Assembly (NCBI RefSeq): GCF_006861825.1 | Contig: NZ_VDGI01000019.1 | Location: forward strand, 6,013-70,012 | DNA length: 64,000 nt | DNA from: Psychrobacillus vulpis | GTDB taxonomy: Bacteria > Bacillota > Bacilli > Bacillales_A > Planococcaceae | Direction: 5' to 3' | Part shown: positions 1 through 64,000 of the stretch, piece after piece | Position numbering within the stretch: the stretch's first letter is position 1 | Layout: each line of letters starts with the position of its first letter | Notes under the pieces: model-generated | The model's input: only the letters and a program-made list of their open reading frames with translations | Told to the model about the DNA's origin: nothing | Databases searched by the model: none | Position numbers and translations under genes: made by a program

Positions 1-662
1 AGAAAAAGCTAATCGAACTGTTTCAAGACGACGTCTTGGTCGTTTCATGAAAGAGCTTGGAATTGTATCTAAATACACGCAAGCTTCTTATAAACCAATG
101 TCTACTCAACCAAATGAGGAGTCTGTTTGTAATGTGTTAAATAGAGAATTTCAAGTAGATAAAGAGATGTCCGTTTTAGTAAGTGATATAACCTATGTGA
201 AAGTCAGCAATCGTTGGAATTATATCTGTTTTTTAATAGATTTATATAATCGAGAAATCGTTGGGTATAGCGTCGGAGAGAAAAAAGACGCAGCTCTAGT
301 TCAACGTGCCTTTGCATCAGTTAAGTATCCACTTGGTCAGGTAAAAGTCTTTCATACAGATCGTGGATCTGAGTTCAAGAACGTTGGAATTGATGAGCTG
401 TTAAGTAAATACAAGATTAAACGATCACTTAGCCAAAAGGGTAACCCTTATGATAATGCGGTGGCAGAGGCGACATTTAAGATATTAAAAATAGAACTTA
501 TCAACGGATCGCACTACCCTACCCTTGAACAGCTGTCTCTTGAACTGTTCGATTACGTCAATTGGTACAATAACATTCGTACGCACAGCACACTAGGCTA
601 CCTAAGTCCGGTAGAGTACAAATTCGCTTCCCTTAAAAAAGTTGTTTGATTTAGTGTTGACA
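1..662 (+). mobile_element. IS3-family insertion sequence, right-hand part (left end outside window)
   Basis: The transposase frame is open from the window edge. Eleven bases after its stop the element ends in ...GTGTTGACA at about 662, which has the terminal CA typical of IS3 elements. The next base resumes the reading frame of the purine nucleoside phosphorylase gene on the other strand, so the boundary is set by homology on one side and by the terminal CA on the other. The target duplication and left inverted repeat cannot be seen. Confidence 0.8.
2..649 (+). CDS. IS3-family (IS150-like) transposase, OrfB/integrase core, 5' truncated by window edge
   Basis: This is the C-terminal catalytic part of a DDE transposase (rve integrase fold) that moves the surrounding IS3-type element. 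The DDE residues are visible: Asp in VSDITYV, Asp in FHTDRGSEF, and Glu in the NPYDNAVAEATFKILK block. The C-terminal YNNIRTHSTLGYLSPVEY signature is typical of the family. The frame continues upstream of the first internal ATG (47) to base 2, so that ATG is probably not the true start; in IS3 elements OrfB is usually made as an OrfAB fusion by -1 frameshifting, and OrfA would lie outside the window. The catalytic part looks intact, so the element may be active. Confidence 0.9.
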   Translation, partial: EKANRTVSRRRLGRFMKELGIVSKYTQASYKPMSTQPNEESVCNVLNREFQVDKEMSVLVSDITYVKVSNRWNYICFLIDLYNREIVGYSVGEKKDAALVQRAFASVKYPLGQVKVFHTDRGSEFKNVGIDELLSKYKIKRSLSQKGNPYDNAVAEATFKILKIELINGSHYPTLEQLSLELFDYVNWYNNIRTHSTLGYLSPVEYKFASLKKVV

Positions 663-1415
663 TACCACTTCATCATGATTTAATGGTTGGTCTAATATTC
701 CACAAGCCATATTAGTTAAGCAAGAAATACCAAGTACTTTCATACCTCCATGAGTGGCTACAATAGCTTCTGGTACTGTTGACATACCTACAGCGTCAGC
801 ACCTAGTGTGCGGATCATACGGATTTCTGCTGGCGTTTCATATGTAGGTCCACTCCACCAAGCATAAACACCTTGCTGTAATGAAATATTTAGATCTTTC
901 GCTACTTTGCTTGCGGTATTACGGAGTTCCACGTTATAGACTTGTGATAGATCAGGGAAACGAGTTCCCAATTCATCATTATTTGGTCCAATTAATGGGT
1001 TAGTTCCAACTAAATTAATATGGTCCGTGATTAACATTAAATCACCTGGGTTAAAGCTTGTATTAACGGCTCCGCAAGCGTTCGTAATGATTACACTCTC
1101 TATACCTAACGCTTTCATTACACGTACTGGAAAGGTTACTTCATCCAAAGAAAAACCTTCGTAATAATGGAAACGACCTTTCATAGCTACTACGATCTTG
1201 CCATTTAATTCTCCAATAACAAGTTCGTTCGCATGACCAATTGCTTCAGATTTTGCAAAGTGAGGAATTGAGCTATATGGGATTTTAACTGGGTTCTTAA
1301 TTTCATCAGCAAGACTTCCTAAGCCTGATCCTAGTATCATTCCAATGACAGGACGATGGTCAGTCTTACTCATAATGAAATCTCTAGTTTCTAAAATATC
1401 TTGGATGTTGTGCAT
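651..1415 (-). pseudogene. punA: purine nucleoside phosphorylase, 3' end removed by IS insertion
   Basis: The family cleaves purine (deoxy)ribonucleosides with phosphate in the cytoplasm (purine salvage). The GMILGSGLG phosphate-loop region, the NACGAVN segment and the GMSTVPE motif identify the trimeric PNP family. The start is ATG at 1415, eight bases after AAGGAGG; a TTG immediately upstream is less well spaced. The frame reads normally to NHDEVV and then runs into the IS end (three foreign codons and a stop), giving about 254 aa. PunA/PupG proteins run to about 270 aa, so the last C-terminal helix of roughly 15-20 residues is missing. Activity is doubtful but not excluded, because the active-site residues visible here are retained. 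The rest of the gene, if present, lies left of the window beyond the IS. Confidence 0.8.
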
Positions 1416-1798
1416 CAATAATTCCTCCTTGAAACGTTACGTTTAAGTGTAGTACAAAAAATAATACAAAAGCTAACTACACAAAAGCATATTATCAATA
1501 AGAGTTTAATGGAGAGAATAACTATTGTAAAGAAAACTACATAAATATCTATATGTACTAAACTTTTTAAGGCACAGTCCTTATAAGTTCGTTATTAATA
1601 CGAGATGTATAATATGTATTGGCACCAAAGGAAATGAAATTTGAAACTGTCACTATAGGAGTTTACAAAACTATTAAATGTGCATCATAATGAAAGTTTG
1701 ATGAAGAATTTGTAAAACATAATCTTGTACAATAATGCTTGCAGCTTTAATTAGTAGTACCGTTCGTGTGAGAGAGTGAGGTTGGGGTAAAATAAATA

Positions 1799-1841
1799 AG
1801 TAGATATCTCTACCTGACACAAGTAGAAATATCTACTTTTC
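1799..1841. terminator. bidirectional intrinsic terminator
   Basis: The 15-bp arms (AGTAGATATCTCTAC and GTAGAAATATCTACT) have one mismatch and a 9-base loop. T-rich tracts follow on both strands. On the minus strand it lies about 40 bases after the stop of the small gene at 1879-1965, so it probably ends that transcript. Confidence 0.7.
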
Positions 1842-1878
1842 TATGTTTCCAAGTTTCAGTATAAATCTATAATCTCTC

Positions 1879-1965
1879 CTATGCGACAATTGTTTGTAAT
1901 AGCAGCGTCAATAACTCTTCTAATGTTTCTGGTAATTGTTCTGGTAAACTTATTGGATTTTTCAT
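1879..1965 (-). CDS. candidate 28-aa peptide (unrecognised)
   Basis: I do not recognise this peptide. It starts at ATG 1965 behind a very strong ribosome binding site (GAGGAGG, then AATAGAA before the ATG) and ends at TAG 1879. Its sequence begins MKNPISLPEQLPETLEELL and ends LLLQTIVA: a short polar, proline-containing start followed by an acidic-leucine amphipathic helix. A terminator-like hairpin sits just downstream, so the unit looks like a complete monocistronic gene in an 876-bp gap that otherwise has no gene. I see no clear promoter. It could be a small regulatory or sporulation protein; no function can be assigned. Confidence 0.5.
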   Translation of the reverse strand: MKNPISLPEQLPETLEELLTLLLQTIVA

Positions 1966-2048
1966 TTCTATTCCTCCTCGAATCTTTTATTCTATTAACA
2001 ATATAAGCAATCTATTTCGATTTTATACATAAATTAAGAAGATAATAT

Positions 2049-2084
2049 AAAAAAAGTTGATAGTCTCTTCAAAAAGAGATTATC
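2049..2084 (-). terminator. possible leftward terminator hairpin
   Basis: The hairpin GATAGTCTCTT/AAGAGATTATC has a 4-base loop and is followed on the minus strand by a run of seven T. No minus-strand gene lies immediately upstream, so its purpose is unclear. The rest of the 2085-2293 gap shows no gene. Confidence 0.4.
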
Positions 2085-2293
2085 ACTTATAATTATAGAA
2101 AAAAGGAAAGTGGTTATAATCTCCGTTCACATAGAGGTACACTAACTACATTAGATAGTTACTCTATTACTTAACTATCTAATTTAAGTAAATGGTTCTA
2201 CCTTATTATGAGTAAATCCCTCATTCCTGTTCAAACGTGCTAAGATATAACCAAATAAGAGACTAACGATTGTAATCGAGAAAGGATTAGAAA

Positions 2294-5200
2294 ATGAATT
2301 TTTCGATGAGCGAAACGAAGATTAAGAAGTTATGTGGTGTTACTGCCTCTAATAAAGGGAAAACTTATTATCAGACGGGAAAGGTAAATCTTCACTCCTA
2401 TCAACAAGATAGTTTAGAGATTGAAGCAAGTGTGAAGGCTGGCGATGATTTTGATGTCACGGTGAAAGCTGGTTCAGATGGGAAAGTCACAGCTGTTTGT
2501 ACTTGCCCACCGATTGGGTTTGTGAATACATACTGTCAACATATTGCAGCTGTCCTGTTCGCTATTGAAGAAAAGCACCAAGTGGAAAAACATCTGGCTG
2601 CTAGAATGCTTGATTTATTTGAAAATAGATCTTTACATCCTACTGGAAAGCAACTGCATTTTGACAAGAGACAGACGCTACATGTGGAATTTGCATGCCA
2701 ATCAGTATTTCTTGGAGAAGGGGAGTATGTGTTCGGAATACAAATGAGGGCTGGTACTAATGCATTGAATGAAATCGCGTGTATAACGAAATTTCTCGAT
2801 GGAATAGGGCAAAGAGAACCGTTCGAATATGCACCAGGTTTGTTGTATGCACCGGAGCTTTACAGTTTTCCAAGAGAAACAGATGAAGTCCTGCAATTCC
2901 TAATGAAAAGTCAGCGTGTGAATATTAAAGATCTCTCTCAAGAAGATTTGCTGCTAATTTCCGCATCCGATTGGGAGCAGCTCCTTCCTTTATTAGCTCA
3001 GGCACCGTTGGTAAGATTCATGCAGAATAGATTAATTTATGAAGGAATTCAGTTTGGTAAAGAACTGTCGTTAAGTTTTGAATTTGATGAAGTAAATACG
3101 GCTGACTATCAACTGAATGTTAAAGGACTTGACCAAATAATTGTTTTCAAAGCTTACGGTTACGCATTTTCAGATGGTAAATTGTACAAGTTATCTCCAG
3201 AAGAATGCAGCAGACTGGCAGAGTTGAAAGAAATGCTTGAGCAGTCTGGGAAGCACAAGCTTGTCATCACGGAGAACCAAATAGATCATTTTATGGAAAA
3301 GGTTATACCAGGCTTGATGAAGCTTGGGCAAGTGAATATTGCAGAATCCGTTTTGAAAAGAATGGGGGAAACTCCACTTCGAGTCAAGTTGTTTCTAGAC
3401 CGGGTAAAACACCGATTACTAGCAGGTTTGGAGTTCCATTACGGTCACCTAATCATCAATCCTTGTGAAGAAACAGAGGAGACATTCTCGCATTATCCTG
3501 GGATTAGACGTCAGCGTAAGAAGGAACTGCAAATCATTAATGTACTCCTAGAAAACTCATTTACACAAACACCTGGTGGATTTTACTTATACGATGAGGA
3601 TGCAGAATATCATTTTTTGTATCATGTACTTGCAGGGATGGAAAAATGGGTTCAGATTTATGCTTCGACAGCTGTGAAAATGCGTGTTCAGAAAGTATAT
3701 ACGGGGCCAATGATAAAAGTGGAAGTGAAGGAACGGATGGAGTGGTTGGAGTTCCGTTTCGATCTAAATGGAATTCCAGAAAAGGAAATCCAAAACCTGA
3801 TGGCATCAATTGAAGAAAAGCGAAAGTTTTACCGAATTCCGAATGGTAATTTAGTATCGTTGGAAACACCAGAATTTTTGGCACTAGCCAATTTCATAAA
3901 TGATATGGGGCTATCTAGCGATAATATCGGAGAAGAAATACGAGTTCCGTTAATTCGTGGGATGCAATTAGTCGATTCTTTGGAACAAGGAGATTTAGTA
4001 GATCCCGGAGAAAACTTTGCAAAGCTAATGAAGGATCTAAATAATCCTGAAAGCTTGGATTTAAATGTTCCTATACCTCTAACATCTATACTTCGAGATT
4101 ATCAAAAGGTAGGTTTCAGATGGTTCAAGCTACTATCTAAGTACAAATTCGGGGGAATTCTAGCGGATGATATGGGACTCGGTAAAACGCTGCAAAGCAT
4201 TGCGTTCATCGAATCGGTGCTTCCAGATGTACGAGAGCGAAAATTGCCAGTATTAATCGTATCTCCAGCCTCACTCATTTATAACTGGAAGAACGAATTA
4301 GAAAAATTCACTTCGCATATAAACGCGCAAATTATAGACGGGAACAAAGTAGAAAGAAGTACATTATGGAAGGCATCTTCGGGAATGGATGTGATTATCA
4401 CTTCTTATCCGTCATTACGGATGGATACAGACCTTTACCGCAAGCAACTCTTTCATACAGTGTTTTTGGATGAAGCTCAAGCTTTCAAAAATCCAATAAC
4501 TAAAACGGCAAAGGCGGTAAAAATGATTCAAGCCGAATACCGATTTGCACTCACAGGAACGCCAATAGAGAACTCGTTAGATGAACTTTGGTCCATTTTC
4601 CATGTTGTGTTTCCCGGCCTATTGCCAGACAGAAGAGCCTTTAGCGAATTAAGACGAGAAAATATTGCAAAACGTGTACGTCCATTTATTTTACGCCGCA
4701 TGAAAAAAGATGTTCTGAAAGAGTTGCCGAATAAAACTGAAACAATTCAATTCTCCGAGCTACAAGTTGAGCAGAAAAAATTATATGCTGCTTATTTGGC
4801 CGAACTGAAACACGACACTTTAAAGCATTTAAAGAAAGGGGATTTAAAAAGGAATCGAATAAAAATTTTAGCCGGACTAACAAGACTTCGACAATTATGT
4901 TGCCATCCCGGTCTATTTGTGGAGGGCTACACAGGAAGCTCCGCAAAATATGAGCAATTGATGGAAATCATAGAAGAATGCCGGAACTCAGGAAGACGAG
5001 TGCTCGTCTTTTCACAGTTCACTCAAATGCTTGGCATTATCAGAAGGCAACTTATACGTCAGGGCACACCTTACTTTTACCTAGACGGCCAAACTCCACC
5101 TGCCGATCGCGTCGAATTGTGCCATCGTTTTAATCAAGGGGAAGGAGATTTATTCCTCATATCTTTAAAAGCAGGTGGCACCGGCTTAAATTTGACGGGA

Positions 5201-5455
5201 GCAGATACTGTCGTACTGTATGATCTATGGTGGAATCCAGCAGTCGAGCAACAAGCAGCCGATCGCGCCCACCGAATGGGACAGGAAAATGAAGTGCACG
5301 TCATTCGTTTGGTGGCAAAAGGAACGATTGAAGAGAAGATAAATGAACTGCAGCAGAAGAAGAAAAGTCTTATTGATGAAGTTATACATTCGGATGGAGA
5401 TGGAATGGCTACTATGACTGAGGAAGATATTCGGGAGATTTTGATGATTGAGTGA
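2294..5455 (+). CDS. SNF2-family DEAD/DEAH-box ATPase with SWIM zinc finger
   Basis: This is a 1053-aa Swi2/Snf2-type nucleic-acid-dependent ATPase, cytoplasmic, presumably remodelling or translocating on DNA or DNA-protein complexes. An N-terminal SWIM zinc finger (C69-x-C71-x9-C81-x-H83) is followed by a long region matching the bacterial SNF2-associated domain. The ATPase has Walker A DDMGLGKT at 625-632 and a DEAQ box at 726-729, and the helicase C lobe contains GGTGLNLTGAD and the QAADRAHRMGQ motif VI. The start at ATG 2294 follows AAAGGATTAG. A bidirectional terminator downstream separates it from the methyltransferase. SWIM-SNF2 proteins are widespread in Bacillales and the biological role is poorly known; whether this one belongs to the neighbouring restriction island cannot be told. 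Confidence 0.9.
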   Translation: MNFSMSETKIKKLCGVTASNKGKTYYQTGKVNLHSYQQDSLEIEASVKAGDDFDVTVKAGSDGKVTAVCTCPPIGFVNTYCQHIAAVLFAIEEKHQVEKHLAARMLDLFENRSLHPTGKQLHFDKRQTLHVEFACQSVFLGEGEYVFGIQMRAGTNALNEIACITKFLDGIGQREPFEYAPGLLYAPELYSFPRETDEVLQFLMKSQRVNIKDLSQEDLLLISASDWEQLLPLLAQAPLVRFMQNRLIYEGIQFGKELSLSFEFDEVNTADYQLNVKGLDQIIVFKAYGYAFSDGKLYKLSPEECSRLAELKEMLEQSGKHKLVITENQIDHFMEKVIPGLMKLGQVNIAESVLKRMGETPLRVKLFLDRVKHRLLAGLEFHYGHLIINPCEETEETFSHYPGIRRQRKKELQIINVLLENSFTQTPGGFYLYDEDAEYHFLYHVLAGMEKWVQIYASTAVKMRVQKVYTGPMIKVEVKERMEWLEFRFDLNGIPEKEIQNLMASIEEKRKFYRIPNGNLVSLETPEFLALANFINDMGLSSDNIGEEIRVPLIRGMQLVDSLEQGDLVDPGENFAKLMKDLNNPESLDLNVPIPLTSILRDYQKVGFRWFKLLSKYKFGGILADDMGLGKTLQSIAFIESVLPDVRERKLPVLIVSPASLIYNWKNELEKFTSHINAQIIDGNKVERSTLWKASSGMDVIITSYPSLRMDTDLYRKQLFHTVFLDEAQAFKNPITKTAKAVKMIQAEYRFALTGTPIENSLDELWSIFHVVFPGLLPDRRAFSELRRENIAKRVRPFILRRMKKDVLKELPNKTETIQFSELQVEQKKLYAAYLAELKHDTLKHLKKGDLKRNRIKILAGLTRLRQLCCHPGLFVEGYTGSSAKYEQLMEIIEECRNSGRRVLVFSQFTQMLGIIRRQLIRQGTPYFYLDGQTPPADRVELCHRFNQGEGDLFLISLKAGGTGLNLTGADTVVLYDLWWNPAVEQQAADRAHRMGQENEVHVIRLVAKGTIEEKINELQQKKKSLIDEVIHSDGDGMATMTEEDIREILMIE

Positions 5456-5506
5456 GGGGATTGACTGGTTGATGGGGAGTAGTTAGATTAGAAAAATTAT
5501 TAATCA

Positions 5507-5555
5507 AAAAAAGATAGAGTAAGGATTCTTAAATGAACCTCCCTCTATCTTTTCT
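5507..5555. terminator. bidirectional terminator between convergent genes
   Basis: AAAAGATAGAG and CTCTATCTTTT form a hairpin flanked by A and T runs. It lies between the rightward SNF2 gene and the leftward cytosine methyltransferase and can serve both. Confidence 0.75.
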
Positions 5556-5559
5556 ATTA

Positions 5560-6843
5560 TTAAATCTCAATCTCATCAAACAGACTTAATTGTTGGGACG
5601 TACTACGATTATTAATAATTTTATCTAGGTTTTTTGCACTCCATTGTGCAATGGGAGAAGCAATAGATCGAGCTAGTTCGACGGGAACGGCATTGCCAAT
5701 TTGTTTGTATATTTTATCAAGTCTACCATTTTTACTAATACTTAAATTGTTGCCTTCAGAAAATAGGAACCAGTCTGGGAATGTTTGAATACGGGCAATT
5801 TCTTTAACGGAAAGGCGTCTATGCATACTCTCGCCGCCAGGTAATACCCATTGATCTGGACCTGTTTTTTTCATGGCTTCACCACTAGGATGTAAGGGTG
5901 CTTGTCTACCTGATGCTTGAATGGTAAAACTTTGCTCGCCCCAAGTTTTTTTACGATTTCGAGAAAGGTAGATAGGTGAAAAGCTACCTTCATAACATTC
6001 ACCAGGATTAGTTTCTAGATCACGGATGGCATCATGCAATGTGACAAAAGGTTGCTCGCCCTTTCCACCCCCATGTGTAGGAGCAGGGAATTGATAGTCA
6101 AAATCAATGTCTTCGCGAACACCTACGATGAACACACGTTCACGAATTTGGGGAATACCGTAATCGCGTGCGTTGACGAGTTTATATTTTACCTTATAAC
6201 CAGCTGACTCAAAATCTTGAATAATTTGTTTAATGACCTCCCCTTTGCCTAGGGTAAGCATACCCTTGACGTTTTCTGCAATGAAGAAGCTTGGTTTGGT
6301 ATTAAGAAGTGCGCGTATAAAATGGATATAAAGAAAATTTCGCTCATCATCAATTAAGCGTGGACCTGCTTCGCTAAAACCAGGGCATGGAAAACCACCT
6401 AATACGATATCGCAATTTGGGAAATCCTTTATTTTTCTAATATCTTTTTCATGTTGTACGATTGTTTCGGGGAAGTTTAATCTATAGGATTGGTTGGCTT
6501 CCTTAAACATATCAATGGAATAAATGGTATGAAAAATACTTTCATGTCTACTATTCAAGAAACCATCTCGTGTTTCCAATAATTCATTTGTTTTTTCTCT
6601 TCCAAATATAGCGTCAAGACCTGCCAACTCAAATCCTAGATCCAATCCACCACAGCCTGAAAACAAACTGACTAAATTTAGTTTATATGTTTTTCTGTCG
6701 AATACTTCTAAGTAATCTTTAGATAGTAGCTGAGCACTGAGTTGTTCTTGTTGAATTTTATCTAGTAATAAGTTTTTTACTTGTTTTTCATCATACTCTT
6801 TTAGAGGACGAAACTTAGCTCTGCCCCGTTCTGCAATCTTCAT
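5560..6843 (-). CDS. DNA (cytosine-5-)-methyltransferase
   Basis: This 427-aa enzyme methylates C5 of cytosine in a specific DNA site with S-adenosylmethionine. The ordered C5-MTase motifs are present: I FSGCGGLDLGF (61-71), IV GGFPCPGFS with catalytic Cys153, VI ENVKG (190-194), VIII QIRERVFIVG (232-241) and X IGNAVPVELARSIA near residue 390. About 28 extra residues follow motif I, and the target-recognition region between VIII and IX is short. The start is ATG 6843 behind GGAGG. It is divergent from the 573-aa gene and the McrB/McrC-like pair and is very probably the protective methylase of that restriction system, as in BsuMI and LlaJI. The recognition sequence cannot be read from the protein. 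Confidence 0.93.
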   Translation of the reverse strand: MKIAERGRAKFRPLKEYDEKQVKNLLLDKIQQEQLSAQLLSKDYLEVFDRKTYKLNLVSLFSGCGGLDLGFELAGLDAIFGREKTNELLETRDGFLNSRHESIFHTIYSIDMFKEANQSYRLNFPETIVQHEKDIRKIKDFPNCDIVLGGFPCPGFSEAGPRLIDDERNFLYIHFIRALLNTKPSFFIAENVKGMLTLGKGEVIKQIIQDFESAGYKVKYKLVNARDYGIPQIRERVFIVGVREDIDFDYQFPAPTHGGGKGEQPFVTLHDAIRDLETNPGECYEGSFSPIYLSRNRKKTWGEQSFTIQASGRQAPLHPSGEAMKKTGPDQWVLPGGESMHRRLSVKEIARIQTFPDWFLFSEGNNLSISKNGRLDKIYKQIGNAVPVELARSIASPIAQWSAKNLDKIINNRSTSQQLSLFDEIEI

Positions 6844-6965
6844 AAGTTAGCACCTCCGATGTTTAATGTTTATTTTAACACTTTTAATAAGAAAAGGCCA
6901 CACAAACAATTTGTATAATATTTCTAACAACTACGATAGAATAATAGGTAATAGGAGGGAGTAAT

Positions 6966-8687
6966 ATGAGTAAACCAAATGAATTAGGCAAGAGACATGT
7001 ATTGGATGTGTGTAATGCATTGAGACATTACTTAAATTCTGATTCAATGGAAAGTTATATTGAACCTGTCCAAGAAACGGTGAAGTACATAGCTGAGTTG
7101 TATCCTGATATCCAATCTGTTAGAAATAAATTCGAGACAGACAAACCTGATTTTAATCCAGATCTCATTCTAACCTTACATAATAAAGAAGAGGAAAAAT
7201 TAAATTTATTTAATATAAAACGTAACGCAGCAATACAACCCAAAAATTTAGGTGCAAAGAGTTTTCTGGAAAATTACTTTATGTCACAGGAATTGCAAGA
7301 AAAATTCAATGCGTATTTTAGCAAAGAGTACGAACTTTATTTGCAAAGTATCATGGAATTTAGAGGGTATCGAAATGTCTATGACAGAATACCAGAATTA
7401 AAGAAGAAAGTTCTGGCTTGCTATCCTAAGTTTGAAGCTGAGATTAATCCATTTCGTAGAAGTTTCCTTTTTAGTTTAAGAGAATATTGTTTTCAATTAA
7501 TGAAAGACGAATTTAATAATGGTACTACAGGGATTGAAAATGCTTTTAAAGAATTAATGATGTTAGATACTACTAATATTATAACAAGATACACTGGAGA
7601 GAACAAATGTTTCGGTGTTGAGGAATGGAAATCAAATATAAACATAGAACAAGAAATACAAATCTATAAAAAAGGGAACGACACAATTGGTATTCGATCT
7701 GGCACAGAGGCACTTACAATTAGATTTAAATTTGAGAGTGGTCCAACATCATCTGTAAAATTGGCAACTAGTTATGAGTGTTTCCCAGCAGAAGACGGAG
7801 TAGTACATAAGAATTTGCAGTCTATTAAAGTATTTGAGGGCTTGCTTGAAAGGCATAAGCAACTAAACAAATCAAATGATAGCAATGCAGTTGGTAAATG
7901 TAATGAAGCAATGGTTTATTATAGAGTTTTAGTAACAGATCCAAAAATCCATCAAGTAGACGAAAAGGATTTTCAAGTAATGTTGGAATCATACTCTCCT
8001 TATATATCAAGTAAAACTTTATTAGATATCCAACAATCTTCTAAAAAAGCAGTAGAGAAAATAGATGAATATTTAAAAGGGAAATACCAAGTTTATCAAA
8101 TAGAAAGCATTCAATTAGTACCGGATAACTATCTAAAGGATCGTTTGGACACAAGCGATATGAAAATAATTATAAAAGTAGAAAAGCGATATGTAGAAGA
8201 AAATCTGTCATTAAAAGCCATATCTAAAAGCAGTGCTAAAATTACTGTCAAAAACCCAGGAGCAGGAACGATATTAGGTCCATTATATTTTGATACCGGA
8301 TCCCTTACACTTGTAACGGATGAAGCGAAAGTCAAATTCAATAAAAAACTACTCACGCATCAACAATGCTTAGAAATGATATCAGCGGCATTGGGTGAAA
8401 GTTTGCAAGCAGCTAAGCAAGAGAAACTAAGAAAAGGTCTTGCAGCAATACGTGGAACAGCCACAACTATTATCACTGATTATGTAAAAGATAATAGTCT
8501 TATATTGGAACATGACGTAATTAAGGGAGTGGTAGAGGTATACCCGAAAACACCATCAACGATTCAAACAACTCTACGTTGGAATGAAAAACAAGAAGAA
8601 CTGTCACTTCGAGTAAAGTTTAGTAAGGGACAAGATCATGGCTGGTCATCTATGAAATTGGCTTGTGAGTATAGGGTGGAGTTTTGA
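6966..8687 (+). CDS. unrecognised 573-aa protein of a restriction island (candidate nuclease or specificity subunit)
   Basis: I do not recognise the family. ATG 6966 follows AGGAGGGAGTAAT, and the gene is divergent from the methylase and upstream of mcrB/mcrC-like genes. Near the N-terminus a KPDFNPDLIL block (60-69) is followed after about 12 residues by LNLFNIKRNA and QPKNLGAKSFLE. A PD...xIK arrangement like this recalls the PD-(D/E)XK nuclease core (Asp62 or Asp66, Lys85), but the usual acidic residue before the lysine is Asn83. No transmembrane segment or signal peptide is seen. In BsuMI of Bacillus subtilis an extra gene (ydiR) sits in the corresponding place beside McrB/McrC-like genes, so a role in cleavage or target recognition is plausible but unproven. 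The C-terminus may be truncated (see 8688-8963). Confidence 0.6.
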   Translation: MSKPNELGKRHVLDVCNALRHYLNSDSMESYIEPVQETVKYIAELYPDIQSVRNKFETDKPDFNPDLILTLHNKEEEKLNLFNIKRNAAIQPKNLGAKSFLENYFMSQELQEKFNAYFSKEYELYLQSIMEFRGYRNVYDRIPELKKKVLACYPKFEAEINPFRRSFLFSLREYCFQLMKDEFNNGTTGIENAFKELMMLDTTNIITRYTGENKCFGVEEWKSNINIEQEIQIYKKGNDTIGIRSGTEALTIRFKFESGPTSSVKLATSYECFPAEDGVVHKNLQSIKVFEGLLERHKQLNKSNDSNAVGKCNEAMVYYRVLVTDPKIHQVDEKDFQVMLESYSPYISSKTLLDIQQSSKKAVEKIDEYLKGKYQVYQIESIQLVPDNYLKDRLDTSDMKIIIKVEKRYVEENLSLKAISKSSAKITVKNPGAGTILGPLYFDTGSLTLVTDEAKVKFNKKLLTHQQCLEMISAALGESLQAAKQEKLRKGLAAIRGTATTIITDYVKDNSLILEHDVIKGVVEVYPKTPSTIQTTLRWNEKQEELSLRVKFSKGQDHGWSSMKLACEYRVEF

Positions 8688-8963
8688 AAGCCATCTAAAG
8701 AAGCGCTATTAGATCAATATTTTAATTTAAAAAAAGGGAAAATAATTCTATCTAAAACTGGGATGAATGGATAGCCCATTCAATTATAGAAGTAAGTCAA
8801 CTGCCTAATTCAGATACAAGAGCTAATATATTTTGTTGATGAAACCATTTATGAAAAAAAGCCGATTATACCCGCGGTAAAGACAGGTCATCACTGACTA
8901 ATAGATGATGATTATTGAGATACATTCTCCTATGATTATAGTTATGTTAGTTTCGCTAAATAA
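8688..8963 (+). pseudogene. decayed coding sequence, in frame with the upstream 573-aa gene
   Basis: After the TGA at 8685 the same frame stays open for 28 codons (KPSKEALLDQYFNLKKGKII...). Protein-like sequence then continues in another frame (EWIAHSIIEVSQLPNSDTRA, about 8765-8825) and returns to the first frame (YFVDETIYEKKPIIPAVKTG) to TAA 8961-8963. Two further TGA codons (8895, 8916) fall where Trp would fit. The simplest reading is a lost C-terminal extension of the upstream gene, or a separate dead gene, with point mutations and two compensating indels. I do not recognise the product. Confidence 0.5.
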
Positions 8964-9003
8964 ATTATTACTATATCTATGGGTATCAAAGAAATGGATT
9001 GCG

Positions 9004-9034
9004 AAGAGATTAGCGATATATGACTAATCTTTTT
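9004..9034 (+). terminator. weak intrinsic terminator upstream of mcrB-like gene
   Basis: AAGAGATTAG and CTAATCTTTT form a 10-bp stem with one G-U pair and a 10-base loop, running into a T tract. It would separate the 573-aa gene and its remnant from the mcrB-like gene. The stem is AT-rich, so efficiency is uncertain. Confidence 0.45.
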
Positions 9035-9078
9035 CATGGAACATAGTTAAAAAAATATTTGAAACGAGGTGTTTTAAA

Positions 9079-10860
9079 ATGAACAGAGAAAAGTTTAAAA
9101 ATTGGATGGATGATAATTTAAATTGTAAAGAAATAACACGAAAAAAATATTTTGATGCTATAAATATAGTATCTAATGAGATGTCAGATTGGGGTCTGGA
9201 TAAAGTAGATATATATTCACTTAATGATCCTGAGTTTATCGATAAAGTGATGTCATCAATTGGTTTTATTGAGAAAAATCGACGAGGTAATCAGATGTAT
9301 AGTGCAGCATTGAATCATTATAAACAGTTTTTAGCTACAGATGTAAGTGAGGGAGAAAGTACAGTGACTGTAAATAATATTGAAGATGTAGTTCTAATCA
9401 AAATCAATAAAACTTATAAAGAAAACATGACTCCAGAAGAGCTTTATCATGCGACAAGTGTTAGCTGGGTTGCTAGCTTTAAAAAGACTGAAACAAGAGA
9501 TTTAAAGTATTATTGTCCAGTCTATCAGAATAAGATTATTGAAGTATATGATTTCTTAGGATATGAAGAAGAAATGCCGAGAAGAGAACCACCACGATAT
9601 ATTTTACAAGGGCGGGTAACATCAGAGGAGTTAAGAAGTAAATTAGTCAGTTTAGATGTAGGAGATTTACATAAAGGAAGTGGAAATCCTATAAAATATA
9701 CAAGTTTAAAGACTCTATTAGATATAAAAGAATACGTAGAGATTCCTTCAGAAGATGAAGTAGTATTGATAGAAACGTTGGGTGACGTTGATTTAATTGA
9801 TCACATCTATTCCTTCATAACATCCAAAGGTTTCAACTACTCCCTTTCCAATATCAAAAATCTCTACCTATCCCTACGTAGTAAACCATTCGTTATTATC
9901 TCAGGCATTTCTGGTACAGGGAAGACCAAGATTGCGCAGTTGTTTGCTGAGAGTATTGAGGCGACAGAGGACAATGGGCAGTTTAAGTTGATACCTGTGA
10001 GGCCGGACTGGAGTGATAGTTCGGAATTATTAGGCTATGTGGATTTGAAGGGTGAATTTCAGAGAGGTCCACTGACAGAGATGGTTGAGCATGCGATGGA
10101 TCATCCAAATCTGCCACATTTCGTTCTTCTAGATGAGATGAATTTAGCACGGGTAGAATATTATTTTAGTGATGTATTAAGTGTGATGGAAAGTCGTAAA
10201 AGAGATGGCGACAAGATAACTTCTTCGCTACTCTTAGATGGGAAGTATACGGGTCGTGAGATAAAGTTGCCTGAAAATCTTTATATTATTGGTACGGTGA
10301 ATATGGATGAAACAACGCATCCTTTTAGTAAAAAGGTGCTGGACCGTGCAAATACGATTGAGTTTAATGACATTTATCTAGATCGTTTTGATTTCTTAGA
10401 GAGTCATGAAGAGGTGGAAGCGCAACGGATTTCAAATGAGCAGCTAGAGCCAAGTTTTATTTCACTAAAAGATGTTTGGATGAAGCAAAAACCTTTAGTG
10501 GAAAAAGTGTCGCAAAAATTAGCGGATATTAATAAATATTTAGAATCGATTAATGCGCACGTTGGTTATCGTGTGCGGGATGAGATTTGCTTTTATATGG
10601 TACATAACGAAAATGCGGAATTATTAGAGGAACACGAAGCATTTGATTTTTGTGTGATGCAAAAGATTTTACCGCGAATTACAGGTAGTGATGGGCGAAT
10701 TGATCAATTGTTAGAGAATTTATTTACCTATATGACAGGTGTACCATACGATGCTGACAGTGTTCAAGAATCTAGAGAATACCCTCGTAGTGCAAAAAAA
10801 GTTGCAGAAATGTTAAGGAGGTATCATACGGATGGCTTCACGTCTTTCTGGATTTCCTAA
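9079..10860 (+). CDS. McrB-like AAA+ GTPase of a restriction system
   Basis: This 593-aa protein is the NTP-driven motor subunit of a McrBC-type restriction complex. Walker A GISGTGKT lies at 276-283, Walker B LLDEMN at 350-355, and the McrB signature (TVNMDETTHPFSKKVLDRA) at 406-424. The N-terminal 270 residues hold an integrase-like helical start (about 1-90) and a globular region at about 120-215 (ELYHATSVSW ... RYILQGRV), which I infer to be the DNA- or modified-base-reading part, as in other McrB-type proteins. ATG 9079 follows GAGGTG. Its 3' end overlaps the mcrC-like gene by 29 bp, so the two are translationally coupled. The family normally hydrolyses GTP; nucleotide preference here is inferred. 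Confidence 0.88.
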   Translation: MNREKFKNWMDDNLNCKEITRKKYFDAINIVSNEMSDWGLDKVDIYSLNDPEFIDKVMSSIGFIEKNRRGNQMYSAALNHYKQFLATDVSEGESTVTVNNIEDVVLIKINKTYKENMTPEELYHATSVSWVASFKKTETRDLKYYCPVYQNKIIEVYDFLGYEEEMPRREPPRYILQGRVTSEELRSKLVSLDVGDLHKGSGNPIKYTSLKTLLDIKEYVEIPSEDEVVLIETLGDVDLIDHIYSFITSKGFNYSLSNIKNLYLSLRSKPFVIISGISGTGKTKIAQLFAESIEATEDNGQFKLIPVRPDWSDSSELLGYVDLKGEFQRGPLTEMVEHAMDHPNLPHFVLLDEMNLARVEYYFSDVLSVMESRKRDGDKITSSLLLDGKYTGREIKLPENLYIIGTVNMDETTHPFSKKVLDRANTIEFNDIYLDRFDFLESHEEVEAQRISNEQLEPSFISLKDVWMKQKPLVEKVSQKLADINKYLESINAHVGYRVRDEICFYMVHNENAELLEEHEAFDFCVMQKILPRITGSDGRIDQLLENLFTYMTGVPYDADSVQESREYPRSAKKVAEMLRRYHTDGFTSFWIS

Positions 10861-13276
10861 AGACAAAGAGTTGGTGGTCATCGAAACGGCTGATTTAACA
10901 TGTATTATAAAGGGATCTGCTGAGCATCCCCAATATAATAAGCTGCAACAACATATGTCTTTCAAAGTAGAAGACTATATGCAATTTCGGTGTCGTGCAG
11001 AGAATATAGAGGATGTACACGTATATGATGTGTTGACGGGGAAGATGTTGCCCTATGCAGAACAACAATTTGTCCCTATATTCTTTGAAAATGGATGTTA
11101 TGAAGTCATTATTCTACCTAAGACAGATGAGCAGCTAACATTTTATCATGAATATCCGGAATTCCGTGAAGCGGTTAGTAAAATCTCAAGAAGAGACATT
11201 TTAACAGGTACATTGCATTTTCGAAATGAAGTAGGGTTAACTTCTTTTGAGATTCGAGGGAATCATAATCGTCGGTTAGTAGATGTTGTGTTAGAAATTT
11301 TTCCGACGAAGCTAGATTATAAAAGAGATTACAAAGTATTGTTGGATGAAGTGAATGAAGAGATTTATAATTTAGCCTATCATTTTATTAAGCGAACGTA
11401 TTTGCAAGGGAGTGCCAAGATTTATAAAGAGCCCTCGCTAGCGGAGTTTTATAGATTGATTGATCTTCATTTTGAGCAGTATATGAGGGCGTTAGATCGA
11501 GTGGAGAAAGTTTCACATCATCAATTGATTAAGAGCTACGTTGAAGTGCGAGGCAATCAATTAAGAAGACAAGATCAAAAGTCTTTAGCATACATGCGAA
11601 AGAATGCGGTGAAGTTTGTTGATGTTCCGAATGGTATATCAATAGGTAGTAGAACAGTTATGCCCACTAAAGGATTGCTAATGAAAAAAGAACATACGGC
11701 TGATACCCATGAAAATCGCTATGTGAAATGGACAATGCTACGTATTGTGACACGCTTGAAAGATTTGAAGCGGGTGATAGAAAGTTCTTATACATGGGGC
11801 TATAGCAAAGTAGATAACGAGCTACAAGGTAAGTTAGAATCGATGATTGAACAAACTGAAAAACGACAGAAGAATGTATTTTGGCGAGAAATAGGGAAGC
11901 TGGATCGTTCTGTGATGAGTCTTGTATTGCAAATGGCACCAGGTTATCGAGACGTGCTACAAGTGTACACAACGATTAGCAAAAGTATTGTGTTGCAAGG
12001 CGAGATTTATAAAATGTCTATTAAGGATATTGCGACGTTATATGAATACTGGACATTTTTGAAGTTAGGTCAACTATTAGCCAAGAAGTGTAGACAAGTG
12101 AGTCAAGACATTGTAAAGGTGAATACAGAAGGGTTATTTGTTAATTTAGATAAGTCACGAACAGCCGAACGAAAGTATGTTCATCCTGTTACAGGAGAAG
12201 AAATTACCCTGAAATATCAATTTGATACAACGAGTAATCGAGTGCCTACTGTACAACAAAAACCAGACTCGATGCTGAGTATTGGAAAGAACGGTAAAGA
12301 CTATCAATACCAGTATATTTTTGATGCCAAATATCGACTAGACCTTGAAACATACAGTGTGCCAGGACCGATGCAAGATGATATTAATACGATGCATCGT
12401 TACCGGGATTCTATTGTAGTAAATTCGGAAGGTCGCTATGAACGCACAGCATTCGGTGCTTATGTGTTATTCCCTTGGCATGAGGAGAGAGAATATGAGC
12501 AGCATCCACTCTATCGTAGTATAGAAAGTGTCAATATAGGAGCCTTACCATTTTTACCGAATGCGACTACTCTAGTAGATCAGTTCATCGATAGTTTATT
12601 GAATAAAAGCCCTGAGCAGCTCCAACAAGAGGGTATATTACCTAAAGGTGCAATGGAACCTATCGATTTGTATTCAACTGACTATGTACTGAATTGTGTT
12701 GTGAATGAAGATGAACAGATGCAATCGCTATTAATGGAGCGGATATATAAAATGCGAATTGCTGATGTACAAGCGGGATGGCAACGTATTCGATTTATCG
12801 CTATTTACGAAGAGCTAAAATGGCAAATAAGCTACTTTGCTGAGGTCGTGAGGGTTGATATTGAGGGTGATTATATTCACTTCAAAGTAAGTAGTTGGCA
12901 ACCAAAAGCGATTGCAGGTAACGGTTATCAAATCAATAATCATGCGACATTCTATACCAATTATTTTTTCCAAGCCAATACGCTGGTAGATTTACATTCA
13001 AAATCAGAAGAAGAATTTACTCTTTGGAAAATAGTCAATCGTATTTCAAATAATGTTCAAGTGAATTTGGATCATGAATATGTAGATCAAGCGAACAAGA
13101 TAGTATCTTTTACATTTGAAAAATTTGTATTGGAAATTCACCCTAACTTAGGGGAACTTTGGTTTACCGGTGACGATTTTAAAGAAATCATGCAGATGGC
13201 GTTGATTCGAGAAAATGAATCGTATATTTTTAAGCGTATGATTGAGTTGATATATCCAAGTTATAGTGTGAAATAA
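10832..13276 (+). CDS. McrC-like nuclease subunit (DUF2357, PD-(D/E)XK)
   Basis: This 814-aa protein pairs with the McrB-like motor and supplies DNA cleavage. A long N-terminal DUF2357-like region is followed by the nuclease core, with PD479 in QKPDSMLSI and FDAKY at 497-501, giving the pattern PD-x18-D-A-K500. ATG 10832 lies inside the end of the mcrB-like gene, ten bases after AAGGAGG, which fixes the start. It is much longer than classical E. coli McrC (about 350 aa) and resembles the DUF2357 proteins of BsuMI and LlaJI-type systems. With the divergent methylase this suggests an NTP-dependent restriction enzyme blocked by methylation, not one that targets methylated DNA; that is an inference from gene content. 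Confidence 0.85.
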   Translation: MASRLSGFPKDKELVVIETADLTCIIKGSAEHPQYNKLQQHMSFKVEDYMQFRCRAENIEDVHVYDVLTGKMLPYAEQQFVPIFFENGCYEVIILPKTDEQLTFYHEYPEFREAVSKISRRDILTGTLHFRNEVGLTSFEIRGNHNRRLVDVVLEIFPTKLDYKRDYKVLLDEVNEEIYNLAYHFIKRTYLQGSAKIYKEPSLAEFYRLIDLHFEQYMRALDRVEKVSHHQLIKSYVEVRGNQLRRQDQKSLAYMRKNAVKFVDVPNGISIGSRTVMPTKGLLMKKEHTADTHENRYVKWTMLRIVTRLKDLKRVIESSYTWGYSKVDNELQGKLESMIEQTEKRQKNVFWREIGKLDRSVMSLVLQMAPGYRDVLQVYTTISKSIVLQGEIYKMSIKDIATLYEYWTFLKLGQLLAKKCRQVSQDIVKVNTEGLFVNLDKSRTAERKYVHPVTGEEITLKYQFDTTSNRVPTVQQKPDSMLSIGKNGKDYQYQYIFDAKYRLDLETYSVPGPMQDDINTMHRYRDSIVVNSEGRYERTAFGAYVLFPWHEEREYEQHPLYRSIESVNIGALPFLPNATTLVDQFIDSLLNKSPEQLQQEGILPKGAMEPIDLYSTDYVLNCVVNEDEQMQSLLMERIYKMRIADVQAGWQRIRFIAIYEELKWQISYFAEVVRVDIEGDYIHFKVSSWQPKAIAGNGYQINNHATFYTNYFFQANTLVDLHSKSEEEFTLWKIVNRISNNVQVNLDHEYVDQANKIVSFTFEKFVLEIHPNLGELWFTGDDFKEIMQMALIRENESYIFKRMIELIYPSYSVK

Positions 13277-13297
13277 GGAGTCAATAGAGAAGGATGA

Positions 13298-13628
13298 AGG
13301 GTACCGATCTATGATGCGATTCTGACTTTTTCGAGTAACCGAAATAGACCTACTTGGGAGTGTAAAGAAAACCACGAAAAGACTTTTTTTGAACTACATT
13401 AAGGGTTTTGGAATACAATTTAATACAAAAACAAATGAACTATGGAACGACCAGAACAAATTATAAGGACAATTAATAATCCGTCATCCGAAGACTATGA
13501 ATATACACTACTTTCCTTTATTGGTTATTCAAGAAACTAGATCAGATGCTGTTCAGATTGTCCTTGCAAATGATCTTAATAAAGGAATTTCAGCAAAATT
13601 AAGAACCTCATTAGAAACTATAAAATAA
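13298..13628 (+). pseudogene. second decayed reading frame of the island
   Basis: Protein-like stretches can be read with intervening stops: VPIYDAILTFSSNRNRPTWE up to about 13400, then (after TAA, TAA, TGA) MERPEQIIRTINNPSSEDYE from 13442, then after a frameshift LVIQETRSDAVQIVLANDLN ending in TAA at 13628. The pieces together look like one inactivated gene of 100 residues or more. I cannot name it. It fills most of the gap between the mcrC-like gene and the riboswitch. Confidence 0.45.
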
Positions 13629-13723
13629 AAGTTTTGCATTAGTCAGAAAAATAGCAGTGGATAATGTCTATTTGACGTTTTCGAAAGTATTCTATATCAT
13701 GTATAAGTACCCGAACATAATCG

Positions 13724-13760
13724 GGAGAGGTTCATAGCTAATACCCTCTATAAAAAACTA
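13724..13760 (+). ncRNA. preQ1-I riboswitch controlling queF
   Basis: The AGAGGTTC stem, the AGCTA loop, the ACCCTCT closing strand and the A-rich tail TATAAAAAACTA match the preQ1-I aptamer in order and spacing. The terminator at 13778-13807 follows at once, so the expected mode is preQ1-induced premature termination ahead of queF. Confidence 0.92.
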
Positions 13761-13777
13761 TGGATACATGACTTTTC

Positions 13778-13807
13778 GCCATGTCCATATTTGGACGTGG
13801 CTTTTTT
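13778..13807 (+). terminator. terminator of the first preQ1 riboswitch
   Basis: GCCATGTCCA and TGGACGTGGC form a 10-bp stem followed by TTTTTT. It sits 17 bases after the aptamer and 87 bases before the queF start. Confidence 0.85.
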
Positions 13808-13894
13808 GTTTTTATCCTATATGTTTGCAATAGAATGGTTGGAGTTGCCTCTTTAGAAAAGTGTTGGGAAACATTTTATTAGGAGGTTTTTATT

Positions 13895-14395
13895 ATGTCT
13901 GGAAGAAGCCAAGAAGAAGGTTTAAAGGATTTGACATTGTTAGGTAATCAGGGGACTCAATACTCATTTGAGTATGCACCAGAGGTATTGGAGTCGGTAG
14001 ATAGTCTTCATACCAATCGAGATTATTTCGTAAAATTTAATTGTCCGGAGTTCACTAGTTTGTGCCCAATTACACAACAGCCTGATTTTGCAACGATGTA
14101 TATATCGTACATACCGGATAAAAAAATTGTAGAGAGTAAATCACTAAAATTATATTTATTCAGTTTTAGAAATCATGGTGATTTCCATGAAGATTGCGTC
14201 AACATCATTATGAACGATTTAATCAAATTACTTGATCCAAGATATATTGAAGTTTGGGGAAAATTCACACCACGTGGCGGAATTTCCATTGATCCATGGT
14301 GTAACTATGGTAGACCAGGTACTAAATACGAAGAGATTGCAAACTATCGTTTGATGAACCATGATCTTTACCCAGAGAAAATAGATAATCGATAA
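13895..14395 (+). CDS. queF: NADPH-dependent 7-cyano-7-deazaguanine (preQ0) reductase
   Basis: QueF reduces preQ0 to preQ1, the last step before insertion into tRNA in queuosine synthesis. The 166-aa protein is the short, single-domain form found in Bacillus. The nucleophilic Cys lies in [13 protein letters not shown] and the NADPH-binding ESKSLK motif is present (VESKSLKLY), followed by [13 protein letters not shown] with the substrate-contacting His/Glu. ATG 13895 follows AGGAGG. It has its own preQ1-I riboswitch upstream, and a second riboswitch follows directly, so it forms a separate transcription unit from queCDE. Confidence 0.95.
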
Positions 14396-14425
14396 ACAAA
14401 GAATTGAATAGTCTGCATTATGAAG

Positions 14426-14460
14426 GAAGAGGTTTTTAGCTACCCTCTTAAAAAAACTAA
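14426..14460 (+). ncRNA. second preQ1-I riboswitch, controlling queCDE and transporter
   Basis: GAAGAGG, TTTTTAGCTA, CCCTCTT and the AAAAAAACTAA tail repeat the preQ1-I architecture of 13724-13760 with a shorter loop. It lies in the gap between queF and queC and is followed by its own terminator hairpin. Confidence 0.88.
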
Positions 14461-14467
14461 GAAGAAC

Positions 14468-14495
14468 ACAGCATTCTTTTTAGGGTGCTGTTTTC
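14468..14495 (+). terminator. terminator of the second preQ1 riboswitch
   Basis: ACAGCA and TGCTGT, extended by wobble pairs, form a short stem followed by TTTTCT, placed 7 bases after the aptamer and ahead of the queC ribosome binding site. Confidence 0.65.
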
Positions 14496-14518
14496 TCGTA
14501 ATAAGGGAGTTTTTACAG

Positions 14519-15178
14519 ATGAAGCAGGAAAAAGCAATCATTGTGTTTAGCGGAGGTCAGGACAGCACCACCTGTCTGTTCTGGGCAAAAGAACGTTTTA
14601 AAGAGATTGAGGCAGTTACTTTTGATTATGGTCAAAGGCATAGTCTTGAAATTGAATGTGCGAAAGAGATAACAGAGGAGCTCGGTATTAAGCATCACAT
14701 TCTGGATATGTCCCTTCTGAATCAGCTTGCACCTAATGCATTGACTCGAGATGACATAGAGGTGGAAGAAGGAGAAGAAGGCGAGCTGCCGTCGACTTTT
14801 GTGCCTGGCCGGAATCTGCTCTTTCTTTCATTTGCTGGAGTTTTAGCGAGCCAAGTAGGAGCCAAGCATATCGTGACTGGAGTTTGTGAAACAGATTTTA
14901 GCGGATATCCAGATTGCCGAGATATTTTTGTTAAATCTTTGAACGTAACGCTGAACTTATCAATGGACGATACCTTTGTCATTGATACACCGCTGATGTG
15001 GCTAAACAAGGCACAAACATGGGAGCTTGCTGATCAACTCGGCGCACTTGAGTTTGTTCGGGAAAGAACGTTGACCTGCTATAACGGTGTAATTGCAGAT
15101 GGCTGTGGTGAATGCCCGGCGTGTAAGCTTCGAAAAAAAGGGCTTGATGAGTATTTAAGTTTCAAGAAGGAGTCCTAA
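14519..15178 (+). CDS. queC: 7-cyano-7-deazaguanine (preQ0) synthase
   Basis: QueC converts 7-carboxy-7-deazaguanine to preQ0 with ATP and ammonia. The 219-aa protein has the PP-loop SGGQDSTT at 11-18 and a C-terminal zinc cluster ([11 protein letters not shown]). The frame is open back to 14420, but that upstream part is the riboswitch; ATG 14519, preceded by AAGGGAG, gives the normal family length and N-terminus. It is followed by queD after 3 bases and then queE, one operon under the second preQ1 riboswitch. Confidence 0.95.
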
Positions 15179-15181
15179 GAC

Positions 15182-15655
15182 ATGTCTGATTTTAGAATTG
15201 TTGATAAGCTCCAAAAAATAGATGAAGATATTCAAAGCAGTCAATTAAAGTATCATTCAAAGCGTGTTCTCGTGAGCAAGGAATTTACCTTCGATGCTGC
15301 CCATCATTTACATAATTATGAGGGGAAATGTAAAAATCTGCATGGTCATACGTATCGTGCCGTATTAGGGGTGAGTGGATACACGGATGAACGCGGTTTG
15401 ATGATTGATTTTGGCGATATAAAAGAAATTTGGAAACAAGAAATAGAGATTTATTTAGACCATCGTTATTTAAATGAAACGCTTCCATCGATGAATACGA
15501 CTGCAGAGAACATTGTAGTCTGGATTTACGAAAAGTTGGCTGAAGCCTTGATTGATGAACAACAATATAATGGGGCGCGTGTAGAATTTATCAGGCTGTA
15601 TGAAACTCCGACAAGCTATGCCGAAGCAAGACGGGAGTGGATGGAAGTTGAGTAA
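15182..15655 (+). CDS. queD: 6-carboxy-5,6,7,8-tetrahydropterin synthase
   Basis: QueD turns dihydroneopterin triphosphate into 6-carboxytetrahydropterin, the first committed step of queuosine synthesis. The 157-aa protein has the zinc histidines (AAHHLH and NLHGHTY) and the catalytic Cys of GKCKNLHGH, plus the LDHRYLNE segment of the 6-pyruvoyltetrahydropterin-synthase fold. ATG 15182 lies three bases after the queC stop, with the AAGGAG ribosome binding site inside the end of queC. Its 3' end overlaps queE by 8 bp. Confidence 0.95.
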   Translation: MSDFRIVDKLQKIDEDIQSSQLKYHSKRVLVSKEFTFDAAHHLHNYEGKCKNLHGHTYRAVLGVSGYTDERGLMIDFGDIKEIWKQEIEIYLDHRYLNETLPSMNTTAENIVVWIYEKLAEALIDEQQYNGARVEFIRLYETPTSYAEARREWMEVE

Positions 15656-16376
15656 AGTACCTGTTATGGAGATTTTTGGACCGACGATTCAAGGTGAGGG
15701 AATGGTAGTGGGCCAGAAAACAATGTTTGTACGGACTGCAGGCTGTGACTATTCCTGTACCTGGTGTGATTCATCTTTTACATGGGATGGAAGCGGCAAG
15801 CATCTGATTGTCCAAATGACTGCAGAAGAGATTTGGTCTGAGTTGAAACGTCTTGGAGGTAATGGTTTTTCATTTGTCACGATTTCGGGTGGAAATCCGG
15901 TACTCCTTCGAAATTTGGAAGCACTCATTGCAATTTTAAAAGAAAATGAGATAAAAATCGGAGTGGAGACACAGGGGAGCAAATGGCAGGAATGGCTGTA
16001 TGATATCGATGAACTGACAATATCACCAAAGCCTCCGAGTTCCGGAATGACCACTGACTTTTCGGTGCTCACTAATATCTTCGAAAAACTTAATAATCGA
16101 AACAGCGAGCAGCATACATCTCTCAAAATAGTCGTTTTCAATCAAGAGGATTATGAGTATGCCAAGCAAGTTCACCTTCGATACCCGACGATTCCTTTTT
16201 ATCTCCAGGTAGGTAATGATGACATCACGACGACTGACAATCCGCGGCTGATCCATCATTTATTGGAAAAGTACGAAGCCCTAATCGACAAGGTGATTGC
16301 GGATGATGAATTAAGAGATGTCAAAGTTTTGCCACAGCTACATGCCCTGGTTTGGGGAAATAAAAGAGGTGTATAG
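15648..16376 (+). CDS. queE: 7-carboxy-7-deazaguanine synthase (radical SAM)
   Basis: QueE rearranges 6-carboxytetrahydropterin to 7-carboxy-7-deazaguanine with a [4Fe-4S] cluster and SAM. The Fe-S cysteines are in CDYSCTWCDS, and IFGPTIQGEG and TISGGNP are diagnostic. A longer frame opens at 15600, but TTG 15648 (SKVPVMEIFG...) gives 242 aa, matching the usual length and N-terminus, with GGGAG upstream; the start therefore overlaps the end of queD. The order C-D-E is as in Bacillus subtilis, except that queF has moved upstream. Confidence 0.93.
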   Translation: MSKVPVMEIFGPTIQGEGMVVGQKTMFVRTAGCDYSCTWCDSSFTWDGSGKHLIVQMTAEEIWSELKRLGGNGFSFVTISGGNPVLLRNLEALIAILKENEIKIGVETQGSKWQEWLYDIDELTISPKPPSSGMTTDFSVLTNIFEKLNNRNSEQHTSLKIVVFNQEDYEYAKQVHLRYPTIPFYLQVGNDDITTTDNPRLIHHLLEKYEALIDKVIADDELRDVKVLPQLHALVWGNKRGV

Positions 16377-16422
16377 TGGGCAACCACAAAACTAAATCTA
16401 AATTTACTTGAGGAGTAACAAC

Positions 16423-16962
16423 ATGAGAATATTATTCTATTTATTATCTATTGTCACCGCTAACGTGGTAACGGCAGCATTTGCACCATTACAGCTTGGA
16501 ATGTTTATCGTTCCTATGGGAACTTTTCTGATCGGAGCGACCTTTATTTTCCGAGATCTTGTGCAAAATAAATACGGAAGAGCAAAGACATATTTATTTA
16601 TTATTACAGCTTTAGCCTTATCCGCATTCGTTTCATTCATGCTTGGGGATACGCTGTTGATAGTGGTGGCATCGGCTCTTTCATTTGTTGTCGCTGAAAC
16701 AGCTGATACAGAAATCTATACTAGATTGAAACTCCCAATGGCTTGGCGTGTATTTTACAGCGGAATTGTTGGAGGATTTCTAGATTCTGTTATTTTCGTT
16801 GTAATTGGCTTGAGTCCACTTGGTGCCAATTTTCTACCTTGGGAAGCTGTACCATTCGCTATTATAGGACAAATTATCGTGAAAACTATCATTCAAATGT
16901 TCGGTGCCCTGATTTTGAATCAAGCTCGTCTAATGAAGGAAAAACGCCTTATTTCAGAATAA
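16423..16962 (+). CDS. VUT/YhhQ-family queuosine precursor transporter
   Basis: This 179-aa integral membrane protein has about six hydrophobic segments. The FIFRDLVQNKYGR motif after the second segment and the VAETADTEIYTRLK motif are characteristic of the DUF165/VUT family, whose E. coli member YhhQ imports preQ0/preQ1. It is the last gene after queCDE, so it likely brings in preQ0 or preQ1 and shares the second preQ1 riboswitch; substrate is inferred from family and context. ATG 16423 follows GAGGAG; a TTG at 16408 overlaps that site and is rejected. Confidence 0.88.
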   Translation: MRILFYLLSIVTANVVTAAFAPLQLGMFIVPMGTFLIGATFIFRDLVQNKYGRAKTYLFIITALALSAFVSFMLGDTLLIVVASALSFVVAETADTEIYTRLKLPMAWRVFYSGIVGGFLDSVIFVVIGLSPLGANFLPWEAVPFAIIGQIIVKTIIQMFGALILNQARLMKEKRLISE

Positions 16963-16977
16963 TTCTATGAAAGGGGG

Positions 16978-17042
16978 GCAGCATTTCCATTCTGAGTTAC
17001 TATCCATATGAGCTAATATGGAAGGAGGAAGGAAATGTTGCT
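16978..17042 (+). other. two-stem RNA structure after the que operon
   Basis: GCAGCATTTCC (16978) pairs with GGAAATGTTGC (ending 17041), enclosing a second hairpin CCATAT-gagcta-ATATGG. An interrupted T tract (CTATAACTTTTTC) follows. It may be the operon terminator or a small structured RNA. The rest of the gap to 17204 shows no gene. Confidence 0.4.
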
Positions 17043-17203
17043 ATAACTTTTTCGAAGTATTAGTAGTTATGATAAGTTTCGAAATTAAATTTAGATAATC
17101 CTTTTAGATTATGCCCAATCATATAACCCCATAATATTCTTACACACACAATTAAAAAGTATTAAAATATCTATTACCTTTAAATCATGACCAATTTTCT
17201 AAG

Positions 17204-17659
17204 TTATTGCCATTTTAATTGACCAGGGGTATGTTCATTCCAAACACCGAATCCTTCTGAATGCTTTTTATCTAGAAACATTGGTAATCTTTCTATCATT
17301 CCCTTTGCAAGATTAAGTCTCGATAACTCCTCTTTTTTTACCCAAAATATACTACCTTCATCAGTTTTATCTAGCAATTCTCCGCTAAACACTTCTGTTC
17401 TATAATTAAAAACAAAAAATTTTTCACCAGTTTCATTATTAAACCAATGAATAACTCCACATGGTTCTAAATTAGAAATCGTTAATCCTGTTTCCTCTTT
17501 TACTTCTCTGATAGTGGAATCGATTAGAATTTCCCCATCCTCCACGTGTCCTCCAGGAAATGAAATGCCTTTCCAAGATTTAATTCTATCTTGAACTAGA
17601 ACTTTATTATTTTCTTTATCATAAACCATACACATATTTGTTAATTTAACCTTAGACAC
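17204..17659 (-). CDS. NUDIX hydrolase (MutT/8-oxo-dGTPase-like)
   Basis: This 151-aa NUDIX-domain protein cleaves a nucleoside diphosphate linked to another moiety. The full Nudix box is present: GGHVEDGE, then seven residues, then REVKEETGL. The N-terminus (KLTNMCMVYDKENNKVLVQD) resembles YtkD/MutT-type proteins annotated as 8-oxo-dGTP diphosphatase, but the substrate cannot be told. The frame is open to 17692; GTG 17659, preceded by AAGGGGGA, is the likely start. It stands alone between the que operon and glpP. Confidence 0.88.
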   Translation of the reverse strand: MSKVKLTNMCMVYDKENNKVLVQDRIKSWKGISFPGGHVEDGEILIDSTIREVKEETGLTISNLEPCGVIHWFNNETGEKFFVFNYRTEVFSGELLDKTDEGSIFWVKKEELSRLNLAKGMIERLPMFLDKKHSEGFGVWNEHTPGQLKWQ

Positions 17660-17935
17660 AAAAAAATCCCCCTTAATGTTTCTAAACGCCACTTATTGCT
17701 AAACTGCCCCTTTAAGTGCTTGAATTGCTTGTTCATTTAATTGCACAGGTACCCTCTTTTCTGTCGATTCTACCATTACTTTAACTGATAAAAAAAGAAG
17801 TGAAACCATTTTTGTTAGGGGAATTTTGTGGAAGAATATACAAAAAATCACCTGTATGCTCTATAGTAGGGAAGGATACCATCTGTAAAGGCTTTGCATA
17901 TCAATAAAAAGTATGTCATAGGAAGGAAAAGAAAT

Positions 17936-18538
17936 ATGAAAAAAGATAATGATGTACAGATTCTACAAGAAAGACTAAAAAAGTATAAAATGGTTGCCGC
18001 CGTTAAAGAGCCTAAGTATATTGAACAAGCTATTAGTTATAAAGAAAATATAAGTGCCATTTTGTTGATGACAGGAACCATATTAACTGTAAAAAGATAT
18101 GTAGATTACATCCAGTCTAAGGGTATTCCTGTTATCTTGCATGTTGAAAAAATAGGTGGATTAGAGATGGATCGGGACGGGATAGAGTTTATCAAAAGAA
18201 ATGTGCAACCGCACGCAATAGTTACAACAAGAAATGGAATTATCAAAAAAGCAAAATCTAGCGGACTATTTGTTATTCAACGATTTTTCTTGATTGATAC
18301 GGAGGTTTATACAAACCTAGTTAAAGAAATTAAGCATATTCAATCAGATGTCATTGAGATTATGCCGTGCCGAGCTCCGGACTTTCTAAAAAAAATATCA
18401 GAAATTTCACCAGTACCTACTATAACCGGTGGGCTTTTAAATTCACCTGAACATGCTATACAAGCATTAGAAAATGGGGCTCTAGCTATCACAACATCAA
18501 ATCCTGAAATATGGAAAATGAATTTTATTGAAATGTAA
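17936..18538 (+). CDS. glpP: glycerol-3-phosphate-responsive antiterminator
   Basis: GlpP binds glycerol-3-phosphate and then the leader RNA of glp genes, preventing premature termination. The 200-aa protein is a TIM-barrel-like GlpP family member, with ILLMTGTI, ILHVEKIGGLEMDRDG, RFFLIDTEV and TITGGLLN blocks. ATG 17936, after AAGGAAAAG, is preferred to an in-frame ATG at 17894. Directly downstream lies a 24-bp perfect inverted repeat with a T tract, the kind of leader terminator GlpP acts on, and then a Ugp-like transporter operon. Control of that operon by GlpP is therefore likely. Confidence 0.92.
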   Translation: MKKDNDVQILQERLKKYKMVAAVKEPKYIEQAISYKENISAILLMTGTILTVKRYVDYIQSKGIPVILHVEKIGGLEMDRDGIEFIKRNVQPHAIVTTRNGIIKKAKSSGLFVIQRFFLIDTEVYTNLVKEIKHIQSDVIEIMPCRAPDFLKKISEISPVPTITGGLLNSPEHAIQALENGALAITTSNPEIWKMNFIEM

Positions 18539-18625
18539 ACCAAGAATTTACATTCCATTAATACTAAGATAATAATTACTCGTTATTGTATAAACATAAA
18601 GTGAATACATAAACGGTGCGAACAG

Positions 18626-18682
18626 AGAGACCTCAAATGAAGTGTATATAAATATACACTTCATTTGAGGTCTCTATTTTTT
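18626..18682 (+). terminator. perfect 24-bp inverted repeat, probable GlpP-controlled leader terminator
   Basis: The arms 18626-18649 and 18652-18675 are exactly complementary, with a 2-base spacer, and are followed by ATTTTTT. It lies 143 bases before the solute-binding protein gene and 88 after glpP. GlpP-dependent glp leaders in Bacillus carry such a terminator, so I read this as an attenuator for the ABC operon; it could also simply end glpP. Confidence 0.8.
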
Positions 18683-18817
18683 CGCTCAGGGAGGTGAGTA
18701 CAAACTCATTATTATATTTACCGTTGACTATTTTGAGTTTCATTCATATTTAAACCGAATGAAAAAAGAGAGTTTTTAAAGAAAACACACTACTAATTTA
18801 TGAAGGAGAAAAATTAA

Positions 18818-20119
18818 ATGAAATCATTTTTAAAATTATTTAGCTTAATTTCACTAGCTTTTGTGTTGACGGCATGTGGCAATTCAAGTGATTCAACAGA
18901 CAAGGACTCTTCATCCAAAGGTGAAAAAACAGTAATAGAATACTGGCATGTAAACGCAGAAACTCAAGGTGGAAAAACGGTAGAAGAATTAGTAAAGGCC
19001 TTCAATGAGCAAAGTGAAACAACGGAAGTGGTAGCGAAGTATAATCCGGATATGTATAAAGGACTAATGCAGAATTTACAAGCGGAAGCTGCTGCTGGAA
19101 AAAGTCCAGCTGTGGTGCAGGTTGGATGGTCGTTTTTGGATTATTTCTCCAATAATTTCAGCTATATATCTCCTCAAGAAGTAATAGATCAGCATTTTAA
19201 AGACGACAGCACGTTTATTAAAGATAATTTCTTAGAGAATGTTATGGATTTAGCTAAAAACTCAGAAGGTACACAAGTAGGAATTCCTTATTCATTGAGC
19301 ACGCCAGTTCTATATATTAACAGAAGTCTATTAAAAGAAGCTGGGTTAAATGAAAATGGACCTCAAACTTGGCAAGAAGTACAAGAATTTTCAAAAGTCA
19401 TTAAAGAGAAAACAGGAAAACATGGTTTTTATATGCAAGAGCCTGCAGATAACTGGGCGACACAAGCTTTATTAGAAAGTAACGGTGCACGAATGCTGAC
19501 AGATGGTAAAGCAACTTTCGCTTCAAAAGATGGGATTGAAGCCTATCAGTTATTGGCGGATATGATTAATAAAGATAAAACAGCTCTTCACCTTCCATGG
19601 GATCAAGGTGTGCAAAGTTTTATAGATGGTAATGTTGCTATGGCATACACAACAATTGCAAGACGTTCCCAAATTCAACAAAATGTAAAATTCGATGTAG
19701 CTGCAGTTAAATCACCTGCTTGGGAAGGAAAAGAAGTGAGATTACCAGCTGGTGGTGCGATGTTGGCGATTACTGCTCAAGAAGAAAAACAACAGAAGTC
19801 TGCATGGGAATTCATGAAATATCTATACAGCGTTGAATCCATGGCGAAATGGACAGAAGGAACAGGTTACGTTCCTCCACGCAAAGACGTTGCAGAAGCA
19901 GAAAATGGTCTTAAAGCATATTTGGAAGAAAACGAAATGATGAAAGCAGCTGTAGAGCAAATGGATGGTGTTGTTCCATGGACTTCCTTCCCAGGTGATG
20001 CAGGCTTACAAGCGGAGCAATTATTATTAGACACGCGAGATGAAATCCTTGGCGGAAAAGTAAGTGTAGACGAAGGGTTGAAATCCACAGAAGAAGAAAT
20101 CAATCAATTATTAAAGTAG
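18818..20119 (+). CDS. UgpB-like extracellular solute-binding lipoprotein
   Basis: This 433-aa lipoprotein captures substrate outside the cell for the ABC importer encoded downstream. It has a signal peptide with lipobox LTAC (Cys20) and an ESBP family 1 fold: EYWHVNAETQGGKTVEELV, then NPDMYKGLMQNLQAEAAAGK, then the VPWTSFPGDAGLQAEQLL C-terminal region. The nearest characterised relatives are glycerol-3-phosphate/glycerophosphodiester binding proteins (UgpB). The GlpP gene and attenuator upstream support a glycerol-phosphate-type ligand; a sugar ligand is the alternative. ATG 18818 follows GAAGGAG. It is first gene of a six-gene operon. Confidence 0.88.
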   Translation: MKSFLKLFSLISLAFVLTACGNSSDSTDKDSSSKGEKTVIEYWHVNAETQGGKTVEELVKAFNEQSETTEVVAKYNPDMYKGLMQNLQAEAAAGKSPAVVQVGWSFLDYFSNNFSYISPQEVIDQHFKDDSTFIKDNFLENVMDLAKNSEGTQVGIPYSLSTPVLYINRSLLKEAGLNENGPQTWQEVQEFSKVIKEKTGKHGFYMQEPADNWATQALLESNGARMLTDGKATFASKDGIEAYQLLADMINKDKTALHLPWDQGVQSFIDGNVAMAYTTIARRSQIQQNVKFDVAAVKSPAWEGKEVRLPAGGAMLAITAQEEKQQKSAWEFMKYLYSVESMAKWTEGTGYVPPRKDVAEAENGLKAYLEENEMMKAAVEQMDGVVPWTSFPGDAGLQAEQLLLDTRDEILGGKVSVDEGLKSTEEEINQLLK

Positions 20120-20126
20120 TATCAAC

Positions 20127-20171
20127 TTCATTGGAGCTTACCAAAAACCATGATGAGTAAGCTCCAATGAA
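20127..20171 (+). other. intercistronic hairpin after the binding-protein gene
   Basis: TTCATTGGAGCTTAC and its exact complement flank a 15-base loop, with no T tract. Such hairpins commonly protect the binding-protein part of the mRNA and lower expression of the permease genes. Confidence 0.75.
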
Positions 20172-20194
20172 TCAACACGGGGGGAAAGTAAAAA

Positions 20195-21103
20195 ATGCAT
20201 GCTGTAAAAGCAACAAACAAAAGAATGTCGAAAGAACAGTGGTTAGCTTATGGATTACTTATTCCCACCTTGCTTATTTTCGCGTTGTTCATGTTTTGGC
20301 CTTTTGTATATACAATCTATTTAAGTTTTTTTGATTGGAATATGGTGAAGCCTACGAAAGAATTTGTAGGTTTTCAAAACTACATAGATGTTCTATCTGA
20401 TCCAAATACATATAAAGTATTTGGGAATACATTCTTATATATCGTTTTACTATTGATAATAAATTGTTCCATCCCTTACGTTTTCGCATTTATCCTTGAT
20501 TTGGTTTTGAAAAGATATAAAAACTTTTATAAAGGCGCGATGTTTTTACCGTCCGTTATTTCATTAGTAGTAGGATCGATACTATTTACATGGATATTAA
20601 ATCCAGTATCAGGTCCAGTGGCTATTATTCTGGATTGGTTTGGTGTGGAAATGCCTATTTGGAGTAAGATGGATGGCTGGGTCATCGTCGTTTTAAGTTT
20701 AATCACGTCATGGAAAGTATTTGGTTATAACTTTATTGTTCTCTATGCTTCCATCAATGGTATTTCACGAGAAATTATAGAAGCAGCCAAATTGGACCGT
20801 GTTCCGTTATGGAAGATATTTTTTCATATCGTATTGCCTATGAGTGGAGCCACAGGTATATATGTCCTGATTATCACTATCGTACAAGGACTTCAATATG
20901 TATTTACACCGATCAAAGTCATCACACAAGGTGGGCCTAACTATGCCAGTGCAAATGCTATCTATCACGCTTATCATGAGGCATTTGTGCTGTATCGAAC
21001 AGGACATTCAGCAGCCTTATCCATTTTGACAATGGCTATTTTTATAACTTTACTCATTCTTGAATTCAAGTTTGTGGAAAGAGGTGTTCATTATGAAAAC
21101 TAG
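20195..21103 (+). CDS. ABC importer permease, UgpA/MalF type
   Basis: This 302-aa membrane permease forms one half of the channel of the Ugp-like importer. About six hydrophobic segments are present, with the EAA loop (REIIEAAKLDRVPLWKIFFH) that docks the ATPase. ATG 20195 follows GGGGGGAAAG. Its last 11 bases overlap the next permease gene, so the pair is translationally coupled. Confidence 0.92.
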   Translation: MHAVKATNKRMSKEQWLAYGLLIPTLLIFALFMFWPFVYTIYLSFFDWNMVKPTKEFVGFQNYIDVLSDPNTYKVFGNTFLYIVLLLIINCSIPYVFAFILDLVLKRYKNFYKGAMFLPSVISLVVGSILFTWILNPVSGPVAIILDWFGVEMPIWSKMDGWVIVVLSLITSWKVFGYNFIVLYASINGISREIIEAAKLDRVPLWKIFFHIVLPMSGATGIYVLIITIVQGLQYVFTPIKVITQGGPNYASANAIYHAYHEAFVLYRTGHSAALSILTMAIFITLLILEFKFVERGVHYEN

Positions 21104-21917
21104 TCGTTTCAAATCGATACCTTGGCATATTGTTTTTATGGTAACAATCGTGATTCTTATTTTTCCAATTATCTTTGCAATTGGCATGTCCTTTAAACCC
21201 TTAGAAGATGCGTATAATAACACAATAAATTTTCTCCCAATACATCCTACCTTAGAAAATTATTTAACATTTTTCGATAGTATGGATGTGTTAAAGATTA
21301 CCTCGAATACGTTTATCATTGCATCTGTTGTTACCTTTTTTAAAGTAATTACTTCTTTTTTAGCAGCATATGCATTTGTGTTCTTGGAATTTAAAGGGAA
21401 AAACACTTTGTATTTTCTTTTAATCAGCATGATTTTCATCCCATTCTCGATCACGATGATTCCAAATTATTTAGTCATATCCGACCTTGGATTGTCAGAT
21501 AGTATATGGGGAGTCATTTTACCGCAGCTTGCAGACGCTGTAGGAATATTTTTACTTAGACAGTCTATGAAAACCATTCCTACTTCTTTAATTGAAGTAG
21601 CGAGATTAGACAATTTGGGGCATGCACGAATTATGAAGGACATAGTGCTCCCGCTTGTTAAACCTGCTATCACGTCAACTGGTATTTGGTTCTTTATTTT
21701 ATCTTGGAATGAATATGTATGGCCTGTACTCATTTTGAAAACTGTCGACAATTACACACTGCCTTTAGCTTTACAAATGTATATCAGTTCAGAAGGCGGA
21801 ACAAATTTCACTGTCGCCATGGCAGTAGCCGTGATCACGATGATCATACCCTTAACATTATATTTAATGTTCCAAAAATATATCATTGGGACATTTACTT
21901 CTTCAGGAATTAAGTAA
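21093..21917 (+). CDS. ABC importer permease, UgpE/MalG type
   Basis: This 274-aa second permease subunit has about six transmembrane segments and the EAA motif (LIEVARLDNLGHARIMKDIV). The start at ATG 21093 lies inside the end of the upstream permease gene and has AAAGAGGTG before it; a TTG at 21060 would add 11 residues copied from the other gene's coding region and is less likely. It is followed by the ATPase gene after 12 bases. Confidence 0.92.
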   Translation: MKTSRFKSIPWHIVFMVTIVILIFPIIFAIGMSFKPLEDAYNNTINFLPIHPTLENYLTFFDSMDVLKITSNTFIIASVVTFFKVITSFLAAYAFVFLEFKGKNTLYFLLISMIFIPFSITMIPNYLVISDLGLSDSIWGVILPQLADAVGIFLLRQSMKTIPTSLIEVARLDNLGHARIMKDIVLPLVKPAITSTGIWFFILSWNEYVWPVLILKTVDNYTLPLALQMYISSEGGTNFTVAMAVAVITMIIPLTLYLMFQKYIIGTFTSSGIK

Positions 21918-21929
21918 AGGCGGGATATT

Positions 21930-23027
21930 GTGAAGGAAATTCGATTTGAAAATGTTTGCAAGTCATATGGGAAAACAGAAGTAGTCAAAAATTTAAATTT
22001 AACGATAAAAGAAGGCGAGCGCCTAATTCTACTAGGTCCATCAGGATGCGGAAAATCTACAACGTTGCGCATGATTGCTGGTCTAGAAGATATTACATCA
22101 GGATCATTATATATGGGGGACAAAAGAGTCAATGAACTTCCAAGTGGAAAAAGAAATGTGGGCATGGTTTTTCAAAACTACGCTTTATACCCTCATATGA
22201 ATGTAATTCAAAATATTACATACGGGCTAAAGGTTCAAAAGTTTCCAAAGGATGAGATTAATCTAAGGACAGATGCTGCCTTAGGCATGCTCCAGCTAAA
22301 AGGGTACGAAAACCGATTACCAAAAGATTTATCTGGAGGACAAAGACAAAGAGTCGCCTTAGCAAGAGCAGTAGTCAAACAAAGTGATTACTTCTTACTA
22401 GATGAACCATTGTCCAACCTAGACGCTCAATTACGAGTGTCAGCTCGAAAAGAATTAGTTAAGATACATGAATTGTATAAACAAACATTCGTTTATGTTA
22501 CCCATGATCAAGTAGAAGCGATGACCGTTGGCGACCGCATTGCATTAATGTACCAAGGTCATCTGCAAATGGTCGATACACCTGAAAATGTATACAACCG
22601 ACCAGCTAATATATTCACAGCAAAATTTATTGGTTCTCCTCCTATGAATGTGATAGACATGGCATTTGATAATAGTAATGACAGTGCCTACCTTGCTGGC
22701 CAAGAGATACCGCTACAAGAGGAATGGCGTAATTATATACGTCAGACGGGAGTCAAAGAACTGGCTTTTGGCATTCGACCTGAACACATTACGCTTTCTA
22801 AAACCCAGCTGAAGAATGGGTTAAAGGGCTTTGTAAAGTATGTAGAAAACCACGGGAGCAGTTATGGAGTTTATATCGATTTAGAAGGAAATGAAATCAT
22901 CGCCATGAGCGAATCAAATAAATGGCCTCCAAAGGAAGCTATTTATGTAGAACCGAGATTAGATAAAATGCATGTTTTCGATAAACAGACAACCAATTCT
23001 ATTGGATACCCAACATCAATTAGATAA
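21930..23027 (+). CDS. ABC importer ATPase, UgpC/MalK type
   Basis: This 365-aa ATPase energises the importer. It has Walker A GPSGCGKS (36-43), signature LSGGQRQR, Walker B LLDEPLSNLD, and a C-terminal MalK-like OB/regulatory domain from about residue 240. GTG 21930 after AGGCGGG is the only well-placed start. The gene sits directly after both permeases, so the complete importer (binding protein, two permeases, ATPase) is in one operon. Confidence 0.93.
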   Translation: MKEIRFENVCKSYGKTEVVKNLNLTIKEGERLILLGPSGCGKSTTLRMIAGLEDITSGSLYMGDKRVNELPSGKRNVGMVFQNYALYPHMNVIQNITYGLKVQKFPKDEINLRTDAALGMLQLKGYENRLPKDLSGGQRQRVALARAVVKQSDYFLLDEPLSNLDAQLRVSARKELVKIHELYKQTFVYVTHDQVEAMTVGDRIALMYQGHLQMVDTPENVYNRPANIFTAKFIGSPPMNVIDMAFDNSNDSAYLAGQEIPLQEEWRNYIRQTGVKELAFGIRPEHITLSKTQLKNGLKGFVKYVENHGSSYGVYIDLEGNEIIAMSESNKWPPKEAIYVEPRLDKMHVFDKQTTNSIGYPTSIR

Positions 23028-23048
23028 ATAATGGAGGATTGAATCATC

Positions 23049-23861
23049 ATGAAAAAAAGCATTAGTTATTCCGATTTAGTACTTTTGTCAAAAGATATTA
23101 TAGAAAACGTGAAAGATTTAATACAACACGGAGCAGATAAAATCGAGTTATTAATGGATGGACAAGAGTGGAATGAAATGGAGGGGAGATTTCAGGAACT
23201 TGCATCACAACTACAATCCTTTCCTGTTACTTATACTATTCATCCTCCAGCATGGGATATTAATCTGACAAGTGAAAACCTAGCGACTAGAGAAACTGCT
23301 TTTTCTGAATACAAAAAGTCCATTCAATTTGCCGGTATGATTGGGGCGAGTCATGTGGTAATTCACCCGGGATTCTGCTTTTCTCCAGTGTTTAATAAGC
23401 AAACAGCTCAACAACGCGCAACAGAATATATAAACGAATTATGCAAAATAGCGAAAGAGTTAGGCGTTAAATTGGCTATTGAAAATGTAGGGTATAACGG
23501 AAGCTCTATTTTCACCCAAAATGAGTATACGAATTTCTTAAATAATGTAGATGAAACGGCCGGTTTTTTAATTGATACAGGTCATGCCCATTTAAACAAC
23601 TGGAATATTCGACAATTAATCAAAGACACAAAGGATCGTCTTCTTGTCTTACACATTCATGATAATGACGGTACGGGAGACCATCACTTGCCAATTGGTG
23701 AAGGAACAATCGAGTGGGAAGAAATCTTTGCTGCAATAAATGAATATGCACCGAACTGCGAGTTCATTCTAGAATATGCACCTAATACACCTTTAGAAAA
23801 ATTGCATGAAGGAAAGGCTCTTCTTCAGAAAGAGATTCAAACTAACCAACTGGGAGTATAA
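23049..23861 (+). CDS. sugar phosphate isomerase/epimerase-type TIM-barrel enzyme
   Basis: This 270-aa xylose-isomerase-like TIM barrel has probable metal ligands in AIENVGYNG, LIDTGHAHLNN, HIHDNDGTGDHH and ILEYAP. Family members isomerise or epimerise sugars and sugar acids (hydroxypyruvate isomerase, tagatose epimerase, IolE types). Its place inside a Ugp-like operon, before a HAD phosphatase, points to processing of the imported compound. The exact substrate is unknown. The start ATG 23049 is 21 bases after the ATPase stop, with GGAGG upstream. Confidence 0.8.
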   Translation: MKKSISYSDLVLLSKDIIENVKDLIQHGADKIELLMDGQEWNEMEGRFQELASQLQSFPVTYTIHPPAWDINLTSENLATRETAFSEYKKSIQFAGMIGASHVVIHPGFCFSPVFNKQTAQQRATEYINELCKIAKELGVKLAIENVGYNGSSIFTQNEYTNFLNNVDETAGFLIDTGHAHLNNWNIRQLIKDTKDRLLVLHIHDNDGTGDHHLPIGEGTIEWEEIFAAINEYAPNCEFILEYAPNTPLEKLHEGKALLQKEIQTNQLGV

Positions 23862-23862
23862 A

Positions 23863-24663
23863 ATGTTACATATAGACGATTTTGAAGCCTATTGTTTTGA
23901 TTTAGATGGAACCATCTATGTGGGGAATCAGCTTTTACCGGGTGTAAAAGAAACGATTGATATTATAAGAAGGAACCATAAAAAGATCCTTTTTATCACC
24001 AATGCCCCTACACATACGAGAGAAGATTGCCATCAACTACTTTGTTCATTAGGAGTGTCAGCGGAGCTAGATGAAGTCATTACGGCTTCTTCTCTATCTG
24101 CTACCTATTTCTTAGAAAACTTCCCTCATGCAATCATATACATCGTGGGGGAAAGAGCGATTAAACAAGAATTCACTCGCAATTCATTAAACATAACAGA
24201 AGACCCTTTAGAAGCTACTCATGTGCTTGTAGGATTAGATCGTTCCTTCACTTATGAGAAGCTGAATTCGGCCATGAATGCTATTCGTAATGGAGCTCAA
24301 CTAATTGTGACTAATCCAGATCCATCTTGTCCAGTTCCAGGAGGATACATGGCTGATACACTTGCTATAGCTAAAGCAATTGAAGTGGCCTCTGACAAAA
24401 GCATTGATCAGGTCATTGGAAAACCATCGTCATATTACGCAAATAAAATTCGGGAAAAATTATCAACATCAAGCGACAAATGCTTAATTGTTGGAGATAG
24501 ACTTGAAACAGACATTATGATGGGGAAAACAAACAATATTCAGACCTGCCTTGTATTGACAGGTGTGTCTAGTAAAAAGGATATTGAGAGAACCAACATT
24601 ACTCCAGATTATATAATCGAGGACTTAAAAGAGCTGTTTAGTGATACTAGAAATCCTAGTTAA
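23863..24663 (+). CDS. HAD-IIA (NagD/AraL-like) phosphatase
   Basis: This 266-aa HAD hydrolase has the nucleophile motif CFDLDGT (Asp13, Asp15), motif II FITNAPT, motif III in VIGKPS and motif IV VGDRLETDIMMG, with the C2 cap of NagD-type enzymes. These dephosphorylate small phosphate esters such as glycerol or sugar phosphates. The frame opens earlier (23806), but ATG 23863, two bases after the upstream stop and preceded by GGGAG, gives the usual N-terminus. It is the last gene of the importer operon and is followed by a strong terminator. Confidence 0.88.
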   Translation: MLHIDDFEAYCFDLDGTIYVGNQLLPGVKETIDIIRRNHKKILFITNAPTHTREDCHQLLCSLGVSAELDEVITASSLSATYFLENFPHAIIYIVGERAIKQEFTRNSLNITEDPLEATHVLVGLDRSFTYEKLNSAMNAIRNGAQLIVTNPDPSCPVPGGYMADTLAIAKAIEVASDKSIDQVIGKPSSYYANKIREKLSTSSDKCLIVGDRLETDIMMGKTNNIQTCLVLTGVSSKKDIERTNITPDYIIEDLKELFSDTRNPS

Positions 24664-24682
24664 CCACGATTATTAGATAAAG

Positions 24683-24715
24683 TAAGAGCCTCCAAATTTC
24701 AGGAGGCTCTTATTG
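24683..24715 (+). terminator. terminator of the Ugp-like operon
   Basis: TAAGAGCCTCC and GGAGGCTCTTA form an 11-bp perfect stem with an 8-base loop. The trailing T tract is short (TTATT). Confidence 0.75.
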
Positions 24716-24734
24716 CATCGTTTAAGTAAGTTGT

Positions 24735-24963
24735 CGATTTATTTTTGAATATTCTTGTACATGAATTGGTCCATAAGATGCTTTCGGATTTAGGTTTCGC
24801 AAATTTTCTCCAAAATGTGGTCGAAATAGATGAAACCGATAAACCATCACTTAACTTAAATAATTTAGCAGGTGCAGAGAACAGTTGTTTCAGGATGAAG
24901 AGTTAATCTTTTTAAAGATAAGTGAGCTAAACAAGCTAGACTACAATCAAAGGTTTGAAATTT
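24735..24963 (+). pseudogene. remnant of a second copy of the HExxH lipoprotein gene
   Basis: This stretch is homologous to the 3' half of the gene at 28968-30170. ATTCTTG-CATGA-TT---CCATAAGATGCT, ATGA-AC-GATAAACCA and AAGCTAGACTACA--CAA blocks recur in the same order, but with deletions and shifted frames. The HE..HKML metallopeptidase segment is still readable. It is joined to the radical SAM remnant in the same arrangement as at the intact locus. Confidence 0.75.
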
Positions 24964-24968
24964 AAGCA

Positions 24969-25440
24969 AATCTCATTCTAAGGGATCGATTTCCGGGCAT
25001 TTATCCTGATTACTTTATTTTTGAAAAAGATCTAAACCCCAAATCTCTGTCGATATCCGCACTTCCTACACATCTCTTCCACAGCTTCTCTTCGAGTAAA
25101 TCCATCATAGAGGTTATTTGCTCGTTCTCCCTCTACAATTTCAGAGAATGGGGTTTTATTGATATTACCTAAATTAATCACACCATCACCATCAAGACAA
25201 CATGGTACTACAGTTCCATCGACTAGAATAGCAGCTTGACTACGAAGTGCATGACAAAATCCTTTACCATCATCCTCTGGTGCCTTTAAACTTGGCCATT
25301 GAAATTCATGGTCCTGGTTAATATAGATTCGCTCTGCAATTTTAATCCCGCTTCCTGGTACTACTTTCTCTTCGATTTTGAAATCTAGATTAAATTCCTT
25401 CTCCAAGATTTCTAACGTTTCTTGGTTTCGTCTCTTATCG
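24969..25440. repeat. 472-bp direct repeat, copy 1 (copy 2 at 30219-30690)
   Basis: Bases 24969-25440 match 30219-30690 at a constant offset of 5250, with only scattered substitutions and lower identity over the last 70 bases. The repeat covers the gap and the C-terminal half of the radical SAM gene. Confidence 0.9.
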
Positions 25441-25465
25441 ATATATTTACCTTAATTCCTTTTGA
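25032..25465 (-). pseudogene. truncated copy of the radical SAM/SPASM gene
   Basis: The C-terminal 124 residues (from EKEFNLDFKIEEKV to YRQRFGV) are nearly identical to the intact gene at 30282-31157, including the SPASM cysteines. Upstream, homology continues to about 25440. It then jumps over a segment equal to about 30690-30908 of the intact copy, resumes briefly (ATATTTACCTTAA-TCCTTT) and ends. The CxxxCxxC radical SAM region is lost, so this cannot be a working enzyme. Confidence 0.85.
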
Positions 25466-25663
25466 GAGGGATTAGAGATAAAGCATTATCCATTATTTCA
25501 AATTATAAAAAACCATAAGAGCAAATCGTTTTAATAATTATAAATAAATACTCATATTTAATTCTTATATTAGAAAGCCACTCTCTTTACTAAATAATAA
25601 TACAATAATTTTAATAATTCTGATATACTAAAATTAGTAAATTATTCAAATAGGGGGATTATT

Positions 25664-26356
25664 TTGAATAAATCGATCGAATTCCGAGATATAGATAAAG
25701 TTTTTAAAGGGGATGGCATTGAAACATATGCTTTAAAAAAAATAAATCTTTTATTAAACGAAGGGGACTTTGTTTCAATTATTGGACCATCAGGTTCGGG
25801 GAAATCGACGTTATTAAGCATTATTGGAACACTTGATGTACCTTCAAGTGGAGAAATTCTTTATGGGGATAAGACTGTTCATCAAATGAGTAATAATGAA
25901 ATCGCAGATTTTCGCTTTGAGAACATTGGATTCATTTTTCAACAGTTTCATTTGATTCCAACTATGACGGCATTAGAGAATGTCATGTCCCCTCTTTTTG
26001 GAAGAAAAGTAACATACAATAAAAAAGAACGAGCTATACAAGTTTTGGAACAAGTTGGACTTAAAGACAAAATGAATTCTCTGCCTTCCCAACTCTCAGG
26101 GGGACAGCAACAGAGAGTTGCTATTGCTAGAGCTTTAGTTCATAAACCAAAGTGGTTATTAGCAGATGAACCGACAGGGAATTTAGATACTGATACAGGT
26201 GAAACGGTATATGAATTGTTAACCTCCTTAAATAAAAGTAAGCAATGTGGAGTGATTTTGGTTACACATGACTCTATTCTTGCAGATCGGGCAAATACAA
26301 AAGTGGAAATGCGAGACGGAGAAATTGTCTCCGTATGTCAGAGGCAACCAGTATGA
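25664..26356 (+). CDS. MacB/LolD-type ABC transporter ATPase
   Basis: This 230-aa ATPase has Walker A GPSGSGKST (41-49), signature LSGGQQQR, and Walker B LLADEPTGNLD. The lineage is the MacB/LolD/FtsE group, which powers mechanotransmission-type or peptide/lipoprotein-handling permeases with FtsX domains. The TTG start at 25664 follows AGGGGGAT. It overlaps the permease gene, which confirms the partner. Substrate is unknown; antimicrobial-peptide defence, peptide export and lipoprotein handling are all possible. Confidence 0.9.
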   Translation: MNKSIEFRDIDKVFKGDGIETYALKKINLLLNEGDFVSIIGPSGSGKSTLLSIIGTLDVPSSGEILYGDKTVHQMSNNEIADFRFENIGFIFQQFHLIPTMTALENVMSPLFGRKVTYNKKERAIQVLEQVGLKDKMNSLPSQLSGGQQQRVAIARALVHKPKWLLADEPTGNLDTDTGETVYELLTSLNKSKQCGVILVTHDSILADRANTKVEMRDGEIVSVCQRQPV

Positions 26357-28926
26357 TGACATTTATGATGAAGCAGCTGGTACGCAATAAAGATCGACTC
26401 ATTCTTTCCGTGATTGGAGTGGTGTTAATTAGCAGTGTGCTCATTTATCTGTTCAGTTTAACGGAAACAACAAAAGGAACGATTAATAATCAACTACAAC
26501 AGAAATGGGAAAGCGCCTATGATCTTGTTGTCACTCCACCAGGGTCGATTTTCAATGAAGAAAACCTGATGGAACCAAATCACTTGAATGGAATTAGTGG
26601 AGGCATCAGCTACGATCAATACGAAGCAATCAAATCAATGAACGATGTAGCTGTTGCAGCACCAGTTTCAGTTTTGGGCTATACCACTTTAGGAATAACT
26701 ATGAAGGAAAAATTTAAAACAACGGACAATGGTATCTATAAGTATAAGATCATAGAGACATTTAATGATGGTTTATCCCAAAAAACTATACAAGATACAG
26801 AAATATACCGAGCTACTAATTGGAGTGGTTCCAGTGAGGAGTTAGGTTTTTGGGGAGATGATCAAGGCGAGATAAGTTTGAGTCAATATCAATTATTGGT
26901 TGGTATTGATCCGGTAGAAGAAGCGAAGCTTGTAGGATTGGATGAGGCTGTTCATATATCTGATACGAGTCGATACCTAGAGCCAAATGAAGATGCTATT
27001 TACGATGAGGCAGTGGACCGATTATTTGAAATTCCTGTTTTAATAAATAGTAAAAGCTTTTCTAATAGCCTGTTTCAGGTATCTCAAGAAAAATTAGCTA
27101 TCCCTTTTAATACTGAGGCTGAAAGGCAACAAGCTACTGAATTAATAAAAAAAGGAAATGGACGGGACTATTTTAATGGGCTGGAGACAGAGAAAGTAGA
27201 CAGTTTTGAGTTAACTGGTGAAGAATTGGAATCCATGATTTTTAAAGCTTTGTCTAACCCAAATGACAATCCTTCTTTATCAGTTCATGGAACTCAATTA
27301 GTTTTTAAATCCAGTATTCTTAATTATCAAAAAATAGAAAGTCCTTTTCCAGAGAGATGGTCATATAGTTACCAAGTTTCAAGCAAGCCTATCGAAGTGA
27401 GTGGCATTTTTAAAGATATCTTACCAGATTCAGGTTTCAGAAAAGCAGAATTGTTAGATCATAAATTGTCTGAAGACGGAGTACCACTTTTACCAGTATT
27501 GAGATTGAATATTGTTGGTAGCTTCTCTTCTGATAAATTAAATATTAGTAAAGACCCTTTCACTGAACTACCACTTGAGACATACCGTCCTGCACAGGCG
27601 GGGATAGTCCTTGGGCCAGACAATGAACCGTTAAATCCTTCTAGGACGATGAAAGGATCCGGTGTGCCAACAGGCCTGCTTACAAATCCACCTAACATAT
27701 TAACCACTGTGAAGGCAGCGGAAATCATTACGGGAGGAAACAGCATATCCTCCATTCGCATTAAAGTAAAAGGCATCGATGATATTGGAAATGTAGCGCA
27801 AGAAAAAATGGAACAAGTCAAAAACGATATTGAGCATTCGACTGGACTTCAAGTAATTATTACAAGAGGCTCGTCCCCTCAACCAACTATCACCCAAGTG
27901 GTCGAACACGATAAAACGCTTGGATGGATTGAACAACCCTGGATCCATATAGGTGCAGCAATCACCATTTTAAGAGAAACATCCTTAGGGTATACGAGTA
28001 TTCTAGTTACCATCCTTCTGATTGGTACGATGTATGTGTTTGCAACAACTTATGTCTCTTATTTAACTCGCAAGAAAGAATATAGTATATTTCTAGCACT
28101 TGGATGGCGAACGAGTATTCTTCGGAAAATGGTGCTAGGAGAAGCATTCTTTTACGTACTCCTAATCACTCTAATAGCCATTATTTTAGAAGTGATTTTT
28201 ATGCTAAATGGAAGCACGTTCAACTTTAGCAATATTGCTTTAGTATTCGGTACATCGCTCGTTATTTATGGTTTAGGTATAATTTTACCTCTTATACAAG
28301 TCGGACGATTGGAACCATATCAGGGAATTAAATCAGGAGAAATAACCAAAAAGTCTAAAAGGATTTTTAGTAATCAATCGATGATCGGGTTTGTTATGAA
28401 CCAAGTATCGCAAAGACCTGGAAGAAACCTTTTGTCTATTTTAGCCATTGCATTACCTTCTACATTACTATCCTTTTATTTATACGTATCATTCCGTCTA
28501 GAGGGAGTTTTATATACATCTTGGTTAGGAGAGTTTGTTGCAGTTGAGGTAAACAAATCTCACTACTTGATTATGGGCGCAGCTCTAATTATTGGTGCAC
28601 TTACTACAGCTGAGATGATGTGGCAAAATATTGTGGAAAGAGAAGGCGAACTAGCACTGTTTAAATCGATTGGTTGGAAAGATAAGACGGTTACGCATTC
28701 TATTATTATTGAAGGAGCTTTTTTGGGTTTATTGGCCGGAATAGTCGGTTTGGTTCTTTCTATTTCATACATTGGCCTTATGTATAAAGTCTTTCCTTGG
28801 GATTCATTAACGATTCTTTCATTGACAATTTGTCTCCCGGTGTTGGTTGGCATTCTAGGTGCATTCTTTCCCACAATCAAAGCCTTGCGAACAAATCCCT
28901 ATAACGTATTAAAAGAAAATGTGTGA
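26335..28926 (+). CDS. FtsX-domain ABC transporter permease
   Basis: This 863-aa permease has one N-terminal membrane segment (residues about 17-38), a large extracellular domain of about 500 residues, then a membrane block with two FtsX domains (about 555-690 and 740-860). The layout matches MacB-like or BceB-like permeases, with an unusually large ectodomain. ATG 26335 lies inside the ATPase gene; ATG 26353, overlapping the ATPase stop, is an alternative. The metallopeptidase-like lipoprotein follows 41 bases after its stop, so the three form one operon and may act as one envelope complex. Confidence 0.88.
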   Translation: MSEATSMMTFMMKQLVRNKDRLILSVIGVVLISSVLIYLFSLTETTKGTINNQLQQKWESAYDLVVTPPGSIFNEENLMEPNHLNGISGGISYDQYEAIKSMNDVAVAAPVSVLGYTTLGITMKEKFKTTDNGIYKYKIIETFNDGLSQKTIQDTEIYRATNWSGSSEELGFWGDDQGEISLSQYQLLVGIDPVEEAKLVGLDEAVHISDTSRYLEPNEDAIYDEAVDRLFEIPVLINSKSFSNSLFQVSQEKLAIPFNTEAERQQATELIKKGNGRDYFNGLETEKVDSFELTGEELESMIFKALSNPNDNPSLSVHGTQLVFKSSILNYQKIESPFPERWSYSYQVSSKPIEVSGIFKDILPDSGFRKAELLDHKLSEDGVPLLPVLRLNIVGSFSSDKLNISKDPFTELPLETYRPAQAGIVLGPDNEPLNPSRTMKGSGVPTGLLTNPPNILTTVKAAEIITGGNSISSIRIKVKGIDDIGNVAQEKMEQVKNDIEHSTGLQVIITRGSSPQPTITQVVEHDKTLGWIEQPWIHIGAAITILRETSLGYTSILVTILLIGTMYVFATTYVSYLTRKKEYSIFLALGWRTSILRKMVLGEAFFYVLLITLIAIILEVIFMLNGSTFNFSNIALVFGTSLVIYGLGIILPLIQVGRLEPYQGIKSGEITKKSKRIFSNQSMIGFVMNQVSQRPGRNLLSILAIALPSTLLSFYLYVSFRLEGVLYTSWLGEFVAVEVNKSHYLIMGAALIIGALTTAEMMWQNIVEREGELALFKSIGWKDKTVTHSIIIEGAFLGLLAGIVGLVLSISYIGLMYKVFPWDSLTILSLTICLPVLVGILGAFFPTIKALRTNPYNVLKENV

Positions 28927-28967
28927 AAAAATTAATCGAATTCACTCGTAGGAAAGGGGGATCTAAA

Positions 28968-30170
28968 ATGAAAAAATTAATGCTGCTAATAGGTTTCCTC
29001 ATCATCATTCTTTGTGGTTGTGCTACTGAACCTACTACGATAGAAGAAAAGACTTCCATAACTAAAGAAGAACAAGCGGCAATCGATAAACAAGAAGAAA
29101 TAGTTGGAGAAATTAACCTCGTCAAATCATACTTCTCTCAAATGGTTGAAGCTATAGAAAATAATGATGAGGAAGGGTTTTTAAAGTTTCAAAATAAGTC
29201 AAATTCCTTGTTTTATAAAGAACAAGAGAGGTGGATTGAAGAAGCCATTTTCAAGAAAAATCAGGGATATAATATTACCGTGCATCTTCGTAAGGTAAAT
29301 CTCATTTCTCTGGAAAAAGGAACAATCGAGTTGTCTGTTAATATGAAATATCAAGACACCGAATCCAATAACAAGGTTACCTATTCAATTCTAAAATTAA
29401 ATAACATTTGGAAAATAGACGATGTACCCTTTGAGAAAATTACCAAGGGCAATATTGCTGTACTTTATGTAACTGATTTAGAAGAACAAGCCCAGATGGT
29501 TCTGAATGAGGCCAGTGATATTATAGAACTCTACAGTAGAGAATTTGATTGGGAACCAAAGGAAATAACGATAAAACTCTATGATTCAATGGAGCAAGTA
29601 TCTGCCACTGTGCCTTGGACTGGATTAGCTGGTTGGAATGAGACAGGCGAATCACTTAAACTCATGATTCCATCAATGGTTCCAAACAATAGCTTTAACA
29701 TTCTTGCTCATGAGTTAAGCCATAAGATGCTCTCTGATTTCTCTAACGATAATCTTTCTCTATACCTTCAAGAGGGCGTCGCCTCTTTTCTTCAAAGTGT
29801 AGTCGAAAAGGATGAGACAGATAAACCCACCATTAATTTAAACAATCTAGCGGAGGTGGAACAACGGTTGTTAGAAAACGAAGAGTTGGTCTTTTTACCA
29901 ATCTCTGATATGAACAAACTAGACTACACCCAATCGTTTGAAATTTCTTCATTCGGTTTTTTACTTGCCGATTACTTAATAACAACGCAAGGTTTCGACA
30001 CATTTTTTTCGATGGTAAAAGATTTGGCAAATGACCCTTATATTGATAGTAGAAGCGAACATAAACTTCAAATACTGTCAGAGAGAACAACTAAGGCGTT
30101 GGAAAAGGTATTCGGTCCAGTTAATCAATTATCAGAAGACTATGCAAATTATCTTACCGATAAGAAATAA
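28968..30170 (+). CDS. HExxH peptidase-MA-like lipoprotein
   Basis: This 400-aa lipoprotein starts at ATG 28968 (AAAGGGGGAT upstream; the longer frame from 28923 lacks a leader at its N-terminus). Its lipobox is LCGC (Cys18). The middle contains an NTF2-like segment (about residues 45-150), then the zinc-peptidase motif HELSH (248-252) with a downstream Glu in YLQEGVASFL, the gluzincin arrangement of peptidase-MA-like domains. It is probably an extracytoplasmic metallopeptidase or a binding protein derived from one. The operon with the FtsX-type ABC transporter suggests processing or sensing of the transporter's peptide or protein substrate; that is an inference. Confidence 0.8.
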   Translation: MKKLMLLIGFLIIILCGCATEPTTIEEKTSITKEEQAAIDKQEEIVGEINLVKSYFSQMVEAIENNDEEGFLKFQNKSNSLFYKEQERWIEEAIFKKNQGYNITVHLRKVNLISLEKGTIELSVNMKYQDTESNNKVTYSILKLNNIWKIDDVPFEKITKGNIAVLYVTDLEEQAQMVLNEASDIIELYSREFDWEPKEITIKLYDSMEQVSATVPWTGLAGWNETGESLKLMIPSMVPNNSFNILAHELSHKMLSDFSNDNLSLYLQEGVASFLQSVVEKDETDKPTINLNNLAEVEQRLLENEELVFLPISDMNKLDYTQSFEISSFGFLLADYLITTQGFDTFFSMVKDLANDPYIDSRSEHKLQILSERTTKALEKVFGPVNQLSEDYANYLTDKK

Positions 30171-30206
30171 TTCGTTAACCCCATTTAAATCCAGTAGTTC
30201 AAATAA

Positions 30207-30248
30207 GCCCGGAAATCGAATCTCATTCTAAGGGATCGATTTCCGGGC
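30207..30248. terminator. hairpin between convergent lipoprotein and radical SAM genes
   Basis: GCCCGGAAATCGA and TCGATTTCCGGGC are exactly complementary over 13 bp with a 16-base loop. T-rich but not continuous T sequences follow on both sides. The truncated duplicate at 24969 keeps only the 3' arm. Confidence 0.7.
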
Positions 30249-30690
30249 ATTTATCCTGATTACTTTATTTTTGAAAATAATCTAAACCCCAAATCTCTGT
30301 CGATATCCGCACTTCCTACACATCTCTTCCACAGCTTCTCTTCTAGTAAATCCATCATAGAGGTTATTTGCTCGTTCTCCCTCTACAATTTCAGAGAATG
30401 GGGTTTTATTGATATTACCTAAATTAATCACACCATCACCATCAAGACAACATGGTACTACAGTTCCATCGACTAGAATAGCAGCTTGACTACGAAGTGC
30501 ATGACAAAATCCTTTACCATCATCCTCTGGTGCCTGTAAACTTGGCCATTGAAATTCATGGTCCTGGTTAATATAGATTCGATCTGCAATTTTAATCCCG
30601 CTTCCTGGTACTACTTTCTCTTCAATCTTGTAATCCAGGTTAAATTCTTTTTCCAAAATTTCTAAGGTTTCTTGGTTTCTTCTTATATCT
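30219..30690. repeat. 472-bp direct repeat, copy 2 (copy 1 at 24969-25440)
   Basis: See the partner copy: constant offset of 5250 bases and high identity. Together they bracket the ABC/lipoprotein operon and could recombine. Confidence 0.9.
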
Positions 30691-31157
30691 TCATTCGTTG
30701 CATCTTCTCTTTGAAGATTCCATAATCGAAATGAAATAATGACACCTTGTTCCGCCGCTTCTTTGGCAAAATCCAGAATGGTAGATAGGTATTGTTCTCG
30801 ATTTGTCGATCCTTCATGACCGTCAAAACTATGAAGCGAGAAGTTCATTTGGCGTAGCGCCGGCTTTCCGAGTAGTTTATGCCTATTTTTCTTAATGAGT
30901 GTCCCATTTGTTGTTATATTTACCTTAAATCCTTTGGCGTGGCTAGCATCCAACAATTGATCGATTCTTGGATGGAGAAGAGGCTCTCCTTTGACATGAA
31001 GATAAATATATTTCGTATGCGGTTTGATCTGATCTAGTATGTTATTAAACGCATCTAGTTTGATAATATTCGCTTTTCGACTCGGTGGAGGACAGAAGCT
31101 ACAAGCAAGATTACACACACTTGTAATTTCGATATACATCTTTTTGAATGTTTTCAA
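30282..31157 (-). CDS. radical SAM/SPASM domain protein
   Basis: This 291-aa enzyme uses a radical SAM [4Fe-4S] cluster bound by C15NLAC19SFC22. GEPLLHP and the TTNGTLI strand are typical of the radical SAM barrel. The C-terminal SPASM-like region has Cys in GKGFCHALRS, VVPCCLDGDG, and CRKCGYRQ, for one auxiliary cluster. The TTG start at 31157 has only a weak ribosome binding site. Substrate is unknown; SPASM proteins modify peptides or act in cofactor synthesis. It is convergent to the ABC/metallopeptidase operon, and a broken second copy lies on the other side of that operon, so the two may have travelled together. Confidence 0.88.
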   Translation of the reverse strand: MKTFKKMYIEITSVCNLACSFCPPPSRKANIIKLDAFNNILDQIKPHTKYIYLHVKGEPLLHPRIDQLLDASHAKGFKVNITTNGTLIKKNRHKLLGKPALRQMNFSLHSFDGHEGSTNREQYLSTILDFAKEAAEQGVIISFRLWNLQREDATNEDIRRNQETLEILEKEFNLDYKIEEKVVPGSGIKIADRIYINQDHEFQWPSLQAPEDDGKGFCHALRSQAAILVDGTVVPCCLDGDGVINLGNINKTPFSEIVEGERANNLYDGFTRREAVEEMCRKCGYRQRFGV

Positions 31158-31395
31158 CGTTTATTCACCATTCCAGTTCTGTTTTATTAAAATGACTAAC
31201 CTTCATTTTAACAGAATTTAAGGATTCATTGAGCACTGTTTCTCAAAAGGATTGTTTATTTTTATGAGTCGATGATTACTAAAACAGTATCATCTTATCA
31301 TTGAACGAAAATGCCATTTATTATACCGAATAGTTTTTGTTAGATTGGGGACGATATTTGTTGTATGACTTTATTAAAATGAAGGAGGAACAACA

Positions 31396-31638
31396 ATGGG
31401 TAAAAACACTCCAAAGCCGGATGATCGGTCAGATAATGTAGAAAAACTCAAAGATATGGTGAAAAACACAAAGGAAAATATGGAAGCGGCTGAAGAATTA
31501 ATGGCTTATTCAAATGAGAGTGAACGAGAAGCACTTAGACAAAAAAATGAACGCCGTGAAAAGAGTATTGGAGGTTTTCGACAAGAGATTTTAGATGAAG
31601 CTGCAGCAAGGAAAAACGGATATTCTGAAAATCAATAA
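31396..31638 (+). CDS. tlp: small acid-soluble spore protein, thioredoxin-like (Tlp)
   Basis: This 80-aa protein matches the Tlp family of minor SASPs: PKPDDRSDNVEKL, KENMEAAEELMA and NERREKSIGGFR. It is packaged in the forespore core. ATG 31396 follows AAGGAGG. The upstream GAATA...CGATATT resembles a SigG promoter only weakly. It shows that the organism forms endospores. A clear terminator follows. Confidence 0.92.
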   Translation: MGKNTPKPDDRSDNVEKLKDMVKNTKENMEAAEELMAYSNESEREALRQKNERREKSIGGFRQEILDEAAARKNGYSENQ

Positions 31639-31645
31639 TCAGTCT

Positions 31646-31680
31646 TTCAAAAGATGGAGAATTTCTCTCCATCTTTTTTC
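31646..31680 (+). terminator. terminator of tlp
   Basis: AAAGATGGAGA and TCTCCATCTTT form a perfect stem with a short loop, followed by TTTTTT. Confidence 0.85.
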
Positions 31681-31790
31681 ATTTTGAAGAGTCCTTAAGA
31701 ACCCCTATTATTTTTATTTTATGTAAATAAACATACCTACTTCTTTTTGGGACAACCTAAGTTATAAAAAAGTTGCATGAGGTGAAGTTC

Positions 31791-33323
31791 ATGATAATAG
31801 AAAGGTCGTCGGAATGGAAAGAAGGCTTTATAAAGAGACTAGAAAATCTGGAGCCATGGAGTAATTGGTCATTATACAATATGAGTTACGAAGTAGAAAA
31901 AAATAACCTGATTACAGAGTTCCGTGGTCTTCAATCTCCAAAATATTTACCCGCGCTCACACCTCTTAGCCATCAGTTGGAAGTAGCTGAAACAGTTATC
32001 GAGAGGATGAATGGAAAAGCAATTCTTGCGGATGAAGTTGGTCTCGGTAAAACGATTGAAGCTGGCTTAATTTTAAAAGAATATCTTATTCGTGGGCTTG
32101 TAAAAAAGGCTTTAATCTTAGCTCCAGCTTCTCTTATCAACCAATGGATCGAAGAATTGAATTATAAATTCTACATCCCCGCTATTGCTTATAAAAAAAG
32201 TTACTCACTAGACCACTATGATGTAGTAGTGATGAGTATGGATACTGCAAAGAAAAGCCCACATCGAGAACTCATATATGCGCAAGATTATGACATGATT
32301 ATTATAGATGAAGCCCACAAACTTAAAAACCATAAGACGAAAATCTACGAGTTTGTTCAAAGTTTAAAGAAAAAGTTTTGTTTGTTATTAACTGCCACGC
32401 CTATTCAAAATGATGTGTTTGAATTATTTTATCTTATATCCTTACTAAAGCCAGGACATCTAGGTAATTTTGAGACGTTCCAAACCTCATTTTCTGCTAG
32501 TAAACATAGTTTGGAACACGATGAATATTTGAGAGAATTGGTCAATCAAGTGATGGTCAGAAATAGAAGGCAGGACACTGGAATTGAATGGACGAATCGT
32601 AAAGTTCAAATAGTACCTATTCATTTTACTCCAGAAGAAAAAGAAGTTTACGATATGATTTTAGAGCTTAAAAATGTTTCTCCTGTTTTTTCAGGTGCCT
32701 TCTCTATGATTACGCTACAAAAGGAAATGTGCAGTAGCAAGGAAGCTACCTACTTAACATTAAACAAAATGCGACAAAATTGCGTTGAAGCAGATGAGGC
32801 CGAATTTGTAGAGCAGATCATTCAAAAATTGATGGCATTGGAAACAAATTCGAAAGCCGAAAAGGCTTATGAAATTGTTTCTGAAGCTAATGATAAGGTG
32901 ATTATTTTTACAGAATATCGTGCGAGTCAAGCCTATTTGCAATGGTATTTAAATTCAAAAGGAATTACGAGCGTTCTGTTTAACGGACAATTCAATAAAA
33001 ACAAACGAGAGTGGATGAAGCGACTTTTTAAGGAACAGGCGCAGGTTCTAATTGCGACTGAATCTGGAGGCGAGGGAATTAACCTGCAATTTTGCCACCA
33101 TGTCATAAACTATGATCTTCCTTGGAACCCAATGAAATTAGAGCAACGGATTGGACGTGTCCACCGATTAGGGCAAGAACATGATGTTCATATTTATAAT
33201 TTAGCTATCCATGACACGATTGAAGAAGATATATTGCATTTGCTTAATATGAAAATTGATGTTTTTGAAAAAGTAGTGGGTGAGTTAGACGATATTTTAT
33301 CTGCGTTTAAAAAATCTATTTAA
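31791..33323 (+). CDS. yqhH: SNF2-family helicase, YqhH-like
   Basis: This 510-aa Swi2/Snf2 ATPase has Walker A DEVGLGKT, DEAH box IIDEAHKLKN, and helicase C motifs ATESGGEGINLQ and EQRIGRVHRLGQ. It lacks the SWIM finger of the larger SNF2 protein at 2294. ATG 31791, after GAGGTG, is preferred to a TTG at 31773. It is followed by yqhG, the same gene pair as in Bacillus subtilis. Function is unknown there too, but the conserved pairing suggests a common task. Confidence 0.88.
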   Translation: MIIERSSEWKEGFIKRLENLEPWSNWSLYNMSYEVEKNNLITEFRGLQSPKYLPALTPLSHQLEVAETVIERMNGKAILADEVGLGKTIEAGLILKEYLIRGLVKKALILAPASLINQWIEELNYKFYIPAIAYKKSYSLDHYDVVVMSMDTAKKSPHRELIYAQDYDMIIIDEAHKLKNHKTKIYEFVQSLKKKFCLLLTATPIQNDVFELFYLISLLKPGHLGNFETFQTSFSASKHSLEHDEYLRELVNQVMVRNRRQDTGIEWTNRKVQIVPIHFTPEEKEVYDMILELKNVSPVFSGAFSMITLQKEMCSSKEATYLTLNKMRQNCVEADEAEFVEQIIQKLMALETNSKAEKAYEIVSEANDKVIIFTEYRASQAYLQWYLNSKGITSVLFNGQFNKNKREWMKRLFKEQAQVLIATESGGEGINLQFCHHVINYDLPWNPMKLEQRIGRVHRLGQEHDVHIYNLAIHDTIEEDILHLLNMKIDVFEKVVGELDDILSAFKKSI

Positions 33324-33353
33324 TGTAGCAGTGGCATTCGAAGGAGGATGTGC

Positions 33354-34136
33354 ATGTATCCACAACAAGTTCACAGTTATTTACAAACATTTTTTAGAGA
33401 GAACAATTGCCAAATATTAAGTGATAATAATCATTACATCACAGTTCAACTAACGATTGATATGGATAAAAAAATTATGAATCGCCCTTATTATTGGAAA
33501 TACTTAGAAAGTACAAATGGTGTGCCATGTCCTGCTCAATTAACATTCATTACAAATCAAAATAAGCTAGAAAAAGACATAAAAGGTGAAGTCGTGCACT
33601 TCGGTTCTCCAAGGCTCAATCAACTGTTTCAAGCGACAAAAGAGCTAGGGGCATTTGTGCAAATGTATGAGAAGGTAGTAGATAAGTTTGAATCAAGACC
33701 TTTTTTAACTCCTTGGTTAGGAGTGAATTATAAAGTGTCGTATTACAGTGATCAAACGAAAGAAATACTCCATTCTTTTGGAATTAATTTAATGACTGGT
33801 AATGTTGTAGAGGATTTTCAGGAATCACTAAGGGAAGTGGATTTTGGATCAGTTATGTCCGAAAATGTATTTCACTTACCTTATATTATTAAGCCTATCC
33901 GCGCTTTAGAGCGATTAGACTCGGTAATTGAAAATATTATACAACATGATGATCACACATGGGCAGAAGAAGCAAATAGAAGATGGCAAAGAGATTTAGA
34001 AGTATTAGAACACTTTTATGTCGGAATAGAAAACAGACCAGAATGTTACGAGATGGAGAAAAAAGCATTGAAAGAACAATATGAGTCAAGAATTAAAATT
34101 GAAATTATAAGTGGGGGAATATTTTATTTGAAATGA
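33354..34136 (+). CDS. yqhG: YqhG family protein
   Basis: This 260-aa protein of unknown function matches the YqhG family: MYPQQVHSYLQTFF start, RPYYWKYLE, and the conserved PAQLTF and FGSPRLNQ blocks. No membrane segment or signal peptide is seen. ATG 33354 lies six bases after AAGGAGG; an ATG at 33348 is too close to it. It forms an operon with the SNF2 gene 30 bases upstream. Confidence 0.85.
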   Translation: MYPQQVHSYLQTFFRENNCQILSDNNHYITVQLTIDMDKKIMNRPYYWKYLESTNGVPCPAQLTFITNQNKLEKDIKGEVVHFGSPRLNQLFQATKELGAFVQMYEKVVDKFESRPFLTPWLGVNYKVSYYSDQTKEILHSFGINLMTGNVVEDFQESLREVDFGSVMSENVFHLPYIIKPIRALERLDSVIENIIQHDDHTWAEEANRRWQRDLEVLEHFYVGIENRPECYEMEKKALKEQYESRIKIEIISGGIFYLK

Positions 34137-34168
34137 ATTTTGTTGATGAAATTAAGCAAATAATACAG

Positions 34169-34211
34169 CGTTCGATTAAGGTTATTTAACCTTAGATGAA
34201 CGCTTTTTTTG
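34169..34211 (+). terminator. terminator of yqhH-yqhG
   Basis: AGCGTTC and GAACGCT enclose an inner TAAGGTTATTTAACCTTA hairpin, followed by TTTTTTTG. Confidence 0.85.
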
Positions 34212-34292
34212 TTCAATAATAAAAGAAATAATTCAAAAGACATGCAGAAGACCACTTGTTATAAAGAGTGAATCGGAAAAATATGTAGGGGT

Positions 34293-34420
34293 TGTCAGGG
34301 GAAGGCGGCGACTCCAGCCGGAATAGCATGAGCTGAAGACCCTGGACTGAGCGTAGCGAGGGAAGCGGCTGAAGCCATGCCGGCGGAAAGCGTCCGCCTG
34401 GAACGGAAATCAACGATATC
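34293..34420. repeat. diverged member of the GC-rich interspersed repeat family
   Basis: CGACTCCAGCCGGAATAGC, GAAGACCCTGGACTGAGCGT and GCCGGCGGAAAGCG blocks follow the same order as in the R1 repeats elsewhere in the window, in an otherwise AT-rich gap. Further scraps (GCGAGGAGGCTGAGGCAACG at about 34507) follow near 34.5 kb. Confidence 0.6.
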
Positions 34421-34540
34421 CCGATAAAAAGAGAGTATGTGAACAACTTGTCATTCACCATACTCTCTATGAAATCTCTTGGAGGATTTTTTCAGTGCCC
34501 TCCTACGCGAGGAGGCTGAGGCAACGCCAATGATACAAAC

Positions 34541-34580
34541 AAAAAAGCCCGAGAATCCAAAAATAGATTCTCGAGCTTTT
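34541..34580 (-). terminator. terminator of the tRNA operon
   Basis: On the minus strand CTCGAGAATC, an 8-base loop, and GATTCTCGGGC are followed by TTTTTTG. It lies just after the last tRNA of the leftward operon. Confidence 0.85.
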
Positions 34581-34588
34581 ATTAATGA

Positions 34589-34660
34589 TGACCCCTACGG
34601 GATTCGAACCCGTGTTACCGCCGTGAAAGGGCGGTGTCTTAACCGCTTGACCAAGGGGCC
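34589..34660 (-). tRNA. tRNA-Glu (TTC)
   Basis: The 72-nt cloverleaf has acceptor GGCCCCT/AGGGGTC, anticodon loop CTTTCAC (TTC), and T arm GGGTTCGAATCCC. CCA is not encoded. It is the last tRNA of the operon. Confidence 0.93.
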
Positions 34661-34669
34661 AATATATAA

Positions 34670-34760
34670 TGGCGGAGAAGGAGGGATTTGAACCCTCGCG
34701 CCGGTTACCCGACCTACACCCTTAGCAGGGGCGCCTCTTCAGCCACTTGAGTACTTCCCC
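34670..34760 (-). tRNA. tRNA-Ser (GCT)
   Basis: This tRNA has a long variable arm, anticodon loop CTGCTAA (GCT), acceptor GGGGAAG/CTTCTCC and encoded CCA. Confidence 0.93.
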
Positions 34761-34821
34761 ATAGGCTCTAAGGTATAACTTCGAACCATCGACCACAGCT
34801 AAGCTGTAGGTCTAAAAATGA

Positions 34822-34892
34822 AGCGGGTGAAGAGAATCGAACTCTCATCATCAGCTTGGAAGGCTGAGGTTTTACCACTAAACTACACCCGC
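34822..34892 (-). tRNA. tRNA-Gly (TCC)
   Basis: The 71-nt cloverleaf has acceptor GCGGGTG/CACCCGC, anticodon loop CTTCCAA (TCC) and T arm GAGTTCGATTCTC. CCA is not encoded. Confidence 0.93.
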
Positions 34893-34898
34893 ATAAAA

Positions 34899-34974
34899 TG
34901 GTGGCTCAGGACGGAATCGAACCGCCGACACAAGGATTTTCAGTCCTTTGCTCTACCGACTGAGCTACTGAGCC
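34899..34974 (-). tRNA. tRNA-Phe (GAA)
   Basis: The acceptor is GGCTCAG/CTGAGCC, the anticodon loop CTGAAAA (GAA), and CCA is encoded. The spacer 34975-35115 is a GC-richer non-coding stretch with no gene. Confidence 0.93.
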
Positions 34975-35115
34975 TCTTCGATTTACGCTAAGCGGCGCAT
35001 TTCTTTGTCAGCTGCACTCGCTCTATCAGTCACGTACTTGGGTACGCTCCTTCTTTCGCTCGATTGCTTCCTCGACCTGCTTGCTTATCCTAAATCTCAA
35101 TCAAATTAAAAAAAA

Positions 35116-35191
35116 TGGCGGTCCCGACCGGGATCGAACCGGCGATCTCCTGCGTGACAGGCAGGCATGTTAACCGCTACACCACGGGACC
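35116..35191 (-). tRNA. tRNA-Asp (GTC)
   Basis: The acceptor is GGTCCCG/CGGGACC, the anticodon loop CTGTCAC (GTC), and CCA is encoded. Confidence 0.93.
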
Positions 35192-35194
35192 ATT

Positions 35195-35271
<77 letters not shown>

Positions 35272-35395
35272 ACAATAATATTTTTAGATTTTAAATCTAC
35301 TACGCATTTAAGTGAGTTTTACGTCTTCCACGCTTCGCTTGCGTCGACGTTAATCGCTTTCTTCGTAAAGCGATTTGCTAATAGTTTTTAAAAAA

Positions 35396-35488
35396 TGGAG
35401 GAGGAAGAGGGATTCGAACCCCCGCGCGGTATGACCCGCCTGTCGGTTTTCAAGACCGATCCCTTCAGCCAGACTTGGGTATTCCTCC
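35396..35488 (-). tRNA. tRNA-Ser (TGA)
   Basis: This is a class II tRNA with a long variable arm, anticodon loop CTTGAAA (TGA), acceptor GGAGGAA/TTCCTCC and encoded CCA. It is the first tRNA of the leftward operon. Confidence 0.93.
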
Positions 35489-35509
35489 GAAATATTAAGG
35501 ACAAGATAT

Positions 35510-35539
35510 ATTATAAAACATTTTTCATGACAAATGCAA
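35510..35539 (-). promoter_or_regulatory. SigA-type promoter of the tRNA operon
   Basis: On the minus strand TTGCAT (35534-35539), an 18-base spacer and TATAAT (35510-35515) lie 22 bases before the first tRNA. The remaining gap to 35819 shows no gene. Confidence 0.65.
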
Positions 35540-35819
35540 TACTTTTTTGAAAAAAGTTATTTATTATTAGTTGATAGCATTTTATGTCAATTTAATTTTG
35601 TTCGAATACTAAAGAATATACCTTAAGTTGCTAATAATTGTCTATAGTTTTTTTACAAGAATTAATAACTTGCTGCATAGGCTATGTTGAGTAGAATAAA
35701 ATTTCTTGTCTAAATGCACAGCATTCATTCATAAATATTATTCTTAAAAAATATACATATAGTTCGTTTGTATATTCATCTTTATCGGCTTATCATTAAA
35801 AGAGAGAGTAATTATAAAA

Positions 35820-37088
35820 ATGATAGACGTTACATGGAACTATTATGGTCCAATGTTCAATCGTTTTAGGGGGGTTCCGAAGTTGGATGCAATTGAAGTA
35901 CTAACGAATTTAGAACGTCTCAAGGCTTATTTTCAGCCTATTTTTAGTGCAGATGAGCATGTGGTTGTTGCATATGAAATCTCTGGTAAGCTTATGAACG
36001 ATGAAAGGCTTATAAGTTTGAATTCATTTGCTTACGATGAGGATATTCCAGAAGAGTATCGAGTAGATGTAGAGCATAAAATATTACATTTAGCCCTTTC
36101 TCAACTAGAGGAGGAAGGAAAGGATTTCGATATTTATTTACCTTGCAATGCAAACTTACTAATGCTTGACTACGGGGAAAGTTATTTCGATATTATAAAA
36201 AAATATATTCCTGAGGCAGAGCTAGGAAGAATTGTATTGATGATATCAGAGCATGATTTTAAAGGAGAATTAGACCAACTTCATAAAATACTACGTTATT
36301 TTCAAACGTACAGAATAAAAATCGCCATTAATCAGGTTGGATCTGAAAGTCATTTAGATCATATTAAGATGCTGTCTCCAAATATTTTGAAGTTGAATAT
36401 TGAGCAATTGAGTTATGAATCTTGGGGTGTGCAAAATGATTTGTTCACCTCACTCGGTACATTGGCGCGTAAAATTGGAGCAAATATGTTATTTGAAGGT
36501 ATTGATAGTGTACATCAACTTCAATTTGCTTGGAAAAATGGTGGGCGCTATTATCAAGGGAAGTATTTGGCTGATGCACATATTACAACAATTCAACGTG
36601 ATCAATTGAAGCAAAGCTTTAAAGAGAGATGTCAGCAGTTTATTACAGCCGAGAAGCGTTTGTTGGAAGAAAACTATCGAGAATTGAAGATTTTACAAAA
36701 TTCTTTAGAGAAGTCCGTTCACCGTTTGAAACCTGCAAGCGATAATACGGAGCAACTACTTGCACTTGCAAAAGAACTAGATGGGTATTCTTTTCGACTT
36801 TATATTTGCGATGAAGAAGGCTTTCAAACATCACCTAATATTATGCGTCTAGGTAAACAGTGGCATATTCAAGAGGAAGCTGTGAATAAAAATTGGAGCT
36901 GGCGTCCTTATTTCTTAAAAACGATCATTACAATGCGCAATGATCAGAGTGGTGTGTTTTCTGATATATACAGCGATATCGACACTGGAGAAATGACACG
37001 TACCTTTTCTATTCCCGTTAATGGAAATGAATATTTGTTTATTGATATTTCCTATGATTACTTATACAAACATAATATATTTAGATAA
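35820..37088 (+). CDS. ykuI: degenerate EAL-domain protein with YkuI C-terminal domain (c-di-GMP binding)
   Basis: This 422-aa cytoplasmic protein resembles Bacillus YkuI: an EAL barrel (about 25-260), a linker helix, and a PAS-like YkuI_C domain (about 290-420). The EAL motif is altered (YEISG), and the usual catalytic DDFG is INQVG here. Other binding residues are kept (NANLL, ISEHD, LKLNI, FEGID, YQGKYLA). Loss of the Asp pair suggests binding of c-di-GMP without hydrolysis, fitting reports that YkuI binds it without clear phosphodiesterase activity. ATG 35820 has a weak AGAGAG ribosome binding site. It is monocistronic. Confidence 0.85.
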   Translation: MIDVTWNYYGPMFNRFRGVPKLDAIEVLTNLERLKAYFQPIFSADEHVVVAYEISGKLMNDERLISLNSFAYDEDIPEEYRVDVEHKILHLALSQLEEEGKDFDIYLPCNANLLMLDYGESYFDIIKKYIPEAELGRIVLMISEHDFKGELDQLHKILRYFQTYRIKIAINQVGSESHLDHIKMLSPNILKLNIEQLSYESWGVQNDLFTSLGTLARKIGANMLFEGIDSVHQLQFAWKNGGRYYQGKYLADAHITTIQRDQLKQSFKERCQQFITAEKRLLEENYRELKILQNSLEKSVHRLKPASDNTEQLLALAKELDGYSFRLYICDEEGFQTSPNIMRLGKQWHIQEEAVNKNWSWRPYFLKTIITMRNDQSGVFSDIYSDIDTGEMTRTFSIPVNGNEYLFIDISYDYLYKHNIFR

Positions 37089-37138
37089 AAGACCTCAGTA
37101 ATTTTTGCATTGTAAAATGGGGTTATCTAAAAAACTAA

Positions 37139-37186
37139 AAAAGTAGAGTGGGAACTTCGACAATTCCCATACTCTACTTTTTCATT
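37139..37186 (+). terminator. terminator-like hairpin at the edge of a repeat
   Basis: AAAAGTAGAGT and ACTCTACTTTTT flank a loop containing GGGAA/TTCCC. It could end ykuI. Almost the same hairpin precedes the R1 repeats at 54.8, 62.6 and 63.1 kb, so it probably belongs to the repeat unit. Confidence 0.65.
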
Positions 37187-37189
37187 TTT

Positions 37190-37554
37190 AGAAAATCGTT
37201 GAAAAAGGCGCGACACTCCTGCGGGAATAGCGTTAGTAGAAGACCCCACAGCGTAGCGAGGAGGCTGAGGCAAAGCCCGCGGAAAGGGAGGGCGCTGAAA
37301 AACTCGAATTAGTATTTTTGTAGGAACAATTTGCTGTATTTATTTAAGAGAATTTAGCGCGACGCATGAGACTCCTGTGGGAAAGCGAGACAGACGAGAC
37401 CCCGCACGAAGCAGAGCGAAGGAGGAGGCTCGTCGCTCGCCCGCGGAAAGCGAATGCCAAAGCGCAAAATTCTCCTAGGACTATTTGATAGAAAATATAT
37501 TAGTATAATACTTTTTCAGTGCCCTTCGGAAAGGGAGCCGTTTCAATGATTTTC
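37190..37554. repeat. R1 repeat interrupted by a nested R3/R2 element
   Basis: R1 has terminal inverted repeats AGAAAATCGTTGAA (37190) and, with a change, TTCAATGATTTTCT (37541). Inside it GGAAAGGGAG occurs twice (37281-37290, 37528-37537) and brackets a 237-bp insert that begins GGCGCTGAAAAA and ends TTTTTCAGTGCCC. The insert contains an R2 repeat (37348-37474) with its own ends GAGAATTTAGCGC and GCGCAAAATTCTC. No coding potential is seen; the whole gap 37089-37704 is non-coding. Confidence 0.75.
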
Positions 37555-37704
37555 TTACTTGGCATATACTATCGCCTCCTTAGTGCCAATTTTCCCGTTT
37601 CTGCACATTTCAATCAAATGGATTCTAATTGGCTTTCAGATGAGACGACGAATTACGGAATAAAAAAAGGGGACAGAAGAATCCGTCCACCATAATATTA
37701 ATTG

Positions 37705-39051
37705 TTACCTTACATTTGGTAATATTTTATTCAATAAAATTGCCGCTATTGCAGCTGTAGCAACAGGCGAGTTGAATAAGTATTGTAATGTGCTAGGTAA
37801 AGAATATAAGAAATCTTTAGGTATAAGTGTTAAAGCTAAAGTTAAAATCATTGGCACTGCAATAACATACATTTCTTTTTCTCCGATTTTTTCGTTTTTC
37901 ATAACTCGAAGCCCACTAATTGCGATGACTCCACATATAATTACGAAAACTCCCCCAATAACTGCTGATGGAATTGCAGATATTAAAGCAGATAATTTAC
38001 TTGAAAAACCAAATAACACAAACCAAGCACCAGCAACGATAAAGACGATTCGACTTGCGACACCCGTGATAGAAATAATACCTGCATTCGTTGAGTAGCC
38101 AGTAACAGGAGTTGTGCCTAATAATGATGCAACAAAGCAGCCAATACCTTCTCCGATAACACCCCGGTTAATATTTTTGTCCGTTAATGGTTTATTAATT
38201 ACATTACTTACTGCAAACCATGTACCGGTTGTTTCAGCCATCAATACAACATAGATAATAATCATTGTAATAATTGCAGAAGGATTGAACGTGAAGCCAA
38301 AATCGACAAAAGGGATTTGTGGTAAACTAAACCATTTCGCTTTTGCAACCGCCGATAAATCTAATACTCCCATAAAATTTGCAGCAATACATCCAATGAT
38401 TAAAGCAATAATAACAGAAGCAACACGGAAGACGCGGCCCTTTTTACGGAACAATGAACCTAACATAACACATAGAATTAGCACCGTTCCTGTAATTAGT
38501 GCCAAAATGACATTTTGTCCAACAGTAGCGCCAGAAGCGTTATAAATATTTGAGTTCAAGGCAACTGGCATTAACGAGAGACCAACTACGAAAATGATTG
38601 TACCACCGACAATGGGAGGGACTAATGATTTGATCATTTTATTGAAAATACCAGTAAAACCTAAAATAATTACTAAAACAGAGGCAATTAAACTAGCACC
38701 TAAAACAGTGCTCCAACCATCTGTACCACCGCCACTGGCAGCATATATACCTACGATCGCACCAATTGGGATAAAAGAAGGTCCTTGGGCAACAGGTAAT
38801 TTCATGCAGAAATAAGTTTGCACGATTGTGGCAATTCCAGCAGCGATAAATGTAGATTGTATTAAAGCTGTTGATTGATCAGCCTGTAGTGAGATTAGCA
38901 TAGCAATAATGAAAGGGACGACATAAACGTCCATAGATAGTACATGTTGTAAACCAAGTAATATGGATTGACCTGTCGAAACTTTTTCATCAGGTCCAAC
39001 AGTTAGTTGTGGAATATCCTTTACAGCTTGTTTATGTGTTGGTATTTCCAT
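37705..39051 (-). CDS. NCS2-family nucleobase permease (uracil-xanthine type)
   Basis: This 448-aa membrane protein has about 12-14 segments and NCS2 motifs: QHVLSMDVYVVPF near the N-terminus, QGPSFIPIGA, and the NCS2 signature region MAETTGTWFAVSN with TTPVTGYSTNAG. It imports a nucleobase with protons. Adjacent guanine deaminase, 32 bases upstream in the same operon, suggests guanine, hypoxanthine or xanthine. ATG 39051 follows GAGGTG; the TTG at 39069 overlaps that site. Confidence 0.88.
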   Translation of the reverse strand: MEIPTHKQAVKDIPQLTVGPDEKVSTGQSILLGLQHVLSMDVYVVPFIIAMLISLQADQSTALIQSTFIAAGIATIVQTYFCMKLPVAQGPSFIPIGAIVGIYAASGGGTDGWSTVLGASLIASVLVIILGFTGIFNKMIKSLVPPIVGGTIIFVVGLSLMPVALNSNIYNASGATVGQNVILALITGTVLILCVMLGSLFRKKGRVFRVASVIIALIIGCIAANFMGVLDLSAVAKAKWFSLPQIPFVDFGFTFNPSAIITMIIIYVVLMAETTGTWFAVSNVINKPLTDKNINRGVIGEGIGCFVASLLGTTPVTGYSTNAGIISITGVASRIVFIVAGAWFVLFGFSSKLSALISAIPSAVIGGVFVIICGVIAISGLRVMKNEKIGEKEMYVIAVPMILTLALTLIPKDFLYSLPSTLQYLFNSPVATAAIAAILLNKILPNVR

Positions 39052-39083
39052 TGGTAATGAACACCTCAAAATTTTAATTTTTC

Positions 39084-40451
39084 TTACTTACGTGAATGAA
39101 CTCTTTCACCTTGGATCCAAACTTCGCGAATGTTTTCTGGTCGAACTAGATACATAATTTTTTGGAAAACATCATTTAAATCTTCGCTCTCATCAAAAAT
39201 CGGTAGCTTTGCAGTAGCCAGTTTCGTATCGATGATTTGTGCATCCCATGCATAGTTTTCAGCTAACCTACCGATTGGCAAGCTTAAACTTTCTCCACCA
39301 CCAGCAGTTGCAAGGTAGAAAGCTTCGTTAATCGTAATGCGTGATGCTGGAACACCGCGTTCCTCAGCAGGGAGAGACGGATTAACACCGTCTTCTAACA
39401 TTCTGGACGACATCACAGCTTGTCTCGCATTGTCAAAAAGACTAGGTGAAAAACCTCCAGAGATATCGGATCCTAAACCAATCTCAACACCTTTAGAGTG
39501 CAGATGAGCAATTGGAATGACGCTATTAGCAAAATAAGCATTGGAGATTGGGCAATGGCAGACCGCGGTTCCCGTTTTAGCAAATAAATCTGCGTCGTCA
39601 TCATTTAAGAAATTACAATGAGCCATTACGGACTTTTTACTTAACAGCCCAAAATCATGTAAGGCAAAGGCATCGTTCTTTTGGAAACGGTCTTGTACAT
39701 AACCATGCTCCCAATCACTTTCGCTGCAATGCGACTGAATGTGGGTATCATATTTAGCAGCCAATTCACCTAAACCTTTTAATGCATCATCTGTACAGCT
39801 TGGTATAAAGCGCGGTGTAACTACTGGGTACACGCCTTGTTTAGTTGTTTTAGCTAATTCTTTCACAGCAATAATAAATTCTTCTGTATCTGCTAATGCT
39901 GTTTGCGTAGTAGCATCACGATAAAATGTTGGGTTTTGTTCAGGATTATCCATTACCACTTTCCCAACTAGCCCTCGCTGCCCTTTGTTTGCACAAATTT
40001 CAGCTAGTAATAAACTTGCTTCTTTATGAACAGTCGCAAAGTAAAGCGCTGTAGTTGTTCCGTTAGCTAGCAGAGTGTTTACTACATCTTCGTATACATT
40101 TTCCGCAAATTCTAAATCCGAAAATTTAGACTCTATTGGGAATGTATAAGTATTCAACCAATCATAGAGTGGAATGTCTAATGCTGTTCCGGCTTGAGCC
40201 CATTGAGGAGCGTGAACATGCAAATCGATAAAGCCAGGTAAGAAATATTGGCCATCATCTAAACGATGAAAGTTTTCTTCTCCTTCATAAGCTTCTAATA
40301 AAGTGTGATAATCTACATCTTCCGGTGAAACTATTTTTTCGATGATTCCACTAGCGTTAATACAGAAAAGATAATTATGTAGGATTTCTACTTCTTTCTG
40401 TGTCTTACTTGTAAAAGCAGTCCCTTGGAAAATTCGTGCATATTTTGTCAT
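39084..40451 (-). CDS. guaD: guanine deaminase (amidohydrolase)
   Basis: This 455-aa enzyme hydrolyses guanine to xanthine and ammonia. It shows the amidohydrolase metal motif GFIDLHVHAPQ, and HCSES, MAHCNFLNDDD and GLGSDISGG with the other metal ligands and catalytic Asp, in the order of the long (AtzA/TrzN-like) guanine deaminases, not the short CDA-like B. subtilis GuaD. ATG 40451 follows GAGGTG. It leads a two-gene operon with the NCS2 permease: uptake plus deamination of purine bases. The 458-bp gap upstream holds only a possible TATAAT (40493-40498, minus strand) and AT-rich sequence. Confidence 0.9.
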   Translation of the reverse strand: MTKYARIFQGTAFTSKTQKEVEILHNYLFCINASGIIEKIVSPEDVDYHTLLEAYEGEENFHRLDDGQYFLPGFIDLHVHAPQWAQAGTALDIPLYDWLNTYTFPIESKFSDLEFAENVYEDVVNTLLANGTTTALYFATVHKEASLLLAEICANKGQRGLVGKVVMDNPEQNPTFYRDATTQTALADTEEFIIAVKELAKTTKQGVYPVVTPRFIPSCTDDALKGLGELAAKYDTHIQSHCSESDWEHGYVQDRFQKNDAFALHDFGLLSKKSVMAHCNFLNDDDADLFAKTGTAVCHCPISNAYFANSVIPIAHLHSKGVEIGLGSDISGGFSPSLFDNARQAVMSSRMLEDGVNPSLPAEERGVPASRITINEAFYLATAGGGESLSLPIGRLAENYAWDAQIIDTKLATAKLPIFDESEDLNDVFQKIMYLVRPENIREVWIQGERVHSRK

Positions 40452-40909
40452 TAATTACACCTCAATGTTCGTATTTAGAAATTATATTCGATATTATAGA
40501 GCAAAATAAATGAGTAGTATATACAATAAACGAATATTATATATAATATTTTTAAAAATGTTTGCATTTTGTAATATTTTTTTATAAAGAGAGTTTCAGT
40601 GATAAAAATGACAATACCTTCCAAGTAGATGATGTTGGAAGCCTGTTGTTATAAGAATTAGATTTAGTTTATTGTTTTTTAAAAATATTAAAAAATCATT
40701 TTATTTTCATCTACTTTGCTCTTAGAATTGTGAAAATTACAGTGTTTTTCCTAAAAATACATTTGTGTTCATTGCACATATTTATTATTATAAAACAAAT
40801 AAAATAACTCCTATGAGTTTTCATACTTCATAGAGATTCTATTAGAGACTTGTAAGTAAGAATATGTATTCTAACTAAAGCCGCTAATATTGCATTGGGA
40901 GGGTTCATC

Positions 40910-42283
40910 ATGTCAAACAAAGAATTAAAGAGAGGGCTTGAGGCACGTCATATTCAAATGATTGCTTTGGGAGGTACGATTGGTGTTGGATTGTTTATGG
41001 GTTCTGCGAGTTCAATTAAATGGACAGGCCCATCTGTTATGCTTGCCTATGCAATCGCAGGTATTTTTATATTTTTTATTATGCGCTCTATGGGAGAGAT
41101 GCTTTATTTAGAACCTACTACAGGCTCATTTGCGACCTTTGCACATAAGTACATGCATCCTTTAGCGGGTTATATGACGGCATGGAGTAACTGGTTTCAG
41201 TGGGTAATTGTTGGTATGTCAGAAATTATTGCAGTTGGGGTATATATGCAGTATTGGTTCCCAGATTTACCTGCTTGGGTACCAGGAGTTATCGCAATGG
41301 TAATTCTTGGTGCAGCAAATTTAGTTTCGGTTAAATCGTTTGGGGAATTTGAATTTTGGTTTTCTTTAATAAAAATAGTTACAATTGTACTAATGATTAT
41401 TGCAGGATTTGGTCTAATTTTCTTTGGATTAGGAAATGGCGGACAAGCGATAGGATTATCGAATCTTTGGGCACATGGAGGCTTCTTCACAGGTGGCTGG
41501 AAAGGTTTCTTCTTTGCGCTGTCTCTTGTAATTGCATCTTATCAAGGGGTTGAGCTTATTGGTATAACAGCTGGTGAAGCGAAAGATCCAACCAAAACAC
41601 TAACAAAAGCAATTCGAACTATTATCTGGCGTATACTAATATTCTATATTGGTGCTATTTTTGTAATCGTCACTGTGTATCCGTGGGATCAGCTAGATGC
41701 ATTAGGTAGCCCGTTCGTTTCGACCTTTGCAAAAGTCGGTATTACAGTAGCCGCTGGACTCATTAACTTTGTTGTAATCACAGCTGCTATGTCAGGTTGT
41801 AACAGTGGAATTTTCAGTGCAGGCCGTATGCTTTATACATTGGCGATGAATGGCCAAGCGCCGAAAATTTTTACAAAAGTATCTAGAAATGGAGTTCCGC
41901 TATACTGTACAATTGCTGTGCTTATAGGTTTAGCAATTGGTGTTGTATTAAATTATTTTGCTCCACCAAAATTATTTTTATATGTATACAGTGCGAGCGT
42001 ACTTCCAGGGATGATTCCATGGTTTGCTCTGCTTATTAGTGAACTAAAATTCAGAAAAGTAAGAGCTGCTGAAATGAAAAGTCATCCTTTCAAAATGCCT
42101 TTAGCACCTTTTAGTAACTACGCAACTATATTGTTTTTACTGGTGGTACTAGTTGGTATGTGGTTTAACGATGATACTCGTATATCTCTAATTGTTGGGG
42201 TTGTCTTCTTAGCTATTGTTGCAGCGAGTTATTTCATGTTAAAAATGAAAGACCGAAAACCAGTAGAAAATGATTCACTATAG
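40910..42283 (+). CDS. APC-family amino acid permease
   Basis: This 457-aa protein has 12 predicted membrane segments. The N-terminal [20 protein letters not shown] and GLFMGS, and the [14 protein letters not shown] segment, are hallmarks of the amino acid transporter (AAT) group, including GabP, CycA and RocE. The substrate cannot be set. ATG 40910 follows GGGAGGG; a TTG at 40895 is less likely. It is monocistronic with a strong terminator. Confidence 0.9.
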
Positions 42284-42297
42284 TCTATAAAAAATCT

Positions 42298-42336
42298 GAC
42301 CGTTTGATGTTAACTACATCATACGGTCTTTTTTTT
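42298..42336 (+). terminator. terminator of the amino acid permease gene
   Basis: GACCGTTTGATGT and ACATCATACGGTC form a near-perfect 13-bp stem followed by TTTTTTTTT. It is closely similar to the terminator after nupC (56774). Confidence 0.85.
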
Positions 42337-42540
42337 AAAGATAAGAAAGTATATAAAATAAGAATGCCGTGAATCCATATTCATGGAATTTATATTGGAT
42401 TAGTGGGACTGCTGAAATTCTTTCGAAAAAAGTAATTTGTAGAAAGTAACTTATTATTTTAGAAGGGGATGCTAGAAAAAATAAGGATTATATATTTATA
42501 ACGAAGCAAAGAGCACCCGAAATTGTATCTTTGGGCACGA
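42298..42540. repeat. R4 interspersed repeat, uninterrupted copy
   Basis: It starts with the terminator hairpin and the shared tail AAAGATAAGAAAGTATATAA. It ends with AGAGCACCCGAAATTGTATC and TTTGGGC, a short hairpin. The same start and end, with diverged but alignable middle, recur at 56774-57234. Confidence 0.65.
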
Positions 42541-42611
42541 ATCAGGAATAGTCAAGATAAGTTACACTTAATGGCGCTTGCGTTTTTCTTATGCTTCAAC
42601 GATTTTTGGTT

Positions 42612-42733
42612 AGTTTGGACAATCTTTTAAATAAGTTGGACAATAAACGTCGAAGTTTGGACGATCAGTAGTAAAAGTTGGACAATAAACGTTGAAGTTT
42701 GGACAATCTTCATTATAAGTTGGACAATAATAC
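42612..42733. repeat. array of six 21-bp-spaced GGACAAT repeats
   Basis: GGAC(A/G)AT, preceded by AGTT(T), begins at 42617, 42638, 42659, 42680, 42701 and 42722, a period of exactly 21 bases. Odd and even units differ (AGTTTGGAC-ATC versus AAGTTGGACAATAA), so the larger unit is 42 bp. No gene covers it. Confidence 0.85.
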
Positions 42734-42864
42734 AAGATGCACCCCGAGAACTAAGCATTTGCGGATCCAGAACTTTTATGGAGGAAGGGGTTAAAGATTC
42801 ATACAATAGGCTAGCTCAACTATTGAGGGAAATATAGAAATGAGCATTTTTTGTTTTAATGAAG

Positions 42865-42912
42865 GGTACCAGGTTATAAATACAATTCGAAATTATTCTT
42901 GAACCTGGTACC
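42865..42912. other. 11-bp perfect inverted repeat
   Basis: GGTACCAGGTT and AACCTGGTACC flank a 26-base AT-rich spacer. No T tract follows, so it is not an evident terminator. The rest of 42734-43029 shows no gene. Confidence 0.6.
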
Positions 42913-43029
42913 AATCATTGAGGATTACATAGAGGGAGACGAACTGCTCTTCCTATAGAAATTTACAGGGAAGTTCATCTTTTGTGAGTGGGGAGAATTC
43001 GATGAGATTAAATATTTTTCTTTCTGAAG

Positions 43030-43599
43030 TCAACGAATAATGCTTTTCCATTCCTTATAAAGTGTTGGATTAAGTGTGTTCACATGTTTCATGAATTCTT
43101 CTAAATACCCTTTCTTTTTAATTCCCTCTAAAAATTTTGTGGGATTCTCTCTAACGGATCCAAATGCTCTTTTAAGATCAATCACTCTAATTTCCATCTC
43201 TTCGTCAAATAAAATATGACGAACCTCTGTATCAATTCTGTCAAATCCTACTTTTTTCAATTCAACTAGCATAGCTAGAATCTTTTCTACTATTGACTCA
43301 GGTAGTTGCTTCTCCTTTTTTAAAAATTGTGGAAGAGATATTCCTTTCACATACTCCATGATGATATAGTTTGGTCCATCCTCATACAGCCGTGGAATCA
43401 CTCGAGATGATTGTCCCACTTGTAGCGCTTTCAGTTCTAATGCTTTTGTTTGTTCTTTTTCGAAAATTTTCACACAACGATCAGGTGTTAATTGAAAGAC
43501 TGATCCATCAGCTCCTTTCCCAATCAGTTTATACTCATTTAAATCTTTAAGCGTAATTGTCCCTTTATTATTGGCTATTTTCGCCCAAAATTCTTCCAT
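43030..43599 (-). CDS. small protein-kinase-like protein
   Basis: This 189-aa protein has an abbreviated kinase fold: IGKGADGSVFQL glycine-rich loop, CVKIFEK with the ATP lysine, YIIMEYVKG hinge, and a C-lobe with DTEVRHILFDEE and VIDLKRAF in place of the HRD and DFG motifs. It resembles small putative Ser/Thr kinases such as YrzF of B. subtilis. ATG 43599 follows AAGGAGTG; the frame is open further upstream without a better start. It is the last gene of the six-gene leftward operon; substrate unknown. Confidence 0.75.
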   Translation of the reverse strand: MEEFWAKIANNKGTITLKDLNEYKLIGKGADGSVFQLTPDRCVKIFEKEQTKALELKALQVGQSSRVIPRLYEDGPNYIIMEYVKGISLPQFLKKEKQLPESIVEKILAMLVELKKVGFDRIDTEVRHILFDEEMEIRVIDLKRAFGSVRENPTKFLEGIKKKGYLEEFMKHVNTLNPTLYKEWKSIIR

Positions 43600-43615
43600 T
43601 ACGGAAACACTCCTT

Positions 43616-44536
43616 TTATATTTTTTTCGATTTATAATAATTAAAAGTATCATTTAAGCCGTTCAATAAATCATACGATGGGTTCCACCCTAAGATTGTT
43701 GCTGCCTTCGTGTTATCTAATTGGCTATGTTGAATATCTCCATCACGTTCCGGCTTGGAAATAGGTGTAATATCAACTGATGCAAGTGACTTCATTATTT
43801 TGAGCAGCTCGTTTACACTTGTCTTTGTATTACTTCCTATGTTGAAGATTTCATTCGTTCCTTTGCTTATCGCTAGTACATTCGCCATAGCTACATCTTT
43901 TACATACACAAAATCCCTAGTCTGTTCTCCATCTCCATATATAATTGGAGCTTCATTATTTAGGATTTTTCTGAAGAAAGTTGAAATAACCCCTCCTTCG
44001 CCTTTAGAAGTTTGTTTTGGACCATACACATTGGCATATCTTAAAATGGTAAAAGGTATTTGGTTGAGGCTAGAGAAAAGTTGAATGTACATTTCCGAAG
44101 TATATTTAGAGAGGCCATAGTAGGATAGAGGCTTGATAGGAAATGACTCCGTTATACTGCAATCTGCGGTTTCTCCGTAAACAGCACAAGAGGAAGAAAA
44201 TATTATTTTTTGAACGTTGTACTTTTTGCAGTAGTTTATTAAACGAATCGTACCCAAGATATTTTGTTCGGCATCGTGTTCAGGATTTTGAATCGATATG
44301 GCCACATCCACTTGCGCTGCCATATGGATAACGATATCAGGCTTTTCCTGTGCAAATATTCCTTCCAGTTGTGGCGCATTAATGTCCATTTCGATGAGAT
44401 GGACTTTGGAGGGAACATCCTCTTTTTTACTTGAATTAAAATTATCAACGATAATCGTTTCATGTCCAGATTGGATTAGTAACTCGACAACATGGGAACC
44501 GATAAATCCGGCTCCCCCTGTAACTAGTATTTTCAT
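43616..44536 (-). CDS. NAD-dependent sugar-nucleotide epimerase/dehydratase
   Basis: This 306-aa extended SDR enzyme has the NAD motif GGAGFIG (7-13), the DMAAQVDV-type HMAAQ loop, and the catalytic YGLSK (Tyr-x3-Lys). It most resembles UDP-glucose/GlcNAc 4-epimerases and YtcB of the B. subtilis spore-coat glycan genes. ATG 44536 follows GGTGGTG. The operon also encodes a glycosyltransferase and a deacetylase, so it probably makes the NDP-sugar used by them. Confidence 0.87.
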   Translation of the reverse strand: MKILVTGGAGFIGSHVVELLIQSGHETIIVDNFNSSKKEDVPSKVHLIEMDINAPQLEGIFAQEKPDIVIHMAAQVDVAISIQNPEHDAEQNILGTIRLINYCKKYNVQKIIFSSSCAVYGETADCSITESFPIKPLSYYGLSKYTSEMYIQLFSSLNQIPFTILRYANVYGPKQTSKGEGGVISTFFRKILNNEAPIIYGDGEQTRDFVYVKDVAMANVLAISKGTNEIFNIGSNTKTSVNELLKIMKSLASVDITPISKPERDGDIQHSQLDNTKAATILGWNPSYDLLNGLNDTFNYYKSKKI

Positions 44537-44609
44537 TTGTTCATCACCACCTCTTGAATTCTCCATTTGAATAATTGATTAAACTTAAATTCTATATTTT
44601 TCGCATTCA

Positions 44610-45680
44610 TTAATATAACCCTAGCTCTTTTCCCCAGATCATCGTTTTTTCCAAGTACCTTTTTAGTAGTGCACTTTTTTCTCCTCTTAACACTCTCCGT
44701 AAGTGATTTAACAGTCTTTTTTCTAATGTTCTCTGTAAATACGCCATTTTAAAGAGCTGCAGAGGATCCGTCTGGAATGTAATCCCATGTTTTTTCATTT
44801 CCTCACTGTATAGAGCTACACAATGTTTTCGAATGTCTTCCGCATCATGATGCCAATCACTGCGGAAATCGATTAATATTTCTATTAGAACGACAAGGTC
44901 AAACCATCCAGGAGCGTATTTTGCAGACTCCCAGTCTACCAATTTAATTTTCCAGTCTTCATCTTCGCTTGCATTATGACAACTAATATTATGAACATGG
45001 AGATCTCCATGTATGAGACTTTGCCCGCTTTCCATTAATTCAGGGAAATAGATAGGTCCCTTTTTTAACATGCTTTGAATGGCATGATAGCTAGGTTCTA
45101 CTAACTCTCTTAAATTCGTATCCTTCATAGCCAAATCAAGGTATTCCTTTGTTTTTTCAAGATGTTTACTTCTATCTGAAGCCATCGACTTTGAATCATA
45201 ATGTGGAAGCCAAGAACCAAAAACATCTTCATGCTTCAATGTTCGTTTCTCGAATGTTGAAGCATGGAATTTCGCCACGGTCGGAATAATGGAATCAAAG
45301 TGTTGAGGGACTAGCTTAATTTGTCCGCGTAATGGTTTCACATATTCAATAAACAACCAAATTTCCTTTTTATTTACATTTGACTCAATCCAATATACTT
45401 GAGGCATAAATTCACGCAGAGCTTGGTTGGCCTTTTGGTACATATTCATTTCTACTAAATGATTTTCTTTTAACGGCATTTTGTATATTTTCAACACAAC
45501 CGGAATTGTTTCTATTCCATCTGTCATCATTATTTTCCAAATGCTCGTCTTTTCGCGTGAACTTTTAAGACATTCTATCTCGTTCTCTAGAAGTTCAACT
45601 TTTTTACCAAGAACTTTTTTAAACTTGTCTTTCCATTTAAAGTGATTCCACTGTTTTACAATTTCATCTTTACTACTCAA
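44610..45680 (-). CDS. APH/CotS-like phosphotransferase family protein
   Basis: This 356-aa protein has the aminoglycoside/choline phosphotransferase fold, with LIHGDLHVHNIS (HGD-x4-N) and KLVDWESAKY in place of DFG. Spore-coat CotS proteins of Bacillus belong to this fold and have similar length (about 350 aa). The TTG start at 45680 follows AAAGGAGG. It lies between the ATP-grasp and epimerase genes. A small-molecule or sugar kinase in glycoconjugate synthesis, or a CotS-like coat protein, are both possible; it is unlikely to be an antibiotic-resistance gene given its context. Confidence 0.75.
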   Translation of the reverse strand: MSSKDEIVKQWNHFKWKDKFKKVLGKKVELLENEIECLKSSREKTSIWKIMMTDGIETIPVVLKIYKMPLKENHLVEMNMYQKANQALREFMPQVYWIESNVNKKEIWLFIEYVKPLRGQIKLVPQHFDSIIPTVAKFHASTFEKRTLKHEDVFGSWLPHYDSKSMASDRSKHLEKTKEYLDLAMKDTNLRELVEPSYHAIQSMLKKGPIYFPELMESGQSLIHGDLHVHNISCHNASEDEDWKIKLVDWESAKYAPGWFDLVVLIEILIDFRSDWHHDAEDIRKHCVALYSEEMKKHGITFQTDPLQLFKMAYLQRTLEKRLLNHLRRVLRGEKSALLKRYLEKTMIWGKELGLY

Positions 45681-45701
45681 GGGTAAATTTCCTCCTTTCC
45701 T

Positions 45702-46889
45702 CTATACTTTTTGTTTCTTTACCCACAAATTTTTTACATGCGAAATAAAACTTCGAATAAATGGAAGGGGGTCATCCCAAGCAAATAGAGCTTCTACTTT
45801 TTTTCCTGATAAACCCTTAATCCATTCAGAGAATGTCATTTCACCATTTCTTCTTTTATGAAGAAATGAAATATAATCACGGACAAAATAAACCCATTTA
45901 ATTCCTTCTTGTTGAGTCGTTACTGGCGATGGACTTTGACCAGTTAGCGATAAATAGTACAAGTAGGCTAAATCAACACCACATGCAATTGATAATCTTT
46001 GTGTTAACCCAATCCTCGAATTAATTTCAATAAACTTTAACTGTCCATCCCTTTGGTCTCTTTTAAATTCAGTAATGGCCAAACCTTTAAATTGTAGCTT
46101 TGTAATGAGAGCTATTGCATTTTGAATAACTTCTTCATCTTTTTTGCTTAGAACCATTGAAGAGGAGCCAAAATCCGGAGGGAATTGATGTATTTTTTGG
46201 TTCATATAGATTCCGATCAAATTCATTTGATCATCAAAAAATGTTTTAACCGAATAAATGCAAGTCTCGTCTCCGGGAATGATTTCTTGGAGCATTAGTT
46301 CCCCGAATTGCCGATAAAAGAGATACTTTTCTCGTAATTGGGATGCCCCTTCTACCATGATTGCTTTTTTGTACAACCGGTGGCCGATTCGTTTACGAAA
46401 ATCTGAAGAATAGACAGGTTTTAATATACAAGGGAACGTAACTTCATTGGTAATTTGTTCAAGCTGTTGATCATCGTGTATAGCGAAGACTTTAGGACAT
46501 GGAACATTATGTTTTACGGCCAATTCATATGTTAATCTTTTATCTAAAACAGCCTCGACTAACGAGTTTTCTGGTAAAAGAAAACGATAGTATAGAAATA
46601 ACTCGGTTCTATGTTTGGAAATAAACTGAACAAAGTCATCAGAACCCGAATAGAGAACTGCTTTCTCGACAAAATCCTTTCCTAAGGTGGTAAGAAATCG
46701 AAGTAAATCCTCTTCCTCAGATATGGGGTTAGGGCAAATTCCACAAGTTGCGTGACGGGTTTTACCGATTTCGTATTTTCCTTTTATATCAAATGCATAC
46801 ACTTTAATTCCTTTTTTTCTCAAACTTCGAACGATACCAATCCCTGTAGCACTTAAATCCAACACAACAGCAGAAATATCATGTCGCAT
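45702..46889 (-). CDS. ATP-grasp ligase
   Basis: This 395-aa protein has an N-terminal Rossmann-like preATP-grasp part (AVVLDLSATGIGIVRSLRKK), a B domain with FPCILKPVYSSDF, MLQEIIPGDET, and the metal/ATP site in FIEINSRIGLTQRL. Such carboxylate-amine (or thiol) ligases activate an acid as acyl phosphate. Beside a GT4 transferase and PIG-L deacetylase it could join an amino acid to a deacetylated amino sugar, but no substrate is shown. ATG 46889, nine bases after AAGGAG, is preferred to the ATG six bases upstream. Its 5' end overlaps the glycosyltransferase gene. Confidence 0.82.
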   Translation of the reverse strand: MRHDISAVVLDLSATGIGIVRSLRKKGIKVYAFDIKGKYEIGKTRHATCGICPNPISEEEDLLRFLTTLGKDFVEKAVLYSGSDDFVQFISKHRTELFLYYRFLLPENSLVEAVLDKRLTYELAVKHNVPCPKVFAIHDDQQLEQITNEVTFPCILKPVYSSDFRKRIGHRLYKKAIMVEGASQLREKYLFYRQFGELMLQEIIPGDETCIYSVKTFFDDQMNLIGIYMNQKIHQFPPDFGSSSMVLSKKDEEVIQNAIALITKLQFKGLAITEFKRDQRDGQLKFIEINSRIGLTQRLSIACGVDLAYLYYLSLTGQSPSPVTTQQEGIKWVYFVRDYISFLHKRRNGEMTFSEWIKGLSGKKVEALFAWDDPLPFIRSFISHVKNLWVKKQKV

Positions 46890-48231
46890 TTTCATTTTCT
46901 CCTTGCCTATGAAAGGATTGATAAATTTCTTCTATTTTTTTGATCATATTCGTACTTGTTAAATGCTTATCTGCAAAAGCTTTTGCATTTTGTGCTAAAG
47001 TTTCCCTTAATGCTGAGTCAGATAGTAGAAGTGATAATTTTTCAGCTAGTTGGAGTGAATTCCCTGGCTCAGCAATTAAACCTGAATGATTATCTTGAAT
47101 GATTTCCGGTATCCCACCACAATTCGTTGTAATAATCGCTTTTTGGGCAAACATCGCCTCGATGATGGCAATTGGTAAAGTGTCACTCGTAGTTGGCAGT
47201 ACAAAAATATCGGATTGGCTTAACAATCTAGGTATATCGTTTCTTTCACCTAGAAAGAAGACATTGTTTAATTGTAAATCTTGTACCTGATTCTCAAGCT
47301 CTTCTCTCATTTCTCCATCGCCAACAATCCAAACATCAACATTTTTTAAAGTACTCTTTAATAAAGAAAGAGCTTCAAACAAGTATTTATGGCCTTTGCG
47401 TGGGCGAAGACGAGTAATACAAGTAACAATCGTTTTATCTTCTAACTTTTTTCTCGCCCTCCTGGGGTTCATTGATTTAAAGTCGATCCCTGTATAGACT
47501 GTTGTTATTTTACTTTCCTTCGCACCTAACTTTTCAAGCATGGGATGAAATGTATCACATAGGGTAATTACATGGTCCGAACTTTCAACTGCTTTTTGAT
47601 CCAATGATAAAAAGTAAGCTTCTTCTAAAGAACCTTGTTCAATCAAATTAAAATTAAGTCGACGTTGAGTCATGAACCCATGAGGAGTAAAAAATAGTGG
47701 TTTTTGATAATCTTCGTTAAGTCTACCTAATATATTGGCTGTAAATCGATCTTGTGCATGAAAGATATCGTATTTCTCTAAACTCATGTTCCTTAACATT
47801 ATTTCGTAACTAGCGAGACGTCGGTTTTCCTTTACTATCTTGTCACTGTAACTACCGTAGCGATTGATATAAAACTGTTTAGTTTCTGTAACTATTTTTT
47901 TGTTTAGATCCTTAATCTTATTTGGAAAATGGTTGGGAGCAATAACATCAACATAATGTCCCAATTTCTCCATGCCATCTTTAAGAGTAGTTATATACTT
48001 TTGTAGTCCCCCGATAGCTGGATAATCCCAATATGTCGCAATTAAAATCCGTAGATTTTTACGTTTTTTCCTATCAAGGGAATCTTTTTTCTTTTCCTTT
48101 TTTCTCTTCTTCATTATTGTCTGATTATCTTCCGTGGGAGTAATATTCACACCATAGTATTGGTCTGTTGCGGAGACCAAATAAGGATATGGGACTTGTG
48201 AAGAAGAATCGTTCATTTGCTTATCTTTCAT
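46879..48231 (-). CDS. GT4 glycosyltransferase with Lys-rich N-terminal extension
   Basis: This 450-aa GT-B enzyme transfers a sugar from an NDP-sugar. The GT4 core starts near residue 60 (RILIATYWDYPAIGGLQKYI) and includes the donor-site motif EAMFAQKAIITTNCGGIPE. Before it lie about 55 residues not typical of the family: polar and aromatic (SSSQVPYPYLVSATDQYYG), then a Lys/Arg-rich block (KKRKKEKKKDSLDRKKRK). It is similar in kind to YtcC/CotSA of the Bacillus spore coat. ATG 48231 is eight bases after AAGGAGG; an ATG two codons earlier is too close to it. Genes on both sides overlap it, so it is in a tight operon. Confidence 0.87.
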   Translation of the reverse strand: MKDKQMNDSSSQVPYPYLVSATDQYYGVNITPTEDNQTIMKKRKKEKKKDSLDRKKRKNLRILIATYWDYPAIGGLQKYITTLKDGMEKLGHYVDVIAPNHFPNKIKDLNKKIVTETKQFYINRYGSYSDKIVKENRRLASYEIMLRNMSLEKYDIFHAQDRFTANILGRLNEDYQKPLFFTPHGFMTQRRLNFNLIEQGSLEEAYFLSLDQKAVESSDHVITLCDTFHPMLEKLGAKESKITTVYTGIDFKSMNPRRARKKLEDKTIVTCITRLRPRKGHKYLFEALSLLKSTLKNVDVWIVGDGEMREELENQVQDLQLNNVFFLGERNDIPRLLSQSDIFVLPTTSDTLPIAIIEAMFAQKAIITTNCGGIPEIIQDNHSGLIAEPGNSLQLAEKLSLLLSDSALRETLAQNAKAFADKHLTSTNMIKKIEEIYQSFHRQGENENAT

Positions 48232-48884
48232 TTCCATACCCTCCTTATGATTTCAAAAGCTTCAGCATACTCAACTCCAATAGTCATACCGCGTACTTGG
48301 GCTAAATGTTGTACTCCTTTATATGATCGTGGATGAGGAAATGGTCTCATCTCTACGTCATAGAACTTAAGAGATTCTAGTTTTATGTCAATTGTGTCAG
48401 TAATATCGACATAATAATTAGGCTTAAAGGTTTTATCATTTGTCTGTTGACTCCATTCACTAGAAGAAACTGTTTCGAAACAAAGGAGTTCAAAAGGTTT
48501 TTTTCCGGGTAACGGGCGGGCTGCCGTTAATACGGCTTGAAACAGAATTTGATGGTCCTTGTTAATGTCTCCATAATGATGAGTAAAAACTATAGAAGGT
48601 TCATATTTTTCCATTAATCCTTCAATCTCTTTATTGATAACATGTAAAGGAAAAGTTTCTAATAATAGATTTGGGTATTCCAAAAAAATAATCTCTTCTA
48701 TTCCTAAGTGTTTATTTGCGTTTAACATGGCCTCTTTCATTTGGTTCTCCTCTTCCTTACGCCCCTTAGCAAAAATAACGGTAATCACTTTATATCCATG
48801 ATCAATTAATTTCTTTAAAGTTCCACCGCTTCCAAGGAGCTCATCGTCAGGATGTGCCGCAATTACTAATACATTTTCATTCAA
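48228..48884 (-). CDS. PIG-L/LmbE-family deacetylase
   Basis: This zinc deacetylase of N-acetylated amino sugars has AHPDDELLGSGGT with the metal-binding His/Asp pair, and the second metal His in THHYGDINKDHQ. Length is about 218 aa from TTG 48884 (after GAGGTG); a GTG at 48893 sits within that site. It is the first gene of the six-gene leftward operon. Bacillithiol synthesis also combines GT4 and PIG-L enzymes (BshA, BshB1), but this pair lies in a different context with an ATP-grasp and APH kinase, so I do not assign it to bacillithiol. Confidence 0.85.
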   Translation of the reverse strand: MNENVLVIAAHPDDELLGSGGTLKKLIDHGYKVITVIFAKGRKEEENQMKEAMLNANKHLGIEEIIFLEYPNLLLETFPLHVINKEIEGLMEKYEPSIVFTHHYGDINKDHQILFQAVLTAARPLPGKKPFELLCFETVSSSEWSQQTNDKTFKPNYYVDITDTIDIKLESLKFYDVEMRPFPHPRSYKGVQHLAQVRGMTIGVEYAEAFEIIRRVWK

Positions 48885-49061
48885 ATTTTTCACCTCAGCT
48901 TTATTAGGGATTTATAATACTTTTTGTAACTTGATCGGTTTGATAATGTGTGTTGTTAAAAAACATGTAAAATCAGACTATAGTTGTTTGAAAGATTAGT
49001 GAGTCGATCAATTGTTAGTTTAAGTACATGCTACATAATATGAGCTAAAACAAAATGGACC

Positions 49062-49265
49062 TTGGCTTTCTCCCCTGAAGATAGTAACTTTGACTCTACA
49101 AAAATTAACTTTAGGAAGGTATTCACCATAGCGATAGTGCATGGGTCCCTATTGATTTTTCTCAGTGTTTTATCTGGATGGAGTATAACGTCTAACTCAA
49201 GAGGAAATGATAAAGATAATTTAAGTGAAAAGGTAGATTTCATTTCAGAAAAACTAAAGAATTAA
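49062..49265 (+). CDS. possible 67-aa single-pass membrane protein
   Basis: This frame runs from TTG 49062 to TAA 49265, with a hydrophilic start, one hydrophobic segment (TIAIVHGSLLIFLSVLSGW) and a charged tail (DKDNLSEKVDFISEKLK). That composition is what a real small membrane protein would look like, but the TTG has only a weak GGA upstream, and I recognise no family. The stretch 48885-49061 upstream shows no gene. Confidence 0.35.
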   Translation: MAFSPEDSNFDSTKINFRKVFTIAIVHGSLLIFLSVLSGWSITSNSRGNDKDNLSEKVDFISEKLKN

Positions 49266-49427
49266 TATTATGTAGAGAATTTCTAATATAAAAGAAAATA
49301 TTACAATTATATCAACGCGATGAATTTTGTCATTTAATTGATAACTCTTATTCATTATTCTGCAATGGAACTGACATCTTCAGATGTTACACTAAGTGTC
49401 GTTAGTGAAAAGGAGGAAATTCATCTT

Positions 49428-50207
49428 ATGAAAAAACAAATTATTGCACTAACCACAATTGCAGCACTATCAGTAGGGGCAGCGGGACAAGCGTCGGCAT
49501 CAACTGTTCATACGGTAGAAAAAGGAGATACGCTTTGGGCTATCTCACAAGAGATGAACGTGAGCGTAGAAGATTTACAACAATGGAACGGGCTTGATTC
49601 AACAGTTATATACCCATCACAACAGTTAAAAGTAGAAGAAGCATCTGAGACGTACGTCGTGGTTTTAGGAGATACACTTTTTGATATTGCAAAAAAACAT
49701 GGTCAATCGGTAGATGAGTTAATGAAGCGTAACCAGCTTACTAGTGACTTAATTTTTCCGGGAGATAAATTAGTACTTGAAGGTACGAAAGTGGCACCTA
49801 CTAAGGTAAGTACAGCTTCACTTCCTGCTACTAATGTGTCTCAAACAACTGCTAAAACTCCAGCACCAGTAACTCCAGCACCGGCAGCACCAGCAGCACC
49901 AGCAGCAACTTCTGAAGCGAAAGAGTTGACGGTTACTTCCACAGCTTATACTGCTTCATGTGAGGGATGCTCTGGAGTAACATCGACAGGTATTGATTTG
50001 CGTTCAAATCCAAATCAAAAAGTCATTTCTGTAGATCCAACAGTTATTCCACTAGGCTCACGTGTTTGGGTTGAAGGGTATGGCGAAGCAATTGCTGGGG
50101 ACACTGGAGGATCAATTAAAGGAAATAAAATAGATATTTTTATCCCTTCTAAAGAAGAAGCCCTTCAATGGGGTCGTAAAACGGTGAAAGTAAAAATTTT
50201 AGATTAA
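49428..50207 (+). CDS. LysM-3D domain cell-wall protein (YocH/YuiC-like)
   Basis: This 259-aa secreted protein has a signal peptide with cleavage near AGQASA-STVH, two LysM peptidoglycan-binding motifs (about 28-70 and 76-120), a Pro/Ala/Thr-rich linker, and a C-terminal 3D domain named for three aspartates (VDPTVIPLGS, GDTGG, KIDIF). The 3D domain is a lytic-transglycosylase-like (MltA/RlpA) fold, so it likely trims cell wall. The start is ATG 49428 after AAGGAGG; a frame open from 49338 is ignored. B. subtilis yocH is in the WalR regulon; here only a poor TGTTAC...TGTCGT pair precedes the gene. Confidence 0.9.
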   Translation: MKKQIIALTTIAALSVGAAGQASASTVHTVEKGDTLWAISQEMNVSVEDLQQWNGLDSTVIYPSQQLKVEEASETYVVVLGDTLFDIAKKHGQSVDELMKRNQLTSDLIFPGDKLVLEGTKVAPTKVSTASLPATNVSQTTAKTPAPVTPAPAAPAAPAATSEAKELTVTSTAYTASCEGCSGVTSTGIDLRSNPNQKVISVDPTVIPLGSRVWVEGYGEAIAGDTGGSIKGNKIDIFIPSKEEALQWGRKTVKVKILD

Positions 50208-50244
50208 CGAATATAAGAAAATATGGGTTCTAGATCTCATCATA

Positions 50245-50290
50245 GACTGTAGTCAAACTCGAAAAATCGAGCTTGTCTGCAGTCTTTTTT
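50245..50290 (+). terminator. terminator of the LysM-3D gene
   Basis: GACTGTAG...CTCGA and TCGAG...CTGCAGTC form a long stem with small internal mismatches, followed by TTTTTT. Confidence 0.85.
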
Positions 50291-50344
50291 GATTTAATGA
50301 CAATTGTTTCATAATCCGGTGAAAGTAAAAACAGGAGGTTATCA

Positions 50345-50479
50345 TTGACCATAGCTGCGCCCTTACCAGATGTCATTTTTGTAATTTATGTATTAGTTAT
50401 GGATGATGAAGATTCATACTATGTAATCTCGTATTATTTAAGAATTTGCGGGAAAGACTGTATATATATACTTATGTGA
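50345..50479 (+). CDS. possible 44-aa small protein
   Basis: TTG 50345 lies six bases after a full AGGAGG. The product is MTIAAPLPDVIFVIYVLVMD followed by DEDSYYVISYYLRICGKDCI and a short end. It is hydrophobic, tyrosine-rich and unrecognised. The ribosome binding site is the main argument for it; length and the TTG start argue against. Confidence 0.35.
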   Translation: MTIAAPLPDVIFVIYVLVMDDEDSYYVISYYLRICGKDCIYILM

Positions 50480-50500
50480 ATTTGGGGTTATAAAGAAGGG

Positions 50501-51130
50501 ATGAACAAAGTGGGTAAAGGTAAACGTTCCAAGGTAAATTTTTCTCTCCTTATTGTTGTTACTATAGTATTTATATGGTCAGTCATTAAACCGGCAGAAT
50601 ATTTGTCTTGGCTAGCTGAAGTTATTCCTGCAGTTGTTGTAATAATCATACTCATAGCAACTTATCATAAATTTCGACTTACGACACTTTCATATTTAAT
50701 TATTGCCATTTTATCTATATTAACGTTTATCGGTGGACATTATACATACTCAGAAGTTCCTCTTTTTAATTGGATAAAAGAGGAGTTTCATTTACAGCGA
50801 AATAATTATGACCGATTTGGCCATTTTCTAAAAGGTTTGGCTGCGATTGTAGTAAGAGAAATTTTAATACGTATGACGCCATTATCTAAAGGGGCTTGGT
50901 TGTTTAGTATCACTACGAGTATTACGCTTGCAATCGCAGCGTTGTATGAAATTATCGAATGGTTGAGTACTAAAGTATCCACAGGAGGTAGAGTGTCTAA
51001 AGACTTTTTAGGAATGCAAGGAGATAAATGGGATGCGCAATGGGACATGTCCTTAGCGTTAGTGGGTTCTATCCTGGCGTTAATCTTTTTTTCGAAATTA
51101 CATGATAAGTTTTTAAAAAATATTAAGTAA
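50501..51130 (+). CDS. DUF2238 membrane protein (YjdF-like)
   Basis: This 209-aa membrane protein has about six hydrophobic segments. GGHYTYSEVPLFNWI and NNYDRFGHFLKGL, then ALYEIIEWLSTK and GMQGDKWDAQWDM, are the conserved blocks of DUF2238. Function is unknown. ATG 50501 directly abuts AAGAAGGG, so GTG 50510, nine bases from it, may be the real start. A terminator follows at 51154. Confidence 0.85.
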   Translation: MNKVGKGKRSKVNFSLLIVVTIVFIWSVIKPAEYLSWLAEVIPAVVVIIILIATYHKFRLTTLSYLIIAILSILTFIGGHYTYSEVPLFNWIKEEFHLQRNNYDRFGHFLKGLAAIVVREILIRMTPLSKGAWLFSITTSITLAIAALYEIIEWLSTKVSTGGRVSKDFLGMQGDKWDAQWDMSLALVGSILALIFFSKLHDKFLKNIK

Positions 51131-51153
51131 GAGAAATCGTAAATAAAATTTCT

Positions 51154-51197
51154 GCAGGCACTAAAACAATTCAAACTGTTTTAGTGCCTGCATTTTA
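51154..51197 (+). terminator. terminator after the DUF2238 gene
   Basis: GCAGGCACTAAAACA and TGTTTTAGTGCCTGC form a perfect 15-bp stem followed by ATTTTAA. Confidence 0.75.
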
Positions 51198-51279
51198 ATG
51201 ACGTAGGGACATATGTCCTTTCCAAAATGTGTTCATCTATTTTTTAATAGAGAGAACGTTTGGAATGGAGGAGTGAAGT

Positions 51280-51705
51280 ATGAAGGGAATTTTGTTTGCA
51301 ATAATAGGTGGAGCTTTTATCACGTTGCAAGGAGTAGCAAATGCACAGATTAGTCAAGACATTGGTACATGGCAGACGGCAACGGTAACACAATTTACGG
51401 GTTTTATGGTGGCATTACTTATAGTACTGATCGTACGTGATGGAAAATGGCAAAAGTTTAAACAAGTGAAACCGTTGTATTTGACTGGAGGGGCATTTGC
51501 TGCTGTTATAATTTTTGGTAATATTACAGCTATCCATCAAATAGGAGTTACGCTTACTATATCAGCAATTCTTATCGCGCAACTTAGCTTCACCTTTATG
51601 ATTGATATAAATGGATGGTTTGGTGTAGTGAAAAAGCAGATGAAGCTACCACAGTTTATCGGGATGGGAATGATGGTAGCTGGTGTTGTAATATTAGGAC
51701 TTTAA
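51280..51705 (+). CDS. small DMT-family transporter (DUF606/YdcZ), subunit 1
   Basis: This 141-aa membrane protein has five hydrophobic segments. GGAFITLQGVANAQISQ and FGNITAIHQIGVTLTISAIL are DUF606 (DMT_YdcZ) features. Half-size DMT proteins of this kind usually work as pairs; a second one lies at 52474. ATG 51280 follows GGAGG. The Crp/Fnr-type regulator gene starts 33 bases after its stop. Substrate unknown. Confidence 0.85.
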   Translation: MKGILFAIIGGAFITLQGVANAQISQDIGTWQTATVTQFTGFMVALLIVLIVRDGKWQKFKQVKPLYLTGGAFAAVIIFGNITAIHQIGVTLTISAILIAQLSFTFMIDINGWFGVVKKQMKLPQFIGMGMMVAGVVILGL

Positions 51706-51738
51706 ATTTTAGTGCAAACTTCTAGGAGGGAAAGATTC

Positions 51739-52437
51739 ATGAAGAAAACGGAGGATCGAGAGCAACTCAATTACTATTTGCATGTTCATCAAATAGAATC
51801 TGTATTTAACGAGGCATTACTACCCCATTTATCGTTATATAAGTTTGATGAAGGAGAAATTATATGTGAGCAAGGTGATCCCCGAAGCCATCTATATATA
51901 CTTGTGAAAGGCAAGATAAAAATTTTTACTACTTCTTCGGAAGGGAGTAAGTTGATTATTGCTTTTAAGTCTCCACTTGAAATTGTAGGTGATATTGAAT
52001 TCATTCAAGATATTGAAATGATGAATACAGTTGAGGCTGTCACTCCTGTTCACATGATTGGTGTTCACTATAATTGGTTGAACAAATATGGAAGTGATTA
52101 TCCCCCGCTCCTGCAATTTTTACTTAAAATTATTACAAGAAAATTTCGCATCAAGAATGATTCTTTTATTTTTAATTTAATGTATCCAGTGGAAGTACGT
52201 CTTGCAAGCTATTTGCTATCTATTTCCTTTGATGAATCCAATGCTGATTTTAAAGGGAGGCTTAGCATTAATAATTTGAAAGATGCAGCTGGTTTGATTG
52301 GAACAAGTTATAGACATCTAAATCGAGTTATTAATCAGTTATGCGAAGAGGGTCTTATTGAACGTACGAAAGAGTATATACTCGTAAAAGACTCCAAACG
52401 GTTAAGTACCCTTGCAAATCATAATATTTATGAATGA
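51739..52437 (+). CDS. Crp/Fnr-family transcription regulator (YeiL-like)
   Basis: This 232-aa regulator has a cyclic-nucleotide-binding-like beta barrel (about 25-130: EGEIICEQGDPRSHLYILVK) and a C-terminal winged helix with the recognition region GLIGTSYRHLNRVINQL. It lacks the N-terminal Cys cluster of Fnr. ATG 51739 follows AGGAGGG. Sandwiched between the two DUF606 transporter genes, it probably controls them. Confidence 0.87.
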   Translation: MKKTEDREQLNYYLHVHQIESVFNEALLPHLSLYKFDEGEIICEQGDPRSHLYILVKGKIKIFTTSSEGSKLIIAFKSPLEIVGDIEFIQDIEMMNTVEAVTPVHMIGVHYNWLNKYGSDYPPLLQFLLKIITRKFRIKNDSFIFNLMYPVEVRLASYLLSISFDESNADFKGRLSINNLKDAAGLIGTSYRHLNRVINQLCEEGLIERTKEYILVKDSKRLSTLANHNIYE

Positions 52438-52473
52438 TTGGGACTAAAATATTCACATAGAGGAGTAGAGATT

Positions 52474-52926
52474 ATGCTTGTAGGGCTATCAATGGCACTT
52501 ATTGCAGGTTCTTTTTTAAGCTTGCAAAATATATTTAATACTAAAGTAAATGAACATACAGGTTCTTGGGCTGCAACAACACTGATATTAGGTATGGGAT
52601 TCATTGCTTCCTTAATAATAGGATTCATAGTGGAAGGTGGAGATTTACTAGTCTTTCAAAACATGAAAACTTGGTATTGGTTTAGTGGATTTATCGGAGT
52701 AGGCGTCGTTACTTGTTTGATCCAGGGCATCAAGTTACTTGGACCTACATATGCTATTTCCATTGTACTTACTTCACAACTTTGTTTTGCCCTATTATGG
52801 GATTCGCTAGGCTGGTTAGGGCTTGAACAGGTCCCTTTTTCGCTGCAGAAATTATTAGGAGTACTAATTATTATCGGTGGTATTATTGTTTTTAAATTTG
52901 GTGGTGAAAGAGTAGCAGTGAAATAG
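52474..52926 (+). CDS. small DMT-family transporter (DUF606/YdcZ), subunit 2
   Basis: This 150-aa membrane protein has five hydrophobic segments. IAGSFLSLQNIFNTKVNEH and IQGIKLLGPTYAISIVL match DUF606. ATG 52474 follows GAGGAG. It is the likely partner of the protein at 51280, the two flanking the Crp/Fnr regulator. Confidence 0.85.
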   Translation: MLVGLSMALIAGSFLSLQNIFNTKVNEHTGSWAATTLILGMGFIASLIIGFIVEGGDLLVFQNMKTWYWFSGFIGVGVVTCLIQGIKLLGPTYAISIVLTSQLCFALLWDSLGWLGLEQVPFSLQKLLGVLIIIGGIIVFKFGGERVAVK

Positions 52927-53017
52927 TTTTCTAGCAATATCAATTGGTGTAATTGACAAGTTTTCAAGACAGGGAGCATAGGATAATTAGTATGTACAAT
53001 ACGGAAGGCGGAATCCG

Positions 53018-53668
53018 ATGTATTATTCAAGCGCTCATCTACTGACATGCCCTCCTTTACGTGTCATCACCGTAACTGGGAATGGGAAAGTAGCTGCTCA
53101 ACCGAATTATGTTCAAATCCGATTAGAAGTAACAACTGTAGGAAAAGATTTAAGTGAAGCTCAACAAGAAAATGCAATCATCATGAATCGTGTTATTCAG
53201 TCTATATTAGCTCTAAATATTCCAAGAGAAGATATTCAAACTGCAGCGTACAATATTTTACCGACCTATGATTATATAGAAGGAAAACAAGTATTCCGAG
53301 GTTATGAGGTTACAAATGCTATTACTGTAAAAGAAAGAGATGTAAGTCAAGTGGGTACAGTTATTGACACCGCAGTAAAGAATGGTGCAAATCATGTTTC
53401 GGGCATTCAGTTTAGAGTGGAAGATGCAGATGCTTATTATCAACAAGCTCTCCGCTTAGCGCTTCAAAATGCACAAATGAAAGCAAAGACAATAGCCGAA
53501 ACAATGAAATTATCTTTGCACCCGCAGCCGATAGAAGTTGTAGAAGAAAGTAACGAGCCACCTGTACTATACAAATCTGTTGCAATGGCTGATCAGTCAC
53601 TAGCTACGCCAATCGAACAAGGACAAATCACTATTAGTGCAGATGTTCGAGTAAAATTTCAATATTAA
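53018..53668 (+). CDS. SIMPL (DUF541) domain protein
   Basis: This 216-aa protein matches the SIMPL/BP26 family: VITVTGNGKVAAQPNYVQI, PREDIQTAAYNILPTYDY, YEVTNAITVKERD and a C-terminal ITISADVRVKFQY strand. Many relatives are exported, but here no signal peptide is apparent at the N-terminus. Function is poorly known (oligomeric, channel-like rings in BP26). ATG 53018 follows GGAAGGCGG. It is followed by a terminator. Confidence 0.85.
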   Translation: MYYSSAHLLTCPPLRVITVTGNGKVAAQPNYVQIRLEVTTVGKDLSEAQQENAIIMNRVIQSILALNIPREDIQTAAYNILPTYDYIEGKQVFRGYEVTNAITVKERDVSQVGTVIDTAVKNGANHVSGIQFRVEDADAYYQQALRLALQNAQMKAKTIAETMKLSLHPQPIEVVEESNEPPVLYKSVAMADQSLATPIEQGQITISADVRVKFQY

Positions 53669-53674
53669 ATAGGA

Positions 53675-53712
53675 AGGTTCTAGTATCTATCGATAGATAT
53701 TAGAACTTTTTT
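53675..53712 (+). terminator. terminator of the SIMPL gene
   Basis: AGGTTCTAGTATCTA and TAGATATTAGAACTT pair around a TCGA loop and run into TTTTTT. Confidence 0.8.
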
Positions 53713-53797
53713 AATACTCAAAAAATATTAAAATACTTATTTCCATAATGTGTTAAAATAAGTGGGGTATATTAATGAATTTAAAGGGGTGGAATAT

Positions 53798-54514
53798 TTG
53801 TTACTTCAAACAAGCATTACAGGGGTTGGGGAGCCAATTGTATTTTTGCATACTGGATTACAAACAGGATTGACGGACTATACCTTTCAAAGAGAATATT
53901 TCACCAAATCCTACAAAGTAATCGCTCCAGATTTAAGAGGTCATGGACAATCTAAAACAAATGATATTCAAAATTTTTTTGAAGATTCGGCGTTAGATTT
54001 ATTGGAAACAATAGATCATTACCATCTAGAAACAATCCATCTCGTAGGTTGTTCCTTAGGAGCAATAGTAGCGATGAAGTTTGCTCAATTGTATCCGGAG
54101 CGGATAAATACGTTAACTATTTCTGGAATTACACCTGTAAAACCAGAAAACTGGTCCGTACTCCATTCGGAAGATGTAGAATTTCAAGGGAAACTGCTTG
54201 AGAACGAGGAATTCACAAGCTATTTTGATCAATTGCATGTATCCGATTGGAGACAGTTCATTTATTTGGGAAGAGATGAAGATTGGTATCCTTTTGAAGA
54301 TATGAAAACGCTAAATGAATGTAATTTTCCAGTTCTTTTCATCGTTGGGGAAGGAAATCAGCACGAAACTATCGGTGCATCGATATATCCTAAAGAAAAT
54401 AAAAATGTGCATATTGCCATTATTCCATTTGCTGCACATCTAGTGCATGAGGAACAGCCTGAAATATATACTCGTATACTAGAAGAGTTTTTGGAGCAAT
54501 CTAAAAAGAAGTAA
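53798..54514 (+). CDS. alpha/beta-fold hydrolase
   Basis: This 238-aa alpha/beta hydrolase has the HTGLQTG oxyanion loop (HGG position), DLRGHGQS, nucleophile elbow GCSLGA, and a late His in FAAHLVHEE. The substrate is unknown. TTG 53798, after AAAGGGGTGG, is the better start; an ATG at 53762 in frame would add twelve residues. It is monocistronic. Confidence 0.85.
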   Translation: MLLQTSITGVGEPIVFLHTGLQTGLTDYTFQREYFTKSYKVIAPDLRGHGQSKTNDIQNFFEDSALDLLETIDHYHLETIHLVGCSLGAIVAMKFAQLYPERINTLTISGITPVKPENWSVLHSEDVEFQGKLLENEEFTSYFDQLHVSDWRQFIYLGRDEDWYPFEDMKTLNECNFPVLFIVGEGNQHETIGASIYPKENKNVHIAIIPFAAHLVHEEQPEIYTRILEEFLEQSKKK

Positions 54515-54555
54515 CAGATATGTTGATTAAATTATTAATGAACAGAGCAACATGG

Positions 54556-54994
54556 ATTTGTCTCAAAAACTAAAGAAGTAGTAGGGGATGAACAATCCAC
54601 ACTCTATTTTTTTATATCTAGAAAATCGTTGAAAAAGGCAACACTCCTGCGGGAATAACGTTAGTCGAAGACCCCACAGCGAAGCGAGGAGGCTGAGGCG
54701 ACGCCCGCGGAAAGGGAGCCGATTCAACGATTTTCTTATTAATAGGACAATTAGACAATCCCTTCCGGCAAAGTCAGCAAAATGTTGTCTCAAAAACTAA
54801 GAGGGTACGAACAATCCACACTCTACTTTTTTATATCTAGAAAATCGTTGAAAAAGGAGACACTCCTGCGGGAACAGCGTTAGTCGAAGACCCCGCAGCG
54901 AAGCGAGGAGGCTGAGGCGACGCCCGCGGAAAGGGAGCCGATTCAACGATTTTCTTATTAATAGGACTATTGGATAACCCTTCCGGCAAAGTCA
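54556..54994. repeat. tandem pair of R1 repeat units
   Basis: Two R1 elements of exactly 117 bp (54620-54736 and 54839-54955) have ends AGAAAATCGTTGAA and TTCAACGATTTTCT. Each is embedded in a longer repeated unit that starts TGTCTCAAAAACTAA, has the ACTCTA-TTTTTT hairpin arm, and ends CCTTCCGGCAAAGTCA. Scraps (GGAAAGCGTACGCGTACAAT) follow at about 55040. The remaining gap to 55532 holds no gene that I can support. Confidence 0.8.
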
Positions 54995-55532
54995 AATCAG
55001 TTCCCTTTAGTTTAGGAGTAGGCTTGTTGCTTGCCTTGGAAAGCGTACGCGTACAATGGAAATCAACAGTATTGTTTAAAAGAGTCAGATTTTAAAAAAC
55101 GCCATTTTTTAAAATATGCTTAGTCTAGGGTTTTGAAAAATGTGATTTATGAAATTGATTTAGGTAATAACTTATTATTAATATAGTATTAAGGAATATT
55201 TATGAAATTTATATTGTTTATTGACACGGAGAAGAAATTCTTCGTGTTTTTTGTTTGCTACCGAAATTTCAATTCAAATGGTTATATGTACCTTGTGAGG
55301 GAATAGATAAAGGGGAGTGAAATTTGCTTTTACAGATGGATAAAATGGTAATTTTCAATAATAATGACGCCAAAAAATATGGTTGAAGAATGTGAATAGC
55401 CTTACATTTTACATCCTTCTAGCTTTTTGGTAATATGCGATAGGGTCATCCGTTGTCAGATGTCTTATAATGGTAATTTTTTGAATAATTTTGCAATCCA
55501 CTAAATAATACATATTTAAGAAGGTGTCTATA

Positions 55533-56744
55533 ATGAACGTGCTATGGGGAATAGGCGGTATAATCGTCGTATTAGGTATAGCTTTTATATTATCAAGTGC
55601 AAAAAAATCGATTAAATTGCGTACGATTTTAGCAGGATTAGCAATTCAGATTCTGTTTGCTTTTATTGTTTTAAAATGGGAAACGGGACGGGAAGTACTA
55701 GTTGCTTTTTCTAATGGAGTGCAAAATCTAATATCGTATTCGAGTGAGGGAATATCCTTCTTATTTGGACCTGCAGCGGATACTGAAAAGTTTGGGTTCG
55801 TCTTTGCATTTCAAGTGCTCACAGTAATCATTTTCTTTTCAGCATTAATTTCGGTTCTTTACTATTTAGGAATAATGCAATTTTTTATTAAGATTATTGG
55901 TGGAGGACTTTCGAAGCTTCTTGGGACAAGTAAGGCAGAGTCTGTTTCAGCTGCTGCAAATATTTTTGTTGGTCAAACAGAGGCACCGCTTGTTATTCGA
56001 CCGTTTCTAGAGAAAATGACAAAATCTGAACTTTTTGCCGTGATGACAGGGGGACTCGCTTCTGTTGCTGGTTCTGTTTTAGTAGGTTATGCATTATTAG
56101 GTGTTCCATTAGAATATTTGCTTGCAGCAAGCTTTATGGCTGCACCAGCAGGATTAATTTTAGCAAAAATAATAATTCCAGAAACAGAAGAGGTGAACAC
56201 AGAAAACTTCGCACTTGAAAAGGATGATGCATCTGCCAATGTAATTGATGCAGCAGCACGTGGCGCAAGTGATGGATTGAAGCTCGCTTTGAATGTTGGA
56301 GCAATGCTATTAGCGTTTATTGCAATTATCGCATTGCTTAATGGTATTCTTGGTGGAATCGGAAGTTTCTTTGGTTACGATGGATTATCATTAGAAGGCA
56401 TTTTAGGGGTAGTATTTTCTCCGTTGGCATTTGCAATAGGTGTCCCATGGTCAGAAGCAGTAACAGCTGGTTCCTTTATAGGGCAAAAACTAGTCGTAAA
56501 TGAATTCGTTGCTTATTCTTCTTTTGCACCAGTTATTCCAGATTTATCTCCTAAAACAGTCATTGTCGTTAGCTTTGCATTATGTGGATTTGCAAACTTA
56601 AGTTCATTGGCGATTTTGTTAGGTGGTTTAGGATCAATGGCACCAAGTCGTCGTCCTGATATTGCACGCCTAGGAGTTAGAGCAGTTATTGCAGGGATGC
56701 TAGCTTCCTTATTAAGTGCAGCAATTGCAGGAATGTTTATATAA
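55533..56744 (+). CDS. nupC: NupC-family concentrative nucleoside transporter
   Basis: This 403-aa cation-coupled nucleoside importer of the CNT family has the conserved blocks [63 protein letters not shown] and [13 protein letters not shown]. About ten membrane segments are evident. ATG 55533 follows AGAAGGTG; a GTG at 55524 overlaps that site. It is monocistronic with a terminator. It adds nucleoside uptake to the purine-salvage genes elsewhere in the window. Confidence 0.93.
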
Positions 56745-56773
56745 AAAACATGAGAATAATAAGTAAGATGTGT

Positions 56774-56807
56774 CCGTTTGATGTGCTAACATCAAACGGT
56801 CTTTTTT
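56774..56807 (+). terminator. terminator of nupC
   Basis: CCGTTTGATGT and ACATCAAACGG form a perfect 11-bp stem with a GCTA loop, followed by TTTTTT. Confidence 0.9.
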
Positions 56808-57234
56808 AAAAGATAAGAAAGTATATAAAATTGATGTACTATGAACCCATTGTTTATAGTGCTTTTACTAGGATTAGTAAAGACTTGTAAGGGCGCTGAA
56901 AGAGTGTCATTCCAATAAATTAAATTATCTATCAAATAGCCGCTACGAGAATTTAGCGCTTTGGCATTCGCTTTTCGCGGCGTTGCCTCAGCCTCCTCGC
57001 TTCGCTGTGGGGTCTTCGACTAACGCTATTCCCGCAGGTGTCTCATACCGCCGCGATAAATTCTCCTATATCAAAAAAGGATACAGTAAATAGTTCCTAT
57101 AAAAGTACTAATGTTTCAAGTTTTTCACCTCCCTCGTTTTTGTTCATATGTTTTATGGCATTAATAGTTGAAAAAATAATCAGCATCTCTAAAATTGAGA
57201 AGCGAAGAGCGTCCGAAATTGTATCTTCGGGCGC
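56774..57234. repeat. R4 interspersed repeat interrupted by R3/R2
   Basis: It shares its start (terminator hairpin plus AAAGATAAGAAAGTATATAA) and its end (CCGAAATTGTATCTTCGGGC) with 42298-42540. A 238-bp R3 element (56891-57128; GGGCGCTGAAA...AGTTTTTCA) containing R2 (56947-57065; GAGAATTTAGCGC...GATAAATTCTC) lies inside it. Without the insert the two R4 copies are of similar length (about 223 and 243 bp). Confidence 0.65.
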
Positions 57235-57235
57235 C

Positions 57236-57345
57236 ACTCTCTAGGTGGATAGTATCTATTCTTTCATTAACCTAAAGCAAAAGCCACCTGACTCCAACCG
57301 TTCAAGCTGGCGACGGGTAAACGACAGCCATAGGATTACCGAAAA
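57236..57345 (+). ncRNA. structured leader of the GGDEF-EAL gene, possible c-di-GMP riboswitch
   Basis: TAGGT-GGATAG / CTATTC-ACCTA forms a first hairpin. GCAAAAGCCAC then resembles the GCAAAGCCAC core of c-di-GMP-I (GEMM) aptamers, and GACAGCCATAGGATTACCG resembles their 3' end. A strong terminator follows and the gene downstream makes or degrades c-di-GMP. The 5' half (GGCAAACC) of the consensus is not convincingly present, so the identity is uncertain. Confidence 0.4.
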
Positions 57346-57347
57346 AG

Positions 57348-57384
57348 AGGGACGGGAAGTGGCTTACCACTTCCCGTCCCTTTT
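57348..57384 (+). terminator. strong terminator ahead of the GGDEF-EAL gene
   Basis: AGGGACGGGAAGTGG and CCACTTCCCGTCCCT are exactly complementary over 15 bp, with a CTTA loop, then TTT. It lies 233 bases before the start codon and directly after the structured leader, as in a riboswitch expression platform. Confidence 0.88.
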
Positions 57385-57616
57385 AAAAATTATCCGGTAA
57401 TAAGATGGCCGACATGCTGTCCAAAGCACGCTAGAAACGATGAAGAGAAGATGCACTGGGCCTTGCACATTTCTTATAAGGATTTTTATTTTGAATTAGG
57501 AAAAAATTTATAATCGATACCCCTAAGGTGTTAATATTAAATAATAACTGAAATTAAATGTAAAACACAATGATAGATGAAAACTTATTTAAAAATAGAA
57601 ATGGAGAGCGGACGTT

Positions 57617-60379
57617 ATGGTAAAAGAACAAACGAGATACTCTCGTCTTGCAAATATTACAAAGTTAATAAATACGAAGCTCGAATTACGAGAAGTGTTG
57701 GAACAAGTAATTACAGCTATTTCCGAAGAAATCGTTCAATGCGACTCTGTTGGTATTTATTTGCCTCAGGAAGATGGGAAGTTCAGGGGGTATGTTGGAA
57801 AACCGGAAGTCATAAATGGAATGACGATAGATATGCACGTCATCGATACTGAATATGATTTACTCGCAAAAGAAGTGATTGAGACACAACAAACAATCTA
57901 CATTCCCAATACAGCAGAGGATAGTCGTCCTGACCCTAGAGCAGTTGCAGGGTTTAAGATTAAATCATTGTTAGCTTCTCCTATTTCTTACGAGAATGAA
58001 TTGTTCGGACTTGTTTTTTTATTTGATTATGGGATTCCTATGAATTTAACAGAGGAAGAAATACAGACTGTAGAAGCTTATGTGAATATGGCTGGTGTTG
58101 CTATTCGGAATGCAACAAATCTAACGAGGAAAGAGAATCTCATAGCAGAAAAGCAATTGTTATTGGATCTTACACGTGAATTATCAATGTGTGAGTCGAT
58201 GCAAGAAGTTCTAGATAGATGTTTTTACTATGTAGGAAAAGTGTTGAAAAACTACAATATTGGGGTGCACTTACTAGACCCTTTGGCAGAGAAAAGAATA
58301 AAACCAGCAAGTTTAAGTAGAGATAGTGATTGGACAGAAGAGGACTGGATGAGGACTCACAATAAAGTTCATATTGATCAAACGAATGATGCTGTGTTTA
58401 AAGAGGTTCTTCGGACAAAAGAACCACTTCTTATTCCAAATGTTTTTATAGATGAAAGACCAAATCACGATGTTTGTCTAAATTTTGGTATAAAAGGTAT
58501 GTTTATGCTACCATTAGTGGCGATGGGAGAGGTATTAGGTGCTTTAGCAGTTGTTGAACTCGAGGAAAAAGTCCTATTTTTTCCGGAGTCGGATATACAG
58601 CTAGCACAATCCATTGCAGATGCTGCTGCCTCTACGCTATCAAACTTATTATATATGGAAAAGCAAGAGGTGATTATTGAAGAGAGAACTTCAGAAATTA
58701 GAGTAAAAAATAATGAGCTTGAAAGAGTTGTTTCAGAGCTAGAGAATTTAAGTCGCGAAAAGGAATTAATCTTAAACTCAGCAGGAGAAGGAATCTTTGG
58801 CTTAGATCTCGAAGGGAAAATAACTTTTTGTAATCCAGCTAGCGAATCTATGTTGGGCTATGAAACAGGTGAACTTATAGGTAAGTCCTGCGATATTATT
58901 TTTAATAGAAATAATACACAAAGTCATCCATCACTCCATTCCGTCAGAAATCAAAAATTTTATAAAAAGGACAATTCCAGTTTCTTTGTGGAATATGTTA
59001 TCTCCTCCATAAAAGAAGGAGACGTCATTCTTGGCGAAGTGGTTACATTTAAGGACATAACAGAACGGAAACAACTGGAGGAAGAAATTAAATATCTAGC
59101 TTACTTCGATAGTTTAACAGATTTACCTAATAGAGTTTTGTTAAATGACACATTAAATCAAAGATTAGCAGAAGCGCAAGAGAAAGAGCAAAAAATTGCA
59201 GTGCTTTACTTAGATTTAGATCGTTTCAAATTGATCAACGATAGTTTAGGTCATAGTTATGGGGATCTTTTGCTACGGGAGGTTGCAGATCGATTAAGAA
59301 CTAGTATTCCAAAAGATGCTATCGTATCTCGGCAAGGTGGAGACGAATTCACAATCATTCTATCAAATTTTAAAAGTAAAAAAGATGTTTTAAAGGTTGT
59401 TGAACGAGTGACTGATTCTTTTTCCAAGCCTTTTAATTTAAAAGGAAATGAAGTGTATATTAAAACGAGTATCGGTATTAGTCTCTTTCCAGAAGACGGT
59501 GACTCTTCTGAAGTTTTAATAAAGAATGCAGATGCAGCAATGTACAAGTCAAAAGAGAAATCAGGTACCTATTACCACTTCTTTAAAAGTGAAATGAATA
59601 ATAGAACGCTTGCAAGTATTAAACTAGAAAATGCTTTATATAAAGCGTTAGATCAAAATGAGCTAGATTTATATTATCAACCCCAAATTGACAGTAGGAC
59701 GAATACTATTATTGGAGCAGAGGCTTTACTAAGATGGAATCATCCTACAGAAGGTATGATATCACCTGCTGAATTTATTCCGATTGCGGAAGAAACGGGG
59801 TTAATTGTTCCGATTGGAAGATGGGTACTTTTTACTGCATGTAAACAATTGAAGGAATGGCAGGGGCAGGGACATTCGTCCATGAGTGTGTCTGTGAATT
59901 TATCAGGATGTCAGTTTGAAGAGGACAATTTAGTTTCTATAGTAAAAGAAATTTTAGAGACATTAGATCTCGCACCTGAATTTTTACATTTAGAACTTAC
60001 CGAAAATCAAATTATTAAAAACACTGAGAATACGATCAAAAAAATGAAACAATTAAAAAGTCTAGGAGTAAATATAGCGATAGATGATTTCGGTACTGGT
60101 TATTCATCATTAGGTTATTTAAAAAACTTTCCGATTGATGCATTAAAAATCGATAAATCGTTTATTCAAGACTTAGTAAAAGATGATGATAATAATGCTG
60201 CAATTACAAATACAATTATTACTTTAGCTCAAAATTTGAATCTAAATGTTATTGCTGAAGGTGTCGAGACAAAAGAGCAATTAGACTTTCTACTATCTAA
60301 AAACTGTTATATCATGCAAGGATTTTACTTTAGTAAGCCACTAAACGCTGAGGGAATAACAAAAAAATATTTAAGTTAA
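57617..60379 (+). CDS. GAF-GAF-PAS-GGDEF-EAL c-di-GMP enzyme
   Basis: This 920-aa cytoplasmic protein combines two GAF sensor domains (about 20-165 and 190-345), a coiled linker, a PAS domain (about 375-480), GGDEF (about 490-650; intact GGDEF at 574-578) and EAL (about 660-910; EALLRW at 702-707, DDFGTG near 822). Both catalytic signatures look intact, so it may synthesise and hydrolyse c-di-GMP, with the sensors choosing between them; in many such proteins only one activity dominates. No membrane segment is seen. ATG 57617 follows GGAGAG. The structured leader and terminator upstream suggest control of transcription elongation. Confidence 0.92.
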
Positions 60380-60403
60380 TATTAAAAATTCGGGGGGATT
60401 TTT

Positions 60404-62041
60404 ATGAAAGCTGTACGTTCAGTATTAGAATATTTACAAGGTATTGGAGTAAAGCATATTTTTGGTATTCCAGCAGGTTCCGTAAATGCATTTTTCAATG
60501 AACTTTATGATATGCCTGAAATAACTCCAATAGTCACAAAGCATGAAGGGGCAGCTTCCTATATTGCAGCTTCTTATGCGAAGTATACGAAACAAATGAG
60601 TGTATGTATAGGAAGTAGTGGGCCGGGTGGAACCAATTTAGTAACAGGTGCAGCAAATGCAATGAGAGAGCATTTACCTGTTTTATTTATAACGGGTGCA
60701 GTACCTGTTAATACGATGGGGCTAAATGCTTCTCAAGAATTGGATGCTGACCCGATTTTTAAGTCAGTTACAAAGTATAGTGTAACTGTGACAGATTCAA
60801 AGGATTTACTGAATGAAGTTGTAAAAGCAACTGAAATAGCGATTTCTGGAGTGCCAGGGCCTGTTCATATTGCCATGCCAATCGATGTGCAACATGGTGA
60901 AGGTGGAAATACTGAAATACCAATATTACATAAGAAACAAGATCTAACTCCTGACCTTGAAACGATACAAAAAGTAGCTAAAGAACTAACGCAAAGAGAG
61001 AGCGGTTATATTTTTGTAGGGCAGGGAATAAGAAATTCTACTGAGCAAATAATAGAATTAGCAGAAATGTTAGATTGGCCGATTATCACAACACCTCAAG
61101 CAAAAGGGCTTATCCGAGATGATCACCCTCTTCTAGCTGGAGTTTTTGGTTTTGCTGGACATGACTATGCATCGACATTAATAAATGAAGGTGATGTTCA
61201 ATCATTATTAATAATCGGTACAAGCCTAGGGGAAACAGCCACAAACAATTATAATGCAAACCTTACAAAAAATCGCTTCACTGTACAAATGGACTTTGAT
61301 TCAACTGTATTCAACCGGAAGTATGAGATTGATATTCCTGTTTTAGGTGAAATAAATGTAAGCTTGTTGTATTTAATAGAAGAATTAAAAGCTTTAGGAT
61401 TAACGAGAGAGAGTACAAAGCGACTTGAAAAGAATAATGAGATAAAAAATATCGAGGAATACAATACGAGAAATGTACTCTTAAAGTTACAGGAATATTT
61501 ACCTTCTTCGACTAGATACTCCATTGATATAGGGGAGTTTATGGCATACGTTATTCATCATATGAAGGTTTTAGATACTGATACGTTTGACATTAATGTA
61601 CATTTTGGTGCTATGGGAGGCGGTATTGGAGCGGCTATAGGATCGAAACTTGCTGAACCAGAGCGACCTTCCGTAGCTATTACAGGTGACGGATGCTTCT
61701 TCATGCATGGAATGGAAATATTAACAGCAAAAGAATTTAACATACCTGTTTTATTTGTAATAATGAATAATGCTCGCCTTGGAATGGTCTATCACGGTCA
61801 TTCATTACAATACAAACGCAGCCATCCATCTTTTGAGCAGGAACCAACCAATATTGCTGCAATGGCTGCCGCTATGGACATACCAAGTTTCAGAATTGAT
61901 AGCATGGAAGATTTAAATCAAGATGTCATAAATAATTTAACTCAGTTAAATGGACCAGCTATTTTAGAAGTAGCTTTAGTTGATAACAATGTCCCACCTA
62001 TGGGCGATCGTGTTAAATTTTTGTCGTCTTTTGGGAAATAA
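60404..62041 (+). CDS. thiamine-pyrophosphate enzyme, acetolactate-synthase/pyruvate-oxidase family
   Basis: This 545-aa TPP enzyme acts on 2-oxo acids. The catalytic Glu48 lies in KHEGAA. The SSGPGGTNLVTG loop is present, and the TPP-Mg motif begins GDGCFFMHGMEI near residue 428 and ends with NNARLGM. It is family-level IlvB/PoxB-like; acetolactate synthase, pyruvate oxidase and glyoxylate carboligase-like activities cannot be told apart, and no small IlvN-type subunit gene is adjacent. ATG 60404 follows GGGGGG, 24 bases after the GGDEF-EAL stop, so the two may be cotranscribed. Confidence 0.85.
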   Translation: MKAVRSVLEYLQGIGVKHIFGIPAGSVNAFFNELYDMPEITPIVTKHEGAASYIAASYAKYTKQMSVCIGSSGPGGTNLVTGAANAMREHLPVLFITGAVPVNTMGLNASQELDADPIFKSVTKYSVTVTDSKDLLNEVVKATEIAISGVPGPVHIAMPIDVQHGEGGNTEIPILHKKQDLTPDLETIQKVAKELTQRESGYIFVGQGIRNSTEQIIELAEMLDWPIITTPQAKGLIRDDHPLLAGVFGFAGHDYASTLINEGDVQSLLIIGTSLGETATNNYNANLTKNRFTVQMDFDSTVFNRKYEIDIPVLGEINVSLLYLIEELKALGLTRESTKRLEKNNEIKNIEEYNTRNVLLKLQEYLPSSTRYSIDIGEFMAYVIHHMKVLDTDTFDINVHFGAMGGGIGAAIGSKLAEPERPSVAITGDGCFFMHGMEILTAKEFNIPVLFVIMNNARLGMVYHGHSLQYKRSHPSFEQEPTNIAAMAAAMDIPSFRIDSMEDLNQDVINNLTQLNGPAILEVALVDNNVPPMGDRVKFLSSFGK

Positions 62042-62093
62042 ACCTATTTAAGAAAGGTTGTCTCTATTTTAGAGACAGCCTCAAATCGAAGAC

Positions 62094-62145
62094 AAAGGCA
62101 GATGGAATGAACTCATAACTCATTCCATCTGCCTTTAAAATTTTT
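62094..62145 (+). terminator. terminator of the TPP-enzyme gene
   Basis: AAAGGCAGATGGAATGA and TCATTCCATCTGCCTTT form a 17-bp stem, followed by AAAATTTTT. A second small hairpin (TGTCTCT/AGAGACA) lies just upstream. Confidence 0.85.
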
Positions 62146-62198
62146 CTTAATTTTGATCAATAAACTCTATCATTAACACGAGAAGTTGAAATCAATCA

Positions 62199-62525
62199 GA
62201 AAATCTTTGAAAAAGGTGACACTCCAGCGGGAATAACGTTAATCGAAGACCCTATAGCGAAGCGGCTGAGGTAACACCTGCGGAAAGGGAGGACACTGAA
62301 AAAGGTCATTCTATTAAATTTTCTATCAAATAGTCGCTAAAAGAATTTAGCGCTTTGGCATTCGCTTTCCGCGGGCGAGCGACGAGCCTCCTCCTCCGCT
62401 ACGCTTCGTGCGGGGTCTCGCCTGTCTCGCTTTCCCGCAGGAGTCTCATGCGTCGCGCTAAATTCTCTTAAATGAAATAAAACAAATAGTTCCTACAATA
62501 ATATTAATTCGAGTTTTTCAGTTCC
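62199..62525. repeat. truncated R1 with inserted R3/R2
   Basis: The 5' half of R1 (62199 on, AGAAAATCTTTGAAAAAGG) reaches GGAAAGGGAG at 62282-62291. R3 then begins (GACACTGAAAAAGG), contains R2 (62342-62467; AGAATTTAGCGC...GCGCTAAATTCT), and ends TTTTTCAGTTCCC. The 3' half of R1 is absent. R3 here is in the opposite orientation to that at 37291. Confidence 0.7.
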
Positions 62526-62598
62526 CGATGGTATTGTCTAAAATTAAAAAGTAGAGTAGGAACTTCAGAACTATTCCACACTTTACTTTTTCATTTCT

Positions 62599-62883
62599 AG
62601 AAAATCGTTGAAAAAGGTGACACTCCTGTGGGAATAGCGTTAGCAGAAGACCCCGCAGCGAAGCGAGGAGTCTGAAGCAACGCCCGCGGAAAGGGAGGCC
62701 ACTGAAAAAGTCACTTTTTTTCAAAAAATAAAAACGAAATCCCATAATTCCTTCACTTTTTAGGGTGTTTATGGGGACGTCATGCCAATTTTGATACAAA
62801 TATACTTCTCAAGTGGTGACTTTATTTTCTGAATTTTGGTTTTTCAGTGGCCTCCGGAAAGGGAGCCGTTTCAACGATTTTCT
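62599..62883. repeat. R1 repeat with 158-bp insert, copy 1
   Basis: R1 ends AGAAAATCGTTGAA (62599) and TTCAACGATTTTCT (62870). GGAAAGGGAG at 62688-62697 and 62856-62865 brackets a 158-bp insert that starts GCCACTGAAAAA and ends TTTTTCAGTGGCCTCC. Confidence 0.85.
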
Positions 62884-63111
62884 TATTAATTGGACTAAAT
62901 GAACAACCCCATCTGGCAAAGTCGAATGTCAGTGCCTTCAGCAGAGCGAGGAAGCTGCTCGACTCTCGCCCGCGGAAAGCTTCGGAAAACCTTATCTATC
63001 CTATTAAAAATAAAAAGACTATAGATAACTCGCTTTATGAGTTTGTCTACAGTCTGATGACTTTTCTAAAAAGCTAAAAAGTAGAGGGGATTTTTTACTC
63101 TACTTTTTTCT

Positions 63112-63396
63112 AGAAAATCGTTGAAAAAGGTGACACTCCTGCGGGAATAGCGTTAGCAGAAGACCCCGAAGCGAAGTGAGGAGGCTGAAGCAACGCCCGC
63201 GGAAAGGGAGGCCACTGAAAAAGTCACTTTTTTTCAAAAAATAAAAACGAAATCCCATAATTCCTTCACTTTTTAGGGTGTTTATGGGGACGTCATGCCA
63301 ATTTTGATACAAATATACTTCTCAAGTGGTGACTTTATTTTCTGAATTTTGGTTTTTCAGTGGCCTCCGGAAAGGGAGCCGTTTCAACGATTTTCT
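63112..63396. repeat. R1 repeat with 158-bp insert, copy 2
   Basis: It has the same 285-bp structure as 62599-62883. The 158-bp insert (63211-63368) is identical to copy 1, while the R1 flanks differ at a few bases. Both are in direct orientation, about 510 bp apart. R1/R2-like scraps (CTCGCCCGCGGAAAGC) lie between them at 62.96 kb. Confidence 0.85.
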
Positions 63397-63453
63397 TGCT
63401 TATTGGACAGCGTCTTTTCTTCTATTAATGATGAAGGGGTTAGTTGGAAAAAC

Positions 63454-63493
63454 AGTCGTACTCATCTAATTAGTTGAATGACTAAGTACGACT
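63454..63493 (-). terminator. terminator of the leftward gene at the window end
   Basis: AGTCGTACT and AGTACGACT pair and are followed on the minus strand by GTTTTTCC, just after the stop of the gene at 63501. Confidence 0.75.
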
Positions 63494-63500
63494 TTAGTTT

Positions 63501-64000
63501 TTATAAATCTGAATACGATTTGCGGATGACTTCAATGATTGCTCCAATTGTTTGACCTTTAAATTGGTCTGTAACTGCCATTCCGCTTGGATTTGAAAAA
63601 TAGTAGCCTCGTATTTTCTTATCGTGATTGTACCCAAGATGAGATAACGAATTTTGCAATTCACTAGGTAATCCTTCTAATCCAGAATGTTCCATAAAGT
63701 ATATGGATGGTAGCACCGTTACATCTACGTCTTCAATTCCTGTATGTATAATGAATAAGTCTTTTGCATTTTGAACAACCCACTGCCCTTTTGAAAATAA
63801 AGAAATTCTTTCTTTTTCTAAAGCAGAAATTCCATCTAAATTAATACCGAAGATTTGGTTTAACATTTTACGAATTTCCATACCGGTCATTTTATGTTTT
63901 GCTAAATCTAAGTAACTATCTATTACTGTTCTGGACGGAGACATTGTAGATTGATCCATGTTATTGGAAGAAGGAGCTTGTAATGACTTCTTATCTAATA
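63501..64000 (-). CDS. unrecognised protein, 5' end outside the window
   Basis: The frame is open from the window edge (LDKKSLQAPSSNNMDQST...) to the stop at 63501, at least 165 residues. The first ATG inside (63959) has no ribosome binding site, so it is unlikely to be the start. The visible part is soluble and mixed in character: SRTVIDSYLDLAKHKMTGME, then SIYFMEHSGLEGLPSELQ, and at the end GQTIGAIIEVIRKSYSDL. I do not recognise a family. A terminator follows. Confidence 0.65.
   Translation of the reverse strand, partial: LDKKSLQAPSSNNMDQSTMSPSRTVIDSYLDLAKHKMTGMEIRKMLNQIFGINLDGISALEKERISLFSKGQWVVQNAKDLFIIHTGIEDVDVTVLPSIYFMEHSGLEGLPSELQNSLSHLGYNHDKKIRGYYFSNPSGMAVTDQFKGQTIGAIIEVIRKSYSDL

Follow-up and report, generated by a model that had tools for sequence, protein, structure and literature searches.

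A 117-bp repeat as a highly probable landing site of an IS1182-family transposon and its MITEs in Psychrobacillus vulpis

In the stretch of the Psychrobacillus vulpis genome analyzed here (the window, 64,000 nucleotides of contig NZ_VDGI01000019.1), a 117-bp repeat, R1, occurs both intact and split by other repeats at the sequence CGGAAAGG. What are these inserts, what moves them, and why do they land where they do? We are highly confident that a DDE transposon of the IS1182 family, active now or until recently, uses R1 as its preferred landing site, and that the IS, its derivatives and the MITEs share their ends; most likely they also share the enzyme.

R1 and its inserts

Two R1 copies in the window are uninterrupted and have one CGGAAAGG each, three are interrupted, and a fourth contains an insert but is missing the R1 3′ part (Table 1), all of which had been described, with correct positions, in a sequence-only reading of the window. 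The one-sided copy is the result of a secondary deletion or rearrangement. The motif GGAAAGGGAG occurs ten times in the window (0.12 expected; maximum of two in shuffled sequence), with nine occurrences in R1 and the remaining one, at 9840, inside an ORF. Across the genome (4.02 Mb in 76 contigs), we counted about 214 R1 copies from R1 3′ ends with at most three mismatches, frequently in short tandem arrays; sequence stretches totaling about 1.2 Mb were sampled (the 1.22-Mb sample). On three large contigs plus the window, most R1 copies are empty; with the window left out, about 33 are empty and 15 filled, a tally that includes six odd cases classified by hand. No known RNA family in Rfam matched at the repeats, and a plasmid collection gave no match for window 36-40 kb.

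Table 1 Positions of R1, its inserts and related features (window coordinates unless a contig is named)
Feature	Position	Strand	Remark
R1, 5′ part	37190..37287	+	left 8-bp duplication CGGAAAGG at its end, 37280-37287
239-bp MITE, M237 family	37288..37526	+	GAGGGCGCTGAAAAA...TTTTTCAGTGCCCTT; contains R1-core-like hairpin
Right duplication and R1 3′ part	37527..37556	+	right CGGAAAGG at 37527-37534
R1, empty	54620..54736	+	single CGGAAAGG at 54708-54715
R1, empty	54839..54955	+	96% identity to the copy at 54620
R1-core-like hairpin	56968..57041	-	within a different repeat; without R1 arms
R1, 5′ part	62198..62288	+	CGGAAAGG at its end, 62281-62288
M237-family MITE	62289..62526	-	opposite orientation; without second duplication or R1 3′ part
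R1, 5′ part	62599..62694	+	left CGGAAAGG at its end, 62687-62694
160-bp MITE M158	62695..62854	+	GAGGCCACTGAAAAA...TTTTTCAGTGGCCTC
Right duplication and R1 3′ part	62855..62883	+	right CGGAAAGG at 62855-62862
R1, 5′ part	63112..63207	+	left CGGAAAGG at its end, 63200-63207
M158, second window copy	63208..63367	+	
Right duplication and R1 3′ part	63368..63396	+	right CGGAAAGG at 63368-63375
Internally deleted IS copy	C3:120464-120772		309 bp; in R1
Internally deleted IS copy	C23:46465-46979		515 bp; in R1
R1 without positions 61-67, sister species	G003:C1:126106-126285		
R1 without positions 61-67, sister species	G003:C1:316496-316674		
R1 without positions 61-67, sister species	G003:C1:566561-566740		
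R1 without positions 61-67, sister species	G003:C1:4168743-4168920		

When 38 intact R1 copies were aligned together with their flanks, R1 proved to be the conserved inner part of a longer element with the ends ...GGCACTGAAAAA and TTTTTCAGTGCCCTC, and several elements of 212-234 bp carry these ends around R1, some with recognizable 8-9 bp duplications. Judged by these ends, R1 appears to be the inner part of a further MITE whose termini are of the same type as those of the inserts; the elements would then be nested, and target repeat, inserts and IS have one type of end. Neither this nesting nor the second R1 position described below was part of the sequence-only reading. In a sister species (G003), some R1 copies lack positions 61-67 and have approximately 50-70 bp of other sequence instead, so the apex of the repeat has undergone an event of another kind.

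The inserts had been described as two kinds, of 237 and 158 bp, lying in both orientations; kinds and orientations hold, and the lengths are corrected to about 239 bp (the M237 family) and 160 bp (M158), with ends GAGG(C/G)C(A/G)CTGAAAAA and its complement. An internal 30-mer identified 47 near-identical M158 copies in the genome, 40 of which were also found by similarity. All 46 readable distinct copies occupy one R1 position, with 25 oriented + and 21 oriented -. At 160 bp, with no transposase gene and with ends in common with an IS of the same genome, M158 is a MITE. The M237 family is older and more diverse, and its targets comprise CGGAAAGG, a second R1 position (CCCCGCAGC[GWAGCGAG]GAGGCT) and R1-core-like hairpins elsewhere; the single site of the sequence-only reading stands for M158 and is one of several for the 239-bp family. 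R1-core-related sequence is also present inside the 239-bp MITE and, more weakly, in the IS 5′ region.

Insertion duplicates 8 bp of target, CGGAAAGG or CCTTTCCG according to orientation, which is the minimum consistent across orientations. The duplication is perfect in 44 of the 46 M158 copies and differs by a single-base indel in the other two, in keeping with the earlier proposal that empty sites have one CGGAAAGG and filled sites two. A length of 10 bp had been proposed from the window, because the GAG after the 8-mer matches the R1 flank in the + orientation only; copies in the - orientation read CCTTTCCG followed by GAG on the left and CCTTTCCG followed by CGG on the right, so the last bases are not duplicated and 10 bp is ruled out. 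GAG (CTC opposite) is instead the outer end of the element. Where the R1 site itself varies, the variant is found on both sides of the insert (CGGAAAGA in L051, CCTTTCCA in L052 and CGGCAAAG in L152), which indicates that the duplication is real. A six-base parse (GGAAAG) was also considered and dropped for 8 bp, since duplications of 7-9 bp next to GAG/CTC ends are seen at the second site and in every relative.

We found neither missing duplications nor variable insert boundaries, save for five of the 46 M158 copies (L042, L052, L236, L152 and L076) in which one end terminates in a trinucleotide that is not GAG/CTC. In the first four of these, the odd trinucleotide is the same as the target bases next to it and the duplication seems to be 11 bp long, as though a 3-nt shift had occurred both in cleaving the end and in joining it to the target; these four do not fit a simple 8-bp model. 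The 46 recent copies represent an unusually large set of events at one site, in which such apparent slips of end processing are revealed by their target-derived trinucleotides.

The autonomous element and a proposed mechanism

The expectation that a transposase with matching ends would exist was borne out by an IS1182-family IS that lies at the same R1 site. Its 492-aa transposase gene, at the end of contig C23 (L091), matches NF033551 with 367 bits (cut-off, 270) as well as PF05598, PF01609 and PF13751. The IS left end is GAGGCCACTGAAAAAGTCC, and the first 18 bases of M158, GAGGCCACTGAAAAAGTC, are identical to it. No contig holds a whole IS copy because the assembly breaks at the IS, which also accounts for the many IS ends at contig ends: the left end and the 492-aa ORF are at the end of C23, and the right end is on C2 and at other contig ends. 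The length of about 1.8 kb was pieced together from the two partial sequences, left and right, and from relatives. The layout is that of IS1182, with a single long tnp ORF flanked by inverted terminal repeats in about 1.7-1.9 kb. All IS ends examined (13 of 13 left, 12 of 12 right) share one R1 position with M158 and occur there in both orientations, and two internally deleted copies also lie in R1. At G000:C4:155649-155853 (L178, L179), two IS right ends stand head to head with one base between them. The resulting palindrome, roughly 205 bp long and located in R1, is either a deletion derivative composed of both right ends or an artifact of the assembly.

By analogy with DDE transposition in general, the transposase would bring the element ends together and cut R1 at CGGAAAGG with an 8-nt stagger. 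Elements ending in GAGG(C/G)CACTGAAAAA and its complement would be joined there in either orientation, and gap repair would produce the 8-bp duplication. The IS (about 1.8 kb), the 309- and 515-bp derivatives and the MITEs of 160 and about 239 bp were most likely moved by one enzyme. Mobilization of the MITEs in trans is suggested by the identity of the IS and M158 ends and by their shared site, as the internal sequences of the two are unrelated and their likeness is confined to the ends. The enzyme may still be active today.

What directs insertion to R1

Relatives of the IS were found at 80 loci in named Bacillales and a few other Firmicutes, at 66-81% identity, and those with both ends span 1.57-2.17 kb. 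Forty-six of them have both ends and an exact duplication, of 8 bp in 25 cases, 9 bp in 20 and 7 bp in one. Their flanks are complementary at 8.1 of 12 positions, compared with 5.3 for re-paired flanks and a maximum of 6.1 in 2,000 shuffles, and a stem score of at least 7 was reached by 72% of relatives versus 15% of re-paired flanks (with the loop free to vary by two bases). Many of these sites have the A-run and T-run of an intrinsic terminator (for example, L249, AAAAAAGTGACTA[AAGTAATT]TAGTCACTTTTTT). The complementary flanks around the duplications show that the related ISs, for instance those of Bacillus sp. FJAT-14578 and Lysinibacillus contaminans, usually insert into the loop of a terminator-like hairpin and duplicate this loop as 7-9 bp.

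Might the transposase therefore recognize a hairpin loop here too, with R1 used as a hairpin repeat? The loop duplications of the relatives favor this, as do the hairpin targets of IS1272 and TnSha1 in the same family (PMC4923244, PMC5678879) and the fold of R1 as a whole, which is better than that of shuffled sequences (DNA z -4.4) and places the site at an asymmetric bulge. However, the site makes no good local hairpin (DNA -2.8 kcal/mol, z +1.1; stem score 4, under the shuffled mean of 4.9), and none of about 70 examined insertions of the IS and the 160-bp MITE was in an ordinary terminator. We thus regard structural targeting of R1 as unlikely, and the poor hairpin suggests that this lineage has turned sequence-specific. 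Specificity for R1 also appears to be lineage-specific, because an 83% relative of M158 in a sister species (G011) is not in R1, its three copies lying in one duplicated place. A broader scenario is possible, although we give it somewhat less than an even chance: a loop-reading family of Bacillales DDE transposases may have switched here to a sequence-specific landing pad borne by its own relatives, with one transposase serving both the MITEs that contain R1 and the MITEs and ISs that land in it. If so, every R1 transposition would yield a new harmless intergenic landing site.

It is considerably less probable that the 8-mer CGGAAAGG suffices as a target by itself, with R1 being just the source of most of its copies. 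R1 sites do make up about 65 of the 83 CGGAAAGG places in the 1.22-Mb sample (filled sites counted once), but the 18 others yielded no 160-bp MITE and no IS end, three of the 46 MITE copies occupy R1 sites with an altered 8-mer, and a sufficient 8-mer would place 46 of 46 copies in R1 with a probability of about 1e-5.

The preferred reading, repeated insertion into R1, further implies that most insertions are independent. M158 copies have a median identity of 99.4%, the R1 copies around them a median of only 88% with no pair of R1 bodies at 99% or more, so the insertions are recent and later than the spread of R1. Spread of R1 plus insert as one composite block, inserted just once or twice, is scarcely credible and is refuted as a general explanation by this disparity, by inserts in both orientations, by site variants duplicated on each side, by sequence outside R1 that varies from copy to copy and by the majority of R1 copies being empty, although short tandem arrays of R1 are common and a few copies are indeed local duplicates, such as the pair with inserts at 62.7 and 63.2 kb (R1 starts at 62.6 and 63.1 kb), in which the R1 and M158 at 63112 are a 98% duplicate of the copy 513 bp upstream. 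Orthologous empty sites were sought in sister genomes, and at the two loci checked the relatives are without R1; with one genome of the species, the empty sites compared are therefore paralogous.

Relation to known systems and other features of the window

Like other bacterial MITEs, these elements are short, leave no room for a transposase, share inverted ends with an IS, duplicate their target and reach high copy number. Most MITEs have a weak target preference, unlike the 160-bp MITE with its single position in a single repeat family (46 of 46). REP sequences are palindromes of 20-40 bp, tagged with GTAG or CGTC and linked to the RAYT tyrosine transposase; R1 is 117 bp long and lies within a MITE with IS1182-type ends. 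A closer parallel is provided by ISs specific for REP, which is likewise an abundant intergenic palindromic repeat; Tobes and Pareja 2006 (PMC1525189) describe IS1397, ISKpn1, IS621, ISPpu9 and ISRm22, some ISs having all their copies in the repeat, and such elements belong to IS3, IS110, IS4 and other families, with IS1182 not among the ones covered here. Unlike REP targets, R1 is itself a MITE interior and is used by MITEs as well as by an IS.

Within the IS1182 family, IS1272 and TnSha1 of staphylococci insert into palindromes or terminators, whereby the hairpin is lost and no duplication arises (Wan 2017, PMC5678879; Furi 2016, PMC4923244). The system in P. vulpis resembles them in its transposase family, 16-bp inverted ends and palindromic or terminator-like insertion places and, as with TnSha1 target Z, in one target being hit repeatedly, independently and in both orientations. 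In contrast to those elements, which delete or replace the hairpin and show no preference in primary sequence, both the IS and the 160-bp MITE of P. vulpis enter a single sequence of a single repeat. Rather than inverted-repeat replacement of the IS1272 type, we found an 8-bp duplication with R1 intact on each side (7-9 bp in relatives). Duplication of the loop is allowed as a possibility in the stem-loop model of Wan et al. (steps 3c-6c; PMC5678879).

In the literature covered (ISfinder and subscription journals were outside its scope), we found no report of IS1182 relatives with a duplication the size of the loop, of a cohort of IS1182 MITEs (with nothing specific on such MITEs in Bacillus) or of strict repeat specificity in IS1182. 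Hairpin targeting by IS1182 is already published; what looks new is the form specific for a repeat, together with the cohort of MITEs and a duplication as long as the loop. How DDE transposases choose their targets is poorly understood, and one clade here provides dozens of clean natural loop-duplicating insertions along with one lineage that has a fixed 8-bp repeat site, which allows a direct comparison of nearly the same enzyme in a structure-reading and a sequence-reading version. Annotators can now put a name and an explanation to R1 and to the GAGGSCACTGAAAAA repeats found in Bacillales.

The window contains several other features. A direct repeat of at least 300 bp (24964-25263 and 30214-30513, 98% identical) brackets 5 kb and lies in two SPASM-domain frames, a full-length radical SAM (30282-31157) and a short one (25032-25406). 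Downstream of an amino acid permease gene, a 42-bp unit (AGTTTGGACAATC...) is repeated three times in tandem (42612-42737). One gene cluster contains two PreQ1 riboswitch matches (13721-13767 and 14423-14466), separated by about 700 bp.
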